From Mycobacterium sp. MS1601 (GTDB lineage Bacteria; Actinomycetota; Actinomycetes; Mycobacteriales; Mycobacteriaceae), in the NCBI RefSeq assembly GCF_001984215.1, contig NZ_CP019420.1, positions 1,364,001 through 1,428,000 of the forward strand: a stretch of 64,000 nt of DNA. Direction: 5' to 3'. Of this stretch, positions 1 through 64,000 are shown one piece after another. The notes below the pieces were generated by a model. That model saw only the letters and a program-made list of their open reading frames with translations, ran no database searches and was not told where the DNA came from. The position numbers were made by a program, and so were the translations under genes. Numbering within the stretch: position 1 is the stretch's first letter; each line of letters begins with the position of its first letter.

Positions 1-626
1 GTTTCGCCGCCTACCTGCAGCAGCTGACCATGGAATCGAACGGAAAGTCGGTGCGCGCCGACGGTACTGCGGTGACCACCGATACCGGTGAGATCTTCTG
101 GGGCGAGCCGGGAACCAACGGCCAGCATGCCTTCTACCAGTTGCTGCACCAGGGCACCCGGCTGGTGCCGTCGGATTTCATCGGCTTCTCACAGCCGACG
201 GACGACCTGCCCACCGCCGACGGCACGGGGAGCATGCATGACCTGTTGATGAGCAACTTCTTTGCCCAGACTCAGGTGCTGGCGTTCGGCAAGACCGCGG
301 AAGCCATTGCCGCAGAGGGCACCCCGGCTGATGTGGTGCCGCACAAGGTGATGCCGGGCAACCGCCCGTCGACGTCCATCCTCGCCACCAAGCTCACGCC
401 GTCGGTGGTCGGACAGCTGATCGCACTCTACGAGCACCAGGTGTTCACCGAAGGCGTGATCTGGGGTATCGACTCGTTCGACCAGTGGGGCGTGGAGCTG
501 GGCAAGACGCAGGCAAAAGCCTTGTTACCCATCATCACTGCCGATTCGCCGCCCGCCGAGCAGTCGGACAGTTCCACCGATGCACTGGTGCGCCGCTACC
601 GCGTCGAGCGGGGCCGGGCGGGCTGA
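1..626 (+). CDS. pgi: Glucose-6-phosphate isomerase, C-terminal part (5' end outside window)
   Basis: Interconverts glucose-6-phosphate and fructose-6-phosphate in cytosolic glycolysis and gluconeogenesis. The open frame enters from the left edge (codons begin at base 3), so only about the last 207 of roughly 550 residues are present. Two family hallmarks are visible: [20 protein letters not shown], with the active-site His, and near the end a [15 protein letters not shown] stretch with the conserved Lys. A perfect hairpin follows the stop and the next gene is convergent. The call is secure; the missing N-terminus is only a window-edge effect. Confidence 0.97.
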
Positions 627-646
627 GTAACCCCAGGAAAGCGCAA

Positions 647-679
647 TGCGGCGCGTGACCGTCATGGTCACGCGCCGCA
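647..679. terminator. Strong hairpin between convergent genes
   Basis: Two perfectly complementary 14-base arms (647-660 and 666-679, TGCGGCGCGTGACC and its complement) flank a five-base loop. The hairpin lies just past the pgi stop and just before the stop of the opposing gene. No U-tract follows on either strand, as is common for mycobacterial terminators. I infer a bidirectional terminator. Confidence 0.75.
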
Positions 680-704
680 CTGCTGTGTCGGTCAGCCCGT
701 CGGA

Positions 705-1121
705 TCAGGGGGCCGGGATGGTGGCACAGCCGACGTTCGGGATACATCCCGTTGCTCCGCCGGGGCCAGCAGTTCCGCTGGGGCCGAAGGGGATTGAGCC
801 GCTGGCTCCGTCGGGACCCGCCGTTCCGCCCGGTCCACCGGGGATCACTCCGCTGGCTCCGCCGGGACCGGCTTCACCTGCCGGCCCGAACGGAATGCTG
901 CCGGCTGCGCCGCCGGGACCGGCCTGCCCGTCGGGGCCGTAGGGGATGTCGACGTTCGCGCCACCGGGGCCTGCGGTGCCGATATCGGCACACGGAGTGC
1001 CGTCGGCGTTCACACACGGCGGGGGTGCCGGCTCGGCCATTGCGGCGGGAGCGAAGGCGAACGCCGCGGCTGCGGCACCTGCGAACAATGCGGGAGTCAT
1101 TTTCGAGAGTTTCACCATCAT
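705..1121 (-). CDS. Secreted Gly/Pro-rich repeat protein, collagen-like
   Basis: A 138-residue protein of unknown function. The first 30 residues form a signal peptide: a Lys-containing start, a long Ala/Phe-rich core and an AMA-E type cleavage site. A short Cys-containing segment follows (PPCVNADGTPC), then four consecutive 17-residue repeats of the form GPxGxAGPGGAxGxIPx, preceded by one partial copy. A third Cys pair (CIPNVGC) lies near the C-terminus. The pattern suggests an exported, extended, disulfide-capped wall or surface protein, but I recognise no family. It could start at either Met 1 or Met 2. It is convergent with pgi. Confidence 0.8.
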   Translation of the reverse strand: MMVKLSKMTPALFAGAAAAAFAFAPAAMAEPAPPPCVNADGTPCADIGTAGPGGANVDIPYGPDGQAGPGGAAGSIPFGPAGEAGPGGASGVIPGGPGGTAGPDGASGSIPFGPSGTAGPGGATGCIPNVGCATIPAP

Positions 1122-1275
1122 GTGAGTTGGGCTACCACGGTCCTGCGATCCTTAAACCAGCTTGGTATCCGTCCGGCACGGTGACGCCGATCACCTCCTG
1201 TTAACAGCAGGTTAAGCAGCCTTCCAGCGATTGACGCGCGCTTGCCCCTGGTCGAACATAGTCGTGCAACCGCTT

Positions 1276-1291
1276 GCGCAAAGCATTGCAC
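1276..1291. promoter_or_regulatory. LacI-type operator, copy 1
   Basis: The 16-base element GCGCAA-AGCA-TTGCAC is an inverted repeat with one mismatch. It lies 26 bases before the GTG start of the flavin reductase gene. The same architecture, GCGCAA-N4-TTGCGC, recurs in front of the dioxygenase gene at 8502-8517, beside the LacI-family gene. A weak promoter candidate (TTGACG at 1231, AACATA at 1255) would place the operator just downstream of the transcription start, where a repressor would block elongation. The operator assignment is inference from the matched pair. Confidence 0.7.
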
Positions 1292-1317
1292 GAGCGATTT
1301 CCGACGGGAGGAACAAC

Positions 1318-1944
1318 GTGCCGGCCAGGCAGATCGACATCACCGCGCTGGACCCCGCGCTGGCATACAAAGTGCTGGTGGGAGCGGTGCAGCCGCGACC
1401 GATCGCGTGGGTGTCCACGGCCGCCCCCGACGGCACCGCCAATCTGGCCCCCTTCAGTTTTTTCACCGTCGCATCCCGGGAACCGGCCACTGTGCTGGTG
1501 TCCATCGGCCCCAAGGCAGACGGCGGGGTGAAGGACACCCTGGCCAACGTGCGCGCCACCGGTGACTTCGTGGTGAACATCGCGTCCTTCGACCATCACC
1601 TCGCGGTGAGTACGTCAGCAGCCACGGTGGCCCCCGAGATCGACGAGTTCGAACTGGCCGAACTGACCCGGGTGGACTCCGACGTGGTGCGGGCGCCGCG
1701 GGTGGCCGAAGCACGCCTGAGCATCGAGTGCCGCCTGTTCGAGGAGCATCAAATCGGCACGGACACAGTCGTTTACGGGACCGTATTACGAGTTCACGCC
1801 GCTGAGGGCGTACTCGATGACACATTGCGGGTGGACAACGACGTACTCAATCCGTTGGGCCGTCTCGCCGGTCCGTGGTTCGCCGGCCCCCTGACCGCCA
1901 TCCCCGAAGGCTGGCAGGCCGAGTCGACGGTGACCCGTGGCTGA
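1318..1944 (+). CDS. Flavin reductase family protein (DIM6/NTAB type)
   Basis: A 208-residue FMN-binding split-barrel protein of the family that supplies reduced flavin or acts as a small flavoprotein oxidoreductase. The family core is plain: VGAVQPRPIAWVSTAAPDG, then NLAPFSFFTVASREPATVLVSIG and KDTLANVRATGDFVVNIAS. I chose GTG 1318 because GGGAGG sits six bases upstream and the protein then begins next to the conserved core; an ATG at 1231 would put the operator inside the gene. It is the first gene of the catabolic operon and overlaps the next by 8 bases. The monooxygenase two genes on looks single-component, so the partner of this reductase is unclear. Confidence 0.85.
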   Translation: MPARQIDITALDPALAYKVLVGAVQPRPIAWVSTAAPDGTANLAPFSFFTVASREPATVLVSIGPKADGGVKDTLANVRATGDFVVNIASFDHHLAVSTSAATVAPEIDEFELAELTRVDSDVVRAPRVAEARLSIECRLFEEHQIGTDTVVYGTVLRVHAAEGVLDDTLRVDNDVLNPLGRLAGPWFAGPLTAIPEGWQAESTVTRG

Positions 1945-2773
1945 ACACCTGCGTGTCGGCGTCGTACAACTGGAGGCGGTGCCGGGCCGCGCTGATCTGA
2001 ACCTGGCTGCAGCCGAGCGTCAGGTCACTCAGTTGGCCGGCCAGGGAGCCGGCGTGGTGGTCCTGCCGGAGTTGTTCGCCACCGGCTACGACCTCGACAT
2101 GGACCTCGACGGCGCCAGCCACGACGCCGACGAGCACACCGAGACGGTGACGGGTTGGGCGCGCGAGCACGACCTGGTGATCGCCACCGCGCTGCTGACC
2201 CGCTCGACTGCGGGAGAGTTGATCGACCTGGCCGTCGTCATCGGCGCCGAAGGCGTGCTGGCCTCGGCGTCCAAGCGGTTCCTCTGGGGCGGCGAGCGCC
2301 GCAAATTCGGCCGCCGCGTGGAACCCGGCGCACTGGTCAAAACACCTTTCGGCACAATCGGTGTCGCCATCTGTTATGAAGCGGGATTCCCCGAGGTGGT
2401 GCGCGATCTGGCGCTGCGCGGGGCGGACATCATCGCCATTCCTGCCGCTTTCGGCCGCCAGCGGCTCTACGCCTGGGAACTGCTCACCCGCTCACGCGCA
2501 CTGGAGAACGGCTGCTTCGTAGCAGCCGCCGGCCTCACCGGCACCAATCCCCGCGGAGTGTCGTTCGCCGGGCACAGCCGCATCATCTCGCCCACCGGAG
2601 ACATTCTCGCCGGTATGGCCATGTCCCCCGGCTCCGCCGTGGCCGCCGTGGACCTCGCTGACATCGATCGCTCCCGGGCCGAAATCCCCTACCTGTCAGA
2701 CCTCATCGCCGATCGCGTGGAGGCCGCCGCTGAAGACGAAGGAGAACAAACATGGCTGACGTCGACGTCGTGA
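1937..2773 (+). CDS. Carbon-nitrogen hydrolase (nitrilase superfamily amidase)
   Basis: A 278-residue cytosolic hydrolase of a C-N bond in an amide, carbamoyl or nitrile substrate. The catalytic triad is visible as Glu45 (VVLPELFATGY), Lys113 (ASKRFLWGG) and Cys146 (GVAICYEAGFPE). The size and the C-Y-E context fit the amidase/carbamoylase branches better than true nitrilases, which are longer. The GTG start overlaps the upstream stop by 8 bases, and the 3' end overlaps the monooxygenase start by 22 bases, so translation is coupled. In this operon it could hydrolyse a ring-cleavage amide such as maleamate, or deamidate the incoming pyridine; that role is inference. Confidence 0.87.
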   Translation: MAEHLRVGVVQLEAVPGRADLNLAAAERQVTQLAGQGAGVVVLPELFATGYDLDMDLDGASHDADEHTETVTGWAREHDLVIATALLTRSTAGELIDLAVVIGAEGVLASASKRFLWGGERRKFGRRVEPGALVKTPFGTIGVAICYEAGFPEVVRDLALRGADIIAIPAAFGRQRLYAWELLTRSRALENGCFVAAAGLTGTNPRGVSFAGHSRIISPTGDILAGMAMSPGSAVAAVDLADIDRSRAEIPYLSDLIADRVEAAAEDEGEQTWLTSTS

Positions 2774-3993
2774 TCTGCGGAGCGGGTATCGGTGGCCTGG
2801 CCGCCGCTGCCGCGCTGCGCGCACAGGGAATCGCGACCACCGTGCTGGAGCAGGCTCCGGCGCTCGGTGAGATCGGCGCAGGTCTGCAACTGGGCCCCAA
2901 TGCCACCCGCGTGCTGATGCACCTGGGCCTCGAAGAGGCCATGGACCGCATCTCCCTCGAGGTTCAGGAGACCGTCAACCGACGTTGGTCCGACGGCTCG
3001 ATCATTGCCAAGACCACGCTGGGAGCAAGTGCCACAGCACATTACGGATCGCCCTACCTCCAGGTGCACCGTGCCGACCTGCACGGCGCGCTACTGCAGG
3101 CCGCCGTGGGCGAGGAGTTCTCCGGCCCACCCGCCAAGATCCTGACCAACAGCACCGCCGTCGGCGTCGACGAGAGCGACCCGCTGCGGCCGCGCGTGCT
3201 GCTCGCCGACGGCACCGCCGTCGACGGCAACGTGGTGATCGGCGCCGACGGCGTGCGCTCCACCATCCGCGAGTACATCGGGGCACCCAACGATGTACTC
3301 GACAGCGGCGACATGGCGTTCCGCACGCTGATCGACGGTGACGCGGTGCGCAAGGACCCCACCACCCGCTTCATCGTCGACTGGCAGGCCGGCAATGTCT
3401 GGTTCGGGCCCGGCGGTCACCTGGTGGTCTACCCGGTGCGTAGGCAGAAACTGATCAACATCGTGGGTATCTTCCCGGTCAGCGACGAGGTGTCCCGCGA
3501 CTGGAGCAGGCCCGCCACCCATGAGGAGCTGCTCGCCGCCTACACGGGCTGGGATGAACGCGTCATCGCACTGCTCAGCAAGGCCACCGGCCCGATCGTG
3601 CTGTGGGCGCTGAAGTGCCAGGAACCGTTCTCGCAGTGGAACCGTGGCAACATCGCCCTGCTGGGTGACGCCGCCCATTCGATGGTTCCCTATGTGTCCC
3701 AGGGAGCTTCGCAGTCCATCGAGGACGCCGCAGTACTCGCCGAGGAACTGGCCGCCGTCGATGCCGCCGGCGTCTCCACCGCGCTGGAGGGCTACGTCCA
3801 GCGCCGGGCCGAACGCGCCCGTGCCGTTCAGATCGCCGCGATGGACAACCGCGGAGTGTTCCACCTCCCCGACGGGGACGCACAGCGCGAGCGTGACGCA
3901 AGGATGCGCGCGGTCGCCAAGAACGTCGACAGCAAGCTCGACTGGATCTACCAGGGCACGCCGCTGGGCGGGCTCGCCGCTTCCGCCCGCTGA
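2752..3993 (+). CDS. FAD-dependent monooxygenase (salicylate / 6-hydroxynicotinate hydroxylase type)
   Basis: A 413-residue group A flavoprotein hydroxylase that would use NAD(P)H and O2 to hydroxylate an aromatic ring, often with loss of a carboxylate. It has the N-terminal dinucleotide motif GAGIGG (residues 10-15), the DG motif near residue 168 (VVIGADGVRST) and the GD motif at 305-306 (LLGDAAHSMVPYVSQGA). This matches salicylate hydroxylase and NicC. Because a NicX-like dioxygenase lies in the same regulon, the likely product is 2,5-dihydroxypyridine, for example from 6-hydroxynicotinate or another hydroxypyridine. The family call is firm; the substrate is inferred from context. Confidence 0.88.
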   Translation: MADVDVVICGAGIGGLAAAAALRAQGIATTVLEQAPALGEIGAGLQLGPNATRVLMHLGLEEAMDRISLEVQETVNRRWSDGSIIAKTTLGASATAHYGSPYLQVHRADLHGALLQAAVGEEFSGPPAKILTNSTAVGVDESDPLRPRVLLADGTAVDGNVVIGADGVRSTIREYIGAPNDVLDSGDMAFRTLIDGDAVRKDPTTRFIVDWQAGNVWFGPGGHLVVYPVRRQKLINIVGIFPVSDEVSRDWSRPATHEELLAAYTGWDERVIALLSKATGPIVLWALKCQEPFSQWNRGNIALLGDAAHSMVPYVSQGASQSIEDAAVLAEELAAVDAAGVSTALEGYVQRRAERARAVQIAAMDNRGVFHLPDGDAQRERDARMRAVAKNVDSKLDWIYQGTPLGGLAASAR

Positions 3994-4020
3994 AACCTCC
4001 ACCTTCTGAAAGGCACAACC

Positions 4021-5043
4021 ATGAACGTTCGCAGAACCCGCGCAGCGGTTGCTCTCTTCGCCATCCCGCTGCTGATGACCGCCGCGTGCGGGTCCAGCTC
4101 CTCGGAGGAGGAGACCGCCGGCAGTGATTCCCCCGTCGTCAAGATGGACGGCGTCGTACCCGACCCCTTCGGCGTCGTGCCGGTGTTCGTCAAAGAGGAA
4201 GGGCTGGACAAGAAGTACGGCTTCACCCTCGAGTACACCGAAGGCGACCCGGCGGGCGGCACCACCCCGTTCCTGCAGGGCCAGGTACAGCTGGGCCCCG
4301 GTGACGCGGTGTCGGCGGCCATCGCCAACGGCGAAGGCCATGACACGGTCGCCTACTACCCGCTGATGTCCCAGACCGCAGGCATCATCGCCAGCGGCGC
4401 CAGCGGAATCAAGAGCCCGGAAGACCTGCGCGGCAAGCGGGTCGGCCACTTCGGCAACGACTCCGGCACCACGCAGGCCATCACGCTGACCCTCAAGGAC
4501 GGCTGGAACATCGACGTCAACAAGGACCTGACGCTGGTGCAGTCCTCGCCGGAAGCCCTGCCCGCGCTGCTGGCCCAGGGCGAGGTCGACGCGATCTTCA
4601 ACTTCGAGCCGTTCGGTGACCGCGCCGTCCAGATGGCCGACGGCACCCGCGTTCTCGAAGTCACCAAGTACTGGCAGGACAAGGAGGGCTGGGCACCGCC
4701 GCTGGCCATGCTGTGGTCCAACCGTAGCTGGCTCACCGAGAACCCAGAGCTGGCCAACAATGTCGTCGCCGCCTACAGCGAGGCAATGCAAACCATGATC
4801 GACGCCAACTACGAGACCTTCAAGGAAGAGCCGTACAAGTCGTTCCTGGACGCCGAGTCCGACGAGGAACTCGATCGCCTGGTGACCTACTGCCAGGATC
4901 TGCCCTGCTACACCAACTCGTGGACCGAGGAAGACGCCACCGCGATGAACGACTGGGTCAAGCGCATGGTCGACGACGGCATGCTGCCGAGCTACCCGGA
5001 GAACGCCCCGGCGGCCACCCTCGACTCGGTTCTGGCCAAATAG
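4021..5043 (+). CDS. NitT/TauT-type ABC importer, substrate-binding lipoprotein
   Basis: A 340-residue periplasmic-type binding protein of the SsuA/ThiY class. The signal peptide ends in a lipobox (LMTAAC, lipidated Cys23), followed by an acidic Ser/Glu linker. The mature part carries the typical KYGFTLEY, GVGD-like (LGPGDAVSAAIANG) and SPEDLRGKRVGHFGNDSG segments. GAAAGG lies about ten bases before the ATG. It is followed in the same operon by permease, ATPase and second permease genes. ThiY-like proteins bind pyrimidines and related small heterocycles, which would suit a pyridine-type substrate; specificity cannot be read from the sequence. Confidence 0.9.
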   Translation: MNVRRTRAAVALFAIPLLMTAACGSSSSEEETAGSDSPVVKMDGVVPDPFGVVPVFVKEEGLDKKYGFTLEYTEGDPAGGTTPFLQGQVQLGPGDAVSAAIANGEGHDTVAYYPLMSQTAGIIASGASGIKSPEDLRGKRVGHFGNDSGTTQAITLTLKDGWNIDVNKDLTLVQSSPEALPALLAQGEVDAIFNFEPFGDRAVQMADGTRVLEVTKYWQDKEGWAPPLAMLWSNRSWLTENPELANNVVAAYSEAMQTMIDANYETFKEEPYKSFLDAESDEELDRLVTYCQDLPCYTNSWTEEDATAMNDWVKRMVDDGMLPSYPENAPAATLDSVLAK

Positions 5044-5050
5044 TCGTTCC

Positions 5051-5809
5051 ATGTTGAGCAGACGGACCCAATCGGCCCTGTACTCGGTTGCCGGCGCCGC
5101 CTCCATCATCGCCCTGTGGGCGTTCGGCGGCGCCGGCAGCAACTTCATCGCCCCCATCGGCGAGGTGTTCGGTGAACTGCCCACGTTCCTGGCCGACCCC
5201 GACGTGTGGGCCAGCGTGGGTGAGACCTGGATGCGGGTGCTCATCTCGCTGGCGCTGGGGCTGGCGCTGGGCATCGCCGTGGCGGTGGTGATGTGGAAGT
5301 CGGATTTCTGGGGCCGTTTCGCCGGCGTGTACGTCGCGGTGTTCATCACCGTCCCGAGCACCATCACCGCGCTGATGGCGGTGTCGTTCTTCCGCAATGT
5401 CGAGCTGGGTGCGGTGGTGGTGCTGGTGGCCACCATCTTTCCGTTCGTGGCGCTGGTGGTGCTCTCCGCGCTGCGAGGAGTCGACCCTGGGCTACTGGAA
5501 ATGGCCGCGTCCTACCGCTATTCGCGCTGGCAGTACGTCAGGGAGATCCTGGTGCCCCACACCGCGGGGGCGGTGATGACGGCGATCCGCAACGAGCACG
5601 CCCATCTGTGGAAGGTGGTCGTCGTGGTGGAGATCTTCCTCGTCAGCAGCGGCATGGGGTTCCAGTTCGACCGTTCGTTTTCCAAGTTCAATCTCGTTGA
5701 CGTGATGCTGTGGCTGATCGTGTTCGCGGCCATTCTGCTGGCCACCGAGTACCTGGTGATCCGGCCTCTGGAGAAGAAGGCCCAGCATTGGACAGGAGTG
5801 TCGTCATGA
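5051..5809 (+). CDS. ABC importer permease 1 (SsuC/ThiX type)
   Basis: A 252-residue inner-membrane permease with about six hydrophobic segments. The cytoplasmic coupling loop that contacts the ATPase is recognisable (DPGLLEMAASYRYSRWQYVREI, with the conserved E-x-A-A-x-Y core). It starts 7 bases after the binding-protein stop and overlaps the ATPase gene by four bases (ATGA). The operon holds two different permease genes, so the transporter is probably heterodimeric in its membrane part. Confidence 0.9.
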   Translation: MLSRRTQSALYSVAGAASIIALWAFGGAGSNFIAPIGEVFGELPTFLADPDVWASVGETWMRVLISLALGLALGIAVAVVMWKSDFWGRFAGVYVAVFITVPSTITALMAVSFFRNVELGAVVVLVATIFPFVALVVLSALRGVDPGLLEMAASYRYSRWQYVREILVPHTAGAVMTAIRNEHAHLWKVVVVVEIFLVSSGMGFQFDRSFSKFNLVDVMLWLIVFAAILLATEYLVIRPLEKKAQHWTGVSS

Positions 5810-6624
5810 CCGTTCACCTCGAACCTCCGGCCACCGAAGAGATGAGTTTTCTCGATCTGTCGGGCATTTCGATCAACTACGGCACCAAGACCGCCGTGCG
5901 TGACATCGATCTACGGATCGGCGCAGACGAGTTCGTGTCGATCATCGGACCCAGCGGTTGCGGCAAGTCCACGCTGTTGCATGTGCTGGCCGGCCTGAAA
6001 TCGCCTGCGGCGGGCCAGATCACCTACCGCTGCACGGATGTCACCGCCGACGTGGGCAAGCGGCTGCGCACCGGATACGTCTTCCAGGATCACCGGCTGC
6101 TGCCCTGGCGCAGCGTGCGGCGCAACATCGAGATCGCGATGCGCAGCGCCGGGGTGCCGAAAGAGGAGTGGGCGGGCCAGATCGAGCGGTACCTGTCGCT
6201 GCTGCAGGTGCGAGACCACATCGATGCGTTGCCGATGAACCTCTCCGGCGGGCAGCGCCAGCGTGTGTCCATTGCCAGAGCGCTGGCCGTGCGACCCGAT
6301 CTGGTGCTGATGGACGAACCGTTCAGCGGCCTCGACGAGGTCACCGGTCGCACCATCCGGGTGGAACTGGACCGGATGCGGGAATCCTCGGCCACCCCGA
6401 CGCTGTTCGTCACGCACTCGATTCGCGAGGCCCTGTTCTTGTCCGACCGCATCCTCGTGCTCAGCCGGGGACCGGCCACGGTGCTCAAGGAGATCACCAT
6501 CGACCTGCCCCGGCCCCGCGCCTACGGCGATCCCCGCCTGGTCAAGCTGGAAGAGGAACTGGTCAACGAAGTGCTGCAGGTGTGGGAACCCACTGCGGAC
6601 AACGCCCCGGAGAAAACACCGTGA
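5806..6624 (+). CDS. ABC importer ATP-binding protein (SsuB/ThiZ type)
   Basis: A 272-residue ATPase that powers the importer. It has Walker A GPSGCGKST (residues 48-56), a Q-loop in YVFQDHRLLPW, signature LSGGQRQRVS (from about 146) and Walker B LVLMDEPFSGLD (from about 166), followed by the switch His in FVTHSIREA. The ATG overlaps the permease stop as ATGA, which decides the start against a longer upstream extension. Its 3' end overlaps the second permease by four bases (GTGA). Confidence 0.93.
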   Translation: MTVHLEPPATEEMSFLDLSGISINYGTKTAVRDIDLRIGADEFVSIIGPSGCGKSTLLHVLAGLKSPAAGQITYRCTDVTADVGKRLRTGYVFQDHRLLPWRSVRRNIEIAMRSAGVPKEEWAGQIERYLSLLQVRDHIDALPMNLSGGQRQRVSIARALAVRPDLVLMDEPFSGLDEVTGRTIRVELDRMRESSATPTLFVTHSIREALFLSDRILVLSRGPATVLKEITIDLPRPRAYGDPRLVKLEEELVNEVLQVWEPTADNAPEKTP

Positions 6625-7430
6625 CCACGCTGGACACCCCGGCCGTCGCCGAGCTCACCTCGACCCCGGAGCCGAAGCGAAACATCGCGTGGGTCAAGCG
6701 GTTCGGTGCCCCGGCACTGGCGATCCTGGTGGGGCTCGGCGTCTGGGAACTGGCCAGCATCACCTCCGACGGCTGGGTGCCGTCCATTGCGGACCTCTTC
6801 GAGGCCACCGGATCGGTGTTCTCGTCCGACACGCTGGTCTCCGATCTGCTGATCACGCTGCGACGGGTGCTGCTGGTATGGGCGGGGTCGGTGGCGGTGG
6901 GCCTGATCCTGGGCGTGGCAGCGGGTTTCAGCTGGCAGTTGCGAGCGTTCCTGCGCCCTGTCCTGGCGGTGGCGCTGGCAGTGCCCGACGTCGTCTACAT
7001 CATCATCGTCATCCTGATCCTCGGCACGGCGGAGAGCTCGGGCATCGTCGCGGTGATACTGGCCATCGCACCGCTGGTCATCAACGTGACCATGGCCTCG
7101 GTGCTGACCCGTGACATCCGCCTGGACGAGATGGCCGCCGCCTACAAGTTCGGGCCACTGACCTACATGCGGCACGTGCTGTGGTACCAGCTGCGCCCTG
7201 CCGCCGAGGCCGCGGCGCGGACGTCGTTCGCGTTCTCCTGGAAGCTGATCGTGCTGTTGGAGGCCATCACCTCCCCCGACGGCATCGGCGCCCGGATCAT
7301 CCAGGAGTTCAAGTTCTTGCGGCCGGCCGAGATGATCGTCTACGCACTGCTTTTCACGGCTTTGATGAAGGCCGTCGAGGTGCTGGTGATCGACCGGTTC
7401 CTGCGCACCAAGCCCGGCCCGGTCGCGTGA
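6621..7430 (+). CDS. ABC importer permease 2 (SsuC/ThiX type)
   Basis: A 269-residue permease with a roughly 30-residue cytoplasmic N-tail and about six membrane segments. It shows the same coupling-loop pattern as permease 1 (RLDEMAAAYKFGPLTYMRHVLW) but is clearly diverged from it. The GTG start lies in a GTGA overlap with the ATPase stop; a longer frame upstream is excluded because it would run through the ATPase gene. It is the last gene of the first catabolic operon and ends three bases from the stop of the convergent LacI gene. Confidence 0.9.
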   Translation: MTTLDTPAVAELTSTPEPKRNIAWVKRFGAPALAILVGLGVWELASITSDGWVPSIADLFEATGSVFSSDTLVSDLLITLRRVLLVWAGSVAVGLILGVAAGFSWQLRAFLRPVLAVALAVPDVVYIIIVILILGTAESSGIVAVILAIAPLVINVTMASVLTRDIRLDEMAAAYKFGPLTYMRHVLWYQLRPAAEAAARTSFAFSWKLIVLLEAITSPDGIGARIIQEFKFLRPAEMIVYALLFTALMKAVEVLVIDRFLRTKPGPVA

Positions 7431-7432
7431 GC

Positions 7433-8482
7433 TCAGCCCGTCGTCGACTCCCTGACCACCAGTTCGGTGGGCAGCGTGGTCGACGACGTCGGCAGGCCGT
7501 AGAGCACCGCCAGCAGGGTCTGCACCGCACGCACACCCATCTCCTCCATAGGGCTGCGCACCGTGGTCAGCGGGATCATCAGCTCGCCTGCCACCGGGAT
7601 GTCGTTGTAACCGGCCACCGCAACGTCACGACCCGGCCTGCGGTCCAGTTCGCGCAGGGCACCCATGGCGCCGATGGCGGAGAAGTCATTGACCGCGAAG
7701 ATGGCCGTCGGTGGTTTCGGTTGCGACAGCAGTTGCAGCGCGCCGGTGTGGCCGTGGTCGGCGTCGAAGCCCAGCTCCAGGATGTTGGTGGGCTTCACCT
7801 CGACACCCGCGGCCGCCAGAGCATCGACGCAGCCGTTGACACGGTCCACGCTGGTGCTGGCCCACATCGGGCCGGCAATGATGCCCACCTCGGTATGGCC
7901 AAGGGCGGCAAGGTGTTCCCCGATCTGGCGGCCGCCGCGGTAGTCGTCGCCGCACACCGACAGATAACCGGGGCTGCGGCGGGACACCAGGACAAAGCGG
8001 ACCTTGCGGCGTTCCAGTTCGGCGAGGTTGGTGCCGTCCAGGTGCGCGTCACCGAGGATCAGGCCGTCCACCCGGCGGCCGAGCAACAACTCGAAACGAC
8101 GGACCTGTTCGGCCGGTTCGTCGTGGGTGTTGGCCACGAAGGTCTCGTACCCGGCCTTGTCGGCCTCGGATTCGATGGCGTCGTACACCAGCGACAACAC
8201 GATGTCGGTGAGATGCGGCACCAGCACCCCGAGGGCGGTGGACCGGTTGGTGGTCAGGCTCGCGGCGTTCGGGTTCGGGGTGTAACGAAGTTCCTTGGCC
8301 AGAGCCACGATTCGAGCATCGGCTGCGCTGACCTGGGCGCCTGGAGTGGCCGCGCGACGCAACGCCCGCGACACCGTGGACACGTGCACACCGGCGGCAT
8401 CCGCAATCGTGCGCAACGTGACCGGACCATCGGGTGTCACCACACGCAATCCCTCCCTCAGCTGTCCCCCGCAATAGAGCAC
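7433..8482 (-). CDS. LacI-family transcriptional regulator
   Basis: A 349-residue regulator. The N-terminal LacI helix-turn-helix is at about residues 21-45 (VTLRTIADAAGVHVSTVSRAL), the hinge follows, and the rest is a periplasmic-binding-protein-like effector domain (LGVLVPHLTD, PTAIFAVNDFSAIGAMGAL, VAVAGYNDIP). Translation may begin at ATG 8482 or at an internal GTG about 15 codons in. The gene stands between the two catabolic units and diverges from the dioxygenase gene. The shared operators at 1276-1291 and 8502-8517 make it the obvious regulator of both, with a pathway intermediate as likely inducer. Confidence 0.9.
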   Translation of the reverse strand: MLYCGGQLREGLRVVTPDGPVTLRTIADAAGVHVSTVSRALRRAATPGAQVSAADARIVALAKELRYTPNPNAASLTTNRSTALGVLVPHLTDIVLSLVYDAIESEADKAGYETFVANTHDEPAEQVRRFELLLGRRVDGLILGDAHLDGTNLAELERRKVRFVLVSRRSPGYLSVCGDDYRGGRQIGEHLAALGHTEVGIIAGPMWASTSVDRVNGCVDALAAAGVEVKPTNILELGFDADHGHTGALQLLSQPKPPTAIFAVNDFSAIGAMGALRELDRRPGRDVAVAGYNDIPVAGELMIPLTTVRSPMEEMGVRAVQTLLAVLYGLPTSSTTLPTELVVRESTTG

Positions 8483-8501
8483 ACATCATAAGCAACCGTT
8501 C

Positions 8502-8517
8502 GCGCAATTCGTTGCGC
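8502..8517. promoter_or_regulatory. LacI-type operator, copy 2
   Basis: The perfect inverted repeat GCGCAA-TTCG-TTGCGC lies in the 64-base space between the divergent LacI gene (start 8482) and the dioxygenase gene (start 8547). It matches the element at 1276-1291 at 11 of 12 arm positions. From here the regulator could control itself and the dioxygenase-amidase pair. Confidence 0.78.
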
Positions 8518-8546
8518 AAAACCCGACCCACGACGAAAGAGGAGAA

Positions 8547-9575
8547 ATGACTGCAGATCTGACCGGCGTCGACTTGGTGAAGCTGTTCGCCCGCGAGTTC
8601 GAGCTGTGCAAGATGTCAGAAGGCGAACATGTCATCGTGCTCACCGAACCCACCAGCCGATCCGACTATGTGGCGGCCGCCTTCGGTGCCGCCCAACAGC
8701 TCGGTGCGCGTGTCGCCACCATCACCGCCCCGTCCGGCACCCCGATCCCCGAGCCAGCCACCCACACCGGCTCGGGTCCCGGGCTGCAATCCGTGCTGGA
8801 CAACCGCGTCATCCAGGAGACCCTCAAGGCCGCCGACATGGTGGTGGATCTGACCCACGAGGGCTTTGTGCACGCCCCCGTGCAGTCGGAGATACTCGCA
8901 GCCGGCACCCGCATCCTGTTCGTCTGCGACGCACCGGATGTGCTGGCCCGCAACCTGCCTTCGGTCACCGACACCGCACTCGTCGAGTCGGCACGAGACC
9001 TGATCACGGCGTCGTCGGTGATGACGGTGCGCTCCGAGGCGGGCACGGACTTCACCATCGACCTGGTGGACAGCCATCCCGGCTATCAGAAGGGTTTTGT
9101 GGACCAGCCGGGCAAGTGGGATCACTGGCCGTCGACCATGGTGGTGTGCTGGCCGATGACCTCCAACGGCACCATCGTGCTGACTGCGGGCGACATCCTG
9201 CTGCCCTTCAAGGAATACGTCTCCAGCGACATCCGGCTCGACGTGGCCGACGGCCGCATCGAGGGAATCTCGGGTGGGCCGGACGCCAAACGGCTCCAGC
9301 AGTTCTTCGACGATTCCGACGACCATTGGGCGCGTTCGCTGTCGCACATGGGTTGGGGTCTGATGAAGAGCGCCAACTGGTTTGCCACCGCGATGTACTC
9401 CAAGCACGAGATCATGGGCATGGACGCCCGCGCCTTCGCAGGCAACTTCCTGTGGTCGACCGGGCCGCACCCGTTCCTCAAGCACGATTCGTTCGCCCAC
9501 CTCGACATCGCCATGCGCGGGTGCACCATCGTGGTGGACGACACCCCGGTGACCAAGGATGGTCGGCTGCTGTGA
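8547..9575 (+). CDS. nicX: NicX-like 2,5-dihydroxypyridine 5,6-dioxygenase
   Basis: A 342-residue enzyme of the aminopeptidase-fold extradiol family that opens 2,5-dihydroxypyridine to N-formylmaleamate using Fe(II) and O2. Blocks recalled from Pseudomonas putida NicX are present: GKWDHWPS, GDILLPFKEY, SHMGWGLMKSANW, MDARAFAGNFLWSTGP and HLDIAMR. His267, His318 and Asp320 fit the His/His/Asp iron triad described for NicX (from memory H265, H318, D320). GAGGAG precedes the ATG, and a LacI-type operator lies 29 bases upstream. The end overlaps the amidase start as GTGA. A related M29-type peptidase is the alternative, but the NicX-specific blocks argue against it. Confidence 0.85.
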   Translation: MTADLTGVDLVKLFAREFELCKMSEGEHVIVLTEPTSRSDYVAAAFGAAQQLGARVATITAPSGTPIPEPATHTGSGPGLQSVLDNRVIQETLKAADMVVDLTHEGFVHAPVQSEILAAGTRILFVCDAPDVLARNLPSVTDTALVESARDLITASSVMTVRSEAGTDFTIDLVDSHPGYQKGFVDQPGKWDHWPSTMVVCWPMTSNGTIVLTAGDILLPFKEYVSSDIRLDVADGRIEGISGGPDAKRLQQFFDDSDDHWARSLSHMGWGLMKSANWFATAMYSKHEIMGMDARAFAGNFLWSTGPHPFLKHDSFAHLDIAMRGCTIVVDDTPVTKDGRLL

Positions 9576-10972
9576 GTGATCTCCTCGATCAGGACGCCTG
9601 CGCCCAGGCCACCGCGATCCAGGACGGGGTGGTCTCGGCCCGAGAGCTCGCCGAGGCCGCGATCGCGCGCATCGAAGCCGGAAATCCCGAACTGAACGCG
9701 CTGAGCTGGCAGCGGTTCGAGCAGGCCCTGCAGGACTGCGAACGGGTCAATCCCGCCGCCCCGTTCGCCGGGGTTCCGATCCTGCTCAAAGACCACCGCT
9801 GCACGGCGGCCGGTCAGGAAACCCGTTATGGAACAACTGCCTTGGCGAACACCACGGTGGCAGGCACGGTCGACAGCAACATCTACCGCGCCATCATCGA
9901 CGCCGGCTTCGTGGTGCTCGGCCGCACCACGGTGCCGGAGTTCGCCACCGCCTTCGTCACCGAGTCCGAAGCCGCCGGGGTGACCCGCAACCCACGTGCC
10001 CTCGACCGCACGCCCGGCGGCTCCAGCGGCGGCGCCGCGGCGGCCGTGGCTGCCGGCTGGGTGGCCGTCGCGCACGCCACCGACGGCGGCGGCTCGATCC
10101 GCCAGCCCGCCAGCTGTTGTGGTCTGGTGGGGCTCAAGCCGTCACGCGGGCGCATCAGCATGGGACCCGAGGCCGGTGAATCCTGGGCGGGTGCCACTGT
10201 CGAGGGTGTGATCACCCGGACGGTGCGGGATGCCGCAGCGGTGACGGCCGCCCTTGCCAAGCCGTTCCTCGGCGACCCGTATTCCCTTGTCACACCGGCG
10301 CTTGCCCCCACACCCGCCACGGTGGGTCCGCTGCGGATCGGTGTCATGTCACAGCACCCGTCGGGCACCCCGTGGCCGTCCGGCGATGTCGGCGCGGTGT
10401 TCCAGAAGGTCGCCGCCGTCCTGTCCGACCGCGGACACCACCTCAGCGACGGATTCCCCGCTGCGCTCGCCGAAACCGAGTATCAGGGCCACTACGACAC
10501 GATCGTCGACGTCGACGTCGAGCTGCTGTCCCGCAAGGTCGAAGCGGCGCTGGGCCGTCCGGTCGAGGACGCCGAGCTCGCGCCGCGCAATGCGCAGAAG
10601 CGCGCCCGGGCGCGGGCGCTGGATGCGCCGGCCTATCTGGAGTCCCGGTACTGGCTGGCCGGGTGGACCTACCGCCTGCAGTCGTGGTGGTCGGACGTCG
10701 ATCTGCTGATGACGCCCACCATGGGTGACCTTCCAGCCTCAGCGGATGGGTCCGCCCACGACGCTGACGCCGGCATCGTGTCCCGCTCGACACAGATGAT
10801 GGCGATGACGAACTTCGCGAACATCGGCGGCCTGCCCGCTATCAGCCTTCCCCTGGGCCAGACCGACGCGGGCGTGCCCATCGGTGTGCAGTTCGTCGGT
10901 CGCCCCGGCGCGGAGAACATTCTGGTGGCGCTGGCGGCGCACTTCGAAGCGGAAGGCCCCTGGGCTATTTGA
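9572..10972 (+). CDS. Amidase-signature family amidohydrolase
   Basis: A 466-residue amidase with the Ser-cisSer-Lys triad: Lys73 (PILLKDH), cis-Ser152 (GGSSGG) and nucleophile Ser175 (TDGGGSIRQPA). The GTG start overlaps the dioxygenase stop by four bases, so the two are translationally coupled; the long frame upstream is a shadow of the dioxygenase gene. In known nicotinate pathways the step after NicX is done by NicD (an alpha/beta hydrolase) and then NicF (isochorismatase-like). Neither is encoded here, so this enzyme may deformylate N-formylmaleamate or hydrolyse maleamate. That role is inference. Confidence 0.88.
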   Translation: MSDLLDQDACAQATAIQDGVVSARELAEAAIARIEAGNPELNALSWQRFEQALQDCERVNPAAPFAGVPILLKDHRCTAAGQETRYGTTALANTTVAGTVDSNIYRAIIDAGFVVLGRTTVPEFATAFVTESEAAGVTRNPRALDRTPGGSSGGAAAAVAAGWVAVAHATDGGGSIRQPASCCGLVGLKPSRGRISMGPEAGESWAGATVEGVITRTVRDAAAVTAALAKPFLGDPYSLVTPALAPTPATVGPLRIGVMSQHPSGTPWPSGDVGAVFQKVAAVLSDRGHHLSDGFPAALAETEYQGHYDTIVDVDVELLSRKVEAALGRPVEDAELAPRNAQKRARARALDAPAYLESRYWLAGWTYRLQSWWSDVDLLMTPTMGDLPASADGSAHDADAGIVSRSTQMMAMTNFANIGGLPAISLPLGQTDAGVPIGVQFVGRPGAENILVALAAHFEAEGPWAI

Positions 10973-11828
10973 GTAGTTTCGACATCCGCCGGTCAGCCAG
11001 CACCTTGCCGCCGGTCTGGCAGGTGGCACAGTACTGGAAAGACTTGTCGGCGAACGACACTTCCCGCACGGTGTCACCGCACACCGGGCAGGGCAACCCG
11101 GTGCGTGCGTGCACCCGCAGCCCGGACCGCTTCTCGCCCTTGAGGGTTGCGGCCTTCTGACCTACCGAGCGGGCCACCGCGTCGGTGAGCACCGAGATCA
11201 TGGCGTTGTGCAGCGCCGACAGTTGAGCGTCGGTGAGCTTGCCCGCGGTGGCGAAGGGGGACAGCTTGGCGACGTGCAGGATCTCGTCGCTGTAGGCATT
11301 GCCGATACCGGCGATCACCGACTGGTCGGTGATCACCGATTTGATCCGGCCGGTGTTGCCGCGCAGCACCGCGGCCAGGTCGTCGGGTCCCAGCGACAGC
11401 GCATCAGGCCCCAGCGCCGCGATGCCGGGGACCTTGGTGGGGTCGTCGACCAGCCACACCGCCAGCCGCTTCTGGGTGCCTGCCTCGGTGAGGTCGAATC
11501 CCGGCGCCTCTCCTGGTGTCCCGAGGTGCACCCGCAGGGCGATCGGACCCTTGCCCGGTTTCAGCGGTGTCGCGGTCAGCTTGTCCGACCAGCGCAACCA
11601 GCCCGCCCGCGACAGATGAGTGATCAGGTGCAACTCCCCCACCTGCAGGCCCAGGTACTTGGCCCACCGATTGGCGCCGGTGACGGTGTGCCCGTACAGC
11701 GCGGTGATCGGCGGGTCGAAGGTCTTGAGCACCGAGAACGCCGAGACGTCGATGCGCCCGACCGGCAGCCCCACGGCATGGTTGCGCAGGTAGTCGGCGA
11801 GCGCTTCGACCTCAGGCAGTTCAGGCAC
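10965..11828 (-). CDS. Formamidopyrimidine-DNA glycosylase / endonuclease VIII family protein
   Basis: A 287-residue base-excision repair glycosylase/lyase. Taking GTG 11828 as start gives the obligatory N-terminus (M)PELPEVEAL, in which processed Pro2 is the nucleophile and Glu3 the catalytic acid; a longer frame would bury it. The helix-two-turn-helix contains GIGNAYSDEILH. The C-terminal zinc finger is complete (CPVC to CATC), with QKAATLKGEKRSGLRVHARTG just before it. It may be the second Fpg-like paralogue of mycobacteria. The stop overlaps the amidase end by 8 bases, convergently. Confidence 0.9.
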   Translation of the reverse strand: MPELPEVEALADYLRNHAVGLPVGRIDVSAFSVLKTFDPPITALYGHTVTGANRWAKYLGLQVGELHLITHLSRAGWLRWSDKLTATPLKPGKGPIALRVHLGTPGEAPGFDLTEAGTQKRLAVWLVDDPTKVPGIAALGPDALSLGPDDLAAVLRGNTGRIKSVITDQSVIAGIGNAYSDEILHVAKLSPFATAGKLTDAQLSALHNAMISVLTDAVARSVGQKAATLKGEKRSGLRVHARTGLPCPVCGDTVREVSFADKSFQYCATCQTGGKVLADRRMSKLLK

Positions 11829-11887
11829 ATGTCCAGTTTGCCGACCATCTGCAACCGTTGTCATCCCTTATCCGCAAAGATGAATCG

Positions 11888-12439
11888 GTGCGCATTCGCC
11901 TACTCGCCGTGCCTCTGGCCGCTGCGGCCCTGTTCGCCGCCGCCCCGACGGCCGCCGCCGAACCCAGCCCGCTCTACAACCTGGTCGACGCGGTCGCCCA
12001 GCGGTTGCAGACCGCGGAGAACGTCGCGGCGTTCAAGTGGCTCAACGGCGGGCCCATCAACGACCCGCCGCGCGTGGAGGTGGTGCTGGACACCGTGGCC
12101 GCCGAGGCCACCGCCGCGCAGGTGGACGCCATGTACGTGCGGCTGGTTTTCCAGGATCAGATCAATGCCAACGAGGGCATCCAGTACACCCGGTTCGGGC
12201 AGTGGAAGCTGGATCCCGCCGTTGCTCCGGTCACCGCGGCGGATCTGTCGGCGTCCAGGGACACCATCAACCAGTTCAACAAGACGATCGTCAATGAGAT
12301 TTCGCTGCAACGGGATACGTTGCTGGGTCCGACCTGTCAGCAGGCGCTGGAGGGCGCCGAGCAGGCAGTGATTCACAACCGCGGGCTGGACCCGATGTAT
12401 GTGCAGGCGTTGAACGTGGCAACGGAGAATTACTGCTGA
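11888..12439 (+). CDS. Secreted chorismate mutase (AroQ gamma class)
   Basis: Converts chorismate to prephenate, but as an exported enzyme resembling the M. tuberculosis secreted mutase. GTG 11888 gives a 183-residue protein whose first ~24 residues form a signal peptide (VRIRLLAVPLAAAAL, cleavage near AAA-E). The mature all-helical part begins LYNLVDAVAQRLQTAENVAAFKW and keeps the helix with RVEVVLDTVAAEA and the segment MYVRLVFQDQINANEGIQ. A Cys pair (CQQALEGAE and the C-terminal Cys) probably forms the disulfide seen in this class. A TTG at 11858 would extend the N-terminus but spoil the signal peptide. Confidence 0.85.
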   Translation: MRIRLLAVPLAAAALFAAAPTAAAEPSPLYNLVDAVAQRLQTAENVAAFKWLNGGPINDPPRVEVVLDTVAAEATAAQVDAMYVRLVFQDQINANEGIQYTRFGQWKLDPAVAPVTAADLSASRDTINQFNKTIVNEISLQRDTLLGPTCQQALEGAEQAVIHNRGLDPMYVQALNVATENYC

Positions 12440-12458
12440 CCCGCATTATCGGGCGCAA

Positions 12459-12480
12459 AGACTAGAACGTGTTCTAGTCT
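12459..12480. promoter_or_regulatory. KstR-like operator (perfect 10-base inverted repeat)
   Basis: AGACTAGAAC and its exact complement GTTCTAGTCT are separated by GT. The core at 12463-12476, TAGAACGTGTTCTA, fits the mycobacterial KstR consensus TnnAACnnGTTnnA. It ends seven bases before the ATG of the next gene. KstR is the repressor of sterol catabolism, so the downstream oxidoreductase may belong to that regulon. Another TetR protein with a similar site cannot be excluded. Confidence 0.75.
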
Positions 12481-12487
12481 GCCTGGT

Positions 12488-13363
12488 ATGCGTTTCACCT
12501 ATGCCGAGGCCATGACCGATCCCAAGTACTACATCCCGTTGGCGAAGGCTGCCGACGAAGCCGGGTACCACGGAATGACCATCGCCGACAGCGTGGCCTA
12601 CCCGGAGGTGTCGGACTCGAAGTACCCGTACACCGAGGACGGCAACCGCGAGTTCCTGGACGGCAAGGCCTTCATCGAGACCTTCGCGCTCATCGGAGCA
12701 CTCTCGGCCGTCACCACCCGCCTGCAGTTCAACGTCTTCGTGCTCAAGCTGCCCATCCGCCCGCCCGCCCTGGTCGCCAAGCAGGCCGGGTCACTGGCCG
12801 CGATGTTCGACAACCGGCTGAACCTCGGCGTCGGCACCAGCCCGTGGCCCGAGGACTACGAGATCATGGGTGTGCCGTTCGCCAAGCGTGGCAAGCGGAT
12901 GGACGAGTGCATCGATGTCATCCGTGGCCTCACCTCGGGCGACTACTTCTCCTACCACGGCGAGTTCTACGACTTCCCCAGCTTCAAGATGACGCCCGCG
13001 CCCACCAAGCCGCTGCCGATCCTGATCGGTGGGCACGCCGACGCCGCACTGCGGCGAGCCGCCCGCAACGACGGCTGGATGCACGGCGGTGGAGACCCGG
13101 CGGAGCTTGATCCGCTGCTGGCCAAGCTGGCCAAATACCGTGAGGAAGAAGAGCGCATCGGGCTGGCCGACGAGTTCCAGATCCACGTCATCTCGATCGA
13201 CGGCTTCACTCTCGACGGCATCAAACGACTCGAGGACAAAGGCGTCACCGACGTCATCGTGGGCTTCCGGATTCCCTACATCATGGGCTCCGACACCGAG
13301 CCGCTCGAGGCCAAGATCCGCAACCTGGAGTGGTTCGCCGAGAACGTCATCGCCAAAGCGTGA
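12488..13363 (+). CDS. LLM-class (luciferase-like) flavin/F420-dependent oxidoreductase
   Basis: A 291-residue TIM-barrel oxidoreductase of the bacterial luciferase superfamily, which uses FMNH2 or coenzyme F420. Family features are AKAADEAGYHGMTIADSV near the N-terminus, RLNLGVGTSPWPEDYEIMGVPFAKRGKRMDE-type residues around 115-140 (the GVG and the R-G-KR-M-DE motif) and KPLPILIGGHADAALRRAAR. Mycobacteria make F420, so either cofactor is possible. The KstR-like palindrome sits directly upstream and suggests induction during sterol or lipid breakdown. The physiological substrate is unknown. Confidence 0.88.
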   Translation: MRFTYAEAMTDPKYYIPLAKAADEAGYHGMTIADSVAYPEVSDSKYPYTEDGNREFLDGKAFIETFALIGALSAVTTRLQFNVFVLKLPIRPPALVAKQAGSLAAMFDNRLNLGVGTSPWPEDYEIMGVPFAKRGKRMDECIDVIRGLTSGDYFSYHGEFYDFPSFKMTPAPTKPLPILIGGHADAALRRAARNDGWMHGGGDPAELDPLLAKLAKYREEEERIGLADEFQIHVISIDGFTLDGIKRLEDKGVTDVIVGFRIPYIMGSDTEPLEAKIRNLEWFAENVIAKA

Positions 13364-13403
13364 TTGCCCTTCTCCTCAGCGGCCTCGCCCCTCACCCGCA
13401 TCG

Positions 13404-14387
13404 CTACCGTTCCGAGTCCAGCATCGCCATGTGCGCGGCGGGGTAACGCTCACCGGCAATCTGGTCGGCGGGCAGCGCCTTCTCCAACAGTGCGAGTTGC
13501 CCCTCGGTGAGCCTCACCTGAGCACCCAGCGCCTCTGTGAGCCGCACCCGGGTCTTGGCGCCGATCAACGGCACCACATCGTCGCCGCGGCTGGCCACCC
13601 ACACGATCGCGGCCTGCGCCACGGTTACTCCGAGGTCGTCGGCCACCCCGCGCAACGCCTCCACCAGTGCCAGGTTGGCGTCCAGGTTCTCGGCCGCGAA
13701 CCGTGGCGAGGCGGCACGGAAATCACGTTGTCCACCACTGGTTTTGGTCCAGTGCCCGCCGATCAGGCCGCGGGCCAGCACGCCGTAGGCGGTGATACCG
13801 ATGCCGAGTTCCCGGCAGGTGGCCAGAATCTCTGTTTCGATCCCGCGCGAGGCCAGCGAGTACTCGATCTGCAGATCACTGATCGGGCGTACGGACGCCG
13901 CCCGCCGGATGGTCTCCGCACCCACCTCGGACAGGCCGATGTGGCGCACGTAGCCGGCGTCGACGAGTTCACCCAGGGCTCCGATGGTGTCCTCGATGGG
14001 CACGGTCGGGTCCAGCCGGGCAGGCCGGTAGATGTCCACATGGTCGGTGCCCAGGCGCTGCAGCGAGTACGACAACGAGGTCTTCACAGCCGCAGGGCGC
14101 CCGTCGAAGCCGATGAACGCGCCGTCGGGCGCCACCTGGCCACCGAACTTGACGCTTAGCTGATAGGTCTCCCGGGGGACCCCGCGCAGGGCCTCGGCGA
14201 GCAGCATTTCGTTGTGTCCCATGCCGTAGAAGTCGCCCGTGTCGAGCAGTGTGATGCCGGCCTCCAGTGCGGCATGGACGGTGTTGATGCTCTCGTCCCG
14301 ATCGGCGGCACCGTAGGCGCCGGACATACCCATGCAGCCCAGACCCATCGCCGACGTCGAGAGTGAACCCAGTTTCTTCGTTTCCAT
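13404..14387 (-). CDS. Aldo/keto reductase with altered catalytic His
   Basis: A 327-residue NADPH-dependent reductase with a TIM-barrel fold. The catalytic Asp49, Tyr54 (LLDTGDFYGMG) and Lys80 (LSVKFGG) are in place. The usual His of the tetrad (HR-x-D) is replaced by Ala123 in YRPARLDP, a variant I believe occurs in some AKR branches. ATG 14387 (METKKLGSL) is chosen because the family conserves K-LG directly after the start. It is transcribed divergently from the XRE regulator at 14490, which probably controls it. Confidence 0.9.
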   Translation of the reverse strand: METKKLGSLSTSAMGLGCMGMSGAYGAADRDESINTVHAALEAGITLLDTGDFYGMGHNEMLLAEALRGVPRETYQLSVKFGGQVAPDGAFIGFDGRPAAVKTSLSYSLQRLGTDHVDIYRPARLDPTVPIEDTIGALGELVDAGYVRHIGLSEVGAETIRRAASVRPISDLQIEYSLASRGIETEILATCRELGIGITAYGVLARGLIGGHWTKTSGGQRDFRAASPRFAAENLDANLALVEALRGVADDLGVTVAQAAIVWVASRGDDVVPLIGAKTRVRLTEALGAQVRLTEGQLALLEKALPADQIAGERYPAAHMAMLDSER

Positions 14388-14489
14388 GCCAGCCAGTGTT
14401 CGACGATGTCGGCCCGGCAACTAGGACGCGCGCAACCAGGGATCTCGAGTCCCTGTCTGGAACCGCGCTGTCCGGCGACAATTGCTTGT

Positions 14490-15341
14490 ATGGATGGGCT
14501 CATGGACCGTGTTGCGCTGGCTGATTTCCTGCGCCGCCGCCGCGAGGCCATCCAGCCGGCCGAGGTGGGTCTGCCTGACGGGGTGCGCCGCCGCACCGCG
14601 GGGTTGCGCCGTGAGGAGGTGGCTCAGCTGACCGGGATGTCGGTGGACTACTACGGCCGCCTGGAGCAGGCCCGCAGCACACAACCCTCACCACAGATGC
14701 TGCGTGCTCTGGCCCGGGCACTGCGGCTGTCCGACGACGAGACCGCTCATCTGTACCGGCTGGCCGGACATGCCGTGCCCGACCGGACGGGACCGTCCAC
14801 CCACGTGCGGCCCGCACTGCTGTTCGTGCTGGACCAGATGCGCGACGCTGCCGCCTTCGTCTGCTCGGACACCTATCTGGTGCTGGCGCAAAACGACGTG
14901 GCCAGACTTCTGATGGGTGATCTGGTTTCCGACGACACCAGCTTCCGGGCCAGCCTGGCCTGGCAGTGGTTCACCGATCCGGCGGCCCGCACGAACGTGC
15001 CCCTCGAGCGGTGCGGCGAGCACAGTCAGATCACCGTCGCCGATCTGCGGATGGCGTGGGCGCGCCGCCGCGGTGACGCCGACATGACCGAGTTGATCGA
15101 CAACCTGCTGGCCCACAGTGCCGAGTTCGCGCAGCTGTGGGAGCGCCATGAGGTGGCGGCGCGGCGGCTACAGCAGAAGTCGTTCGTCACCAAGGTCGGA
15201 CCCATCACGCTGGACTGCGAGGTGTTGGCCACCGACCACAACCAGACCTTGGTGGTGCTCACCCCGCCCGCGGGGTCCACGGCGTTGGACGATCTGCGGC
15301 TGTTGCGGGTGGTCGGCCAGCAGGCGGTGGATCAGCGCTGA
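14490..15341 (+). CDS. XRE-family regulator with MmyB-like ligand domain
   Basis: A 283-residue transcription regulator. The N-terminal third carries the helix-turn-helix (LRREEVAQLTGMSVDYYGRLEQAR), preceded by LADFLRRRREAIQP. The rest is the PAS-like MmyB domain (VRPALLFVLDQMRDAAAFV, then AWARRRGDADMTELIDNLLAHSAEFAQLWERHEV and VTKVGPITLDCEVL). Such proteins usually repress a divergent oxidoreductase gene, and here an aldo/keto reductase starts about 100 bases away on the other strand. A second ATG four codons in (14502) is an equally possible start. Confidence 0.9.
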   Translation: MDGLMDRVALADFLRRRREAIQPAEVGLPDGVRRRTAGLRREEVAQLTGMSVDYYGRLEQARSTQPSPQMLRALARALRLSDDETAHLYRLAGHAVPDRTGPSTHVRPALLFVLDQMRDAAAFVCSDTYLVLAQNDVARLLMGDLVSDDTSFRASLAWQWFTDPAARTNVPLERCGEHSQITVADLRMAWARRRGDADMTELIDNLLAHSAEFAQLWERHEVAARRLQQKSFVTKVGPITLDCEVLATDHNQTLVVLTPPAGSTALDDLRLLRVVGQQAVDQR

Positions 15342-15482
15342 TCGACGACGCGGGGAAAGAAGTCGCCGACGTCCGCCGGCCCGCTTCGAACACCACCCCG
15401 GCGTCGCCGGTGTCCAGATCCACAGCCGCCACGGCACGACATCGCGCGGCGTCGCTTGATTTCGACGCTGCGACCTCCTAAT

Positions 15483-15496
15483 TTGCTTTGAAGCAA
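15483..15496. promoter_or_regulatory. Perfect inverted repeat upstream of ANTAR gene
   Basis: TTGCTT-TG-AAGCAA is a perfect 14-base palindrome 53 bases before the ANTAR gene start. It could be an operator or a small hairpin in the leader. The rest of the 208-base gap (15342-15549) shows nothing else I can name. Confidence 0.35.
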
Positions 15497-15549
15497 CCGG
15501 TTGAACATCCAGCCGCCTTCTTTTTCCGAGTTTCACGAAGGACGACTGG

Positions 15550-16143
15550 ATGCCATACGGTGATGACCCCGCGTCGTTTGCGGCTGGGTCACCGCAGCTC
15601 CGCGCGGGCTGGTTCCGCTACTTCCAGGATGATCGCCGCTGGGAATGGTCACCGGATTCGCAGCCTGATGACCGTGAACGCGTGACCCGCCTCCTCGACG
15701 GCCACCGCACCGTCGACCAGCCGTTCAACACCCGAGACCGCGTCATCGATACAGGTGGCGATGTCCACGACGTCACGATCGTGGGCTATCCCCTGAGCCA
15801 TCTCGCCGGAGAGCCGGGAACCCAGGGGTTCTACATGGACCTGACGGCCAGAGACGCCATCCGCCAGCAGACCATCAGCGCAGCCGTGGCCGAGATCGCC
15901 GAGAACCGCTCGGCCATCGAACAGGCCAAGGGAATGCTGATGCTGATCTACCGCCTGGATGCCGACCGTGCCTTCGCGCTGCTGAAATGGCGTTCACAGG
16001 AGACGAACACCCGATTGCGGAATCTGGCCGCCCAGCTGACGACGGACTTCCTGGCGATGGATTATGACGACACCCTGCCCACCCGAGCCCAGTTCGACGA
16101 GATTCTGCTGACGGCACATCTGCGTATCCCCGGCACCGGGTAG
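15550..16143 (+). CDS. PAS-ANTAR domain protein (putative RNA-binding antiterminator)
   Basis: A 197-residue protein. The N-terminal half looks like a PAS sensor fold (GWFRYFQDDRRWEWSPDSQ, then DVTIVGYPLSHLAGEPGTQGFYMDLT). The C-terminal half is an ANTAR domain (IAENRSAIEQAKGMLMLIYRLDADRAFALLKWRSQETNTRLRNLA pattern), which in characterised cases binds dual hairpins in nascent RNA to prevent termination. Two tandem hairpins were not obvious next to it, so targets may be elsewhere. A second ANTAR protein lies 3.3 kb downstream. Confidence 0.88.
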   Translation: MPYGDDPASFAAGSPQLRAGWFRYFQDDRRWEWSPDSQPDDRERVTRLLDGHRTVDQPFNTRDRVIDTGGDVHDVTIVGYPLSHLAGEPGTQGFYMDLTARDAIRQQTISAAVAEIAENRSAIEQAKGMLMLIYRLDADRAFALLKWRSQETNTRLRNLAAQLTTDFLAMDYDDTLPTRAQFDEILLTAHLRIPGTG

Positions 16144-16167
16144 CCGCCTGCGCGCTACGGTTTTCGC

Positions 16168-18039
16168 GTGCCCGGATACTCAGAACTGTTCCAAGCCAGC
16201 ATCACCGACCCCGCGGCATTCTGGGCGAAGGCCGCCGAGGCCGTCACGTGGACCCGTGCCCCGCAGCGCGTCCTCGACGACACCGACCCGCCCAACTACC
16301 GCTGGTTTCCCGACGGCGAGCTCAACACCTGCGCCAACGCACTGGATCGCCACGTCGCCGACGGCCGCGGTGACCAGCCCGCCCTGATCTACGACTCCCC
16401 CGTCACCGGCACCAAACGGGTGTACACCTATTCCGAACTCCTGGATGAGACAGCACGTTTCGCCGGGGTCCTGCGGGGACTCGGTGTCGGCGAGGGCGAC
16501 CGCGTGGTGGTGTACCTGCCGATGATCCCCGAAGCGGTCATCACCATGCTGGCGTGCGCGCGCCTCGGGGCGGTGCACTCAGTGGTGTTCGGCGGGTTCG
16601 CTCCGCACGAATTGGCGGTGCGCATCGACGACGCCCGGCCCACCGTCGTCGTCACTGCCTCGTGCGGTATCGAGCCCACCCGCACCGTGGAGTACAAGCC
16701 GATGATCGACGCCGCCATCGCGCGTTCGGCCCATCCGCCGCAGCACTGTGTGGTGGTGCAGCGCGACCACCACCGCTGCGACCTGATCGACGGGCGGGAT
16801 CTCGACTATGCGGCCCTGATGGCATCGGCCGAGCCGGTGGACCCGGTGCCGGTAGCCGCCACCGCCCCCCTCTATGTGCTGTACACCTCGGGTACCACCG
16901 GCAAACCCAAGGGCATCGTCCGCGACAACGGCGGTCATGCCGTGGCGTTGCTGTGGACCATGCGCCACATCTACGACGTCGCGCCCGGCGAGGTGTTCTG
17001 GGCGGCCTCGGATGTCGGTTGGGTGGTGGGACACTCCTACATCGTTTACGCACCACTGCTTCTGGGTGCGACGACGGTGTTGTACGAGGGCAAGCCCGTC
17101 GGGACACCGGACCCCGGCGCCTTCTGGCGGGTGATCACCGAACACCGGGTCAAGGTGCTGTTCACCGCACCGACGGCCATCCGCGCCATCCGCAAGGAGG
17201 ACCCCACCGGTGCATTTGTGGCGCAGTATGACCGGGCATCGCTGAAGTACCTGTTCGTGGCCGGAGAGCGGCTGGATCCCGACACCTTGCACTGGGCGGC
17301 CGAGAAACTCGGCATCCCGGTGATCGACCACTGGTGGCAGACCGAGACCGGATGGCCCATTTCCGCCAATCCCATGGGTGTGCAACAGTTTCCGGTCAAG
17401 GCCGGTTCGTCGACTCTCCCCATGCCGGGGTATGACGTCCATGTCCTCGACCACGAAGGCAACAACTGTGCACCCGGCACCGAGGGCGACGTCTGCATCC
17501 GGCTACCGCTGCCACCGGGCACGTTGCAGGGCATCTGGGGTGACGAGGTCCGCTACCAGAAGTCCTACCTGAGCGAGCATCCCGGCTTCTATCTGACCGG
17601 TGACGGCGGCTTCATCGATGACGACGGCTACCTCTTTGTGATGGGGCGCATCGACGACGTGATCAACGTCGCCGGACACCGCATGTCGACGGGTTCCATC
17701 GAAGAGGTGCTGGCCACCCATCCGGCCGTGGCCGAGTGCGCGGTGATCGGGGTGCCCGACGAGATCAAAGGCCAGGTGCCACGCGGGCTGGTGGTGCTCA
17801 AGGCGGGTGCGTCAGCCGACAACCTGGCCGAGGAACTGATCGCCTCGGTGCGCGCGGAGATCGGTGCCGTGGCGACGTTCCGACTGGTGGACGTGGTGCC
17901 GGCGCTGCCCAAGACACGCTCGGGCAAGATCCTGCGAAAGACGTTGCGTGGTATCGCCGCCGGCAAGGACGAGCCGGTACCGTCCACCATCGAGGACCCC
18001 ACGGTGCTCGACGTCCTCACCACCATCCTGCGGGGTTGA
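16168..18039 (+). CDS. Propionyl-CoA / acetyl-CoA synthetase family enzyme (PrpE-like)
   Basis: A 623-residue AMP-forming acyl-CoA synthetase that activates a short-chain carboxylate, most likely propionate. It shows the N-terminal ACS domain (YSELFQASITDPAAFWAKAAEAVTW pattern), the P-loop YTSGTTGKPKG, the WWQTETGWP motif that lines the acyl pocket, the hinge (GRIDDVINVAGHRMSTGSIEE) and the C-terminal acetylation Lys in PKTRSGKILRKTL. The order of features and the length match PrpE rather than Acs (about 650). A GTG 24 bases after the upstream stop is the start. Propionate from sterol or odd-chain lipid breakdown is the expected substrate source. Confidence 0.9.
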   Translation: MPGYSELFQASITDPAAFWAKAAEAVTWTRAPQRVLDDTDPPNYRWFPDGELNTCANALDRHVADGRGDQPALIYDSPVTGTKRVYTYSELLDETARFAGVLRGLGVGEGDRVVVYLPMIPEAVITMLACARLGAVHSVVFGGFAPHELAVRIDDARPTVVVTASCGIEPTRTVEYKPMIDAAIARSAHPPQHCVVVQRDHHRCDLIDGRDLDYAALMASAEPVDPVPVAATAPLYVLYTSGTTGKPKGIVRDNGGHAVALLWTMRHIYDVAPGEVFWAASDVGWVVGHSYIVYAPLLLGATTVLYEGKPVGTPDPGAFWRVITEHRVKVLFTAPTAIRAIRKEDPTGAFVAQYDRASLKYLFVAGERLDPDTLHWAAEKLGIPVIDHWWQTETGWPISANPMGVQQFPVKAGSSTLPMPGYDVHVLDHEGNNCAPGTEGDVCIRLPLPPGTLQGIWGDEVRYQKSYLSEHPGFYLTGDGGFIDDDGYLFVMGRIDDVINVAGHRMSTGSIEEVLATHPAVAECAVIGVPDEIKGQVPRGLVVLKAGASADNLAEELIASVRAEIGAVATFRLVDVVPALPKTRSGKILRKTLRGIAAGKDEPVPSTIEDPTVLDVLTTILRG

Positions 18040-18047
18040 GCTGGCAG

Positions 18048-18848
18048 TCACATCTTCGTGTAGCGAGCCATCGCGAAGCTGAACAAGCCGTAGGTGATGA
18101 TGCCCACCGCGGCCGCGTTCACCAGCACCGGGCCGAACGGTTGAGCGGCAAGGCTTTTCAACGCACCGTCCAGCCCGGTCGCCCGACTGGGATCGGAGGT
18201 TGCCGCTGCCACCACCACCGCCACCCCGGTGCCGACAATGGCCAGGCCCTTGCCGATGTAGCCCACCGTCCCCAGTTGGCGCACCAACGAACTCGACGTG
18301 CCCTTGAGGTCGTCGAGGAAGTTGCGGGTAGCACCTTTGAAGATGTGGTAGCCGCCGACCGCGACGATGACGAGTCCGGCGAGAATGAGAGCGATTGTGC
18401 CGCCCGTGGTCTGCAGCAGCCGCGCGCTCATCGTCGAATTCTGTTCGCTGGCCGATTCTCCCGTTCCCCTGGCAAAGCCGAACGTGGACCAGGCCAGGGC
18501 GAAGTAGACCGCGGCAAGACCGAGAGCCTTGAGGCGGTCGGAAACCTCCAACAGGGTGCGTTGCGATTTGGGATCGGTGGAGCGGCCCAACACCGTCTCA
18601 GCCAGTCGCCACAGCGCCATCGCCAGAAAGCCGCCCGCCGCGACCCAGAGGGCGATACCGCCGCCGCGCCTGGCGGCCACCTCCGCCAACGCACCGGACT
18701 GGTCGACATCGCCGCCGGCACCCTGTGCCACCCGGACGGCGAGGTAACCGATGGCGATGTGCAACAGACCGCTCACCACGTACCCGAACCGGGCGAACCG
18801 CTCGAAGGCACCGTTCTGCACCATGTCGGCCACGGAGTCGTCAACCAT
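18048..18848 (-). CDS. DUF1206 integral membrane protein
   Basis: A 266-residue membrane protein of unknown function with six predicted hydrophobic segments arranged as three similar two-helix units, each starting with an aromatic-Gly pattern (FARFGYVVSGLLHIAIGYLA, LKALGLAAVYFALAWSTFG, LGTVGYIGKGLAIVGTGVAV). That triple repeat is the DUF1206 signature. ATG 18848 begins MVDDSVADM; the longer open frame upstream overlaps the RNase HI gene and is rejected. It is convergent with the synthetase gene and divergent from RNase HI. Confidence 0.85.
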   Translation of the reverse strand: MVDDSVADMVQNGAFERFARFGYVVSGLLHIAIGYLAVRVAQGAGGDVDQSGALAEVAARRGGGIALWVAAGGFLAMALWRLAETVLGRSTDPKSQRTLLEVSDRLKALGLAAVYFALAWSTFGFARGTGESASEQNSTMSARLLQTTGGTIALILAGLVIVAVGGYHIFKGATRNFLDDLKGTSSSLVRQLGTVGYIGKGLAIVGTGVAVVVAAATSDPSRATGLDGALKSLAAQPFGPVLVNAAAVGIITYGLFSFAMARYTKM

Positions 18849-18956
18849 CGCCGTCGATCCTATTGAAGATTGCAGACCATGACCGTCACCACGCTTGCGC
18901 ACCGGGATGTCGGTCCGGCCGGCGCTCACCTGGCCGCCTATCCTCGACGGGTGACA

Positions 18957-19409
18957 ATGGACGACCCCGTGATCATCCACACCGACGGCGGGTGCAGACC
19001 CAATCCCGGCCCCGGCGGCTGGGGAGCGGTGCTGCGCCAGCGTCATCACGTCCGCGAGATGTGCGGCGGCGACCCCGGCGAGACCAGCAACAACCGGATG
19101 GAGCTGACAGCGCCCATCATGGCCTTGGAAGCGCTGAAAAGGCCTGTGAAAGTGCATCTTTACACCGACAGCACCTACGTGCGCAACGGCATCACCAAGT
19201 GGGTGCACGGCTGGGAGCGCAATGGCTGGATGACGGCGGCCAAGCAGCCGGTCAAGAACGTCGACCTCTGGAAACGTCTGCAGGAAGCCTGCAGCCGTCA
19301 CGACGTCGAATGGTTCTGGGTCAAGGGCCACTCGGGCGTCGGCGACAACGAACTCGCCGATCAGCTGGCGACGCGGGGACTGCAGGAGGCGGCCGGCGCC
19401 GGGGTGTGA
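18957..19409 (+). CDS. rnhA: Ribonuclease HI
   Basis: Degrades the RNA strand of RNA-DNA hybrids in the cytosol. From ATG 18957 the protein has 150 residues, close to E. coli RNase HI, and the active-site residues fall at nearly the same positions: Asp10 (HTDGG), Glu49 (NNRMEL), Asp71 (YTDSTYV), His125 (VKGHSG) and Asp135 (NELAD). A GTG two codons earlier (18951) is an alternative start. Longer starts would run into the promoter region of the divergent DUF1206 gene. Confidence 0.95.
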
Positions 19410-19419
19410 CAATCGAAGG

Positions 19420-20160
19420 GTGTCCGGTCCCCACCCCGCTGAGCTCACCGACCTCCAAGGGCTCGATGTTCTGGGCGACGAGGAGTTCAACGCTCTGCAC
19501 GTCCTGTGCCGGGCTATGCACGTCGCCGACGCCAACCTCGACCAGACCCTGTCGGCCATCCTGGGATCGGCGACATCAGTCATCACCCACGCCGACCATG
19601 CCGGCCTCAACCTGCTGGTCCGTGGCCGCTTCGAGCCCCAGGCCACCGTCGGCTCCGCACCGGATCCGCTGGATGCTCTGCAGCAGCGCACAGGTGTGGG
19701 TCCGTGTATCGACGCATCACGTGACCAGACCGGCATCGATGTCGACGACATGGCCGACGAGTCACGCTGGCCTGATTTCACCGCCGAGGCACTTCGCCTC
19801 GGTGTGCATGCGATCTTCTGCGTACCGCTGTGGGTCGACCACCGGCGGATGGGTTCGCTGAGCCTCTACGCCGAGAAACCACGGGCATTCGACGACACCG
19901 CCAAGCGCCTGGCCGCGCTGTATGCCACCCACGCCGCGATCGCGCTGCTCGAAGCCCAGCGCACCGATCAACTGCGCCGGGCGTTGGCCAGCCGGGACGT
20001 CATCGGACAAGCCAAGGGCATCCTGATGGCACAGCGCCGCATCACCGCCGATCAGGCGTTCACCCTGCTTGCCCAAGCATCTCGAGCCACCGACGCCAAG
20101 GTCGTGGACATAGCCGAACACGTCGCGGCCACCGGAGCGCTACCCGAAGCGAAGAACTGA
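19420..20160 (+). CDS. GAF-ANTAR domain protein
   Basis: A 246-residue putative signal-responsive antiterminator. Residues about 30-165 form a GAF domain (LDQTLSAILGSATSVITHADHAGLNLLV through PLWVDHRRMGSLSLYAEKPRAF), and about 175-230 an ANTAR domain (LASRDVIGQAKGILMAQRRITADQAFTLLAQASRATDAKVVDIAEHV pattern). The GTG start is 10 bases after the rnhA stop, so the two may be co-transcribed. Its end precedes the catalase operon by about 95 bases. Confidence 0.9.
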   Translation: MSGPHPAELTDLQGLDVLGDEEFNALHVLCRAMHVADANLDQTLSAILGSATSVITHADHAGLNLLVRGRFEPQATVGSAPDPLDALQQRTGVGPCIDASRDQTGIDVDDMADESRWPDFTAEALRLGVHAIFCVPLWVDHRRMGSLSLYAEKPRAFDDTAKRLAALYATHAAIALLEAQRTDQLRRALASRDVIGQAKGILMAQRRITADQAFTLLAQASRATDAKVVDIAEHVAATGALPEAKN

Positions 20161-20161
20161 C

Positions 20162-20185
20162 GTTAGGTTGCGCCCGCACCGGGTA
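20162..20185 (+). promoter_or_regulatory. Candidate SigF-type promoter for the catalase operon
   Basis: GTTA at 20162 and GGGTA at 20181 are separated by 15 bases. This fits the mycobacterial SigF pattern GTTT-N15-17-GGGTA with one mismatch. It lies about 70 bases before the catalase ATG. A stress-sigma promoter would suit a KatE-type catalase. Only the pattern supports it. Confidence 0.4.
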
Positions 20186-20255
20186 CAGACCGCCTACTGG
20201 GAAACACCACGCCAGCCCCGCGGGTGCCCGGCTTCACCCTTTTTGAGAGTTGGCA

Positions 20256-22310
20256 ATGCCTCCTGCACGCAAACCCGATCAAGCGACCCCCACCGACAAC
20301 GATCAGCGAACTCAACGCGGTACTGCGCTGACCACCGCACAAGGTCTACGACTACCTGACACCGACCACTCACTGAAAGCCGGCCCGCGAGGGCCGTCGC
20401 TGCTCGAGGATTTCCACCTGCGGGAAAAGATCACCCACTTCGATCACGAGCGCATTCCAGAACGGGTGGTGCATGCCCGTGGCGCCGCCGCGCACGGGGT
20501 CTTCGAGTCCTACGGAACCGCCACCCCCTACACACGGGCGGGCTTCCTCGGTCGCAAGGGCACCAAAACCGATGTGTTCTGCCGCTTTTCGACGGTACTG
20601 GGGTCACGCGGTTCGGCCGACACCGTGCGGGACACCCGGGGCTTCGCCGTGAAGTTCTACACCGCAGAAGGCAACTTCGACCTGGTCGGCAACAACATCC
20701 CGGTCTTCTTCATCCAGGACGGGATCAAGTTCCCCGACGTCATCCATGCGGCAAAACCTCATCCCGATCGGGAGATCCCCCAGGCTCAATCGGCGCACGA
20801 CACCTTCTGGGACTTCGTCTCCTTACACACCGAAGCCACACATCACGTGCTGTGGAACATGAGCGACCGAGGTATCCCGCGCTCCTACCGCACCATGGAG
20901 GGGTTCGGCGTCCACACGTTCCGGCTCTCCAACCGGAGAGGTAGGACAGTCCTGGCGAAGTTCCACTGGAAGCCCGTGGCCGGTGTGCACTCCCTGGTCT
21001 GGGAGGAAGCACAGATCGCGGCGGGGTGCGACCCGGACTTTCACCGGCGCGACATGGCCGACGGAATCGAGGCCGGCGCCGCGTTCGAGTACGAGCTCGG
21101 CATCCAGGTGATGCCCGACGACGGCACCGACTCGTTCGAAGGCATCGACCTGTTGGATCCGACCAAGCTGGTCCCCGAGGAACTGGCACCCGTGGAGATG
21201 CTCGGCAAGCTGACGCTCAATCGCAACCCCACCAACTACTTCGCCGAGACCGAACAGGTGGCATTCCATACCGGCAACTTCGTTCCCGGTATCGAACCGA
21301 CCAATGACCCACTGATGCAAGCCCGCCTGTTCTCCTATCTGGACACACAGTTGACCAGGCTGGGCGGCCCGAACTTCACCCAGCTGCCGATCAACCAGCC
21401 GCGGTGCCCGGTCAACGACATGCTGCGCGACGGCATGCACCAGAGCCTGATTCACACCGGTGTGGCACCGTACCGACCGAACAGCATCGACGGCGGCGAA
21501 CCTGACGTGGTGGGCGCCGATGACGGCGGGTTTGTCCCGACACCGCGCCGAATCGAGGGTGCCGCCGAGCGCGCACAACCGACGTCGTTCGACGATCACT
21601 TCACTCAGCCGGCGATGTTCTACCGCAGCCTGTCCGACGTCGAGAAGTTGCACATCGTCGAGGCCTTCACCTTCGAGCTCGGCAAGTGCTACGAGCAGGC
21701 GATCAAAGAACGCACCCTCGGTGTCCTGGCCAACGTGGACGCGGATCTGTGTGTGCAGGTGGCCGCCGGTTTGGGCCTGTCTGCCCCGAAAGGCAGCCCT
21801 CCGCAGGATGTTCCGCTGTCACCCGCGTTGTCCCAGGTGTATCGGCAGCCGGGTCCGGTGACCGGGCGCCAGGTGGCCATCGTCGCCGACGCGGGCGCCG
21901 ACCTCGCCGGCGTCGCAAAGCTGATGAAGGCCGCGCAGGCGCAGGCGGTGGTACCGCTGTTGACGGCCCCTCACGGTGGCGTACTGAAGTCGGGTCGGCG
22001 CAGCGAAACCGTCGAACGCACCTACCTGACCGTGCGGTCCGTCGAATTCGATGCCGTTGTCGTGGCGTCGGGCACCACTGCGGGAGACGTCAAGTTGAAC
22101 CTCTTGCTGCAGGAGGCTTTTCGACATTGCAAACCGATCGCGGCGTGGGGCGACGCCGTGGCGGTGCTGGAGGCGGCCGGCATTGCCGCGGATGCACCCG
22201 GTGTCATCACAGCCGGCTCGGTGGACAAGGCTTTCACCGGACGGCTGATCACCGCGCTGGGCTTGCATCGGGTCTGGGACCGGTCCCCTGTGGTGATGGC
22301 TTCGCAGTGA
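20256..22310 (+). CDS. katE: Large-subunit catalase (KatE/HPII type, with C-terminal amidotransferase-like domain)
   Basis: A 684-residue haem catalase that dismutates hydrogen peroxide. Catalytic His73 lies in [13 protein letters not shown], the distal Asn in [21 protein letters not shown], and the haem-ligand Tyr in [18 protein letters not shown]. After the catalase core, residues from about 550 form the DJ-1/PfpI-like domain typical of large catalases ([27 protein letters not shown] pattern). ATG 20256 is preferred to a TTG two codons upstream. The stop overlaps the next gene as GTGA, tying it to four glycosyltransferase genes, which is unusual. Confidence 0.95.
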
Positions 22311-23008
22311 CGTCGCTGCGACATGTCGAAGTGGTGGTACCGGCGCGCGACGAGGAAGAGCACGTCCAGGGCTGCCTGTCGTCCATCCGGGCGGCGACTC
22401 ACCTGTTGCGAAGTTTGCACCCCACCGTCTCGACCGGTGTGACGGTGGTGCTCGATTCATGCGCCGACAGCACAGCAGAGATCGTCAGACAGCTCGAAAT
22501 ACACAGCGTTGCCGGTGAATTCGGCTCCGTTGGCGCAGCCCGCCGAGCCGGCATCGCAGACGCGCTGATACGAGCAGACATCCACACCGACTCGCTCTGG
22601 CTCGCCAACACCGATGCCGACACCCTGGTGCCCGACACCTGGCTGTTGACGCAACTCCAGCTCGCCGACAACGGTGCCGATGCCGTCATCGGCACCGTCA
22701 CCCCGGCCGGACTCGAGCCGGAGATCCATCGACTGTGGCGCGAGAAGCACTGTCTGACAGAAGGGCACGGCCATGTCCACGGCGCAAATCTCGGTCTGCG
22801 AGCCAGCGTCTACGCCGCCGCCGGCGGATTTGCCGATCTCACCGTGCACGAGGACCGGGACCTGGTGCGCAGGGTGAGGGCGGTGACGCCGCGATGGGTC
22901 GCCACCCACCGCACCACCGTGACCACATCGGGGCGTACACACTCGCGTGTCGATGGTGGATTCGCCAGCTATGTCGCCGATCTGGCCCGGGATTCCACGT
23001 GCGTGTAG
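22307..23008 (+). CDS. Family 2-type glycosyltransferase
   Basis: A 233-residue GT-A fold glycosyltransferase. The nucleotide-binding start is VEVVVPARDEEEHVQGCLSSI, the metal-binding acid pair lies in WLANTDADTLVPDTWL, and the acceptor/base region is in GGFADLTVHEDRDLVRRV. It begins at a GTG inside the catalase stop (GTGA) and ends in a 10-base overlap with the next gene. No membrane segment is seen, so it is likely cytosolic or peripheral. Donor and acceptor are unknown. Confidence 0.83.
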   Translation: MTSLRHVEVVVPARDEEEHVQGCLSSIRAATHLLRSLHPTVSTGVTVVLDSCADSTAEIVRQLEIHSVAGEFGSVGAARRAGIADALIRADIHTDSLWLANTDADTLVPDTWLLTQLQLADNGADAVIGTVTPAGLEPEIHRLWREKHCLTEGHGHVHGANLGLRASVYAAAGGFADLTVHEDRDLVRRVRAVTPRWVATHRTTVTTSGRTHSRVDGGFASYVADLARDSTCV

Positions 23009-24090
23009 CGATTCTCGGGCCGTCGCGCCACCCCGTCGGTGAGCCCTACCAGGGCGGACAGGAGCGCTTCACCGCAGACCTGGCCCGCGGCCTGAGTCGG
23101 CGCGGGCACCACGTCGAACTGTATGCGCGCACCGGCACCGACACCTCGGTGGCCGAATGTGTTCACCTGATGCCCGAACTTCCTCCGTTGTCCGAGATCA
23201 CCTCGGGCGATCCCACGCTGCCCGAACCCAGCTTTCTGCACGACCAGACATTTTATGTGTCCGCTCTCCGAGAGATCCTTCGCCGCAACGATTTCGACGC
23301 GGTGCTGAACGAGAGCCTGCACCAACTGCCCCTGGCGATGAGTCCCCTGCTCGACGTGCCGATGGTGACCACCCTGCACACACCTCCCTTTGCCTGGCTG
23401 GAGCTGGGCGCATGGCTCTCCGGCGAGCATGCTCAGTTCGTCGCGGTCAGCGAGGCGGTGCGCCGCCAGTGGGCCGGTGTCGCCCCGGCCAGGGTGATCC
23501 ACAACGGCGTCGACCCGGACCGGTTTCCCGTCGGCCGCGGTGGCACGGCCTTGGCCTGGGTGGGACGGCTGACTCCGGAGAAGGGTGCGGACCTGGCCAT
23601 CCGGATCGCCGCCCGGACCGGGCGGCAGCTGCGCATCGCCGGGCCGGTCAGCGATCCCGCCTGGTTCGATGCGGTCATCCGGCCTGCGCTCGGTGCCCGG
23701 GTGACCTATGTGGGCGCACTCGGTGGTGTCGAGCTGGCGTCGCTGTACGCCAGTAGTGCGGCCACCTTGGTGACACCACGATGGGAAGAGCCGTTCTGTC
23801 TCGTCGCGGTGGAATCGCAGATGTGCGGAACACCGGTGGTCGGCATACGTCGCGGCGGACTGCCCGAAGTGGTCGACGGTGTGGGTGGCCGACTCGTGCC
23901 GACGGCGGGCGATGGTATCGGCGGGCTCGCCGAGGCTGTCGAGGCCGTGGTGTCGAACAACCGTGACGTGATCGCCCAGCGTGCGCGACGCGATTTCTCG
24001 TTGAACCGGATGGTCGCGGACTACGAACAGTTGCTGTTCGCACTCGGAGCCCATCCCACCGCGGCACTGGTGGAGCGGCTTCGAGCGTGA
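22999..24090 (+). CDS. Family 4-type glycosyltransferase
   Basis: A 363-residue GT-B enzyme. The N-terminal glycine-rich part is GGQERFTADLARGLSRRGHHVELYA, the interdomain region contains VIHNGVDPDRFP followed by LAWVGRLTPEKGADLAIRIA, and the donor-site E-x7-E motif is WEEPFCLVAVE. GTG 22999 overlaps the preceding gene by 10 bases. The stop overlaps the next start as GTGA. It is the best conserved of the four transferases; its product is not predictable. Confidence 0.88.
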   Translation: MRVAILGPSRHPVGEPYQGGQERFTADLARGLSRRGHHVELYARTGTDTSVAECVHLMPELPPLSEITSGDPTLPEPSFLHDQTFYVSALREILRRNDFDAVLNESLHQLPLAMSPLLDVPMVTTLHTPPFAWLELGAWLSGEHAQFVAVSEAVRRQWAGVAPARVIHNGVDPDRFPVGRGGTALAWVGRLTPEKGADLAIRIAARTGRQLRIAGPVSDPAWFDAVIRPALGARVTYVGALGGVELASLYASSAATLVTPRWEEPFCLVAVESQMCGTPVVGIRRGGLPEVVDGVGGRLVPTAGDGIGGLAEAVEAVVSNNRDVIAQRARRDFSLNRMVADYEQLLFALGAHPTAALVERLRA

Positions 24091-25064
24091 TCGGCTACTA
24101 CGTGCATCATCACGGGCGCGGGCACGTCACCCGCGCGTTGGCCATCAGCATGCACGTCGACGAGGACATCGTGTTCATGTCGTCGCTGCCGCGCCCGGCG
24201 GGAATCCGCCCGCGCGATCGCTGGGTTCGCCTGCCCATGGATGGCCCTGCCGCAGAGGATGACGCCAGTGACCCCGATGCTCGTGGTCACCTGCACTGGG
24301 CGCCTCTTCGCGTCGACGGACTGATCCGACGGTCCGCCGAACTGCTGAGCACCCTCACGCAGGCTCGGGTACGGCGTCTCGTCGTCGACGTCTCGGTCGA
24401 AATCGCGGTGCTGGCAAGGACGGCAGGTGTTCCGGTCACGATCATGGCGATGCCGGGAAATCGCGCGGATGCCCCGCATCAACTGGCGTACGGCCTCGCC
24501 GATCAGATCATCGCGCCGTGGTCCGACGAGGTGTATCAGCCGCGGTGGCTGGCCGATCATGCCGAGCGCACCCACTTTGTGGGAGCCATCAGCAGGTTCG
24601 ACGGCCAAGCACCCGGCCGGCGAAACACCGACGGCGCCGACGCCGTCCTGTTGATCGGCGCCGGCGGCGCCGACGTCCCGGCCGATGCCGTCGAGCAATT
24701 GCAGGTCGCACTGCCGCGGTACCGGTGGGTGGGTCTCGGCGGTAGGGCATGGATCGACGATCCCTGGGCCATACTGCGTTCGGCAGCGGTGATCGTGACG
24801 CACGCAGGCCAGAATGCATTGGCTGATGCGGCGATGTCCGGTGCCGCCACCATGGTGTTGCCTCAACACCGGCCGTTCGGCGAACAGCACGCGTCGGCGT
24901 CCGCGCTGGCGCGCGCCGGCGTGGTGGTCTCCGTCGATCACTGGCCGGTGCCGCATGCTTGGCCCGGACTGCTCGATGTGACACTCGATCTCGATCCGGA
25001 CAGCTGGCACAAGGTCCGAGTCGTGGGAGCCGCCGCCCGTGCGGCACGGGTACTCGCGGCATGA
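24087..25064 (+). CDS. GT-B glycosyltransferase, MurG/UGT-like
   Basis: A 325-residue protein. The N-terminus (GYYVHHHGRGHVTRALAI) has the acceptor-domain glycine/His motif seen in MurG-like and teichuronic-type transferases. The C-terminal half carries VILLIGAGG-like and VIVTHAGQNALADAAMSGAATMVLPQ elements, which match the donor-binding THAGxN signature of GT1/GT28 enzymes. It is translationally coupled on both sides by four-base overlaps. It is an uncommon family member and the substrate is unknown. Confidence 0.78.
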   Translation: MIGYYVHHHGRGHVTRALAISMHVDEDIVFMSSLPRPAGIRPRDRWVRLPMDGPAAEDDASDPDARGHLHWAPLRVDGLIRRSAELLSTLTQARVRRLVVDVSVEIAVLARTAGVPVTIMAMPGNRADAPHQLAYGLADQIIAPWSDEVYQPRWLADHAERTHFVGAISRFDGQAPGRRNTDGADAVLLIGAGGADVPADAVEQLQVALPRYRWVGLGGRAWIDDPWAILRSAAVIVTHAGQNALADAAMSGAATMVLPQHRPFGEQHASASALARAGVVVSVDHWPVPHAWPGLLDVTLDLDPDSWHKVRVVGAAARAARVLAA

Positions 25065-25870
25065 CCAGGAGCGCGGTGATCACCGTGGCCCACGGCCGCC
25101 ACGCCCATCTGGCCTGCCAGGAAGCCGGACTGTCTCGCATGCACGGCAAGCCTGACACGCGCCTGATCGTCGCCCTCGATGATCCGCATATTCGCAGTGT
25201 GGCCCACCCAGGGAGCACTGTCGTCGAATGTGACTCGAAGACAGATGCTTTGGCCATCGCGCGGGCGCGCAACAGAGGAGCACACCACGCTCTCGACGGC
25301 GGCGCGGAGGTGTTGATCTTCCTTGACGTCGACTGTATTCCGTCGTCATCTCTGGTCGACGACTATCTCGAGGCCCACCGCCGCGCCGGCGGGAACACCT
25401 TGCTGTGCGGCCCGGTCACCTATCTGGCGCCGTCCCCCGGCGGTTACGCCCTCGACAGCATCGAGGAATTGACGGACCCGCACCCCGCGCGCCCGTTACC
25501 CGCACCGGGTGAACTGATGGCGGGCACCGACTACGACCTGTTCTGGTCGCTGAGCTTCGCAGTCTCCTCGCAGACATGGACCCGGCTCGGTGGATTCTGT
25601 GAGGAGTACACCGGTTACGGCGGTGAGGACACCGACTTTGCCGCCATGGCGCAAGCCGCCGGCGTCCCGCTGACGTGGATGGGCGGCGGCCACGCCTATC
25701 ACCAATACCACCCGGTGTCGAATCCACCGGTCGAGCACCTTCACGACATCGTGGCCAATTCCGCTGTGTTCCGGCGGCGTTGGGGCCGGTGGCCCATGGC
25801 GGGGTGGCTGGACTGCTTCGAACGCGACGGCCTGCTGGTGCGCGACGGGGATCAGATCATCGCACGGTAG
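25061..25870 (+). CDS. Family 2-type glycosyltransferase with galactosyltransferase-like C-terminus
   Basis: A 269-residue GT-A transferase, the last gene of the catalase-glycosyltransferase unit. It has AVITVAHGRHAHLACQEAGL at the start, ARARNRGAHHAL and the metal motif LIFLDVDCIPSSSLVDDYL, then the acceptor-side block GGFCEEYTGYGGEDTDFAAMAQAAG, typical of GT2/GT27 enzymes. The ATG overlaps the previous stop (ATGA). The TetR gene on the other strand ends 9 bases beyond it. Confidence 0.85.
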   Translation: MTRSAVITVAHGRHAHLACQEAGLSRMHGKPDTRLIVALDDPHIRSVAHPGSTVVECDSKTDALAIARARNRGAHHALDGGAEVLIFLDVDCIPSSSLVDDYLEAHRRAGGNTLLCGPVTYLAPSPGGYALDSIEELTDPHPARPLPAPGELMAGTDYDLFWSLSFAVSSQTWTRLGGFCEEYTGYGGEDTDFAAMAQAAGVPLTWMGGGHAYHQYHPVSNPPVEHLHDIVANSAVFRRRWGRWPMAGWLDCFERDGLLVRDGDQIIAR

Positions 25871-25878
25871 GTCAGCAG

Positions 25879-26457
25879 TCAGCGCACTCCGTAGAACGCG
25901 ATCTGCAGGCAAGCGTCGATGTGCTCCGGTTCCAGCGACATGCCGTGCAACAACCGGTACTCGATGAACCCGTAGAGCACGTCACGCAGTGTCGTCACAT
26001 CGGCGTCGGCACGTATTTCACCCCGGGCCTGAGCCAGCTCCACCCGGGCACTGAACTGGTTGATACTGGGTTCGATGATCTGGTCGAAGACGGCCTGCAT
26101 CAGATCGGCGTCGGACTGGCAGGCGGCGATCAGCCCTTGATAGGCCGGGCCGAACCCGGTGGTGGTGACGACCTCCAGGATCTCGGTCATCTGGGCTCGC
26201 AGGTCGGCGACGAGATCGCCGGTGTCGGGGAAGGCGACCACAATGTCGAGGCTCTGGGTCGCGGCCTCGAGGATCACTGCGCCTTTGGAGGGCCACCACC
26301 GGTAGATCGTCTGCTTGCCCACACACGCCCGCCGTGCGATCGCCTCGATCGACACGTTCTCGTAGCCGGCCTCACCGATCAGCGAAATGCACGCGTCGAG
26401 AATGGCTCGCCGCGACTGCTCATTGCGCCTCCCGGGGTCTGGAGGGTTGGCAGACAT
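25879..26457 (-). CDS. TetR-family transcriptional repressor
   Basis: A 192-residue regulator. The helix-turn-helix lies in residues about 15-60 (SRRAILDACISLIGEAGYENVSIEAIARRACVGKQTIYRWWPSK pattern), and the rest is the ligand-binding helical domain. It diverges from the DUF5996 gene. The intergenic space holds an inverted repeat whose element recurs almost unchanged at 31425-31448, before the protease operon. I infer that this repressor controls itself, the DUF5996 gene and that distant operon. Confidence 0.92.
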   Translation of the reverse strand: MSANPPDPGRRNEQSRRAILDACISLIGEAGYENVSIEAIARRACVGKQTIYRWWPSKGAVILEAATQSLDIVVAFPDTGDLVADLRAQMTEILEVVTTTGFGPAYQGLIAACQSDADLMQAVFDQIIEPSINQFSARVELAQARGEIRADADVTTLRDVLYGFIEYRLLHGMSLEPEHIDACLQIAFYGVR

Positions 26458-26494
26458 GACAAAAACCCTAAGAGAAACCGTGCGACATTCAAAA

Positions 26495-26537
26495 CGATCC
26501 GGTCCGTCTTGACGCGAGACGGACCGATTCGTATCGT
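26495..26537 (+). promoter_or_regulatory. Promoter with TetR operator in the -35/-10 spacer (DUF5996 gene)
   Basis: TTGACG at 26509-26514 and TATCGT at 26532-26537 are exactly 17 bases apart. The spacer is the pseudo-palindrome CGAGACGGACCGATTCG. A mirrored copy of its core (CGGTCCGTCT, 26500-26509) makes a perfect 10-base inverted repeat with 26517-26526. The predicted transcription start is close to the ATG at 26545, so the mRNA would be leaderless or nearly so. The operator reading rests on the near-identical copy at 31425-31448. Confidence 0.75.
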
Positions 26538-26544
26538 AATTGTG

Positions 26545-27477
26545 ATGACCAGTTCTCCGGTGGACCGCGGATGGCCGTCATTGCGCGTTGACGAGTGGGA
26601 ATCGACTCGCCGAACACTGCACATGTGGACCCAGATCGTCGGCAAGGTGCGACTGGCACACGCGCCGCTGGTCAATCATTGGTGGCAAGCGCCGCTGTAT
26701 GTCTCCCCGCGAGGCTTGACGACGTCGGCCATCCCCGTGGACACACGGCTTTTCGACATGGAGTTCGACTTCATCGACCATGTGCTGGCGGTGCGGGTCA
26801 GCGACGGCGGCTCCGGGCGCCTGGATCTGCGCGAGCGATCCGTTGCGCAATTTCACGACGACACGTTCGCGCTACTCGACCGCCTGGGCATCTCGACGCG
26901 AATCACCAAGCAGCCCAACGAAGTCGACCCCGCCGTCCCGTTCGCCGAGGATCCGCACCTGGGTTACGATCCTGCCGCCGCCCATACCTTCTGGCAGCAG
27001 CTGGTGCAGGCTGACCGGGTGATCGGACGATTCCGTTCCGGGTTCGCCGGCAAAGTCAGTCCGGTGCACTTCTTCTGGGGTTCCTTCGACATGGCGTGCA
27101 CCCGCTTCTCTGGCCGCCCCGCGCCCCGCCATCCCGGCGGAACGCCGAACTGCGGTGACTGGGTGATGGTCGAGGCCTACTCCCACGAACTGAGCAGTTG
27201 CGGATTCTGGCCCGGCGGCGGCGACGAGGGCGCGTTCTACTCGTATGCCTATCCCGAGCCGGAGGGGTTCGCCGACTTCCCCGGCCGCCCCGACGGCGTG
27301 TTCTACCACCCCGAATTTCGGCAGTTCCTACTACCGTACGAAACTGCCCGCGCAGCAGCAGATCCGGATCAGTGCGTGATGGACTTCCTCGAGTTCACCT
27401 ACAGTGCGGCTGCCGATCTGGCGAACTGGGACCGTGCTGCACTGGACATCAACCCCAACCGGTGGAAGACGGCCTGA
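26545..27477 (+). CDS. DUF5996 family protein
   Basis: A 310-residue soluble protein of unknown function. It begins WPSLRVDEWESTRRTLHMWTQIVGKVRLA, and has conserved His/Trp-rich stretches such as VNHWWQAPLYVSPRG, VHFFWGSFDMACTRFSGR and SCGFWPGGG. These are the hallmarks I associate with DUF5996. No signal peptide or membrane segment is seen. Its promoter carries the TetR operator, and the ATG coincides with the predicted transcription start. It is convergent with the zinc-ribbon membrane protein gene, 20 bases away. Confidence 0.85.
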   Translation: MTSSPVDRGWPSLRVDEWESTRRTLHMWTQIVGKVRLAHAPLVNHWWQAPLYVSPRGLTTSAIPVDTRLFDMEFDFIDHVLAVRVSDGGSGRLDLRERSVAQFHDDTFALLDRLGISTRITKQPNEVDPAVPFAEDPHLGYDPAAAHTFWQQLVQADRVIGRFRSGFAGKVSPVHFFWGSFDMACTRFSGRPAPRHPGGTPNCGDWVMVEAYSHELSSCGFWPGGGDEGAFYSYAYPEPEGFADFPGRPDGVFYHPEFRQFLLPYETARAAADPDQCVMDFLEFTYSAAADLANWDRAALDINPNRWKTA

Positions 27478-27497
27478 ATCGGGCCACCGAGAAAACC

Positions 27498-29423
27498 CTA
27501 CCGCGGCGGGTCACCGCGCCAGCTGAAGCTGTTGACGTACTTGCCCATGTCAAGTGCCAGTTGAAGATTGGCGCCCGACGGTTTACCGGAACCGAAGTCC
27601 GGTCCGAAGGCGCGGTACGGCCCCACCGCGCCCGCTACCAACGCCAGGTCGTTCTTGACCGCCACCATCACGATGATGCGCATCCGAGTGGAACTGCTCA
27701 TCGCGCCCTGAGGCCAGACATCGGCAGCCAGCCCGTACCCGGGTTGATAGCCGACCATGGTGTTCGGTATCTCGTAGGCAATCTTGTTGTCCGGGTAAGT
27801 CTGGTTCAACAGATCGTAAGCGACCTCCCGCGCGGTGCGTCCGCCCGCAGGGCGGCTGACCAGTTGCATGGTGCCGCCGTCACCGGCCTGCAGCACCGCG
27901 GTGACGCCGTCGTCATGCTGGGTGACGGCATAGGCAGATCCCGCCGCCGGGTAGGACACCGAGAATCCTCCGTCGAGGGAGGTGAACCGGGGATTGACCT
28001 CCACCGCGCGGCTCATCGGCGGGCTGCCGCATTCCGGCGGGCAGATGTACTTGGGGGCCGGACGGGAGATCAGGCCGGACACCCCCACCAACCCGCCGGC
28101 GACCACGACAATCGCAACCCCGATCACCAGCGCCACGGTGCGGAACTGCGTCGTCGTCGTCGTGGGAGCCGACTCGAAGGTGCCGGAATGGATCGAGTAA
28201 CCGGGCACCAGACCAACTTTGATGTGACCGGTCGGAGGTTCCTGGGAGATCTGGATCGGGCGTTCGTCGCGCCGGGATCGGCGAGACTCCCGTGAACACG
28301 CCCGCATGGCCGCGCCGCAGTTGGCGCAGAACGGCGCATCGGGCACCACGTGGTTGCACTCGATGCACAGGATGGGCTCGTCGATGCGGATTTCGTCCTG
28401 TGCTTCGTGCAGCAGCGCCAGATGCAACCCTATCCGCAGTGCGAACAGCGCCAGCGCGGTGAGTGACAGGTGCACTGCCAGTTGCCAGAACTGAGGCAGG
28501 TGGGCGACGTCGATCACGCCCAGCGATGCGTAGATCACGATCACCACGATCGCGACCAACACGAGCACACCCCGGACGAATCCGCGATGTTGGTGCTGTT
28601 TGGTCGGCGGTCGGGTGAACCAGAGCGCCGTGCCGATGAGGCCTCCGACGGCGGCGGCGGTCAGCGGCATCGCGATCCCACGGATCCCGGCCTCGACCAG
28701 GAGACCGTCCAGCGGGCGCACGCGGTTGACCAGGCCGGTGGTGAATTGCGGTGCCAGCCGGGTCAGCGTGGCGGCCGCGGTGAAGGTCAGGGCGCCCAGC
28801 GCGCCGATGGCGTAGCCGTCCAACGACTCCCGGTTACCGCCTCGCCAGGTGAACCGCGCTGCCAGGGCCGGAACCAACATCAGCAGCATGCTGCCCACCG
28901 GCACCCCGATCCCGTCACGCAGAATCCGTTCGCCCGCGATGCCCGCACCCAGTGGCACTCCATACGCGCGGGCCACAGCGGCCCCGGTCAGCACCGCCCA
29001 CCCGACGCCAAGCAGAATCCCCGACGAGGTCGTCAGCACCAACGTGCTGCGCGGAATGTCCTGGGATACCCCGGATTCCCGGAGGTACAAGACAAACAGC
29101 AGCGGCAGGCCCAGCGACGCCACGGCGATCAGCGCCGCGGGCATCCGCAGGACGGTCACGACAGTCAGGGCGGCCGCCAGCAATCCGAGGCCCATCAGGA
29201 ACACCCTGCGGGCTCGCGGTGTCAGGTGCGGGAACAGTGAACTCGTCAACGACGGGGTGAGCAGTCGCTGCCCGGAAGCGGCGCTGAAGGCGCGTGCGCG
29301 CAACCAGTGCGGGCCGTCCCCGCCGTGGTGCTCAGCCAGCGGCACGCCGCACTGACCGCAGAACTCGCCCGCCGGGACATCCATCTGGCAGACCTGGCAT
29401 TCCATCATGCCCGGGGCACTCAT
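27498..29423 (-). CDS. Zinc-ribbon multi-pass membrane protein
   Basis: A 641-residue protein of unknown function. An N-terminal zinc ribbon (CQVC ... CGQC, about residues 8-26) is followed by some eight hydrophobic segments. A second zinc ribbon (CIEC ... CANC) lies near residue 350, then a basic cytoplasmic linker, one more membrane helix (ALVIGVAIVVVAGGLVGVSGL) and a roughly 200-residue exported domain. The ATG overlaps the stop of the protease gene (TGATG), so the two are coupled; a TTG one codon earlier is less likely. It may be a membrane partner or sensor for the protease. Confidence 0.7.
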   Translation of the reverse strand: MSAPGMMECQVCQMDVPAGEFCGQCGVPLAEHHGGDGPHWLRARAFSAASGQRLLTPSLTSSLFPHLTPRARRVFLMGLGLLAAALTVVTVLRMPAALIAVASLGLPLLFVLYLRESGVSQDIPRSTLVLTTSSGILLGVGWAVLTGAAVARAYGVPLGAGIAGERILRDGIGVPVGSMLLMLVPALAARFTWRGGNRESLDGYAIGALGALTFTAAATLTRLAPQFTTGLVNRVRPLDGLLVEAGIRGIAMPLTAAAVGGLIGTALWFTRPPTKQHQHRGFVRGVLVLVAIVVIVIYASLGVIDVAHLPQFWQLAVHLSLTALALFALRIGLHLALLHEAQDEIRIDEPILCIECNHVVPDAPFCANCGAAMRACSRESRRSRRDERPIQISQEPPTGHIKVGLVPGYSIHSGTFESAPTTTTTQFRTVALVIGVAIVVVAGGLVGVSGLISRPAPKYICPPECGSPPMSRAVEVNPRFTSLDGGFSVSYPAAGSAYAVTQHDDGVTAVLQAGDGGTMQLVSRPAGGRTAREVAYDLLNQTYPDNKIAYEIPNTMVGYQPGYGLAADVWPQGAMSSSTRMRIIVMVAVKNDLALVAGAVGPYRAFGPDFGSGKPSGANLQLALDMGKYVNSFSWRGDPPR

Positions 29424-31027
29424 CAAGCCTGCACCCTCTGCGCAATCGCGATGTTGCGGACCAGATTGTCGACATCCGGGGTCCCGAGTCCGGTCACCAG
29501 GTCATAGCCGGGGCCGGCGCTGTCGACGGCGTTGCCTCCCAACGTGATATCGCGGTAGGCGGGTCGCGGCGCACCCTGGGCGATGAGATAGAGCAGCGGG
29601 TTGATGTCGCCGATCAGATAGCCACCGTTCTCCAGCAGAAACTGGTCCATCAGGGCGGTCAACCCTGCCCAGATCGGTGCGGACTGTGAGGTGCCACCAC
29701 CGACGAGCACTTGACCGTCGAGCACGATTTTCATGCCGGTGAACGGGTCTGCCACCGCCGAGATATCCGGAGTCATACGTTTGCCGGTATTGCGCTCCGG
29801 TGGCACGGCTTCCGCGGCAACACGTTGCCAAGGCGGCAAGTCGAACAGCGCCGAGAGACCACCGCTGGTGCCCTGGGACAGCGGCACGTCGAACCAGGTC
29901 TGCTCCGACACCCATTGCCCGGCGGCGTCGGTGGACAACGTGGTGCCGCCGACACTGGTCATTTCCGGAATCGATGCCACGGATCCGAGGCCGGCGTCCT
30001 GCTCGCCCGGAGGAGACGACCAGTCCTGACCACCACGGCATTCCATGCCGGCCAGGTCGCCGCTGGCGCTGAAGGCGGTGGTGCCCTTCGCCTGGGCGGC
30101 ACGCACTGCCGAGCGGACGGGAGCCAGATCGGCAGCAGTCAGCAACTTGTCGCACCCCCAGCCGATGGAGAAGCTCCACACCGCACCGGGGTATCGGCGA
30201 TCGGTGTCCTCGAGCATCTCACCGATCTTGCGGTAGCCCCCACCGTCCTCGACGGTGGGATTGGCATTCACCACGACCTTGCGGGCATCGGGTGCAATGG
30301 CATGGACCAGTTGAAGATCCATAGACAGCTCGCTGCGGATTTCGTCGGGCACCCCGCCGACGACCTCAGGTACCAAGGGCGGCAACGCGAACATGGTGGT
30401 GAAGGCATCCAGGTCGGATTGGCGGAATCCGTCGAACGCGAAGATCACCACGGTGATCCCCTTGCCGGTGAAGCCACCGCGAGCCAGATCGTCGCCGTTG
30501 TAGGCGCGCAACAGCCCCTCCGGTGACAATCCGCCGTCGGGTACTGCACGAGGGAAGACATCGGGCCGCATCATCTGGCGCGGTGTGTAACTGAGGATTC
30601 GGCCCAGCTCGAACACCTCGGCACGAAGGTGCTCGGGCACCACCGGCTGATGGGGTGAGGCGTAGAAGAGCTGGCCTCGCCGCCCGCGGTAATCCCGCAC
30701 GGATACACCGAAGGCCCGTTCCACGGCGACCGGTGGCCCCTCGACCACCGCCCAATCGTCACCGGGGCGCCACCGAACCGACAGGGATTGGCCTTTCGCC
30801 CAATCCATCAGCCTCGTGGGCTCGGACGCATGGGTCAGTGCGGCGGTGAACTCGATGCTCTCTTCACGCGCCGGCCCCAGGTCGGTGGACGCCTCCAGCA
30901 ACGAGGCGTAGGGACCCCCGATCAGCTGGCCGTCGGTGCGGGGCTCGCCCACGGACAGACCGATGGCCGCGAGCCCCGCACCAACGAGGACCAAGGCGAT
31001 CAACGAGCGAAAGGGCGCCGTCCTCAT
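29423..31027 (-). CDS. Sedolisin-type serine-carboxyl peptidase (S53 family), membrane-anchored or secreted
   Basis: A 534-residue exported endopeptidase. An N-terminal hydrophobic segment (FRSLIALVLVGAGLAAIGL) acts as signal or anchor, followed by a pro-kumamolisin-like activation domain to about residue 165. The catalytic domain shows the expected Glu/Asp pair in ELSMDLQLVHAIAP, the oxyanion Asp in SASGDLAG and the nucleophilic Ser in GGGTSQSAPIWAGL. The C-terminal Asp-rich Ca site is in YDLVTGLGTPDVD. I chose ATG 31027 because it directly precedes the hydrophobic segment. It is the middle gene of a three-gene operon. Confidence 0.88.
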   Translation of the reverse strand: MRTAPFRSLIALVLVGAGLAAIGLSVGEPRTDGQLIGGPYASLLEASTDLGPAREESIEFTAALTHASEPTRLMDWAKGQSLSVRWRPGDDWAVVEGPPVAVERAFGVSVRDYRGRRGQLFYASPHQPVVPEHLRAEVFELGRILSYTPRQMMRPDVFPRAVPDGGLSPEGLLRAYNGDDLARGGFTGKGITVVIFAFDGFRQSDLDAFTTMFALPPLVPEVVGGVPDEIRSELSMDLQLVHAIAPDARKVVVNANPTVEDGGGYRKIGEMLEDTDRRYPGAVWSFSIGWGCDKLLTAADLAPVRSAVRAAQAKGTTAFSASGDLAGMECRGGQDWSSPPGEQDAGLGSVASIPEMTSVGGTTLSTDAAGQWVSEQTWFDVPLSQGTSGGLSALFDLPPWQRVAAEAVPPERNTGKRMTPDISAVADPFTGMKIVLDGQVLVGGGTSQSAPIWAGLTALMDQFLLENGGYLIGDINPLLYLIAQGAPRPAYRDITLGGNAVDSAGPGYDLVTGLGTPDVDNLVRNIAIAQRVQA

Positions 31028-31049
31028 CGCCTTGCCCCTCACCAGTGGA

Positions 31050-31343
31050 TTAGTCGCCGGGAGAGGGATGCTGCAGCGTCGGCTGCGGCGCCACCACCGG
31101 CGGCGTGAAGACACCCGAGACGTTCGGGTTGGGCATGTTCTCCGTGGGGCTTACCGTCGGCTCCGACGTGGTCGTCGTGGTCGTGGTCGTGGTGGTGGTG
31201 GTGGTCGACTCCTCTGGGGTGCTGCTCTCACTGCTGCACGCCGCGGTGAAGCCGATCATCGCGAGGATCGCACCCCCACCGATAGCCGCCGCAAGGCGGC
31301 GACCCGGACGATTCAGTGGCCGCTCGAGGTCGGTCTTCGACAT
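31050..31343 (-). CDS. Small lipoprotein with poly-Thr linker
   Basis: A 97-residue lipoprotein. A basic N-terminus and hydrophobic segment end in the lipobox GFTAAC. The mature part starts SSESSTPEES, runs into 13 consecutive Thr residues and ends in a Pro-rich tail (VFTPPVVAPQPTL). Poly-Thr/Pro linkers in mycobacteria are often O-mannosylated, which I infer here. It is the first gene of the protease operon, whose TetR-operator promoter lies about 76-104 bases upstream. Function unknown. Confidence 0.78.
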   Translation of the reverse strand: MSKTDLERPLNRPGRRLAAAIGGGAILAMIGFTAACSSESSTPEESTTTTTTTTTTTTTSEPTVSPTENMPNPNVSGVFTPPVVAPQPTLQHPSPGD

Positions 31344-31418
31344 GCTGGATTCTCCTTCGGCAAGGCACAGGTAAAAGCGGCGTGCTGGACCGCAGACCCG
31401 AAGCGGGGCACCACAAGT

Positions 31419-31448
31419 ACGTTACGAGTCGGTCCGTCTCGCGTCAAG
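31419..31448 (-). promoter_or_regulatory. Promoter with TetR operator in the spacer (lipoprotein-protease operon)
   Basis: On the minus strand, TTGACG (31447-31442) and TAACGT (31424-31419) are 17 bases apart. The spacer is CGAGACGGACCGACTCG. Across 24 bases this region differs at one position from the element beside the TetR gene (26508-26531). It drives the leftward lipoprotein, sedolisin and zinc-ribbon operon. The divergent alpha/beta hydrolase gene begins 81 bases to the right and may be affected too. Confidence 0.78.
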
Positions 31449-31528
31449 GCAGAGCGTGACGTTCGAGCGCGACGACAGTCAACCTGCTTATGGACGGCCG
31501 CTGAGGCCCGCGCCGAAGATCGACAGTC

Positions 31529-32368
31529 ATGTTGTCATCCCCCTCAGCAGAAGCCCAGACCCGGTTCGTCGACGGGCCGAGCGCACGCTTCGCCTACCGC
31601 CGGTTCGGCGCACACTCGGACGTCCCGCTTGTGCTCGCCTTGCGCTTCCGCGGAACGATGGACCACTGGGATCCTGCGTTCCTCGACGAGTTGGCCTCCG
31701 AGCGCGACGTGATCATCTTCGACAACATCGGCCACAGCAAAACCACTGGCACCGCACCGACCACGATGGATGCACTCGCGGGCGGTCTCGTCGAATTTGT
31801 CGACGCACTGGGTCTTTCCGAAATCGACCTGCTGGGATGGTCGCTCGGCGGCATCGTGGTCCAGGCGGCCACCCTGCAACGTCCCGACCTGGTGCGCCGA
31901 CTGGTGATCGCAGGCAGTTCTCCCGGCGGTGGTGTTCCCGGTATGCCGCAACCGGATCCCACGGTCTGGCAGGTGGCCACCAAACCGGTCAACGACGACG
32001 ACGATTTCCTGTACCTCTTCTTCCCGGAGGACGGCGACGGGCACGCACTCGGAGTGAAGTCGCTGAGCCGACTGGCCTCCCGCACCCAAGCCGACGATCA
32101 CGCTCCGGTGTCGCCGGAGACCATGCAGGCGCAGCTGGCCGTCATCGCGTCGACCGGCTCGAGCGTGTGGGATCGCTTGGGCGAGGTGCGGATTCCGGTC
32201 CTGGTGGCCAACGGCGCACATGACCGCATGATCGACGCCTACGCCACCTACGCGATGGCCGGCCGTCTACCCGACGCCAAGGCGATCCTCTACAGCGACG
32301 CAGGTCACGGCTTCCTGTTCCAGCACATCGACGATTTCACCGCGGAGGTTCTCACCTTCCTGTTGTAG
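31529..32368 (+). CDS. Alpha/beta-fold hydrolase
   Basis: A 279-residue hydrolase of the TAP/epoxide-hydrolase-like branch. The nucleophile elbow is GWSLGG with Ser105, a downstream acid lies in VLVANGAHDRMID, and the catalytic His is in DAGHGFLFQH. The usual HG oxyanion motif is replaced by LRFRGTMDHWD, as in a subgroup of these enzymes. The substrate is unknown. It is divergent from the protease operon; its 3' end overlaps the alcohol dehydrogenase end by 17 bases, convergently. Confidence 0.88.
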   Translation: MLSSPSAEAQTRFVDGPSARFAYRRFGAHSDVPLVLALRFRGTMDHWDPAFLDELASERDVIIFDNIGHSKTTGTAPTTMDALAGGLVEFVDALGLSEIDLLGWSLGGIVVQAATLQRPDLVRRLVIAGSSPGGGVPGMPQPDPTVWQVATKPVNDDDDFLYLFFPEDGDGHALGVKSLSRLASRTQADDHAPVSPETMQAQLAVIASTGSSVWDRLGEVRIPVLVANGAHDRMIDAYATYAMAGRLPDAKAILYSDAGHGFLFQHIDDFTAEVLTFLL

Positions 32369-33383
32369 CCGCGAAGTCGAGGACCACCCGGAAACGCGCG
32401 CGGCCCGACATCATGCGCTCATAGGCGGCCGGCGCGTCGGCGAACGGGAGCGGCTCGATCATCGGTGCGATCTGATGGGTGAGCGCAAAATCCAGGTTGT
32501 CCTCGTTCTCGATGGCCGATCCGGTCAGGCTCCCCACCACGCTGCGACCACCGAAGATCAGATCCGAACTCTGCACGGGAATCGGCTCGGGCGAGGCGCC
32601 CACCACCACCAGCCTGCCGCGCGGACGCAGCCCTGCGACCAGCCCCGCCATGGACGATCCGTTGGCCGCGGTGGCGACCACCGCGGTGGCCCCACCGAGG
32701 TCACGCAGAGCCTGGGCGGTGTCCTCGACCGAACTGTCGATGTAGTGATCGGCGCCCAGACTGCGCGCCAGCGCGGCCTTCTCGGTGCCGCGGGCGATAG
32801 CGGCGACGCGGTAACCCATCGCCTTGGCGTAGTGGACCCCGAGGTGCCCCAGCCCACCGATCCCCTGCACCGCCACCAGGGTGTTCAGCGGCGCCTGCCC
32901 GGTACGCAACGCGTTGAACACCGTCACTCCGGCACACAAGAGCGGCGCGGCGGTCAGCGCGTCGAAGCCGTCGGGGACCCGCACCAATCCGGACGCCCTG
33001 GCGTACACCATCTCGGCGTAACCGCCGTCGACCGTGGTGCCCGGCAGGGGCTGATCCGTGCAGTTCACGAAATCGCCGTAGCGGCAGAACTCGCACTGCC
33101 CGCACTGGCCTCCCAGGAAACCCAACCCGACGCGGTCGCCCACCTGCCAGCGCCCGTCGACACCAGGCCCTACCGCATCGATGGTCCCGACCACTTCGTG
33201 GCCGGGGACCATCGGCTGCGTCGGATCCTCCCGTTGTCCCTCGACGGCCAGCACATCGCTGTGGCAGACGCCGCACGCCAGGGTGCGGATACGCACCTGG
33301 CCGTCTGCAGGGTCGCAGACGTCCAACTCCACCATCTCGAAGTTCCGCTGCCCGGTGACCTGATAGGCCCGATATGTGCTCAC
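32352..33383 (-). CDS. Zinc-dependent alcohol dehydrogenase (MDR family)
   Basis: A 343-residue cytosolic NAD(P)-dependent alcohol or aldehyde oxidoreductase. The catalytic zinc ligands are in ACGVCHSD (Cys40), PGHEVVG (His62, Glu63) and LLCAGVT. The structural zinc lobe has four Cys in GGQCGQCEFCRYGDFVNC. The Rossmann motif is GIGGLGHLGV. The features are complete for the family; substrate is not determined. It is the downstream neighbour of the LuxR-type regulator, in the same direction with a 106-base gap. Confidence 0.93.
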   Translation of the reverse strand: MSTYRAYQVTGQRNFEMVELDVCDPADGQVRIRTLACGVCHSDVLAVEGQREDPTQPMVPGHEVVGTIDAVGPGVDGRWQVGDRVGLGFLGGQCGQCEFCRYGDFVNCTDQPLPGTTVDGGYAEMVYARASGLVRVPDGFDALTAAPLLCAGVTVFNALRTGQAPLNTLVAVQGIGGLGHLGVHYAKAMGYRVAAIARGTEKAALARSLGADHYIDSSVEDTAQALRDLGGATAVVATAANGSSMAGLVAGLRPRGRLVVVGASPEPIPVQSSDLIFGGRSVVGSLTGSAIENEDNLDFALTHQIAPMIEPLPFADAPAAYERMMSGRARFRVVLDFAATTGR

Positions 33384-33489
33384 GCCATCACGACACCAGC
33401 TGATGGGTCACCGCGGTATCGGCATCCTGACCAGTCTTGCGGAGCCGGGCATCACCGCGCGTCCCCCGGGTCCATCTCAGTCACGTGAC

Positions 33490-36246
33490 CTATGCCCGGA
33501 CCGGCGCCCCCAGCACATCCCGCAATTGGTTGCGGCTGGTGATACCCAGCTTGGGGAAGATCTTGTACAGGTGCGCCGCCACAGTCCGGTGGGATACGTA
33601 TATCCGGTCGGCGATCTGGCGGTTGCTCAGCCCTTGCGCGGCCATCCGGGCTATCTGCAGTTCCTGCGGCGTCAACTCTGCTCCACGATCGTCGACAGCG
33701 GACTGACCCGCTAGCTGCACTCCGGCCGCACGCAGTTCGGCACGGGTGCGCTCGGCGAAGGGCAGGGCTCCTCGGGCCTCGAATGTCCGCAGAGCCGGGG
33801 ACAACTGAGCACGGGCGTCGACGATGCGACGCCGGCGCCGTAACCACTCCCCGAAACACAGTTGGGTACGCGCGTACTCCAGTGGCGCGTCTGCCGCCGC
33901 CCCGCACTGGAGCGCAGCACGGAAATGGTGCTCGGTCTCGCGGGGGTCATTCGACACCAGCGCCCGGCCTCGGTGCACCAGCATCGTGATGTGTTCCGAA
34001 CCCAGTGTCGCCGCCTGCGAGGCAATCTCCTCGATGAGGTGACCTATCGTGTCGCCGCGCCCGGTCCCGGCCGCGGCCTCGGCCAGATCCGCGATGGCCC
34101 ACCGGCGCGCGCCGCGGTCGCGCGTCATCTGTGCGAGTTCGGTGAACGCCTCGGCGTGATCACGTCTCACCAACCCCGACACCCCGCCGGCCCAGGCCAG
34201 ATCGTCTGTCCACATCAGCGGCGTGTCACTGGGCAGATGCTGTCGCGCCACAGCCAGAGCCTGCTCCGCCGACCGCAATTCACCCTTCCACGCGTGGATA
34301 CGGCACAGCAGGGCGGCCGCGGCGCCGACGCTGACGTCCAGGTTGGCGTCGGTGGCGATACGCAGTGCACCCTGTGCGCTGATCGTCGCCTCCTGAAGGT
34401 GTCCGGCAATGATCTGCGCCCGCGCCGCCCCGCGCAGCGCCTCGCACTCGATGGTGGGCGCTCCCACCTCGTGGGCCACGCGGATGGCGTCATCCCAACA
34501 GTCCTGCGCCACTGCCAGATCGGACACCGACTCCGCGGCCAGACCCATGGACATCAAGGCGGTGAGGTCGCCGTCCACCCGGGCACGCAGGTCACCGGCA
34601 CGGGCCCGGAAGTCGCTGGCGTACTTGGTGTCGTCGACGGTGGCCAACGCGATGTCGACGCCGGGGTCGGCCAGCGGAGCCAGCGCGTGCAGGCTCTCGG
34701 CCACCGCATGCCGGTCCTGCTCGTTCATCCCGTGCATCCGACACTGGGCAGCCGCGGCACCGAGTAGCCGAACCTGTTGCTCTCGTGCGCCTTCTGCGCC
34801 GAGTCGGTTCGCCAAGGCCACCAGGTCCAGCACCCTGGGCGCCGCGACACCCGTGCTGATACCCATGGTGAAGCGGGCAAACGCGAGTTCGAACAGATCC
34901 ATGGTGTCGGCGGCCAGCGGTTCCACTTCGTCCAGGATGTCCAGGGCATCGGCCGTCAACCCCGCCCGGTAGGCAGGCAGGATCGCTGCCACCAGTCGCC
35001 GCACCCTGGGTTCCGGTGAGGGCGTCAACACCGCGGCACGCCGCAACGCCGTCGCCGCCTCGTCATTGGCACCTCGACGTTGTGCATGGCCGGCCACGGC
35101 TTCCAGCTCGGCGGCAATGGTCTCGTCGGGACCATAGGCTGCCGCCGCACGCTGCCACACCGCACGCGTCGGGTCGGTGGCCGCCTCGGCGAGAGCCCGA
35201 TGGAACGCCGATCGCTGCGACAGTGCCGACGACCGGTAGGCAACCGACCGGATCAGTGGATGACGCACGCGCACAACGCCGTTACCGAGGACGATCAACT
35301 CGCTGCGCTCCAACGGATCCAGATCGTCCTCGCTGAGCCCGATTGTCTGGGCCGCATCGATCAGCTCGGTCAAAGAAACGTCATCGCCTGCTGAGATCAG
35401 GGACAGGAGCCGGCAGCTGGCTTCCGGCAAGGACTCCAACTGCTCGAGAAAGATCCGCTCGAGGCGACGGGTGGTCGGCAACGGCGCCGTGCTGGCCAGC
35501 ACACTCTGTTCGCCCGCCGCGACCACCGCCTTGGTCAACTCGGCGATCGCCAGCGGATTACCGCCGGCAGCCATGAGGATTCGACGCTGCGTCACCTCGC
35601 CGAGGCTGGGCTCCCCCGTGGCTGCCACCGCCTCGGTCAGCAGCGCACGCGAGGTCACGTCGTCGACGGGCCCGAGCGGGAAGCGCGACAACGCGACCAG
35701 TCGTGTCGGTGCGCCGTCGGAGCCAGGCCGGTTGGCGCACAGCAACATCACCGGCGCAGTCGCCAAGCGGCGTCCGACGAAGGTCAGTACATGCAGGGAT
35801 GAGCCATCCAACCACTGAGCGTCATCGACGATGAGAATCAGTGGCCGGTGTGCCGCGGCCTCTTCGATCAGGCCGAGCATCGCCACGCCGATCGACAACG
35901 GATCGGGGGGCGGATAGGCCGCCATCCCGAATGCCGCCAGCAACGCTTTGCGCTGATGGGTCGGCAACGCCTCGGCGTGGTTCATCAGCGGGTGCACCAG
36001 TTCGTGGACGGCGGCGTAACCCACCTTGGTCTGGCACTGCACTCCGGCACACGACAGGACGGCGAACCCGGCATCATCGGCCCACTGCGCGACGGCATCG
36101 AGCATCGTCGTCTTGCCGACGCCGGCTTCACCTTCGATGACAAACGCGCAGCCCTCATGGGTGATGCTGGAGGCCGCCGACGTCAGTGATGCGAACTCGT
36201 GGGTGCGGCCGATCAACGGCGCCACACGCCCGTGTCCCCGGGTCAT
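33490..36246 (-). CDS. Large LuxR-family (LAL-type) ATP-binding transcriptional regulator
   Basis: A 918-residue regulator. The N-terminal AAA/STAND module has Walker A GEAGVGKTT near residue 43 and Walker B LILIVDDAQWLD near 140. A long helical, TPR-like middle follows. The C-terminal LuxR helix-turn-helix is LTPQELQIARMAAQGLSNRQIADRIYVSHRTVAAHLYK in pattern. This is the MalT/LAL architecture; such proteins are ATP- and effector-dependent activators. It diverges from the HxlR gene across a 56-base gap that holds a palindrome. Targets are unknown; the downstream alcohol dehydrogenase is a candidate. Confidence 0.92.
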   Translation of the reverse strand: MTRGHGRVAPLIGRTHEFASLTSAASSITHEGCAFVIEGEAGVGKTTMLDAVAQWADDAGFAVLSCAGVQCQTKVGYAAVHELVHPLMNHAEALPTHQRKALLAAFGMAAYPPPDPLSIGVAMLGLIEEAAAHRPLILIVDDAQWLDGSSLHVLTFVGRRLATAPVMLLCANRPGSDGAPTRLVALSRFPLGPVDDVTSRALLTEAVAATGEPSLGEVTQRRILMAAGGNPLAIAELTKAVVAAGEQSVLASTAPLPTTRRLERIFLEQLESLPEASCRLLSLISAGDDVSLTELIDAAQTIGLSEDDLDPLERSELIVLGNGVVRVRHPLIRSVAYRSSALSQRSAFHRALAEAATDPTRAVWQRAAAAYGPDETIAAELEAVAGHAQRRGANDEAATALRRAAVLTPSPEPRVRRLVAAILPAYRAGLTADALDILDEVEPLAADTMDLFELAFARFTMGISTGVAAPRVLDLVALANRLGAEGAREQQVRLLGAAAAQCRMHGMNEQDRHAVAESLHALAPLADPGVDIALATVDDTKYASDFRARAGDLRARVDGDLTALMSMGLAAESVSDLAVAQDCWDDAIRVAHEVGAPTIECEALRGAARAQIIAGHLQEATISAQGALRIATDANLDVSVGAAAALLCRIHAWKGELRSAEQALAVARQHLPSDTPLMWTDDLAWAGGVSGLVRRDHAEAFTELAQMTRDRGARRWAIADLAEAAAGTGRGDTIGHLIEEIASQAATLGSEHITMLVHRGRALVSNDPRETEHHFRAALQCGAAADAPLEYARTQLCFGEWLRRRRRIVDARAQLSPALRTFEARGALPFAERTRAELRAAGVQLAGQSAVDDRGAELTPQELQIARMAAQGLSNRQIADRIYVSHRTVAAHLYKIFPKLGITSRNQLRDVLGAPVRA

Positions 36247-36269
36247 GGACTGACCCTAGCACCCCTGAG

Positions 36270-36282
36270 TAGGATAATCCTA
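36270..36282. promoter_or_regulatory. Palindrome in the LuxR/HxlR divergent promoter region
   Basis: TAGGAT-A-ATCCTA is a perfect inverted repeat around one central base, 20 bases before the HxlR gene start and 24 bases from the LuxR-type start. AT-rich against its surroundings, it is a plausible autoregulatory HxlR operator overlapping the promoter. Only its position and symmetry support this. Confidence 0.5.
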
Positions 36283-36302
36283 TCCAGAAGATCGGGAGCT
36301 GC

Positions 36303-36785
36303 ATGAAGAAGAAGCTGAACGACGACTGCCCCATCGCGCGTGCCATGGCAGTGCTGGGTGAACGATGGTCCATGCTGATCCTGCGCGAGGCCATGCAGGG
36401 ACGGTCCCGGTTCTCCGACTTCCGCAGCGAACTCGGCGTGGCGCCCGACATTCTGAGCAGTCGGCTTTCGGCACTGGTTGCCGCGGGCGTCTTCGAGGTC
36501 GTCGACTACCAGGAGCCCGGTGACCGGCGGCGCCAACGTTACGAACTGACCGAGGCCGGTCACGAGGCCAGCACAATCCTTGTCGCGCTGGGACAGTGGG
36601 GCCGGACCCATCTGCCGTCGGACACCGACAGTGGCTACCGTTTCGTCGAGACCGCCAGCGGCAAGCCGGTGCGGGCGGTGTTGAGCCGCCGCGACGGCCG
36701 GATCATCGAACCCACCGAGGTGCTGCTGGCACCGCGCCCCGGTGAAACAGTCAGCCAACCTATACCGCCCGACGCACCCAACTGA
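36303..36785 (+). CDS. HxlR-family transcriptional regulator
   Basis: A 160-residue winged-helix regulator. It begins with the family Cys near residue 9 (NDDCPIARAMAVLGERWSMLILREAMQG), followed by the recognition region RFSDFRSELGVAPDILSSRLSALVAAGVFE and the wing (RRQRYELTEAG). The C-terminal 50 residues form a short extension. The unknown gene 36799-37518 follows after 13 bases and is probably co-transcribed. Confidence 0.92.
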   Translation: MKKKLNDDCPIARAMAVLGERWSMLILREAMQGRSRFSDFRSELGVAPDILSSRLSALVAAGVFEVVDYQEPGDRRRQRYELTEAGHEASTILVALGQWGRTHLPSDTDSGYRFVETASGKPVRAVLSRRDGRIIEPTEVLLAPRPGETVSQPIPPDAPN

Positions 36786-36798
36786 GAACCTGAGCGCC

Positions 36799-37518
36799 AT
36801 GAGCACCCTGGTTGACGAGGTCTTGGATGCATACGGCGGAATGGCGCGGTGGAGGAACGTGGAGACCATCCGCGCACACAAGCGGTTCGGCGGTGCCATC
36901 TGGTATCTGAAGCAGGTCACCGGCATTGTCGACGAGGGTGAGATCACCGTCTGGATCCAGCAGCAGCACACCTCGCTGCACCCCTTCACCGCCGCTGATC
37001 GCAGCAGCGACTACCGGCCACAGCGCGTGGCGATCGAAACCCTGGACGGCGGATGCGTCGACAAGCTCGACGACCCGCGCTCGTCATTCGCAGGCCACGA
37101 TCTGCACACACCTTGGACTGCACTGCAATTGGCGTACTTCACCGGCTACGCCATGTGGACCTACCTGGCCGAGCCGCTGAATCTCACCCTGCCCGGCGTC
37201 ACCCTCACCGAGGGGTCGACGTGGACGGAGGACAATCAGAGCTGGCGTCGGCTCCACGTCGACTACCCGCCGGACATCGCCACCCACTGCCCGTCACAGG
37301 TGCTCTACATCGACCAACAGGGCTTGATCCGGCGGCGGGACTACCAGGTGGACATCGCCGGCCAATCACCTGCGGCACACTATGTCTCGGACTTCGTGAC
37401 CGTCGACGGCATTGTTGTTCCAGCCAGGCGGATGATCTACGTGCGCGACGAGTCCGGGCACCCCGTACTCGATCAGCTGGTGGTCTCCATCGAGCTGACG
37501 GACATACAGGTCGGGTGA
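36799..37518 (+). CDS. Conserved hypothetical protein downstream of HxlR
   Basis: A 239-residue protein I do not recognise. It starts MSTLVDEVLDAYGGMARWRNVETIRAHKRFGGAIWYLK and continues with many beta-prone stretches (ITVWIQQQHTSLHPF, GVTLTEGSTW, VLYIDQQGLIRRRDYQVD). The initial helix followed by repeating antiparallel-like strands resembles half-barrel lipoprotein-sorting folds, but there is no signal peptide. Three Trp-rich stretches stand out. Thirteen bases separate it from the HxlR gene, so it may be the regulator's target. The function is unknown. Confidence 0.75.
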   Translation: MSTLVDEVLDAYGGMARWRNVETIRAHKRFGGAIWYLKQVTGIVDEGEITVWIQQQHTSLHPFTAADRSSDYRPQRVAIETLDGGCVDKLDDPRSSFAGHDLHTPWTALQLAYFTGYAMWTYLAEPLNLTLPGVTLTEGSTWTEDNQSWRRLHVDYPPDIATHCPSQVLYIDQQGLIRRRDYQVDIAGQSPAAHYVSDFVTVDGIVVPARRMIYVRDESGHPVLDQLVVSIELTDIQVG

Positions 37519-37563
37519 CACCGGCGAGTCCTGACGGCGTGCACCTTGTTGCAGCTACCGCAG

Positions 37564-39846
37564 TTACTCCCACGCCACCTCTGACGGCTCCTTGTCCGGC
37601 CGCAGTCCCCGCCAGCTCGGCTGCCGCAGGCGACCGTCGGAGGTCCGCTCGCTGTAGCGCACCTCCCCCACGTACACCGGGTCCACGAAGGTGACACCCC
37701 GGGCGTCGGGGCCGACGAGCTCTGTACTGAACGGGGATTCATCAACGGGAGTGAGCATCTTCTTGAGCTTGGTCAGGTCTTTTTCGGTGAATCCGGTGCC
37801 GACGCGGCCGGCGAAATCCAGCCCGTCGTCACCGGGAACCCCCATCAGCAGCGCGCCGATGCCACTGGACCGGCCGCCCTCGCCCTGGCGCCAACCGCCG
37901 ATCACCACCTCCTGGGTGTTCCACAGCTTGTCCTTGATCCACGACGCCGACCGCCGCCCCGGTTGATACGTCGAGTCCTTCTTCTTGGCCACCACCCCTT
38001 CGAAGCGGTGTGCGCGCGCATACTCCAGCGCTTGCGACCCGTCGCCGGGAAGCTGTTCGGGGACGATCAGGTCGGTGCCGTCGGCGAAGGCCTCCAGTAG
38101 ACGACGGCGGTCGGAGTACTTGGCGCGCAACAGGGATCGACCATCCAACAACAACAGGTCGAAGGCCCAGAACTCGATGCGGGTGGAGCGCGCCCGGTTC
38201 TGCAACTCTCCGAAACTCGGCACCCCGGTGGAGTCGAGTGCCACCACCTCGCCGTCGAGCACCACATGATGGTCGGCGAGGTCGGCGGCAAGAGACTGCA
38301 ATTGGGGGAACTCACCGGTGACATCACGGCCGCTGCGGAACCTCAATCTCAGTGTCCCGTGGTCGGCTTCCACCAGCAGCCGGTAGCCGTCCCACTTGCC
38401 CTCGAACCCCCAGGTGCCGGATTTCAACTTCGCCACCGATCCATGGCTGGCGAGCATCGGGGCGAAGTCGCCGATTCCTGGCTGGGCCTGCTCCTTCATC
38501 CGGTGGGCGATCCAGTTCTTGCCGTCGGTCTGGATCAGCGCGTACCGGCCGGTGATCTTGCTGCCGTGCAGCGTGACGATGACTTCACCCTTTTCATGAC
38601 CCTTACCGCCCTTGCCGATCGGCCCTCCGTCGACGCCGGCATCCCGGAACTTCTCCGCCTCGTAGGTTCCGGAATCCCAGATGATCACCTTGCCGCCGCC
38701 GTACTCGCCTCGCGGGATGTCCCCTTCGAAGGTGGCGTACTCGAGCGGATGGTCTTCGGTGTGGACGGCCAGATGGTTCACCGACGGCGTCTCCGGCAGG
38801 TTCTTCGGCACGGCCCAGGACACCAGCACACCGCCGCGTTCCAGTCGGAAGTCGTAGTGTAGCCGCCGCGCATGGTGTTCCTGGATGACGAATGTATTGT
38901 CTTTGCCCACTCCAGGTTTCGATGAGGGCACCGGCTCCGGCGTCTTCTCGGCGTCGCGCATGGTGCGGTAGGTGGTGAGCTTGTCGGCCACCGGTGCGTC
39001 GGGATCCAGGGCCTCCAGAAGGTCACCGTCGGAGGCGACACGAGCGAGCACCTCGTCGAACGTGAGGTGCTCCAGGGATTCCGGGGCGTCCAGTTCCTCC
39101 CAGGTGCGCGGCGCCGCGACCGTCGGCCGCTCGCGGCCGCGCAGCGAATAGGGGGCGATGGTGGTCTTCGACCCGCTGTTCTGGCTCCAGTCCAGGAACA
39201 CCTTGCCGGCGCGTTGACTCTTGCTCATCGACGAGGTGACCTTCTTTGGCATCACCTGTTCCAGCTGCTGTGCAACACGTTTGGCCAGCACCACCGCACC
39301 GCGCGAGGACACCGGGTCCGCGAACCGCGCGTACAGGTGCATGCCCTTGCTGCCGCTGGTCAGCGGGTAAACCGTCAGGCCGACGTCGGCCATCAGGTCA
39401 CGCACTGCGCGAGCCACCTCGCACAACTGGCTCATCGGTACGTCGTCGCCGGGGTCCAGGTCGAATACCAGCCGGGTCGCCGGTCCCGCCACCCCGGATT
39501 CGAAACGCCATTGCGGTACATGCACTTCCAAAGCCGCCTGCTGCGCGATCCAGGCGAGCGACTCCTGGCTGTCGATGATCGGGTACGTGATGCTGCCGGA
39601 CCCGTGTTTCACGGTGCCCCGCGAGAGCCAGTCCGGCGCGCTGGAGGCCAGCTGCTTTTCGAAGAACGACGGTTGTTCCACACCGTTGGGCCAGCGCTTG
39701 CGGGTGGCGGCCCGGCCCGCGGTGTGCGCAACCATCACCTCGGCGATCGCGACGTAGTAGTCGAAGACCTCGGCCTTGGTCGTTCCGGTCTGCGGATAGA
39801 GCACCTTGTCGGCATTTGTCAGCCGGACACGTCCCAAGCGCTCCAT
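37564..39846 (-). CDS. ligD: ATP-dependent DNA ligase D (polymerase, phosphoesterase, ligase)
   Basis: A 760-residue enzyme that processes and seals double-strand breaks with Ku in non-homologous end joining. Domains follow the mycobacterial order: polymerase/primase (about 1-300, with the metal-binding RLVFDLDPGDD), 3'-phosphoesterase (about 315-450, with HHARRLHYDFRLERGG) and ATP ligase (about 465-760), whose adenylation Lys484 lies in EGKWDGYRL. Length matches M. tuberculosis LigD (759). Its partner Ku is encoded 15 kb away, on the other side of two transporter regions. Confidence 0.97.
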   Translation of the reverse strand: MERLGRVRLTNADKVLYPQTGTTKAEVFDYYVAIAEVMVAHTAGRAATRKRWPNGVEQPSFFEKQLASSAPDWLSRGTVKHGSGSITYPIIDSQESLAWIAQQAALEVHVPQWRFESGVAGPATRLVFDLDPGDDVPMSQLCEVARAVRDLMADVGLTVYPLTSGSKGMHLYARFADPVSSRGAVVLAKRVAQQLEQVMPKKVTSSMSKSQRAGKVFLDWSQNSGSKTTIAPYSLRGRERPTVAAPRTWEELDAPESLEHLTFDEVLARVASDGDLLEALDPDAPVADKLTTYRTMRDAEKTPEPVPSSKPGVGKDNTFVIQEHHARRLHYDFRLERGGVLVSWAVPKNLPETPSVNHLAVHTEDHPLEYATFEGDIPRGEYGGGKVIIWDSGTYEAEKFRDAGVDGGPIGKGGKGHEKGEVIVTLHGSKITGRYALIQTDGKNWIAHRMKEQAQPGIGDFAPMLASHGSVAKLKSGTWGFEGKWDGYRLLVEADHGTLRLRFRSGRDVTGEFPQLQSLAADLADHHVVLDGEVVALDSTGVPSFGELQNRARSTRIEFWAFDLLLLDGRSLLRAKYSDRRRLLEAFADGTDLIVPEQLPGDGSQALEYARAHRFEGVVAKKKDSTYQPGRRSASWIKDKLWNTQEVVIGGWRQGEGGRSSGIGALLMGVPGDDGLDFAGRVGTGFTEKDLTKLKKMLTPVDESPFSTELVGPDARGVTFVDPVYVGEVRYSERTSDGRLRQPSWRGLRPDKEPSEVAWE

Positions 39847-39871
39847 GACAGCACGGTATACCCGTTGTCGA

Positions 39872-42043
39872 TCACCCCACCCGGATCACCCGGTGGGCCA
39901 CCCTGGCCACTGCTTCCTCATCGTGGCTGATGAACAACACGCTCACACCTGCAGAGGTCAGACGACGCAGCAGATCCAGAATGTCGTCGCGGCTGTCGTG
40001 GTCCAGTGAGGAGGTGATCTCGTCGCAGATCAGCAACCGCGGCCCCGGAGCCAACGCGCGGGCCAGTGCCACTCGCTGTGCCTGCCCGCCGGACAGTGTG
40101 CCCGTCCGCCGGGTGAGCAGTGCCGGTTCGAGGCCGACCAGCTCCGTCAACCGTCGTGCCGCACTTGCCCGGCGGTCCCGGGACATGCCGGGCACCAGCC
40201 GCAGAGCGTGGTTCAGTTCCACTGCGACGGTGCAGCGGGGATTCAGTGAGCGACGGGGATTCTGGAACACCAGCGCGATGGCGCGCAGCTGATCGGGCGT
40301 GCGGGCCGATGCTGCAGGCGCCAGCTCCACGCCGCCGAGCAGGATGCGGCCGGATGCCGGGCGGTGCAGTCCGGCCAGGCAGCGCGCCAGGGTGGACTTG
40401 CCGGTGCCCGACCTGCCTACCAGGGCGACACATTCGCCGCGCCCGATGCCGAGCGTCAGACCGTCGAGGGCCGGAACGCGCCCGTACCCGATCGTCAGAT
40501 GGTCGGCGAGCAAGGTTGGTTCCACAGTCGGGTCCAGCCGCGCGGGAGCCGGACGAGGGGTGAGCGTGGCGGGCTCCCCGGAGGTGAGTCGGCCGCCGCG
40601 GACCGTGACGACCTCGTCGACGAGGCAGCGCACCGCTGCCAGATCGTGGGTGATGACGACGAACGTCGCACCGGTTGCGGCACGCAGCTTCGCCAGCGTG
40701 GCGACAAGAACCTCGGCGGTCGCGCTGTCCAGACCGGTGGTCGGTTCGTCGAGCACCACCACCGCCGGATCGCCGATCAACGCCATCGCAAGGAGCACTC
40801 GCTGCTGCTGTCCACCGGAGAGCTGATGGGGATACCGGCGCCGGAACTGCCGGTCGGTGGGCAGATCCACGTCACGCAGCGCAGTACTGATCTCTGCATG
40901 GCCCCGCCTTCCGTACACCCGTTGCACCTCCCGGAAGGCAGTCTCGATCCGTAACGCCGGATTCAGTCCCGTCGCCGGGTCTTGCGGCACATACCCCACA
41001 GCGCGGCGATGCGCGGCCGGAAGGCGAACAGTCCCTTGCAAACTCAGCCCCGGTGCAACGGCACCCAGCATCGCAAGTGCCAGGGTGGTCTTGCCCGCTC
41101 CGGAGGGGCCCACCAGCGCGATGCTCCCGCCCGCGGCCACGTCGAGGTTCACCTCATCGAGGATCCGTCTGCCGCCGGGAGCAGTGACGGTGACATCCTG
41201 CATGTGCAGACCGCCGTCGTGTTCGGTCCGGTTGTGTTGTGACACAGTCGCAGAGCTGCCCACCGGTGATCCCCCAACCTGGTCGGCAAGCAGGTTGACC
41301 CCCACAACCAGCGTCGTGATGAGCAGTGCGGGAACCAGCACGCTCAGCGGGGCGATACCGATTCCCGAATGGTTCTCGGCCACCATCAACGCCCAGTCCG
41401 GTGCCGGTTGAGCAGTGCCGAGCCCGAGGAAACTACTGGCTGTCACCACGGCGACGGTGGCCGACAACCGGATGCCGGCGTCGGCGATCAGCACCGGACG
41501 CAGATTGGGCAGGATCTGGCGGGTCGCGATGCGCCACGTGCTCTCGCCGCGCGCCTGCGCGGCCTCGACGAACCCGGTTGACATCAGTTCGATGGTGGCG
41601 GTCCGCACTATCCGCGCCACCCATGGGGTGGACACGATGGCCGTCGCGCACATGATCGCCAGTGGCCCCTTACCGACCGCCGCGGCCATCACCGCCACCA
41701 GGAGGAACCAGGGCAATACGATGATGACGTCGACCGGTCGCATCAGCCAGCCGTCGGCGCGGCGGCGCATTCCGGCGGTCAAGCCGATCACCACACCCAG
41801 CGCGTAGGAGGCGGTGAGCGCCGTCGCCGCGAGGACGATCAATCGGTGGCCACCGTGGAGCACGCGTGACAGGACGTCTCGGCCCACAAAATCGGTGCCG
41901 AGCAGGTGGCGCGCGGACGGTGTCTGGAACGGCATGCCGTGGGCCTCGGTGGGTGAATACGGCGCCAGCATCGGCCCCAACGCCACCAGCACACCCAGGG
42001 CCACAAGCATCAGCGCCGCGAAGCTCACTGGGATACGGCTCAC
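39872..42043 (-). CDS. Fused peptide/nickel-type ABC transporter: permease plus two ATPase domains
   Basis: A 723-residue single chain that joins what is usually three proteins. Residues about 1-255 form a DppC-like permease with the coupling loop FVEAAQARGESTWRIATRQILPN. The first ATPase (about 275-490) has Walker A GPSGAGKTT, signature LSGGQQQRV and Walker B VVVLDEPTTGLD. The second (about 510-723) has GRSGTGKST, LSGGQAQRV and LLICDEITSSLD. The start overlaps the upstream permease stop (ATGA). With the DppB-like permease and the binding protein it makes a complete importer, controlled by a cobalamin riboswitch. Likely cargo is cobalt, nickel or a corrinoid. Confidence 0.9.
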   Translation of the reverse strand: MSRIPVSFAALMLVALGVLVALGPMLAPYSPTEAHGMPFQTPSARHLLGTDFVGRDVLSRVLHGGHRLIVLAATALTASYALGVVIGLTAGMRRRADGWLMRPVDVIIVLPWFLLVAVMAAAVGKGPLAIMCATAIVSTPWVARIVRTATIELMSTGFVEAAQARGESTWRIATRQILPNLRPVLIADAGIRLSATVAVVTASSFLGLGTAQPAPDWALMVAENHSGIGIAPLSVLVPALLITTLVVGVNLLADQVGGSPVGSSATVSQHNRTEHDGGLHMQDVTVTAPGGRRILDEVNLDVAAGGSIALVGPSGAGKTTLALAMLGAVAPGLSLQGTVRLPAAHRRAVGYVPQDPATGLNPALRIETAFREVQRVYGRRGHAEISTALRDVDLPTDRQFRRRYPHQLSGGQQQRVLLAMALIGDPAVVVLDEPTTGLDSATAEVLVATLAKLRAATGATFVVITHDLAAVRCLVDEVVTVRGGRLTSGEPATLTPRPAPARLDPTVEPTLLADHLTIGYGRVPALDGLTLGIGRGECVALVGRSGTGKSTLARCLAGLHRPASGRILLGGVELAPAASARTPDQLRAIALVFQNPRRSLNPRCTVAVELNHALRLVPGMSRDRRASAARRLTELVGLEPALLTRRTGTLSGGQAQRVALARALAPGPRLLICDEITSSLDHDSRDDILDLLRRLTSAGVSVLFISHDEEAVARVAHRVIRVG

Positions 42044-43005
42044 CGCCGCAACACATTCCGGCCGGATGGGGTGAGCAGCATCGCCACGATATCGGCGATC
42101 AGATAGGCGAACACGCCGAAGGCGGCCAGCAGTACCGCTGCAGATTGCACGAACGGCAGGTCACGACCCGAGATGGCCCTCAGCAGTTCGTGTGCCAGGC
42201 CGGGGTAGGCGAAGAGCACCTCCACGATGGCGATCCCACCCACCAGCCCCACCACGGCTCCAGCCAGGGGGTGCAGGGCCGCCGACAGCGCGTTGGGTGC
42301 CGCGTGGCGCAACACCAGTCGCCGCTCGGGTATGCCGTTGATCCGGGCAGCCGTGATGTAGTCGCTGCTCATCACCTCGCCCATCTGAGCGCGGGCCACC
42401 CGGATGGGATGGGGCGCAAGGCCGCAGAGCAGACACAGTACCGGCAGCACCAGGATCTCCGGCCGCTCCAGGGGGCTGGTGCCTCGGGGTACCAGCGAGA
42501 CAGCAGGGAACCAGCCGAGTCCCAGCGCCAACCACGAGATGCACAACACTCCGATGACAAACGGCGGCACCGACTCCGCGGACAGGGCCACCGAACTGAC
42601 CACCTTGTCCAAGCGGGTTCCCGGGCGTGCGCCCGCCGCCAGTCCCAGGGTCACCGACAGCGGGATCAGGATCGCGACGGTGACCGCCGCCAGCACCATG
42701 GAGTTGCCCAACAGCGGGGCGATGATCTCCGACACCGGTCGTTGTGACAGCAACGAGACCCCGAGATCACCGCCGGCCAGTCCGGCCGCCCATTCGGCGA
42801 ATCTCTCCAAAGCCGGACGGTCGAGCCCCAATTCAGCCCTCAACATCTCGAGTTGGCGGGGATCGGGCTGTCCGGCTCCCTGCCGGGACAGCAGGATGGT
42901 GGCCGCATCGCCCGGCAGCAGTTCGAACAACCAGAACACCGCGGCGGCGACGATCACCACCACCAGCAGCGCGCCGGCCATCCGACGGGCGAGATAACGA
43001 GCCAC
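42040..43005 (-). CDS. Peptide/nickel-type ABC transporter permease (DppB/NikB-like)
   Basis: A 321-residue permease with about six membrane segments. The N-terminal helix and its large external loop (LPGDAATILLSRQGAGQPD, LGLDRPALERFAEW) and the coupling loop (EVMSSDYITAARINGIPERRLVLRHAAPNA) are typical of DppB/NikB. It follows the binding-protein gene by 24 bases and overlaps the fused permease-ATPase gene by four. It would pair with the permease domain of that fusion. Confidence 0.92.
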   Translation of the reverse strand: MARYLARRMAGALLVVVIVAAAVFWLFELLPGDAATILLSRQGAGQPDPRQLEMLRAELGLDRPALERFAEWAAGLAGGDLGVSLLSQRPVSEIIAPLLGNSMVLAAVTVAILIPLSVTLGLAAGARPGTRLDKVVSSVALSAESVPPFVIGVLCISWLALGLGWFPAVSLVPRGTSPLERPEILVLPVLCLLCGLAPHPIRVARAQMGEVMSSDYITAARINGIPERRLVLRHAAPNALSAALHPLAGAVVGLVGGIAIVEVLFAYPGLAHELLRAISGRDLPFVQSAAVLLAAFGVFAYLIADIVAMLLTPSGRNVLRR

Positions 43006-43029
43006 GGGCGCGTCAGCCGCGCAGACGGG

Positions 43030-44592
43030 TCACTGGAGCACCCAGCTGGTGGAGAAGTTGGCCCAGTCACCGGTGCCCGGCACGCCGTCGCGGATCCCTT
43101 GCACATGGTTGCGGACCGCGGTCGGCTGCAGCGCGAAGGTGTGCAGGATGTAGCCGCCTTCGTTCCAGAGCTGTTCCTGCAGTTGGGCGTAGAGCTCCGC
43201 CCTGCGTGTGGTGTCCATGGCGGCCCTGGCTTCGGCGAACATGCGGTCCCACTCGGGGTTCTTCCATCCCGTGCCGTTGCTGGGTGCGTCCGACGTCATG
43301 GTCTGCCCGTAGAAGTAGTCCAGACTGTAGTTCCACCAGCCCGTTTGAGTGAACGGCCGGTTGCCGGAGATCTGCGAGAAGTAGATGTCGTTGGGCTCGG
43401 TCTGCAACTCCACGGTGATACCGGCTTTTTTGGCCTGCTCGGCAAACAGTGTCGCCGACTCCAACTGTCCTGGGCTCACATCGGCGGTGTGCAGTGTGAC
43501 GGTGAGGTTTTCGTGGCCCGCTGCGCGCAGCAACTCCCGCGCCCTGTCCGGGTCGTAGCTCCGTTGGGGCAGCTCCGAGTTGTAGAACGGCGCGCCCTTT
43601 CCGTACAGGTCGTTGCCCTGCTCGGCGAAGCCGTAGAACACCGAATCGACCATCGCTTCTCGGTCGACCGACAATCGGAGTGCTTCGCGCACCCTCTCGT
43701 CGTCGAACGGCGCAGCGTCCAGTCGCATCTGGAAGGCGGACATGATTCCCGCCGGCGGCGTGACAAGGTAGATGTCGGGCTGATCGCGCAGGGTGTTCGC
43801 CTGCGCGGGGGCCAGTTCGTAGACCACGTCGGCTTCGCCGGACAAGAACGCATTCAGCCTTGGTTCGGCCGCGGCGATCTGCAACATCTCGACAGCGTCC
43901 AGACGAGCCGGTCCGTCCCAGTAGCGGTCGTTGCGTATCAGCCGGGCCCGGTCGCCCGGTGACCAGGACTCCGCGACGAAGGGCCCGGTGCCGACGGGCA
44001 GGGTGTCCGAGTCGAAAGTCGTGGTGCCGTTCTTGACGACGTAGACATACCAACCGGCAAGTACCGAACCGAAGTCGGCCAGCGGCTCGTTCATGGCGAT
44101 GGACAGCGTCAGATCGTCGATCATCCGACTGCCGGCGAGGTCGACCATGGACAGGTCGCCCGAGGAGGGTTTGTCGGGGTCGAGCATCCGCTCGAAGCTC
44201 CACATGACGTCGCGGGCGGTCAGCGGGGACCCGTCGCTGAACTCCACTGCCGGCCGCAGCCTCACCCGCCACTGAGTGCCGTCAGCGTTGGGTTCCAGTG
44301 CTTCGGCCAGGCGGTAGCGCAGCGTCAGGTCGTTGTTGTACTCGACCAGGCGATCCCACACGCTCTTCGACAGTGCTCCGCCCGCGGAATGTCCCACCAC
44401 GTGAGGGTCCAGCACGTCCGCGGTCGCCGAGGTTCCCGCGAACACAGTCCTGAGCGTGCCACCGGTGACGGGTTCACCCGAGTTCGGTGCCGTGGAATGT
44501 TCGCTGCCACAGCTACTCAGCAGAACCGGGGCGCCCAGGGCGGCCAGCCCGCCAGCACCTACGCCCAGCAGGAAACGACGTCGTTCGAACAT
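43030..44592 (-). CDS. Peptide/nickel-type ABC transporter substrate-binding lipoprotein
   Basis: A 520-residue family 5 extracytoplasmic binding protein. The N-terminus has a twin-Arg start (MFERRRFLLGVG) and lipobox (LSSC), so Tat export and lipidation are likely. The mature protein shows GGTLRTVFAGTSATADVLDPH, LAEALEPNADGTQWRVRLRPAVEFSDGSPLTARDV and ALRLSVDREAMVDSVFYGFA, all standard for the Dpp/Nik/opp class. It is the first gene behind the cobalamin riboswitch. GAGGA about 13 bases before the ATG could be masked by the riboswitch. Cobalt or corrinoid binding is inferred from that control. Confidence 0.92.
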   Translation of the reverse strand: MFERRRFLLGVGAGGLAALGAPVLLSSCGSEHSTAPNSGEPVTGGTLRTVFAGTSATADVLDPHVVGHSAGGALSKSVWDRLVEYNNDLTLRYRLAEALEPNADGTQWRVRLRPAVEFSDGSPLTARDVMWSFERMLDPDKPSSGDLSMVDLAGSRMIDDLTLSIAMNEPLADFGSVLAGWYVYVVKNGTTTFDSDTLPVGTGPFVAESWSPGDRARLIRNDRYWDGPARLDAVEMLQIAAAEPRLNAFLSGEADVVYELAPAQANTLRDQPDIYLVTPPAGIMSAFQMRLDAAPFDDERVREALRLSVDREAMVDSVFYGFAEQGNDLYGKGAPFYNSELPQRSYDPDRARELLRAAGHENLTVTLHTADVSPGQLESATLFAEQAKKAGITVELQTEPNDIYFSQISGNRPFTQTGWWNYSLDYFYGQTMTSDAPSNGTGWKNPEWDRMFAEARAAMDTTRRAELYAQLQEQLWNEGGYILHTFALQPTAVRNHVQGIRDGVPGTGDWANFSTSWVLQ

Positions 44593-44620
44593 GTTCGGTT
44601 GTCCATCCTCGTGGTGTCAC

Positions 44621-44730
44621 TAACCCACGCAGGCGATCTGGCTCCCTGCTCGCGCTGGACGCAAGCAGGTCACAGTTGCGGGACAGCCTCGGATTCACAC
44701 CGACGTTTCCCTGCGTGGGACGCAGACCAT
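44621..44730 (-). promoter_or_regulatory. Cobalamin riboswitch
   Basis: Read on the minus strand, the conserved core appears in order: GGGAA (44711-44707), GGTGTGAATCCGAGGCTG, CCCGCAACTGTG (44682-44671), a variable stem (CCTGCTTGC ... GCGAGCAGG), and the B12 box GAGCCAGATCGCCTGC (44644-44629). CCCACGCAGG and CCTGCGTGGG at the two ends can form a closing helix. It lies 28 bases before the binding-protein ATG, so adenosylcobalamin probably represses the transporter operon, most likely at translation initiation since no U-tract terminator is seen. Confidence 0.92.
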
Positions 44731-44737
44731 TCAACCA

Positions 44738-46459
44738 TCACAGGTCGATCACCACATCGGTGGTTGGGCGGGCGCAGCACGGCAGGACGTTGCCTGCCGC
44801 GGCCGGCTCCAGCGGTTCGGGGTCGTAGCGGACCTCGCCGGACAGCAGTACGGTCTCACAGGTGTGGCACACCCCGGTGCGGCACGACCACCGGGTTGGC
44901 ACATCGCAGGCCTCGGCGAAGTCGAGCAGAGTCTCGAAGCGGTCACTCCATGCAACGGTCAGAGCACTGCGCGCAAAGGCGACACCGGGACCGGTGCCGG
45001 CCCGGCCCTGCGGTGCGTGCGGCTGTACTGGCGTGGTGGCAGCCAGGCCCGGCGTCAAAGCAGCACCGGCGCCAAAGGTCTCGGCGTGCAGATGTGCGGC
45101 GTCCAGCCCGGCCGACATCGCGGCCATGAACCGGTCCGGGCCGCACAGATAGATCTCCGCGGAGGCGGGCACTCCCAGGCCGGCCAGTACCTCGAGGGAC
45201 AGCCGCCCCGTTCCGTCGAAATCCACGTCACCCGCGCCGGGTGTGCTGTAGACGATGTGGCGGTGACTGTTCGGCAACTGATCGAGCAGGCTCTGCACCT
45301 CGGCGGCGAAACTGTGCTCGGCACCAGCTCGGGCACCGTGCACCCACCACACCTCTCGCTCGGAGCGTCTCTTGGCCAACGTGTGCAGCATCGACAACAC
45401 CGGAGTGACTCCGATGCCCGCCGATAACAACATGATCGGGCTGTCGCCGTCGTCGAGCACGAACGCACCGCGGGGTGCGGCCACGTCGAGGGTGTCACCG
45501 ACGCGAACATGACTGTGCAGGTACGCCCCTGCCCGGCCGTCGGGCTCCAACTTGACGCTGATGCGGAACTCGGCGGAGCCTGCCAGGTTGGACAGCGAAT
45601 AGCTCCGTACCACCGCGCTTCCGGAATCCGGTTGCAGTCGCACGGTCACGGACTGGCCGGGCAACCAGGCGGGCAAGCCGTCGGGCGCAGCCAACCTCAG
45701 TGACAGGACGTCGCGGCTCTCCCGCTGCAGCCCCACCACCTGCAGCGCGCGGAACCCCGGCCAGGCCGGTGGGGCGCCGGAGGCAACCGAACTCAGTCCG
45801 ACATTGCCGCGGCCCTCGCCCGCGTCTGCCAACGCCCGCAGGGATCCCTGCCAGCCTGGACTCAAGGCCGGGATCCTCAGTGCCCGTTCCAGATCGTCGC
45901 GGGCATGCCCGGGTAGATACAGCAGCGCGTCCATGTCGGCGACCGAGATGTGCTCGGGCCCTGCCGAGATCTTGGTGATCGTGTCGCCGGCCTGCACCAG
46001 GCCCTCCTCGATCACCCGACAGTAGAACCCGGGACGCCGATGCGAGACCAGCATCGCAGGCATCCGCGGTTCGCCCAGCCGCAATCCGACCCGGTAGCAG
46101 GTCACCCGCGGCTGGGTGACCTCCAGGACCACGCCGCCGACCCGAAACCGGTCACCGATACAAACCTCGTGATCCGCCAGGCCGTCGACGGTGAAGTTCT
46201 CCGCGAAGTGCCCCGGCCGCAGATCATCTCGCTGCAGCACCGCCGACCAGTAGTCATACGATTCCAGCTGGTACACCAGGACAGCGCGTTGTTCGCCGCC
46301 GTGCCCACCCAGATCACCCTGCCCGTCGCCGTCGATATTGAGGCGGCGCACAGTCTGTGGCCCGGCCACCGGGTACTTGTAGACCGCGGTGTGCACGGTC
46401 CGTCCGTTCCAGTCCACATCGGCGGGCAAACCGACATTGACCGAGACCAGGGTCGCCAT
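44738..46459 (-). CDS. MOSC domain - ferredoxin reductase - 2Fe-2S ferredoxin fusion
   Basis: A 573-residue redox protein. Residues about 1-220 form a MOSC domain (YiiM-like; GDGQGDLGGHGGEQRAVLVY, TQPRVTCYRVGLRLG with the conserved Cys) that in relatives binds molybdenum cofactor or handles N-hydroxylated compounds. Residues about 235-460 form an FAD/NAD reductase (VVRSYSLSN, GIGVTPVLSML). The C-terminus carries a plant-type 2Fe-2S site (CRTGVCHTC and a later Cys in LPCCA). It starts 2 bases after the hydrolase stop, and ends just before the riboswitch. The substrate is unknown. Confidence 0.88.
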   Translation of the reverse strand: MATLVSVNVGLPADVDWNGRTVHTAVYKYPVAGPQTVRRLNIDGDGQGDLGGHGGEQRAVLVYQLESYDYWSAVLQRDDLRPGHFAENFTVDGLADHEVCIGDRFRVGGVVLEVTQPRVTCYRVGLRLGEPRMPAMLVSHRRPGFYCRVIEEGLVQAGDTITKISAGPEHISVADMDALLYLPGHARDDLERALRIPALSPGWQGSLRALADAGEGRGNVGLSSVASGAPPAWPGFRALQVVGLQRESRDVLSLRLAAPDGLPAWLPGQSVTVRLQPDSGSAVVRSYSLSNLAGSAEFRISVKLEPDGRAGAYLHSHVRVGDTLDVAAPRGAFVLDDGDSPIMLLSAGIGVTPVLSMLHTLAKRRSEREVWWVHGARAGAEHSFAAEVQSLLDQLPNSHRHIVYSTPGAGDVDFDGTGRLSLEVLAGLGVPASAEIYLCGPDRFMAAMSAGLDAAHLHAETFGAGAALTPGLAATTPVQPHAPQGRAGTGPGVAFARSALTVAWSDRFETLLDFAEACDVPTRWSCRTGVCHTCETVLLSGEVRYDPEPLEPAAAGNVLPCCARPTTDVVIDL

Positions 46460-46461
46460 CT

Positions 46462-47112
46462 CTAGCCCCTCATGGCGCTGACGATCTCGTCGGTGGAAAC
46501 CACCGCGTGCGCCAGGTAGGCGAAGTTGATCAGCGCGGCCTGGTAGCCGTCACCGCGCACGGGGTGACGCGGGCCCGCGGTGGCGTCGCGGACCACGGCC
46601 ACTTCGAAGCCCTGCTCCAGGAGGTCGCGCAGGTGCGATTCCACGCAGATGTTGGCCAGCATGCCGCACAGAACCACCTTCGTGATCCGCCGCTTTCGCA
46701 GTTGCAGCACCACGTCGTTGGTCTGCGGGCCCCACACCTTGTGTGGGCTGGCCACCACCGTGGCTCCGTCTTCGATGAACTCTCGGAGGTCGTCGAGCCA
46801 GTCCGCGCCGGAGCCGGCGAAACCGTCGAGGGTCAGCGGACCCTGACGTGCGAAGGTGTCGCTGCTCAGTTCGTCGGATTCCAGGGGTCCGTTGAACAAC
46901 CACGTGTGATCAACCGGATAGAAGTAGTGCGGTGAGACCACCAGTGGGTAGCCGCCCGCGCGGGCGGCCCCCAGCAGTTCGACCAGGTGGGCGACGGTGT
47001 TGTTCTCGGTGATGCTCGCCGCCAGCACCTCCCAGTTGCGTCCGGCCGGGCTCAGCACATCGTTTTGTGGATCGATGATCAGCACTGCGGTATCCGAGGG
47101 GTGGTAGTGCAT
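46462..47112 (-). CDS. Isochorismatase-family cysteine hydrolase
   Basis: A 216-residue hydrolase of the nicotinamidase/isochorismatase fold. The first acid is in AVLIIDPQNDVLSP, the Lys in VVASPHKVWG, and the nucleophile Cys in VVLCGMLANICVESHLRDL. Relatives hydrolyse amides such as nicotinamide, maleamate or biuret. It forms a two-gene unit with the MOSC fusion. It is the same family as the NicF maleamate amidase, which the pyridine cluster lacks, but it is 36 kb from that cluster and no operator links them. Confidence 0.87.
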   Translation of the reverse strand: MHYHPSDTAVLIIDPQNDVLSPAGRNWEVLAASITENNTVAHLVELLGAARAGGYPLVVSPHYFYPVDHTWLFNGPLESDELSSDTFARQGPLTLDGFAGSGADWLDDLREFIEDGATVVASPHKVWGPQTNDVVLQLRKRRITKVVLCGMLANICVESHLRDLLEQGFEVAVVRDATAGPRHPVRGDGYQAALINFAYLAHAVVSTDEIVSAMRG

Positions 47113-47203
47113 GGAGGTCCTCTTCTCTCGATTCCTCCGGATCCTCCCAGTTCCGCCGAGCTATCCGCGGACAGTCCCGCTTATTCGCCCGATTTCGGCA
47201 GTG

Positions 47204-48283
47204 TCAGAGCCGTTCTCCACTTTCCGGGTGGAACAGATGCACCACGCCGTCTGAGGTCTTGCGCAGCTTGACGGTCTCGGCCAGCCGCGCAGGCGTGCGG
47301 GGTAGGGAGCGCGCGACCAGCTGCACACCCGGTGACGCGTGGGTGTACAGGTAGGCCTCGCTGCCGAGATCCTCCACCAGGTCCACCACCACCTCGATGG
47401 TGCCGGAGTCCGAGAGCTCCAGTTGCTCGGGCCGCACCCCGACGGTGACCTCCGTGAGTCCGGCGTCGTGCAATCTGGTCAGTTGATCGCGCTCCAGTTC
47501 CAGCGTGGAGGCATCTCCGATGCGCACCCCGTCGGAGACGATGGGCGCCGTCAGCAGGTTCATGGCCGGAGAGCCGATGAAGCCGGCGACAAAGGCGTTG
47601 GCCGGGTTGTCGTAGAGCTCCGACGGCGAGGCGAACTGTTGCAGTTTCCCGTTGCGCAGCACCGCAACCCGGTCGCCCATGGTCATGGCCTCCACCTGGT
47701 CGTGGGTGACGTAGACGGTGGTGGTGCCCAGGCGACGCTGCAGTGCGGCGATCTGGGTGCGGGTCTGCACGCGCAGTTTGGCATCCAGGTTGGACAGCGG
47801 CTCGTCCATGCAGAACACCTGCGGCTCACGCACGATTGCCCGCCCCATCGCCACCCGCTGGCGCTGGCCGCCGGACAGCTTGGCGGGTTTGCGATCCAGG
47901 AACTCGGTCAGGTCCAGGATCTTGGCGGCATCCTCGACCTTGCGGCGCCGCTCGTCGGCCGAGACCCCGCGCAGTTTCAATGCGAAGCCCATGTTCTCGG
48001 CGACGGTCTTGTTGGGATACAGCGCATAGTTCTGGAACACCATGGCGATATCGCGGTCCTTGGACGGCACGCCCACCATGTTCTTGCCGCCGATCTCGAT
48101 GGTGCCCTCGTCGATCTCCTCGAGTCCGGCGAGCATCCGCAGCGCGGTGCTCTTTCCGGATCCGGACGGTCCCACCAGGACCACGAACTCACCGTCGTTG
48201 ATGTCGAGGTTCAGTGAGTCCACCGCGAGTTTGTCCGAGCCCTCGTAGATGCAGGTGGCGTTCTTGTATGCGATTGAGGCCAT
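47204..48283 (-). CDS. Polyol/sugar ABC importer ATPase (MalK/UgpC/SmoK type)
   Basis: A 359-residue ATPase. Walker A GPSGSGKST lies near residue 38, signature LSGGQRQRVAMGRAIVREP near 135 and Walker B CMDEPLSNLDAKLR follows. The C-terminal OB-like regulatory domain starts around residue 240 (VGVRPEQLELSDSG). It is the last gene of the polyol importer operon, 15 bases after the second permease. A MalK-type ATPase may also serve other importers. Confidence 0.93.
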   Translation of the reverse strand: MASIAYKNATCIYEGSDKLAVDSLNLDINDGEFVVLVGPSGSGKSTALRMLAGLEEIDEGTIEIGGKNMVGVPSKDRDIAMVFQNYALYPNKTVAENMGFALKLRGVSADERRRKVEDAAKILDLTEFLDRKPAKLSGGQRQRVAMGRAIVREPQVFCMDEPLSNLDAKLRVQTRTQIAALQRRLGTTTVYVTHDQVEAMTMGDRVAVLRNGKLQQFASPSELYDNPANAFVAGFIGSPAMNLLTAPIVSDGVRIGDASTLELERDQLTRLHDAGLTEVTVGVRPEQLELSDSGTIEVVVDLVEDLGSEAYLYTHASPGVQLVARSLPRTPARLAETVKLRKTSDGVVHLFHPESGERL

Positions 48284-48298
48284 TGGAGTTTGGTTCCT

Positions 48299-49168
48299 TT
48301 ACTTGATGGCGCCGAAGGACAGGCCGCGGACGAGTTTGTTCTGGGCGAACCACCCGCAGAGGATCACGGGAAGTGCTGACATGGTGGCGGCCGCGGACAG
48401 CACGGCCCAGTACTGACCCTCACCGGCGATGAAGCCGACGAGGTACACAGGCATGGTCGAGGCATTGACCGCGGTGAGGTTCACCGCGAAGAAGAATTCG
48501 TTCCACGCGAAGATCACGCAGATCAGTGCGGTGGCCGCGATGCCGGGTGAGACCAGCGGCAGGATCACCTCGCGGACCGATCGCCACAGACTGGCGCCGT
48601 CCAGCGAGGCCGCCTCCAGCAGCTCACCGGGCACCTCCAGGAAGAACGACCGCATCATCCAGACCGCGATCGGCAGGTTCATCGCCGTGTAGAGGATGAC
48701 CAGTGCCCAGATATTGTCCAGCAGACCGACATTGGAGACGATCACGTACAGCGGGAGGATCACCGCCACGATCGGCAGCATCTTGGTGCTCATGAAGAAG
48801 AACAACGCGTCCTGTGTCTTGCGCACCGGTCGCAGTGACAATGCGAACGCCGCGGGGACACCGAGCAGCAACACCAGGATGGTCGAAAGCCCGGTGGCGA
48901 ACAGCGAATTCAGCATTGCCGGGCCGATACCCTGGCTGAACACCGCGCTGTACTGATCAAGTGTCGGGGTGAAGATCAGCTTCGGTGGGCTGGTGGCGGC
49001 GTCGCCCTCCTGCTTGAAGGACGTCAGGATCATCCAGAACACCGGGAAGAAGAAGCCGAGGCCCACGAGCCAGGCGACCAGTCCCCACGGACTGAACCTG
49101 CGTGACTTCTTCTTGTGGACGACGCCCGGATCCGGTTGCACCGCAGTTCTTTCGGCTGTAGTGGTCAT
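48299..49168 (-). CDS. Polyol/sugar ABC importer permease (MalG type)
   Basis: A 289-residue permease with six membrane segments. The coupling loop is PGELLEAASLDGASLWRSVREVILPLVSPGIAA in pattern, with the canonical EAA-x3-G. It starts in a four-base overlap with the first permease stop (ATGA). It is part of the four-gene importer 51497-47204. Confidence 0.93.
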   Translation of the reverse strand: MTTTAERTAVQPDPGVVHKKKSRRFSPWGLVAWLVGLGFFFPVFWMILTSFKQEGDAATSPPKLIFTPTLDQYSAVFSQGIGPAMLNSLFATGLSTILVLLLGVPAAFALSLRPVRKTQDALFFFMSTKMLPIVAVILPLYVIVSNVGLLDNIWALVILYTAMNLPIAVWMMRSFFLEVPGELLEAASLDGASLWRSVREVILPLVSPGIAATALICVIFAWNEFFFAVNLTAVNASTMPVYLVGFIAGEGQYWAVLSAAATMSALPVILCGWFAQNKLVRGLSFGAIK

Positions 49169-50127
49169 CAGGCTGCCTCTTCCTTGCCGGTGAACGATTT
49201 GAAGATCAGTCGCAGCGCGAAGTTGGCGATGACGAGCGTGAAGAGCACCACCACCACACCCATCGCTGCTGCCTGGCCCATGTCGAAGCCGAGGAACGCA
49301 CGCTGGTAGATGTAGAACGGCAGGTTCGCACTCGCGATGCCGGGGCCGCCCTGGGTCATCATGTAGATGGCGTCGAACGTGTTGACCAGATACACCGCGC
49401 CCAGCACCACACCCAGCTCGATGAACCTGCGCAGGTGCGGCAGCGTCAGTTCACGAAACGACTGGAACGCCGTTGCGCCGTCGACACCGCTGGCCTCCAG
49501 GATGTCGCGGGGCATGGACTGCAGGCCGGCCAGGATCAGCAGCATCATGAACGGTGTCCACTGCCAGATCAGTTCCACCATCACCATGGTGAGAGGGAAC
49601 TGCCCGATCCAGTCCACCGGCCCGATTCCCACCAGCGACAGCAGCCAGTTCAGGATGCCGTTGGTGGGATCCAGGATGGTGGTCTTCCAGATCAGTGCCG
49701 CGGCAACGGGGGTGACCAGGAAAGGGGTGATCAGCAGGGTCCGCACGATGCCGCGGCCGAGGAACGCCCGGTCCAGCAGCAGCGCAAGCAGCAATCCCAG
49801 GAACGCGGAGATCAGTACCACGCCGACGATCAGGATCACGGTATTGCCCGCCACCGACCAGAACTGGCTGTCCTTGACCACGGCCAGGTAGTTGTCCAGG
49901 CCGACGAACTGCCGGGAACCCGGGCGCACCAGATTCCAGGACAACGTGGAGTAGTAGAGCGTGAACAGGAACGGTATCTGGGTGACGACGATCATGAAGA
50001 TCAACGCCGGCAGCAACGGTCCCCTGCGTCGCCACCCTTCGGCGCGGCTGACGCCGACGTCCTTGCTCTCCTTGATCTTGCGTACGCGCTCGGCGGTGTC
50101 GGCGCCGGCATCAGCGGTGAGTGTCAT
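49168..50127 (-). CDS. Polyol/sugar ABC importer permease (MalF type)
   Basis: A 319-residue permease with six to seven membrane segments. The coupling loop PRDILEASGVDGATAFQSFRELTLPHLRR is clear. ATG 50127 overlaps the binding-protein stop (ATGA), which rules out the longer upstream frame. A roughly 35-residue charged cytoplasmic N-tail precedes the first helix. Confidence 0.92.
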   Translation of the reverse strand: MTLTADAGADTAERVRKIKESKDVGVSRAEGWRRRGPLLPALIFMIVVTQIPFLFTLYYSTLSWNLVRPGSRQFVGLDNYLAVVKDSQFWSVAGNTVILIVGVVLISAFLGLLLALLLDRAFLGRGIVRTLLITPFLVTPVAAALIWKTTILDPTNGILNWLLSLVGIGPVDWIGQFPLTMVMVELIWQWTPFMMLLILAGLQSMPRDILEASGVDGATAFQSFRELTLPHLRRFIELGVVLGAVYLVNTFDAIYMMTQGGPGIASANLPFYIYQRAFLGFDMGQAAAMGVVVVLFTLVIANFALRLIFKSFTGKEEAA

Positions 50128-51497
50128 CAGTTCTCCTGATAGGTCTTGCCGACCACTTCGGCGTACTCCTGTGCCTGATCCAACGCCTCGTCGACGGACT
50201 TCTGTCCGGCGATCGCCGCGCTGATCTGCTGGCTCACCCGGGTTCCGAGATCCTGGAACTCGGGGATGCCGACGAACTGAACGCCGGTGTAGGGCACCGG
50301 GTCCACCGTTGGCTCGTTCGGCGACGCACCCTCGATCGAGCGCAGGGTCAGTGGCCCGTAGGACTGCGAGATCGCCTCGTACTCCGGCAGTTCGGTGTAC
50401 GTCGAGGTGCGGCTGCCGGGTGGGACGCGGGCCCAACCCAGCTCTTCACCCACCAGCTTCATGTAGTCCTTGCTGGTCATCCAGGAGATGAACTTCCAGG
50501 CGCCGTCGGGGTTCTTGGCACCCTTCGGGATGCCCAGCGCCCAGGTGTAGAGCCAGCCCGAGTTGGGCTTCTCGACGATCGGCGCGGGCAGGTAGCCGAT
50601 CTTGCCCTGCAGTTCGGGGTAGGAGTTCGGGTCCTCGAGCACCGACACCGCGGAGGTAGCGTCGTACCACATTGCCGTCTGGCCCTGGCCGAACAGGTTG
50701 GCGCATTCCTGGAATCCGGTTGACGCAGCGCCGAGTTCACCTGACTCCCGCAGGGTGTCGACGTAGAAGTTCACCGCCTCCTTGACCTCGGGGCTGTTGA
50801 GCTGCGCGTTCCAGTTCTCGTCGAACCAACGACCACCGAAGGTGTTGATCACGGTGTCCAGCGGTGCCAGCACCTCACCCCAGCCCGGCTTGCCGCGCAG
50901 GCAGATGCCCGCCCGGTCGTCGGTCTTGAGTTGCGCGGCCCAGTCCCGGACTTCCTGCCAGGTGGGCTGGTAGTCGGCGCTCTGGTCGACCTGGATGCCG
51001 GCCTGCTCGAAGAGGTCCTTGCGGTACATCAGGAACGACGATTCCCCGTAGAAGGGAACGGCGTACATGTTGCCCTCGTAGGACAGTGAGTCCCGCAGCG
51101 AGGAGATGAAATCGCCTTCGTCGTAACCAGGTGTCTCGCGGGCGTATTCGGAGAGGTTCAACAGCCACCCGTCGCGAGCCCATTGTGGGGTCTCGAAGTT
51201 GCTGATCATCACGACGTCGAATTCGCTGCCACCCATGGCCGTCGACATCGTGATCTTGGCGCGGGCCTGGTTCTCCGAGAGGGTGATGAACTTCAGTTTG
51301 GTGCCGGGGTTCTCGGCCTCGAAGCGCGACGACAACTTCTGGGCGTCCGTCATCTGCGAGTTGGACACCAGCGCGATGGTCACCTCGTTGTCCGAGGCGC
51401 CGAGGCTGCCGGCGCCTGAGCACCCGGCGACGAAGGTCAGTGCCACCGCCGAAATGCATGCCGCCAGTCGGTGTAGCGCTCGTCGTTGTGCTTTCAC
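50127..51497 (-). CDS. Polyol/sugar ABC importer substrate-binding lipoprotein
   Basis: A 456-residue family 1 binding protein resembling SmoE/MtlE-type polyol binders. The signal peptide ends in a lipobox (FVAGC), then comes VTIALVSNSQMTDAQKLSSRFEAENPGTKL, and later GKIGYLPAPIVEKPNSGWLYTWALGIPKGAKNPDGAWKFISWM in pattern. It is the first gene of the importer operon, 18 bases after the regulator stop in the same direction. Mannitol, sorbitol or arabitol is the likely ligand because a polyol dehydrogenase and a PfkB kinase lie divergently beside it. Confidence 0.92.
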   Translation of the reverse strand: MKAQRRALHRLAACISAVALTFVAGCSGAGSLGASDNEVTIALVSNSQMTDAQKLSSRFEAENPGTKLKFITLSENQARAKITMSTAMGGSEFDVVMISNFETPQWARDGWLLNLSEYARETPGYDEGDFISSLRDSLSYEGNMYAVPFYGESSFLMYRKDLFEQAGIQVDQSADYQPTWQEVRDWAAQLKTDDRAGICLRGKPGWGEVLAPLDTVINTFGGRWFDENWNAQLNSPEVKEAVNFYVDTLRESGELGAASTGFQECANLFGQGQTAMWYDATSAVSVLEDPNSYPELQGKIGYLPAPIVEKPNSGWLYTWALGIPKGAKNPDGAWKFISWMTSKDYMKLVGEELGWARVPPGSRTSTYTELPEYEAISQSYGPLTLRSIEGASPNEPTVDPVPYTGVQFVGIPEFQDLGTRVSQQISAAIAGQKSVDEALDQAQEYAEVVGKTYQEN

Positions 51498-51515
51498 CTT
51501 AACCCCTCTCTGGAA

Positions 51516-52532
51516 CTACTGCTCTAAAAGCCAACGTGCACAATCGATATCGCAAACCAGGAAACGCGCCAGACCACCCCGAAGCGCGCCGAGGGTGGCG
51601 TGGTGCTTGGTGGCGCCGCTGGACACCAGAATGGTCACGCGGCAGGCCTGGATGTCTTCGAGCGCCACCGACACCGCGCGGCGCTGTAGCTCACTGTCGA
51701 TCGCGCGGCCGTCGGCGTCGAAGAAGCGGCCACCGATCTCGCCTACGGCGCCCAGGGACACCAGCTCGTCGAGCATCCCGGTATCAAGGAAGCTGCCCTC
51801 GAAGAGGGTGGTCGACGTGGACACCGCACCGATGCCGAAGATCATCACCTCGGCGCGGCGCCCGGCCTCCAGCGTGCGCGACATCCCGGAGTCGTTGCGG
51901 ATCGAGTCGACTGTGGCGGGGTCGGCATACAGGGGCGCAGGCAAGCGGTAGGTGTCGGCATGCAGCACTTCGGCGCAGCGGCTCAAGATGAACTCGGTGC
52001 CCGTCTGGTAGGCGGCCGTCGACATCGATCCGTCCAGCTGAACCACGGCCCGGCAGGTTGCCACACCGGCGGGCAGCGCCTGCGCGACGGCGACGTTCTC
52101 CGGGCCCCAGGTGAATCCGAGGGTGTCCTCCGGCGCCAGGCGGCGGGTCAGCAGCGCCGCTGCGGCCCGGCCCACGCTGGCGAAGGTCTCCGGGCGCCCG
52201 GGCGACCCGATGTCGACGCCGTGTCCGGCAACCACGGCCTCGACCAAACCGAACCGCTCCTCGAGAGCACGTTCCTCCTCGGCGTGCAGATCGTCACGCA
52301 GATCCGCGGGCACCACGATCTCGATGCGCACCAGACCGCGGGTTTTCGCCCTGGCCACCAAACGGCCCGCGGTGGGCCGGGAGACCCCGAGCCGTTGGGC
52401 GATCTCCGCCTGCGTCAGGCCATCGAGGTAGTACATGGTGGCCGCGCGCAGCGCCAGCCGCAGATCCTCGGGTTTTGCAACGTGACCAGCGGCTACCCGA
52501 GCTTCAGGTGCTCTGCCACTGGCCACCGTCAC
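51516..52532 (-). CDS. SorC-family sugar/polyol-responsive regulator
   Basis: A 338-residue regulator from GTG 52532. The helix-turn-helix lies near residues 30-60 (YYLDGLTQAEIAQRLGVSRPTAGRLVARAK pattern); the rest is the SorC/DeoR sugar-binding domain (VVQLDGSMSTAAYQTGTEFILSRCAEVL pattern). An ATG at 52562 would add ten residues but lies inside the palindrome 52557-52568; GTG 52532, with AAGGCGG upstream, is preferred. It sits between the divergent dehydrogenase and the importer genes and is their likely regulator. Confidence 0.85.
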   Translation of the reverse strand: MTVASGRAPEARVAAGHVAKPEDLRLALRAATMYYLDGLTQAEIAQRLGVSRPTAGRLVARAKTRGLVRIEIVVPADLRDDLHAEEERALEERFGLVEAVVAGHGVDIGSPGRPETFASVGRAAAALLTRRLAPEDTLGFTWGPENVAVAQALPAGVATCRAVVQLDGSMSTAAYQTGTEFILSRCAEVLHADTYRLPAPLYADPATVDSIRNDSGMSRTLEAGRRAEVMIFGIGAVSTSTTLFEGSFLDTGMLDELVSLGAVGEIGGRFFDADGRAIDSELQRRAVSVALEDIQACRVTILVSSGATKHHATLGALRGGLARFLVCDIDCARWLLEQ

Positions 52533-52556
52533 AGATTCCGCCTTTCGTACACCCGT

Positions 52557-52590
52557 GAGCATTTGCTCAAGGGTGCGTGCACTTGCTCAC
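52557..52590. promoter_or_regulatory. Tandem operator sites for the polyol regulator
   Basis: Two copies of GWGCAYTTGCTCA stand 20 bases apart (GAGCATTTGCTCA at 52557 and GTGCACTTGCTCA at 52577), i.e. two helical turns. The first contains the perfect inverted repeat GAGCA-TT-TGCTC. The spacing suits a tetrameric SorC regulator. They lie between the regulator and the divergent dehydrogenase gene. Function is inferred from repetition and position. Confidence 0.68.
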
Positions 52591-52673
52591 CACGCTAACA
52601 TAGAAAATGTGACGCACACAACACTGTTCCTCGGTCCGGTTCTCAGCGGTAACGTCGCGGAGGTGATGTGTTC

Positions 52674-54083
52674 ATGAAACTCAACAGCGAGACCCTGTCC
52701 CAACTGCCGGTCGCCAAGCCGAGCTACGACCGCGACCAGATCGAGGTCGGCATAGTGCATTTCGGGGTCGGCGGGTTCCACCGGGCACATCAGGCCTACT
52801 ACATCGACAAGCTGCTCGAACAGGGGAAAGCGCAGGATTGGGGCATCTGCGGAGTCGGCGTCCTGCCACAGGATCGCAAGATGAAAGACGCCCTCGACGC
52901 CCAGGACGGGCTGTACACGCTGATCCTGGTGAACCCCGACGGCAGCCGTGACGTCCGCGTCATCGGTTCCATCGTCGACTACAAGTTCGCCCCCGACGAC
53001 CCCGAGGCTGTCATCGAACTGCTGGCCGCACCCAGCACCCGCATCGTGGAGCTGACCATCACCGAGGGCGGCTACAACATCGTTGATGCCGACGAGAGCT
53101 CGGTGTTCGGCCTGGTCACCGCAGCTCTGGAACGCCGCCGCGAGCGTGGAATCACCTCGTTCACCATCGTCTCGTGCGACAACATCGAGGGCAACGGCCA
53201 CGTGGCGCAGCAAGCGTTCAGCGATTTCGCCGACAAGTTCCACCCCGGGTTGTCCGAGTGGATGGCCGAGCACACCACGTTCCCCAACTCGATGGTGGAC
53301 CGCATCACGCCTGTCACCACACCCGATGTCATCGAGACCCTGGCCGAGAAGGACGGTATCGACGACCTGTGGCCGGTGGTGGCCGAACCGTTCACCGCGT
53401 GGGCGCTGGAGGACAAGTTCGTCGACGGCCGCCCGCCCTACGAGGACGTGGGTGTGTTGACCGTCGAGGACGTCACCCCCTACGAATTGATGAAGCTACG
53501 TCTGCTCAATGCCGGCCACCAGGGCCTGTGCTACTTCGCACACCTGATGGGCTACCGGCTGGTGCACGACGCTGCCGCAGATCCGTTGATCGCCGACTTC
53601 CTCATCGACTACTGGGATTCCGAGGCCACGCCCACACTGCTGCCGGTGCCGGGCATAGACCTGCCCGCCTTCAAACGCACGGCCATCGAGCGCTTCGCCA
53701 ATCCCGGTGTGCGTGACACCGTGGCCCGCCTGTGCGCCGACTCCTCCGATCGCATCCCGAAATGGCTGGTGCCGGTGATCCGTAAGAATCTCGAAAACGA
53801 CGGCCCCATCCGGCTTTCGGCGGCCATCGTCGCCAGCTGGGCGCGTTACGCCGAAGGCACCGACGAGCAGGGCGAGCCCATCAACATCGTCGACCAGCTC
53901 AAGGATCAACTCATCCCGATCGCCAAGTCGCAGAAGGACAATCCGCTGGCGTTCATCCAGAACACCGCGCTGTTCGGCGATCTCGCTCAGCAGCCGCGGT
54001 TCGTCGAGGCCTACACCTGGGCACTGGATTCGCTGCACCGCGACGGCGCCCGGGCGACGCTGGAGGCGCTACGTGGCAAGTAG
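52674..54083 (+). CDS. Mannitol 2-dehydrogenase-type polyol dehydrogenase
   Basis: A 469-residue long-chain polyol dehydrogenase that oxidises mannitol or a related polyol to a ketose with NAD(P). The N-terminal Rossmann start is VGIVHFGVGGFHRAHQAYYIDKLLEQG in pattern, and the catalytic signature ELMKLRLLNAGHQGL carries the conserved Lys, Asn and His. GGAGGTGAT, an almost full anti-ribosome match, ends 6 bases before ATG 52674, which decides the start against GTG 52668. Its 3' end overlaps the kinase gene by 11 bases. Confidence 0.94.
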   Translation: MKLNSETLSQLPVAKPSYDRDQIEVGIVHFGVGGFHRAHQAYYIDKLLEQGKAQDWGICGVGVLPQDRKMKDALDAQDGLYTLILVNPDGSRDVRVIGSIVDYKFAPDDPEAVIELLAAPSTRIVELTITEGGYNIVDADESSVFGLVTAALERRRERGITSFTIVSCDNIEGNGHVAQQAFSDFADKFHPGLSEWMAEHTTFPNSMVDRITPVTTPDVIETLAEKDGIDDLWPVVAEPFTAWALEDKFVDGRPPYEDVGVLTVEDVTPYELMKLRLLNAGHQGLCYFAHLMGYRLVHDAAADPLIADFLIDYWDSEATPTLLPVPGIDLPAFKRTAIERFANPGVRDTVARLCADSSDRIPKWLVPVIRKNLENDGPIRLSAAIVASWARYAEGTDEQGEPINIVDQLKDQLIPIAKSQKDNPLAFIQNTALFGDLAQQPRFVEAYTWALDSLHRDGARATLEALRGK

Positions 54084-55002
54084 AGCTCTGGTCATCGGCG
54101 AAGCGCTCATCGATGTGGTGGAACGCGGCGGTGCGGTGGTCGGCGAACACGTCGGCGGCAGTCCACTCAACGTGGCCGTCGGGCTGGGCCGGCTGCAACG
54201 TGACGTCGACTTCCTCACCCACATCGGCGACGACCCGCGCGGACGTCGCATCGGTGAATACGTCACGTCGTCAGGGGTGACCCTGGTTCCGGGAAGCGTC
54301 AGCGCCGCGCACACGCCGGTGGCGCACGCCCAACTCGATGACACCGGTGCGGCCACCTACACCTTCGACCTGACCTGGGAGCTCTCGGGGACGCCGGAAG
54401 TGGGTCCGCCGCTGGTGGTGCACACCGGGTCCATCGCGACGGTGCTCGAACCGGGCTGCCGTGCGGTTGCCGCGCTGCTGGACACCTATCGGGTTTCGGC
54501 GACGGTGAGTTTCGACCCCAATGTGCGGACCGCGCTGATCACCGACGACAACCTGGCGCGCGACCGGATCGAACGTCTGGTGGCCAAGAGTGACGTGGTC
54601 AAGGCCAGCGACGAGGACCTGCGCTGGCTGGCCCCTGACGTCGAACCCGAGGAGGTCGCGCGCCGCTGGCTCGCAGCGGGTCCGGCGCTGGTCGCGGTGA
54701 CCAAGGGCGGTGACGGCGCCTTCGCGGTGTCGCAGGCCGGTGCGGTCACGGTGCCGGCCCGCACCGTGGACGTGGTCGACACCGTCGGCGCGGGTGACTC
54801 CTTCATGACGGGGTTGCTCGACGCGCTGTGGTCGCTGGGTCTGCTGGGCGCCGACAACCGCGCCGCGTTGCGTGCCGTGGACGCCGATCAACTGCGGACC
54901 GTGCTCGAGGCGGCAGTGCTGAACTCGGCGCTGACGGTGGCCAAGGCAGGTGCCGACCTTCCGGACCGGGCGACGCTGGACGCGGCAGCCTCACGCGTCT
55001 GA
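54073..55002 (+). CDS. PfkB-family sugar kinase (probable fructokinase)
   Basis: A 309-residue ribokinase-fold kinase. It shows the N-terminal ALVIGEALIDVVERGG, the sugar-binding GGSPLNVAVGLGRL and the C-terminal catalytic motif DTVGAGDSFMTGLL, whose Asp is the base. Directly behind the mannitol-type dehydrogenase it would phosphorylate the resulting ketose, most simply fructose to fructose-6-phosphate, feeding pgi and glycolysis. The GTG start overlaps the dehydrogenase end by 11 bases. Confidence 0.9.
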   Translation: MASRALVIGEALIDVVERGGAVVGEHVGGSPLNVAVGLGRLQRDVDFLTHIGDDPRGRRIGEYVTSSGVTLVPGSVSAAHTPVAHAQLDDTGAATYTFDLTWELSGTPEVGPPLVVHTGSIATVLEPGCRAVAALLDTYRVSATVSFDPNVRTALITDDNLARDRIERLVAKSDVVKASDEDLRWLAPDVEPEEVARRWLAAGPALVAVTKGGDGAFAVSQAGAVTVPARTVDVVDTVGAGDSFMTGLLDALWSLGLLGADNRAALRAVDADQLRTVLEAAVLNSALTVAKAGADLPDRATLDAAASRV

Positions 55003-55039
55003 CGTTTGCTCGCAGCGTTCCTGGGCCATACTGGGCTTC

Positions 55040-55981
55040 ATGCGGTCCATCTGGAAGGGTTCGATTGCCTTCGGCCTGGTGAATGTGCCGGTCAAGGTGT
55101 ACAGCGCCACCGAGGACCATGACATCAAGTTCCACCAGGTGCATGCCAAGGACAACGGGCGCATCCGCTACAAGCGGGTGTGTGAGGTGTGCGGTGAAGT
55201 GGTCGAGTACCGCGACATCGCCAAGGCCTTCGAATCCGACGACGGCCAGAGTGTGGTGATCACGGACGAAGACATCGCGACCCTGCCCGAGGAACGCAGC
55301 CGCGAGATCGAGGTGCTGGAGTTCGTCCCGGCCAACCAGATCGACCCGATCATGTACGACAAGAGTTACTTCCTGGAGCCCGACTCGAAGTCGTCGAAGT
55401 CCTACGTGCTGCTGGCCAAGACCCTGATGGACACCGACCGCCTGGCGATCGTGCATTTTGCGCTGCGCAACAAGACCCGGCTGGCGGCGCTGCGGGTGAT
55501 GGACATCAACAAGCGCGACGTCATGACCATCCACACTCTGTTGTGGCCCGACGAGATCCGCGACCCGGACTTCCCGGTGCTGGACCAGAAGGTCGAGATC
55601 AAGCCCGCCGAGCTGAAAATGGCCGGGCAGGTGGTCGATTCGATGGCCGACGACTTCAACCCCGACCAATTCCACGACGACTACCAGGAGCAGCTGCGCG
55701 AGCTCGTCGAGGCCAAGCTCGAAGGCGGCGAGGCGTTCACCGTCGAGGAACAGCCTACCGAGCTCGACGAGACCGAGGACGTCTCGGACCTGCTTGCCGC
55801 ACTGGAAGCCAGCGTGAAGAAACGCCGCGGTAGTTCCGACGAGGATGCCGAGAAGGCACCCGCGAAGAAGGCGCCCGCCAAGAAAGCGGCAGCCAAGAAA
55901 GCGGCAGCCAAGAAGGCTCCGGCCAAAGCGGCCGCAAAGAAGGCTCCGGCCAAAAAAGCGGCCGCCAAGAAGTCCAGCTGA
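55040..55981 (+). CDS. ku: Ku homodimer protein of non-homologous end joining
   Basis: A 313-residue end-binding protein that recruits LigD to double-strand breaks. The Ku core opens MRSIWKGSIAFGLVNVPVKVY, with a CEVCGEVVEY segment near residue 50, and continues through YDKSYFLEPD and LLAKTLMDTDRLAIVHFALRNK. From about residue 275 the tail is almost purely Lys/Ala/Pro repeats (KKAPAKKAAAKK type), common in mycobacterial Ku and HU and thought to strengthen DNA contact. It starts 37 bases after the sugar kinase stop. The channel-like gene follows after one base. Confidence 0.96.
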   Translation: MRSIWKGSIAFGLVNVPVKVYSATEDHDIKFHQVHAKDNGRIRYKRVCEVCGEVVEYRDIAKAFESDDGQSVVITDEDIATLPEERSREIEVLEFVPANQIDPIMYDKSYFLEPDSKSSKSYVLLAKTLMDTDRLAIVHFALRNKTRLAALRVMDINKRDVMTIHTLLWPDEIRDPDFPVLDQKVEIKPAELKMAGQVVDSMADDFNPDQFHDDYQEQLRELVEAKLEGGEAFTVEEQPTELDETEDVSDLLAALEASVKKRRGSSDEDAEKAPAKKAPAKKAAAKKAAAKKAPAKAAAKKAPAKKAAAKKSS

Positions 55982-55982
55982 G

Positions 55983-57084
55983 GTGACGCCGCGGCTGCGA
56001 GCTCTGCTCTGCGTCGTGCTGCTCGTAGCGCTGTGTGCCGGCACTCCGACCGGACCTGCCGGTGCCGCACCCCGGACGGTAACGGTTGCCGTGCACACCG
56101 TGAGCCCGTTTGTGGTCAGCAACGGTGACCAGTGGACGGGTTTCACTGTCGATCTGTGGGACGAAATCGCCGACCGGCAGGAATGGACCACCAATTAGAC
56201 TTGCTGTCGCGGATGTTCCCGCGATGCTCACGGCTGTGGCCGACGGTCTCGCCGACGTCGGCGCCAGCGGCGTATCGATCACCGCCGCGCGCGAGCAGAA
56301 CTTCGATTTTTCCCAACCCATCCTCGACGCCGGGTTACAGATCGTCGTACCCGCACGTACCACGGAGGTGTCCAGCCCTGGCCTTACCGGGTTTCTCGAA
56401 TTGTTGTTCTCCAAGCTGATGTTGCTGTATCTGTTGGCCGCACTGGTGATCACACTGCTGCCGGCGCACATTCTGTGGGCCGTCGAACGTCGACATGCAG
56501 ATTCCACGATGGCGCGTGCCTACTTTCCCGGTATCTTCCAGGCGTTTGGCTGGGGGCTGGGAATGCTGGCCGCCCGGGTGAACGCGTCCCCGAGGCACGG
56601 TCTGGCGCGGCTGGTTGCAACGCTGTGGGCGTTGGTCAGCGTCATCTTCGTCGCCTTCTACACCGCCAATCTGACCGCGGCTCTGACGGTAGCCAAGCTC
56701 GAGTCGCCCATCCGCGGTCCCGCCGATCTGTACGACAAGAGCGTGGTCACGGTGTCGAACACAACGTCGTCTGCTTATCTGCACCGAATGGGGATCACCG
56801 CCGCCGAGATGTCCAGTATCGAGGAATGCTACCGCGCATTGCGTGAGAGAAGCTTCGACGCAGTGGTTTTCGACGCACCAGTGCTACAACACTATGTCGC
56901 TCACCAAGGCGCAGGCGTGGCAGTGACGGCCGGGCCGATCTTCCAGAAAGAGGATTACGGACTGGTTCTTGCGTTGGGCAGCGACCTACGCAAGCCCGTG
57001 GACCAGACCCTGCTGAGCATGCGCGAGGATGGCACCTACGACGTCATCTTCCAGAGATGGTTCGGCGACGACGGCATCAACTGA
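55983..57084 (+). pseudogene. Glutamate-receptor-like channel/binding protein gene with a frameshift
   Basis: Two adjacent frames together give a bacterial GluR0-like protein. The first (from GTG 55983) has a signal peptide and the first binding lobe (FVVSNGDQWTGFTVDLWDEIADRQ) and stops at 56196-56198. The second continues (RLAVADVPAMLTAVADG, GVSITAAREQNFDFSQPI), then a membrane helix, a pore-like loop, a helix with FYTANLTAAL (compare the SYTANLAAF motif of ionotropic glutamate receptors) and the second lobe. Removing T56196 restores one frame of about 366 residues. It may be a decayed gene, a phase-variable gene or a sequencing error. It begins one base after ku. Confidence 0.75.
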
Positions 57085-57087
57085 CCC

Positions 57088-57102
57088 AGCCGCACCGCGG
57101 CT
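57088..57102 (+). terminator. Small hairpin after the channel-like gene
   Basis: AGCCGC and GCGGCT are perfect arms around the loop ACC, four bases after the stop codon. There is no U-tract. It is a possible weak terminator. Confidence 0.4.
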
Positions 57103-57160
57103 AAACCTCTTGTGCCACTTCAGCATCTGTTGCCACACAGCGAGCTTTTGTGTCGGTGGG

Positions 57161-57176
57161 TCGAACTACTGTTCGA
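57161..57176 (+). promoter_or_regulatory. LexA/SOS box
   Basis: TCGAAC-TACT-GTTCGA matches the mycobacterial SOS box consensus TCGAAC-N4-GTTCGA at every arm position. It ends three bases before the ATG of the DUF222/HNH gene. 13E12-family genes with such boxes are known members of the mycobacterial LexA regulon. Confidence 0.85.
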
Positions 57177-57179
57177 GTT

Positions 57180-58592
57180 ATGGGTGGATCGGCGGTGCAG
57201 GACAGGGAGGCGATGCTGGCTGACCTGACGCTGATCGAAGAAGCGACCGCGCGGATGAACCGGTATTCGATTGACGGGTTCACCCATGGGGAATTGTTGG
57301 AGCTCCAGCAACGCCGCGAAACCGTGGCCCGTCAGCAGCCGGTGCTCGATCACACGGTCTACCAACGCCTCACAACGGAATGCACCCCGAAACAACTCGG
57401 AGCCACAAGCTTCACCAAGGTGCTGGCCGCCCGGTTGCGGATCAGCGACGCCGACGCCTACCGCCGCCTGAAGAACGCGGAGTTGTTGGGCCCGCGGCAG
57501 TCGATGACGGGGGAACCCTTGGCGCCGGTGTGGCCCACAGTGGCCCACGGCCAAGCCCACGGAGTGATCAGCACCGACCACATCACCACCATCAAGTCGT
57601 TCTTCCGTAAACTTCCGGCGTTTGTTGATGCCCAGACCCGGGAGTCCGCTGAAGCTGAACTGGCCACACACGCGTCCGTGTTGACCGTCGACGAGTTCGT
57701 CAGAGCCGCTGACCGGTTGGCGTACCTGCTCAACCAGGACAGCGAGTTCTGCGATGAGGATCGGGTGGCGCGGGCGTACCTGCGGCGCGGCACGCAGCGC
57801 CCGGATGGGTTGATTCCGATCGACGGACTGCTCACCCCACATGCCTGGGCACTGCTGGAACCGATCCTGGAAAAGCACGCCGCTCCCGGCATGGGCAACC
57901 CCAACGACGACACCCCGTGTGTATCGGGAACGCCGAGTGAGGAGCAGAAACGGGCCGACACCCGCACCCAGGGCCAACGTAATCATGATGCGTTGATGTG
58001 GATGTGTCGCCAACTGCTGACCGGCATGCCGATCAGCACCCTCAACGGGCTGCCCGCCACCCTCATCATCGTCGCCAACCTGACTGACCTCGAAAACCGC
58101 ATCGGGCACGGTGTCACCGCCGGCGGCACCCCACTCCCGATGTCCGACGTCCTGGCTGTGGCCGCCCACTCCCGACCCTGGTTGGCGTTGTTCGACGGTA
58201 AAGGGTTGCCGCTGCATCTGGGGCGGTCGCGGCGCACCGCCTCCGTCGCGCAGCGGTTGATGTTGTTGGCTAAACATCGGGGTTGCACCATGCCTGGCTG
58301 CACCGCCAGTGCGTATCGGTCGCAGGTTCATCATGCGAATGCCGATTGGCAGCACGGCGGCCAGACCAACATCGAGGATCTGACCCTGGCGTGTGGACCG
58401 GACAACAGGTTGGTCGAGACCACCGGGTGGACCACCCGCAACCGCCCCGACGATGGTGTCACCGAATGGACCCCACCCCCAGAACTCGACAGCGGACAAC
58501 CCCGCACCAACACCATGCACTTCCCAGAACGCACCCTCAACCCCGACAACCAACCCGGTCCGCCGGCTACCGGTGCGGAGGCAGACGACTAG
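57180..58592 (+). CDS. DUF222 / 13E12-repeat family HNH endonuclease
   Basis: A 470-residue protein from ATG 57180. The DUF222 helical domain fills most of the first 320 residues (LTTECTPKQLGATSFTKVLAARLRISDADAYRRL pattern, then VISTDHITTI). The C-terminal HNH nuclease domain carries a Cys pair (CTMPGC), the HH in RSQVHHANADWQHGG, the Asn of GGQTN and the final CGPDNRLV. The tail is Pro-rich and probably disordered. The SOS box touching the start suggests induction by DNA damage. The biological target is unknown. It overlaps the convergent flavoprotein gene by 4 bases. Confidence 0.92.
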   Translation: MGGSAVQDREAMLADLTLIEEATARMNRYSIDGFTHGELLELQQRRETVARQQPVLDHTVYQRLTTECTPKQLGATSFTKVLAARLRISDADAYRRLKNAELLGPRQSMTGEPLAPVWPTVAHGQAHGVISTDHITTIKSFFRKLPAFVDAQTRESAEAELATHASVLTVDEFVRAADRLAYLLNQDSEFCDEDRVARAYLRRGTQRPDGLIPIDGLLTPHAWALLEPILEKHAAPGMGNPNDDTPCVSGTPSEEQKRADTRTQGQRNHDALMWMCRQLLTGMPISTLNGLPATLIIVANLTDLENRIGHGVTAGGTPLPMSDVLAVAAHSRPWLALFDGKGLPLHLGRSRRTASVAQRLMLLAKHRGCTMPGCTASAYRSQVHHANADWQHGGQTNIEDLTLACGPDNRLVETTGWTTRNRPDDGVTEWTPPPELDSGQPRTNTMHFPERTLNPDNQPGPPATGAEADD

Positions 58593-59605
58593 TGCCCCAA
58601 TGTGTTGACCGCCAGCCGGAACACCGGCGGCAGTGACGCGGCGCTGGGCACGACGGCCTTCTTGCCGAATCGAGTGGCAGTGGCGAGCACCAGGCCGCGG
58701 GTCAGCAACCGGTAGCGCCGGGTGATGCGGTGCCAGTCCTTCTCGTAATCAGCGGGCCGGTCGGCGGCGATGGCAGCGACGGCTGCGGCGGCCTGCTTGA
58801 CCGCCAAGCTCATGCCCTCGCCGGTGAGCGCGTCCTCGTAACCTGCGGCATCACCCACCAGCAGCACTCGGCCGGCCACCCGCCGCGAGACCACCTGGCG
58901 CAGCGGCCCGCACCCTCGTTCCTTCGTGTGCTCCGCACCGCGTAGCCGCTCCTGTAGCCACGGGAAGCAACTCAGGTCTGCGCGGTCGGTGCTCAAGATG
59001 GCCACGCCCACCAGGTCCGGTTCAACCGGTGTCACATAGGCCTCGCCGTGGGGTGACCAGTGCACCTCCACGAACTCCGACCACACCGGTACGTGAAAAT
59101 GCTTGCGCAGCCCCACGCGTCGCGGGCTGCCGACAGTCGAGGCGATGCCCACCGAACGACGCACCGCCGAGTGCAGTCCATCGGCGCCCACCAGGTAGCG
59201 GGCCCGGATGCCGGCCGCCGTCACACCGTCGGCGTCCTGGATAACAGTGCCAACCTTCGTCGAAACCCACTCGGTGTCCACCTCTTTGGCTCGGGCAGCC
59301 AGGGCGGCGTGCAGTGTGGTGCGGCGGATCCCCCGGCCCATCCCGTCACGGAAGCGCGCTTCGGCACGACGTTTCCCGTCGGAGTAGGCGATCCCACGGA
59401 ACGGCATGCCGGCCGGATCCACACCCAGGGCGGCCAATTCGGCCAGACCACCGGGCATCAGTCCTTCACCACACGCCTTGTCGATCGGTGATTCCCGCGG
59501 TTCGGCCACGATCACCGACAGCCCGCGTGCGCGGGCATGCAGTGCGGTGGCCAGTCCACCGGGACCGCCACCCACTACCAGAACATCTGTGTCGAAGCCG
59601 CTCAT
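58589..59605 (-). CDS. FAD-dependent oxidoreductase of the polyketide quinone operon (SrsC-like)
   Basis: A 338-residue flavoprotein of the geranylgeranyl reductase/hydroxylase class. It has the N-terminal VLVVGGGPGGLATALHARARGL, the DG-type motif YLVGADGLHSAVRRSVG and the GD motif LLVGDAAGYEDALTGEGMSLAV. It is the last gene of an operon with a type III PKS and a methyltransferase, coupled by an ATGA overlap. In the Streptomyces srsABC operon the third enzyme hydroxylates the alkylresorcinol to a hydroquinone/quinone; I infer the same step here. Confidence 0.85.
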   Translation of the reverse strand: MSGFDTDVLVVGGGPGGLATALHARARGLSVIVAEPRESPIDKACGEGLMPGGLAELAALGVDPAGMPFRGIAYSDGKRRAEARFRDGMGRGIRRTTLHAALAARAKEVDTEWVSTKVGTVIQDADGVTAAGIRARYLVGADGLHSAVRRSVGIASTVGSPRRVGLRKHFHVPVWSEFVEVHWSPHGEAYVTPVEPDLVGVAILSTDRADLSCFPWLQERLRGAEHTKERGCGPLRQVVSRRVAGRVLLVGDAAGYEDALTGEGMSLAVKQAAAAVAAIAADRPADYEKDWHRITRRYRLLTRGLVLATATRFGKKAVVPSAASLPPVFRLAVNTLGH

Positions 59606-60123
59606 GACCTACTTGGGACGGTGTAACCCAGCGCCTCATTCTCCACCCGTAACCGGACGCTGAGCAACCAGGCATTCGCCAGGGTGAAGCAGATCGCGGT
59701 GATCCATGCGGTGTGGATCATCGGCAGTGCGATGCCCTCGATCACCACCACCAGATAGTTGGGATGGTGCAGCCACTTGTACTTGTAAGGTCCCGAGTTC
59801 ACCAACGGTGCGTCGGGAATGACGATGACCAGGGTGTTCCACCGCTTACCCAGAGTGGTGATGCACCACCACCGCAGTACCTGGGTCAACACGGCGATGA
59901 CGAACATCGTCCACCCCAGCCACGGGATGAAGGGGCGGTCCAGTGCCCACACCTCGACCACACATCCGACAAGCAGGGCCGCGTGGATGATCACCATCAC
60001 CGGGTAGTGTTCGCGGCCGTATTCCTTGCCGCCGTTCTCGAAGGCCCACTTGGCATTCCGCTTCGAGACCACGAGTTCGACCAGCCGTTCGATACCGACG
60101 GCCAGGATCAACAGGTAGTACAC
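59602..60123 (-). CDS. Isoprenylcysteine-methyltransferase-like membrane methyltransferase (SrsB-like)
   Basis: A 173-residue integral membrane protein with about four or five helices. It has the ICMT-type cofactor region in the C-terminal half (VNSGPYKYKWLHHPNYLVVVIEG and RVENEALG), which binds S-adenosylmethionine and the lipid substrate. The GTG start is 4 bases after the PKS stop. Relatives methylate phenolic lipids, as SrsB does, which fits its place between the PKS and the flavoprotein. No protein prenylation is implied. Confidence 0.88.
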   Translation of the reverse strand: MYYLLILAVGIERLVELVVSKRNAKWAFENGGKEYGREHYPVMVIIHAALLVGCVVEVWALDRPFIPWLGWTMFVIAVLTQVLRWWCITTLGKRWNTLVIVIPDAPLVNSGPYKYKWLHHPNYLVVVIEGIALPMIHTAWITAICFTLANAWLLSVRLRVENEALGYTVPSRS

Positions 60124-60127
60124 GCCG

Positions 60128-61174
60128 TCACCAACGCAGCAGCACGAGTTCGGAGCAGAACCCCGGACCCATCGCGATCATCATGCCGTAGCTACCTTCG
60201 GCGGGCGGATCGGCGAGGTTGAGCCGCAGCACGTCCAGCACCGACGCCGACGACAGGTTTCCGTTGTCGCGCAACGAGTTGCGAGTGTGGTCCAGTGCGT
60301 CAGCAGGCAAATCGAGGACGTTCTGGATGGCGTCGATGACCTTCGGCCCGCCCGGGTGCGACACCCAGGTGGTGATGTCCGTGGTCTTCAAACCGAATTC
60401 AGCCAGGAACAGCGTGACGTCCTCGCCCAGGTACTTCTCCGCGACATCCGGCACGTCGGCCGACAGCACGATCTTGAAGCCCTGCGAACCGATGTCCCAG
60501 CCCATCACGTTCTCCGTGTCGGGGTAGAGCCTGCTGCGGCTGGCCAGCACCTGCGGACCCTTGCGGGTGCGATTGGCGCCCGTGGCCACCACCGCGGCGG
60601 CTCCGTCTCCGAACAGGCTGGAGGCCACCAGGTTTGCCACCGACATGTCGTCGCGCTGCACGGTCAACGAACAGAGTTCGACGGCCAGCAGCACCGCCAC
60701 CTGATCGGGGTAAGCGCGCAGGTAATCATGCATGCGAGCCACACCGGCGGCCCCGGCCACGCAGCCGAGGCCGAACAGCGGAACCCGCTTGACGTCGGGG
60801 CGCAGCCCGATGCGGCCGGCCAGCCGCGCTTCCACCGTCGGAACCGCCAGGCCAGTCACCGTCGTGGAGAACACCACGTCGACGTCCGACGGCTGCAGCC
60901 CGGCCTTGTCGAGCGCAGAGAGCAGGGCCCGCTCACCGAGTTCGAGCGCCACCTCGAGGTAGGCGGCGTTGGCTTCCGAGAAACCGGTGAGCGTGGGGTA
61001 CCTATCCAGTGGCAGTGCAAGGTTCCGGTGATCGACACCGGCGGCGGCCGCGAACCGATGGAATTCCGGCCCGGCGAAGTCGGCCAGCGCTCCTATCACG
61101 TCCTTTTGGGCGTGCCGGTTCGGCGGGAATTCCACTGCCGCGGCCGCAATTGCGGGGGCTAAGGCGTTGGTCAT
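60128..61174 (-). CDS. Type III polyketide synthase (alkylresorcinol/alkylpyrone synthase)
   Basis: A 348-residue chalcone-synthase-like enzyme that extends a long acyl starter with malonyl units and cyclises the product. The catalytic Cys138 (FGLGCVAGAAG), His273 (WVSHPGGPK) and Asn306 (LRDNGNLSSAS) are all present, as is the GPGFCSELVLL end. It is the first gene of a PKS, methyltransferase, flavoprotein operon with the architecture of srsABC. Mycobacterial operons of this kind are reported to make polyketide quinone electron carriers. The start is 165 bases from the divergent SDR gene. Confidence 0.92.
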   Translation of the reverse strand: MTNALAPAIAAAAVEFPPNRHAQKDVIGALADFAGPEFHRFAAAAGVDHRNLALPLDRYPTLTGFSEANAAYLEVALELGERALLSALDKAGLQPSDVDVVFSTTVTGLAVPTVEARLAGRIGLRPDVKRVPLFGLGCVAGAAGVARMHDYLRAYPDQVAVLLAVELCSLTVQRDDMSVANLVASSLFGDGAAAVVATGANRTRKGPQVLASRSRLYPDTENVMGWDIGSQGFKIVLSADVPDVAEKYLGEDVTLFLAEFGLKTTDITTWVSHPGGPKVIDAIQNVLDLPADALDHTRNSLRDNGNLSSASVLDVLRLNLADPPAEGSYGMMIAMGPGFCSELVLLRW

Positions 61175-61207
61175 CGGCTCAGATTATTGGGAGCGGGTCT
61201 CATATAG

Positions 61208-61226
61208 GGGGCTACGTTCTAGCCCC
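61208..61226. promoter_or_regulatory. Inverted repeat upstream of the PKS gene
   Basis: GGGGCTA-CGTTC-TAGCCCC has perfect seven-base arms and lies 34 bases before the PKS start codon, i.e. in its promoter or 5' leader. It contains the half-site GTTCTA that also occurs in the KstR-like box at 61270-61283. It may be an operator or a leader hairpin. Confidence 0.4.
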
Positions 61227-61269
61227 TCACCTGGTTCAATTCCGGCCGCAGATCGCCAGGATGCAAAAA

Positions 61270-61283
61270 TAGAACAAGTTCTA
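61270..61283. promoter_or_regulatory. KstR-like operator
   Basis: TAGAACAAGTTCTA fits TnnAACnnGTTnnA exactly, and TAGAAC/GTTCTA are perfect arms. It lies 56 bases before the SDR start and 95 bases before the divergent PKS start, so it could act on either. It is the second such site in the window after 12463-12476. Confidence 0.72.
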
Positions 61284-61339
61284 GAAACCTTCGGCAATGT
61301 CCTGCGCAACCGGCGTTGATGTTGTTAGCGTCGGCCGCG

Positions 61340-62131
61340 ATGATCCTCGACAGATTCCGCTTGGATGACCAGGTGGCCGTAGTCACGGGAGCGGGACGTG
61401 GCCTCGGCGCCGCCATCGCGTTGGCGTTCGCGCAGGCAGGCGCCGATGTGGTGATTGCCTCACGCACCAAATCCGAACTCGAAGCCGTTGCCGCCGCAGT
61501 TCAGGAAACCGGGCGACAGGCCCATGTGGTGGTGGGCGACCTCGCCGATCCGGAAACCGCCGCCTCCCTCGCACACGTGGCTGCCGACAGATTCGGCAAA
61601 CTCGACATCGTCGTCAACAACGTCGGTGGAACCATGCCGGGTGCGTTGCTGGACACCCCCACACAGGCCTTCAAAAATGCATTCACGTTCAACGTGATGA
61701 CGGCACATGCGCTGACTTCTGCTGCGACGCCACTGATGTTGGAACACAGCGGAGGCGGCAGTGTCATCAACATCACGTCGACAATGGGCCGCCTCGCCGG
61801 GCGAGGGTTTGCCGCGTATGGTACCGCCAAGGCGGCGCTGGCACACTACACACGACTTGCCGCCCTCGACCTGGCCCCTCGTGTGAGGGTCAACGCCATC
61901 GCCCCGGGCTCCATCCTGACCTCCGCTCTCGAGGTGGTGGCCGCCAATGACGCCCTGCGCACTCCCATGGAGAAGGCCACGCCGATGCGGCGCCTCGGCG
62001 ATCCGCTCGACATTGCCGCCGCTGCGGTCTATCTCGCCTCACCGGCAGCCAGTTACCTCACCGGGAAAACCCTCGAGGTCGACGGCGGGCTCACCTTTCC
62101 CAATCTGGATCTGCCCATTCCCGATCTGTGA
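61340..62131 (+). CDS. Short-chain dehydrogenase/reductase
   Basis: A 263-residue Rossmann-fold oxidoreductase. The cofactor motif is [12 protein letters not shown], the NNVGG segment follows near residue 90, and the catalytic Ser-Tyr-Lys are in [11 protein letters not shown] and [12 protein letters not shown]. The C-terminal [13 protein letters not shown] is standard. ATG 61340 ([11 protein letters not shown]) is chosen as the closest start to the conserved core; ATG 61319 is also possible. No strong ribosome site is visible. The KstR-like box suggests a role in sterol or fatty acyl metabolism. Confidence 0.9.
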
Positions 62132-62223
62132 TCCGCTGTCGATTCCCGACATACCGGTCTTCACTGGCAAAGAGCTGTAGGCTGCCCGTATCCATGATCG
62201 ATTCGAGGTTAAGGACCCCAGGG

Positions 62224-62466
62224 ATGAAGTCTCGTCTGACCGTCGCCGCAATGCTCGCAGCCGCTGGTGCTGCCGGGGCCATCATGGCCGCGCCGCTGGC
62301 GTCGGCTGAGCCCACCAACAACTGCACCCAGGCGGGCAACATCGTCTCGGGTACCAGCACCGTGTGCCAGAGCCCGGGCAACGCCCAGATCACCAGCTCG
62401 CCCGGCCAGCTCGGCGAGACACAGTGGGGCATGTGGCCGTGGGGTGGAGGCATGTGGGTCCTCTAG
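62224..62466 (+). CDS. Small secreted protein, paralogue 1
   Basis: An 80-residue exported protein. The signal peptide (KSRLTVAAMLAAAGAAGAIMAAPLASA) ends before EPTNNC. The mature 50 residues contain two Cys and the segment VCQSPGNAQITSSPG, which recurs in altered form in the two genes that follow. The C-terminus is aromatic and Gly-rich (WGMWPWGGGMWVL). Function unknown. Confidence 0.75.
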   Translation: MKSRLTVAAMLAAAGAAGAIMAAPLASAEPTNNCTQAGNIVSGTSTVCQSPGNAQITSSPGQLGETQWGMWPWGGGMWVL

Positions 62467-62477
62467 ACCCCGGCACC

Positions 62478-62738
62478 ATGCACGTCACAACAGTGTGCGC
62501 ACCGCCGCTGGCAGCCCTCGCGCTGTCGGCGGCGGTGTTGTTCGCGCCCGCAGCAGCGGCGCGGCCGGAGTGCGGCACCGTCGGTGCACAGCCGAGCACC
62601 CCGCAGACCACGCTGTGCACCACCAGCGGCGGCAGCACGCAGATCGTCACCGGTCCGCCGGCCATGGGTCAGCCCACCTGGCCGGGCTTCACCTACCGCT
62701 ACTGGGACTACCCGAACTACATCGTCCAGTTCCCGTAG
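62478..62738 (+). CDS. Small secreted protein, paralogue 2
   Basis: An 86-residue exported protein. The signal peptide core LAALALSAAVLFAPAAA is nearly the same as in the next gene. The mature part has two Cys and the shared segment TLCTTSGGSTQIVTGPP, then an aromatic tail (WPGFTYRYWDYPNY). It starts 11 bases after the previous stop. Function unknown. Confidence 0.72.
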   Translation: MHVTTVCAPPLAALALSAAVLFAPAAAARPECGTVGAQPSTPQTTLCTTSGGSTQIVTGPPAMGQPTWPGFTYRYWDYPNYIVQFP

Positions 62739-62795
62739 CCGCCCTGTTCAGCGCCTATTTTCAGACGTAAAATCGCTCCATCGATCGGAGCGACC

Positions 62796-63038
62796 ATGAG
62801 CACCACAACACAACTCTTCGCACCGCCGCTGACAGCCCTGGCGCTGTCGGCGGCGGTTTTGTTTGCACCCACCGCAACAGCCCTGCCACGGTGCGTGGAC
62901 GTCTCACCGCAGACCACTCAGTGCGAAACCCGCGGCAGCACCCAAATCGCCACCACACCTCCACCCATGAACTACGGCTGGGGTTGGGGATGGGGCTGGG
63001 GCTGGGGTGGCCCCGGTTTCGCTATTGGGATCGGCTGA
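62796..63038 (+). CDS. Small secreted protein, paralogue 3, with GW repeat
   Basis: An 80-residue exported protein. The signal peptide (LTALALSAAVLFAPTATA) closely matches that of the preceding gene. The mature part has two Cys and the shared segment TQCETRGSTQIATTPPP, followed by alternating Gly-Trp (GWGWGWGWGWGG). The three genes look like tandem duplicates. Function unknown. Confidence 0.72.
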   Translation: MSTTTQLFAPPLTALALSAAVLFAPTATALPRCVDVSPQTTQCETRGSTQIATTPPPMNYGWGWGWGWGWGGPGFAIGIG

Positions 63039-63047
63039 ACACAAATT

Positions 63048-63065
63048 TTCGGCTACCCTAACTTT
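63048..63065 (+). promoter_or_regulatory. Possible DtxR-family (IdeR/MntR) box
   Basis: TTCGGCTACCCTAACTTT includes CTACCCTAA, which fits the half-site CTAnCCTAA of mycobacterial IdeR/MntR operators. It lies 33 bases before the predicted mntH start. The other half is poor, so this is tentative. Confidence 0.35.
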
Positions 63066-63098
63066 CTGATTCGCCTCAACGGATAGAGAGTCGGGTAG

Positions 63099-64000
63099 TT
63101 GAACCAAACCACCAGCGCTCCCCTGCGGTCCGGTTTCGTGCTGCTCGGGCCCGCCTTCGTCGCCGCCATCGCCTACGTCGATCCCGGCAACGTGGCCGCG
63201 AATGTCAGCGCCGGCGCTCAGTACGGCTTCCTGCTGGTCTGGGTGATCGTGATGGCGAACGTCATGGCCGGATTGGTGCAATACCTGTCGGCCAAACTCG
63301 GCCTGGTCACCGGACGGTCGCTGCCCGAAGCCGTGGCCGACCACACGCGCAGGCGCACCCGGATCGTGTACTGGATGCAGGCCGAATTGGTGGCCATGGC
63401 AACCGATCTCGCCGAAGTGGTCGGCGGCGCCATAGCGCTGTACCTGTTGTTCGACCTGCCGCTGCTACTGGGTGGGATCATCACCGGCGCGGTGTCACTG
63501 GTGCTGCTGCTGGTTCAGGACCGGCGCGGACAGCGGATGTTCGAGCGCGTCATCACCGGGCTGCTGCTGATCATCACGATCGGGTTCGTGACCAGCCTGG
63601 CGGTGGCGCCACCCTCGATCGATCAGGTTGCACCAGGTCTGGTTCCCATGTTCGACGGCGCCGAGAGCGTGCTACTGGCCACCGCGATGCTGGGCGCGAC
63701 GGTCATGCCCCACGCGGTGTACCTGCACTCCGGGCTGGCCCGCGACCGCCACGGCCACCCCGAAGCAGGCGCACCGCGAAAGCGGCTCCTGCAGATCACC
63801 AAATGGGATGTCACCCTGGCCATGCTGGTCGCCGGCGCGGTGAACCTGTCGATGCTGTTGGTGGCGGCCACCAACCTGCAGGGCAGGGAGAACACCGATT
63901 CCATCGAAGGCGCTTACGCTGCGGTGCAGGACACCCTGGGCTCGACAATCGCATTGTTCTTCGCGATCGGCCTGCTGGCCTCGGGTTTGGCGTCGACGTC
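63099..64000 (+). CDS. mntH: NRAMP-family divalent metal transporter MntH, N-terminal part (runs off window)
   Basis: A proton-coupled Mn(II)/Fe(II) importer of the inner membrane. About 300 residues are visible, with some eight membrane segments. The metal-binding DPGN motif is in AIAYVDPGNVAANVSAG, and the MPH motif of helix 6 in ATVMPHAVYLHSGLARDR. The proposed start is TTG 63099 (LNQTTSAPLRSGFVLLGP); a later GTG near 63136 is possible but would clip the first helix. The frame is open to the right edge. Confidence 0.92.
   Translation, partial: MNQTTSAPLRSGFVLLGPAFVAAIAYVDPGNVAANVSAGAQYGFLLVWVIVMANVMAGLVQYLSAKLGLVTGRSLPEAVADHTRRRTRIVYWMQAELVAMATDLAEVVGGAIALYLLFDLPLLLGGIITGAVSLVLLLVQDRRGQRMFERVITGLLLIITIGFVTSLAVAPPSIDQVAPGLVPMFDGAESVLLATAMLGATVMPHAVYLHSGLARDRHGHPEAGAPRKRLLQITKWDVTLAMLVAGAVNLSMLLVAATNLQGRENTDSIEGAYAAVQDTLGSTIALFFAIGLLASGLAST

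Follow-up and report, generated by a model that had tools for sequence, protein, structure and literature searches.

The window analysed here is a 64,000-nt stretch of the Mycobacterium sp. MS1601 genome (GCF_001984215.1, NZ_CP019420.1, positions 1,364,001–1,428,000 of the forward strand). Ten genes lie between its positions 1318 and 10972, and the enzyme and importer families assigned to them in a first-pass annotation are those recovered from the open frames and Pfam matches or, for NicX, from a PDB match (table). The substrate-binding protein carries a lipobox-like Cys, as judged by eye.

Table. Genes and operator-like sites of the NicX locus (positions in the window).
Feature	Position	Strand	Evidence
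Two tandem operator-like 12-mers, GCAACCGCTTGC GCAAAGCATTGC, ahead of the FR operon	1266..1289		sequence search
FR: FMN split-barrel protein resembling flavin reductases; pairs with NIT	1318..1944	+	Flavin_Reduct PF01613, 3.1e-26
NIT: nitrilase-superfamily amidase; 8-base overlap with FR	1937..2773	+	CN_hydrolase PF00795, 1.3e-42
FMO: NicC-like FAD monooxygenase, decarboxylating hydroxylase family	2752..3993	+	FAD_binding_3 PF01494, 2.3e-25
NitT/TauT-type substrate-binding protein, NMT1/THI5-like	4021..5043	+	PF09084, 7.4e-15
ABC permease	5051..5809	+	BPD_transp_1 PF00528
ABC ATPase; start picked by eye, ATGA overlap	5806..6624	+	PF00005, 4.5e-32
ABC permease, second	6621..7430	+	BPD_transp_1 PF00528
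LacI-family regulator, divergent from NicX	7433..8482	-	PF00356/PF13377
Operator-like 12-mer GCAATTCGTTGC, LacI–NicX intergenic region	8504..8515		sequence search
NicX: 2,5-dihydroxypyridine 5,6-dioxygenase homologue	8547..9575	+	PDB 7cn3, 4.7e-65 (phmmer)
AMI: amidase-signature hydrolase; 4-base overlap with NicX	9572..10972	+	Amidase PF01425, 6.9e-86

Residues 7–339 of the window NicX match the P. putida NicX structure (PDB 7cn3), and P. putida His265, Ser302, His318, Asp320, and Arg293 align with His267, Ser304, His318, Asp320, and Arg295 of the window protein. The iron triad proposed earlier (His267, His318, and Asp320) is right because the NicX ligands fall on His267, Ser304, His318, and Asp320 in this alignment, the triad being equal to NicX His265, His318, and Asp320. 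The iron ligands and the arginine aligned with Arg293 are conserved in all 85 aligned NicX sequences, the window protein among them, so a reading of NicX as an M29-type peptidase that lacks the triad does not apply; no Pfam M29 match was obtained at E 1e-3. One NicX relative is labelled an M29 family metallopeptidase by its source database, and NicX is described as aminopeptidase-related in a passage of PMC7356986. The window protein found no match in the Pfam (at E 1e-3) and NCBIfam copies scanned, and PF26233 is carried by NicX relatives in a precomputed listing. Strong homology marks the window NicX as a 2,5-dihydroxypyridine 5,6-dioxygenase homologue, which is predicted to open the ring.

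The nic pathway of P. putida is encoded by the gene set NicAB–NicC–NicX–NicD–NicF–NicE. Probes for NicD (E 1e-10), NicF (E 1e-8), and NicE (E 1e-3) found no match within the window, in agreement with the earlier reading that NicD, NicF, and a maleate isomerase are missing there. One alpha/beta hydrolase, which shares its fold class with NicD but looks unrelated, is encoded at 31529–32368 and was not reached by the NicD probe. About 9 kb ahead of FR (L118:3406-3948) there is a protein of the isochorismatase family, to which NicF belongs; the NicF probe missed it at E 1e-8. Among 79 NicX loci compared (the window and 78 others), FR occurs together with NIT in 18, NicD or NicF occurs in 50, both sets occur together in none, and neither is present in 11, 10 of which end at a contig end. 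On the NicX tree the variant label needs four changes, at least two of them forced by supported branches, so the variant set is not one inherited block. At the level of comparative genomics, NicD and NicF appear to be replaced in the variant loci, and the accompanying chemistry is predicted.

The suggestion that two amidases replace NicD and NicF stands as far as substitution by other enzymes is concerned, given that FR with NIT never accompanies NicD or NicF, and is narrowed with regard to AMI. NIT is the only conserved replacement among the two amidases, because AMI is carried by only 2 of the 20 variant clusters (the window and M. palauense) whereas the formamidase AmiF is found in 16; on the same count, AMI was rejected as a conserved pathway component. 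AMI contains the motifs PILLKD and GGSSGG, and its best PDB match is the 6-aminohexanoate-cyclic-dimer hydrolase (1.9e-78). Relatives of AMI at E 1e-110 or better (47–48% identity) are present in 3 of 396 other genomes of the order, where they sit, by eye, among apparently unrelated genes. AmiF proteins of other variant clusters exceed the 406-bit cut-off of the NCBIfam formamidase equivalog NF009803 in all eight cases tested (414.8–500.9 bits), the window NIT scores 29.4 bits and thus falls below it, and the nearest solved relatives of the AmiF of locus L021 are formamidases (E 1.6e-111). A suggestion that Rhodococcus formamidases and other amidases act in pyridine breakdown appears in a passage of PMC10005059. 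No AmiF orthologue was found in the MS1601 genome (no relative above 36% identity) or in M. palauense, so a formamide step would here fall to AMI or another enzyme.

The distribution of the genes speaks against a reading of FR as the partner of the FAD monooxygenase. NIT is present in 18 of 19 FR-carrying loci, while FR occurs in only 16 of the 73 loci that carry FMO; three further loci combine FR, NIT, and NicX and have no FMO orthologue in the available stretch, one of them (L070) being a 9.7 kb contig and another (L073) having a different FAD oxygenase. Across loci, FR tracks NIT and not FMO, which disfavours FR as the redox partner of FMO; it does not show the co-occurrence with a served monooxygenase that marks the reductase of a two-component flavin monooxygenase, and it is probably not FMO's partner. 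The predicted model of FR (pLDDT 90.1) has its nearest folds in 3bpk and the nitroreductase NbaA (4z85), and also resembles 3zod/3zoe, which are promiscuous ene-reductases. The catalytic residues of NIT (Glu45, Lys113, and Cys146) are invariant in 13 sequences, and in fold it comes closest to mouse nitrilase-2, an omega-amidase, and to a P. horikoshii amidase that has glutaramide bound.

FMO matches decarboxylative vanillate 1-hydroxylase (1.5e-73, 251 bits) above NicC (1.3e-49, 172 bits), and its scores with both vanillate and 4-hydroxybenzoate decarboxylating hydroxylases exceed that with NicC; NicC is not its closest solved relative, and FMO is classed as NicC-like only. The 6-hydroxynicotinate-binding residues His211 and Tyr215 of NicC correspond to His223 and Tyr227 of FMO (Cys202 is Gly), a pair that is not diagnostic for NicC because vanillate hydroxylase has the identical His and Tyr. 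A nicotinate-type substrate would be the likeliest for the variant clusters, because a molybdenum-hydroxylase subunit is encoded in 11 of the 18 FR- and NIT-carrying loci; together with the two retained residues, this does not favour the earlier suggestion of a substrate other than nicotinate. The window itself has no molybdenum hydroxylase, so a nicotinate-type substrate is a candidate here, and the step up to 6-hydroxynicotinate is left unaccounted for. Elsewhere in the MS1601 genome, a two-subunit molybdenum hydroxylase (L152) has a GCAAYCGNTTGC match 27 bases upstream, which is a lead only, since the homologue in M. palauense (48%) lacks an exact site and stands in a different gene setting. 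Plasmid relatives of this hydroxylase (714 records, all below 60% identity) were left aside.

Relatives of the LacI-family regulator are encoded in 16 of 18 variant loci, and operator-like GCAANNNNTTGC sites precede both operons of the window cluster; the 24-base tandem arrangement ahead of FR is repeated in M. palauense and Rhodococcus loci. The 20 variant loci (398 kb) contain 48 GCAANNNNTTGC sites, 44 of which lie at the start of AmiF, FR, NIT, or NicX, against 4 sites in 50 canonical loci (992 kb), and 18 of the 20 variant loci have a site near a gene start. The window as a whole has 7 sites (shuffled mean 0.64), and those at 29817, 33522, 35940, and 60271, inside long open frames, were treated as chance. 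Taken by itself, the shorter core TTGCGCAA shows no significant excess in the window (3 versus 0.92 expected), and genome-wide matches to GCAAYCGNTTGC show no clear enrichment, with 18 on both strands of MS1601 versus 10 in the reversed control and 6 versus 7 in M. palauense.

Homology and gene context together suggest an inducible regulon through which a 6-hydroxynicotinate-like pyridine would be catabolised. The NitT/TauT importer would take up the pyridine, and FMO, to judge from its family and two retained binding residues, would hydroxylate and decarboxylate it to 2,5-dihydroxypyridine, which NicX, on its strong homology, would cleave to N-formylmaleamate. FR, NIT, and a second amidase would then take over the roles of NicD, NicF, and the maleate isomerase, and the LacI-family regulator may govern both operons through the GCAANNNNTTGC sites. 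The core of this reading, namely ring opening by NicX, the use of FR and NIT with either a formamidase or an amidase in place of NicD, NicF, and NicE, and LacI control, is given a probability of about 0.6. In the preferred chemistry, NIT would cleave the acyl C–N bond on the maleyl side to yield a C4 dicarboxylate and formamide, and formamide would be converted into formate and ammonia, a step assigned to AmiF in most relatives and, in the window, to AMI or a different amidase.

The same core is shared by a serious competitor, held at somewhat below even odds, in which the known reaction order is kept with other enzymes: AmiF (AMI here) would deformylate N-formylmaleamate as NicD does, and NIT would hydrolyse maleamate as NicF does, with no formamide formed. 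The fold neighbours of NIT suit dicarboxylate monoamides, and the 4-base overlap of AMI with NicX is expected for an enzyme acting after NicX. However, AmiF belongs to the formamidase equivalog family, the H. pylori AmiF acts specifically on formamide, and FR would still be unexplained. For the window, the cleavage order is nearly even between this sequence of reactions and the formamide-releasing one, and the FR reaction and end product are likewise putative.

The role of FR is left unexplained by hydrolysis alone. A tentative proposal, itself rather unlikely, is that FR, instead of being a flavin reductase, is a flavoprotein enzyme working on the opened ring, where it would reduce or isomerise the maleyl double bond of N-formylmaleamate, after which the omega-amidase-like NIT would free succinate or fumarate together with formamide and a formamidase would finish the process. 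This fits the tie between FR and NIT, the lack of NicE from the 18 NIT loci and of close NicE relatives (at least 48% identity) from 10 of 13 variant genomes, the other 3 having them, and the fold likeness to NbaA and 3zod/3zoe. If true, the FR–NIT branch would dispense with NicD, NicF, and the maleate isomerase.

It is improbable that this NicX clade cleaves a related ring other than 2,5-dihydroxypyridine, with FR, NIT, and AMI processing the product. Of the substrate residues His105, Glu177, and His189, the two histidines are retained in the window NicX (His109 and His193), and Glu177 is replaced by Gln181; in P. putida NicX, E177A lowers activity to 2.7%, according to a passage of PMC7910607. 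Loci L072 and L073, which contain FR, NIT, and NicX and lack AmiF, AMI, and an operator near a gene start, place these genes beside a P450, an AllG-family protein, and a cytosine/purine-type permease with no FMO orthologue, L073 additionally encoding a Fer2 protein, the FAD oxygenase, and an SDR. However, Gln occupies the Glu177 position in 83 of 85 NicX sequences, including those of canonical clusters that encode a NicC-like enzyme along with NicD-, NicF-, and NicE-type proteins and so fit the N-formylmaleamate route.

MS1601 also has a canonical NicX–NicD–NicF–NicE cluster (G000:C1:2614000-2633500) with NicF-like (64%), NicD-like (52%), and NicE-like (55%) genes and a second NicX, which could complete the pathway. 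That the window cluster only supplies this second cluster with 2,5-dihydroxypyridine or N-formylmaleamate is the least probable reading, since M. palauense has the same cluster with no orthologue-grade match to those genes (in its draft genome no NicD match, and weak NicF-like, 37% over part, and NicE-like, 29–31%, matches), the NicD probe matched nothing at E 1e-10 in 11 of the 13 variant genomes, and the second cluster has no GCAANNNNTTGC site.

In the titles, abstract openings, and passages covered in the open-access literature, no description of a NicX cluster with a nitrilase or formamidase was found. If the replacement reading is right, an actinobacterial group completes NicX-type pyridine cleavage with genes otherwise named merely flavin reductase, nitrilase, formamidase, and amidase; the split-barrel FMN family could gain a catabolic role downstream of ring cleavage, and FR–NIT–NicX with the operator could be a marker for locating such pathways.

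Several known systems share parts of this arrangement. The nicotine pathway of Paenarthrobacter nicotinovorans finishes its pyridine-ring pathway with a 2-oxoglutaramate amidase of the NIT type, so a nitrilase-type amidase in pyridine breakdown is not new in itself; that pathway, in the passages of PMC6214936, takes a 2,3,6-trihydroxypyridine route with no NicX. The hxn nicotinate pathway of Aspergillus nidulans passes through 2,5-dihydroxypyridine and involves an alkene reductase as well as an amide hydrolase, but in the passages of PMC9304392 it has no NicX, and the ring is hydroxylated and reduced prior to opening. The 4-hydroxypyridine kpi system of Arthrobacter sp. IN13 likewise uses a flavin monooxygenase, a ring-opening dioxygenase with a hydrolase-like fold, and then a deformylase-like hydrolase, whereas its intermediate is 3,4-dihydroxypyridine, KpiC is of the amidohydrolase family, and KpiB is an alpha/beta hydrolase (passages of PMC7356986). 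Closer to the window, the P. putida nic system shares a NicX with all iron ligands and a NicC-like flavin monooxygenase, and the window cluster differs from it in lacking NicD, NicF, and NicE and in having FR, NIT, AMI, a LacI-type regulator, and an ABC importer. The 50 canonical loci (Streptomyces, Janibacter, and others; e.g., L055 and L033) belong to the same NicX clade (56–66% identity) and carry an FMO orthologue (44–49%), but they have NicD- and NicF-type genes and no NIT; 30 of the 50 carry NicE, and most often a molybdenum hydroxylase is encoded as well. The variant clusters of Rhodococcus, Nocardia, and Gordonia (e.g., L021, L045, and L010) share LacI, FR, NIT, NicX, FMO, and GCAANNNNTTGC sites with the window, and have AmiF, an MFS transporter, and a molybdenum hydroxylase where the window has AMI and the ABC importer. 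The comparison sets NicX with NicD, NicF, and NicE against NicX with FR, NIT, and AmiF on what would be one intermediate.

The cluster consists of two plus-strand operons with a divergent LacI gene between them (table below). Adjoining genes overlap by 8 bases (FR, a flavin-reductase-like protein, and NIT, a nitrilase-fold amidase), 22 bases (NIT and FMO, a NicC-like FAD monooxygenase) and 4 bases (NicX, a 2,5-dihydroxypyridine 5,6-dioxygenase homologue, and AMI, an amidase-signature hydrolase), and the family that the first-pass annotation had assigned to each gene was borne out. Among 401 genomes sampled from the taxonomic family, the window's included, 24 encode a relative of NicX with an E-value of 1e-40 or lower, the best after the window's own being 65% identical. 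The contig scan found one other genome with the same gene set, that of Mycolicibacterium palauense, with a NicX of 84% identity.

Features of the cluster and of related loci (window = G000:C1:1364001-1428000 in the 6.83 Mb genome of Mycobacterium sp. MS1601, G000; SBP, substrate-binding protein)
Feature	Location	Strand	Content
Operon 1	1318-7430	+	FR-NIT-FMO-SBP-permease-ATPase-permease
Operon 2	8547-10972	+	NicX-AMI
Formamidopyrimidine-DNA glycosylase relative	10965-11864	-	next gene; taken as outside the cluster
Window GCAANNNNTTGC sites near starts	1266, 1278, 8504
Second cluster, L117	G000:C1:2614000-2633500		canonical-looking; NicF-, NicD-, NicX- (36-38%), Mo-subunit- and NicE-like genes
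Isochorismatase-family protein, own genome	L118:3406-3948		PF00857, NicF's family; ~9 kb upstream of FR, outside the window
Molybdenum hydroxylase, own genome	L152:3846-6472		two subunits; ~180 kb away
GCAATCGATTGC palindromes, own genome	L151:7620 and 7731		around the start of a Peripla_BP_6 binding-protein gene; also before an MFS gene
Two loci with a P450 gene	L072:6437-13913; L073:2854-13969		FR-NIT-NicX (53%), P450, AllG-family protein, cytosine/purine-type permease
M. vaccae variant cluster	L018:7778-20292		also ABC ATPase, weak NMT1-type binding protein

A 17-row NicX alignment (the window's protein and 16 from the 120 listed among 1983 found) was scanned against genome contigs, where 82 stretches encode a NicX relative and 78 distinct loci were returned. 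Markers were searched in these loci and the window, with identity and coverage thresholds chosen by the analyst. NicX is accompanied by FR and NIT in 18 of the 79 loci (variant) and by NicD or NicF in 50 (canonical); no locus holds both sets and 11 hold neither, 10 of them cut by a contig end. The exclusion gives a Fisher p of 1.3e-10, which is descriptive and not an independent-sample test, as the loci are related. As a check on the markers, the probe for NicE was found to hit solved maleate cis-trans isomerases (1.8e-73), that for NicF hydrolases of the isochorismatase family, 3uao among them, and AmiF solved formamidases; the marker for NicD was identified as far as the alpha/beta hydrolase class. 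We read the pattern as a route in which FR, NIT and a formamidase or amidase would replace NicD, NicF and NicE, its substrate and end product being presumptive. A NicX tree built by a quick method (75 rows: 21 FR-NIT, 52 NicD/F and two unlabelled) needs four label changes, at least two of them forced by supported branches, and a genome of the same genus (G450) has a NicX of 59% identity accompanied by NicF, NicE and NicD relatives. A possible intermediate arrangement is seen in L143, a locus of G256, where NicX (40%) has NicF- and NicE-like neighbours together with a CN_hydrolase at 28% to NIT, and where a NicD match was absent at E 1e-5.

NIT is present in 18 of 19 FR loci. Of the 73 loci with FMO, only 16 also hold FR, and three loci combine FR, NIT and NicX without FMO; because FR tracks NIT and not FMO, it would belong to the lower branch with NIT. 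The FR model (pLDDT 90.1) has as its best PDB folds NTA monooxygenase component B (3bpk), the NbaA nitroreductase 4z85 and further FMN-binding proteins, among them 3zod and 3zoe, which we take to have promiscuous ene-reductase activity. Many two-component flavin reductases rank lower among the matches, so a role as an ordinary reductase also fits. For the NIT model (pLDDT 88.5), the best folds are the P. horikoshii amidase with glutaramide and mouse nitrilase-2.

AmiF occurs in 14 of the 18 variant loci and, with two further loci (L141 and L142), in 16 of 20; L140, whose NicX is identical to that of L010, is not counted among these 20 clusters. Because formamidase is the commonest further partner, cleavage on the maleyl side, which would release formamide, is the preferred order. 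The same replacement with the reverse order of amide cleavage is a close rival, and in the window, without AmiF, the two orders are nearly even. AMI is found, among variant clusters, only in the window and M. palauense.

Neither AmiF nor AMI, nor an FMO orthologue, was found in L072 and L073; L073 has additional Fer2, FAD oxygenase and SDR genes upstream, and another upper pathway possibly supplies the same FR-NIT-NicX module there. The M. vaccae cluster further holds a UbiD-type decarboxylase, a UbiX-like flavoprotein and a second flavin reductase, which suggests an additional carboxyl group on the substrate; L019 agrees with it in the marker search.

The operator-like GCAANNNNTTGC occurs 48 times in the 20 variant loci (398,143 bases) versus 4 times in the 50 canonical loci (992,377 bases), counts that are non-independent given near-copies among Rhodococcus loci. 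Forty-four of the 48 lie near the start of AmiF, FR, NIT or NicX (from 160 bases upstream of the chosen start to 80 bases into the gene), in 18 of the 20 variant loci, with none in this range in L072 and L073. In M. palauense, FR is preceded by an exact pair and NicX by sites with one mismatch; a search of the second cluster gave none. The LacI protein probably binds these sites. At L151, a MatC-type dicarboxylate carrier and a second NicE-like gene lie ~7-9 kb from the GCAATCGATTGC palindromes.

Whole-genome searches covered 13 variant genomes (G000, G061-G072) and three canonical ones, several being draft assemblies. All three canonical genomes encode NicD-, NicE- and NicF-like proteins at the cut-offs that follow; among the variant genomes, NicD-like proteins at E 1e-10 or better occur in two (G000, in the second cluster, and G071, at 30%), NicE-like proteins of at least 48% identity in three (G000, G064, G065; weaker relatives in most others) and NicF-like proteins of at least 50% in two (G000, G064; one at 38% in G069). 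AmiF of at least 55% is encoded by 9 of the 13, and the search gave nothing above 36% in G000, G061, G070 and G071. The second cluster also encodes a GntR regulator, an FAD monooxygenase, an ammonium-transporter-family protein and a PEP-utiliser-domain protein; its NicX carries Phe where substrate-contacting NicX proteins have His105, and retains Glu177. Its NicD, NicF and NicE could serve the window cluster in trans. The NicF probe at E 1e-8 did not reach the isochorismatase-family protein of L118.

A molybdenum hydroxylase Mo-subunit relative is present in 11 of the 18 variant loci, nine of them from Rhodococcus or Rhodococcoides and one each from Nocardia and Gordonia (domains were determined for the subunits of L021 and L023). 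Its proximity to NicC- and NicX-like genes suggests that the enzyme hydroxylates nicotinate. No close relative was found in the window's genome (best 40% identity). The different hydroxylase at L152, with an exact palindromic operator-like GCAATCGATTGC 27 bases upstream, is a lead, and not a result, for an upper-pathway enzyme in trans.

FMO belongs to a family of decarboxylating hydroxylases (vanillate 1-hydroxylase, 251 bits; tropone 2-monooxygenase, 210; NicC, 172). NicC His211 and Tyr215, described as binding 6-hydroxynicotinate (PMC9304392), correspond to H223 and Y227; C202 is replaced by Gly. Where NicC has H47, FMO has Gln46, a difference shared with fungal HxnX, whose conversion of 6-hydroxynicotinate is supported by genetic evidence (PMC9304392).

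The window NicX matches the solved P. putida NicX along its length. The alignment of NicX residues was entered with 86 loci and comprises 85 sequences, as L082 yielded no full-length sequence. The E177 position is Gln in 83 of the 85, and because Gln is present in canonical and variant clusters alike, it fails to separate the two types. The iron ligands described for P. putida NicX (H265, S302, H318 and D320) and residue R293 (PMC7910607) align with H267, S304, H318, D320 and R295 of the window protein, and these positions are kept in all 85 sequences, the window's included.
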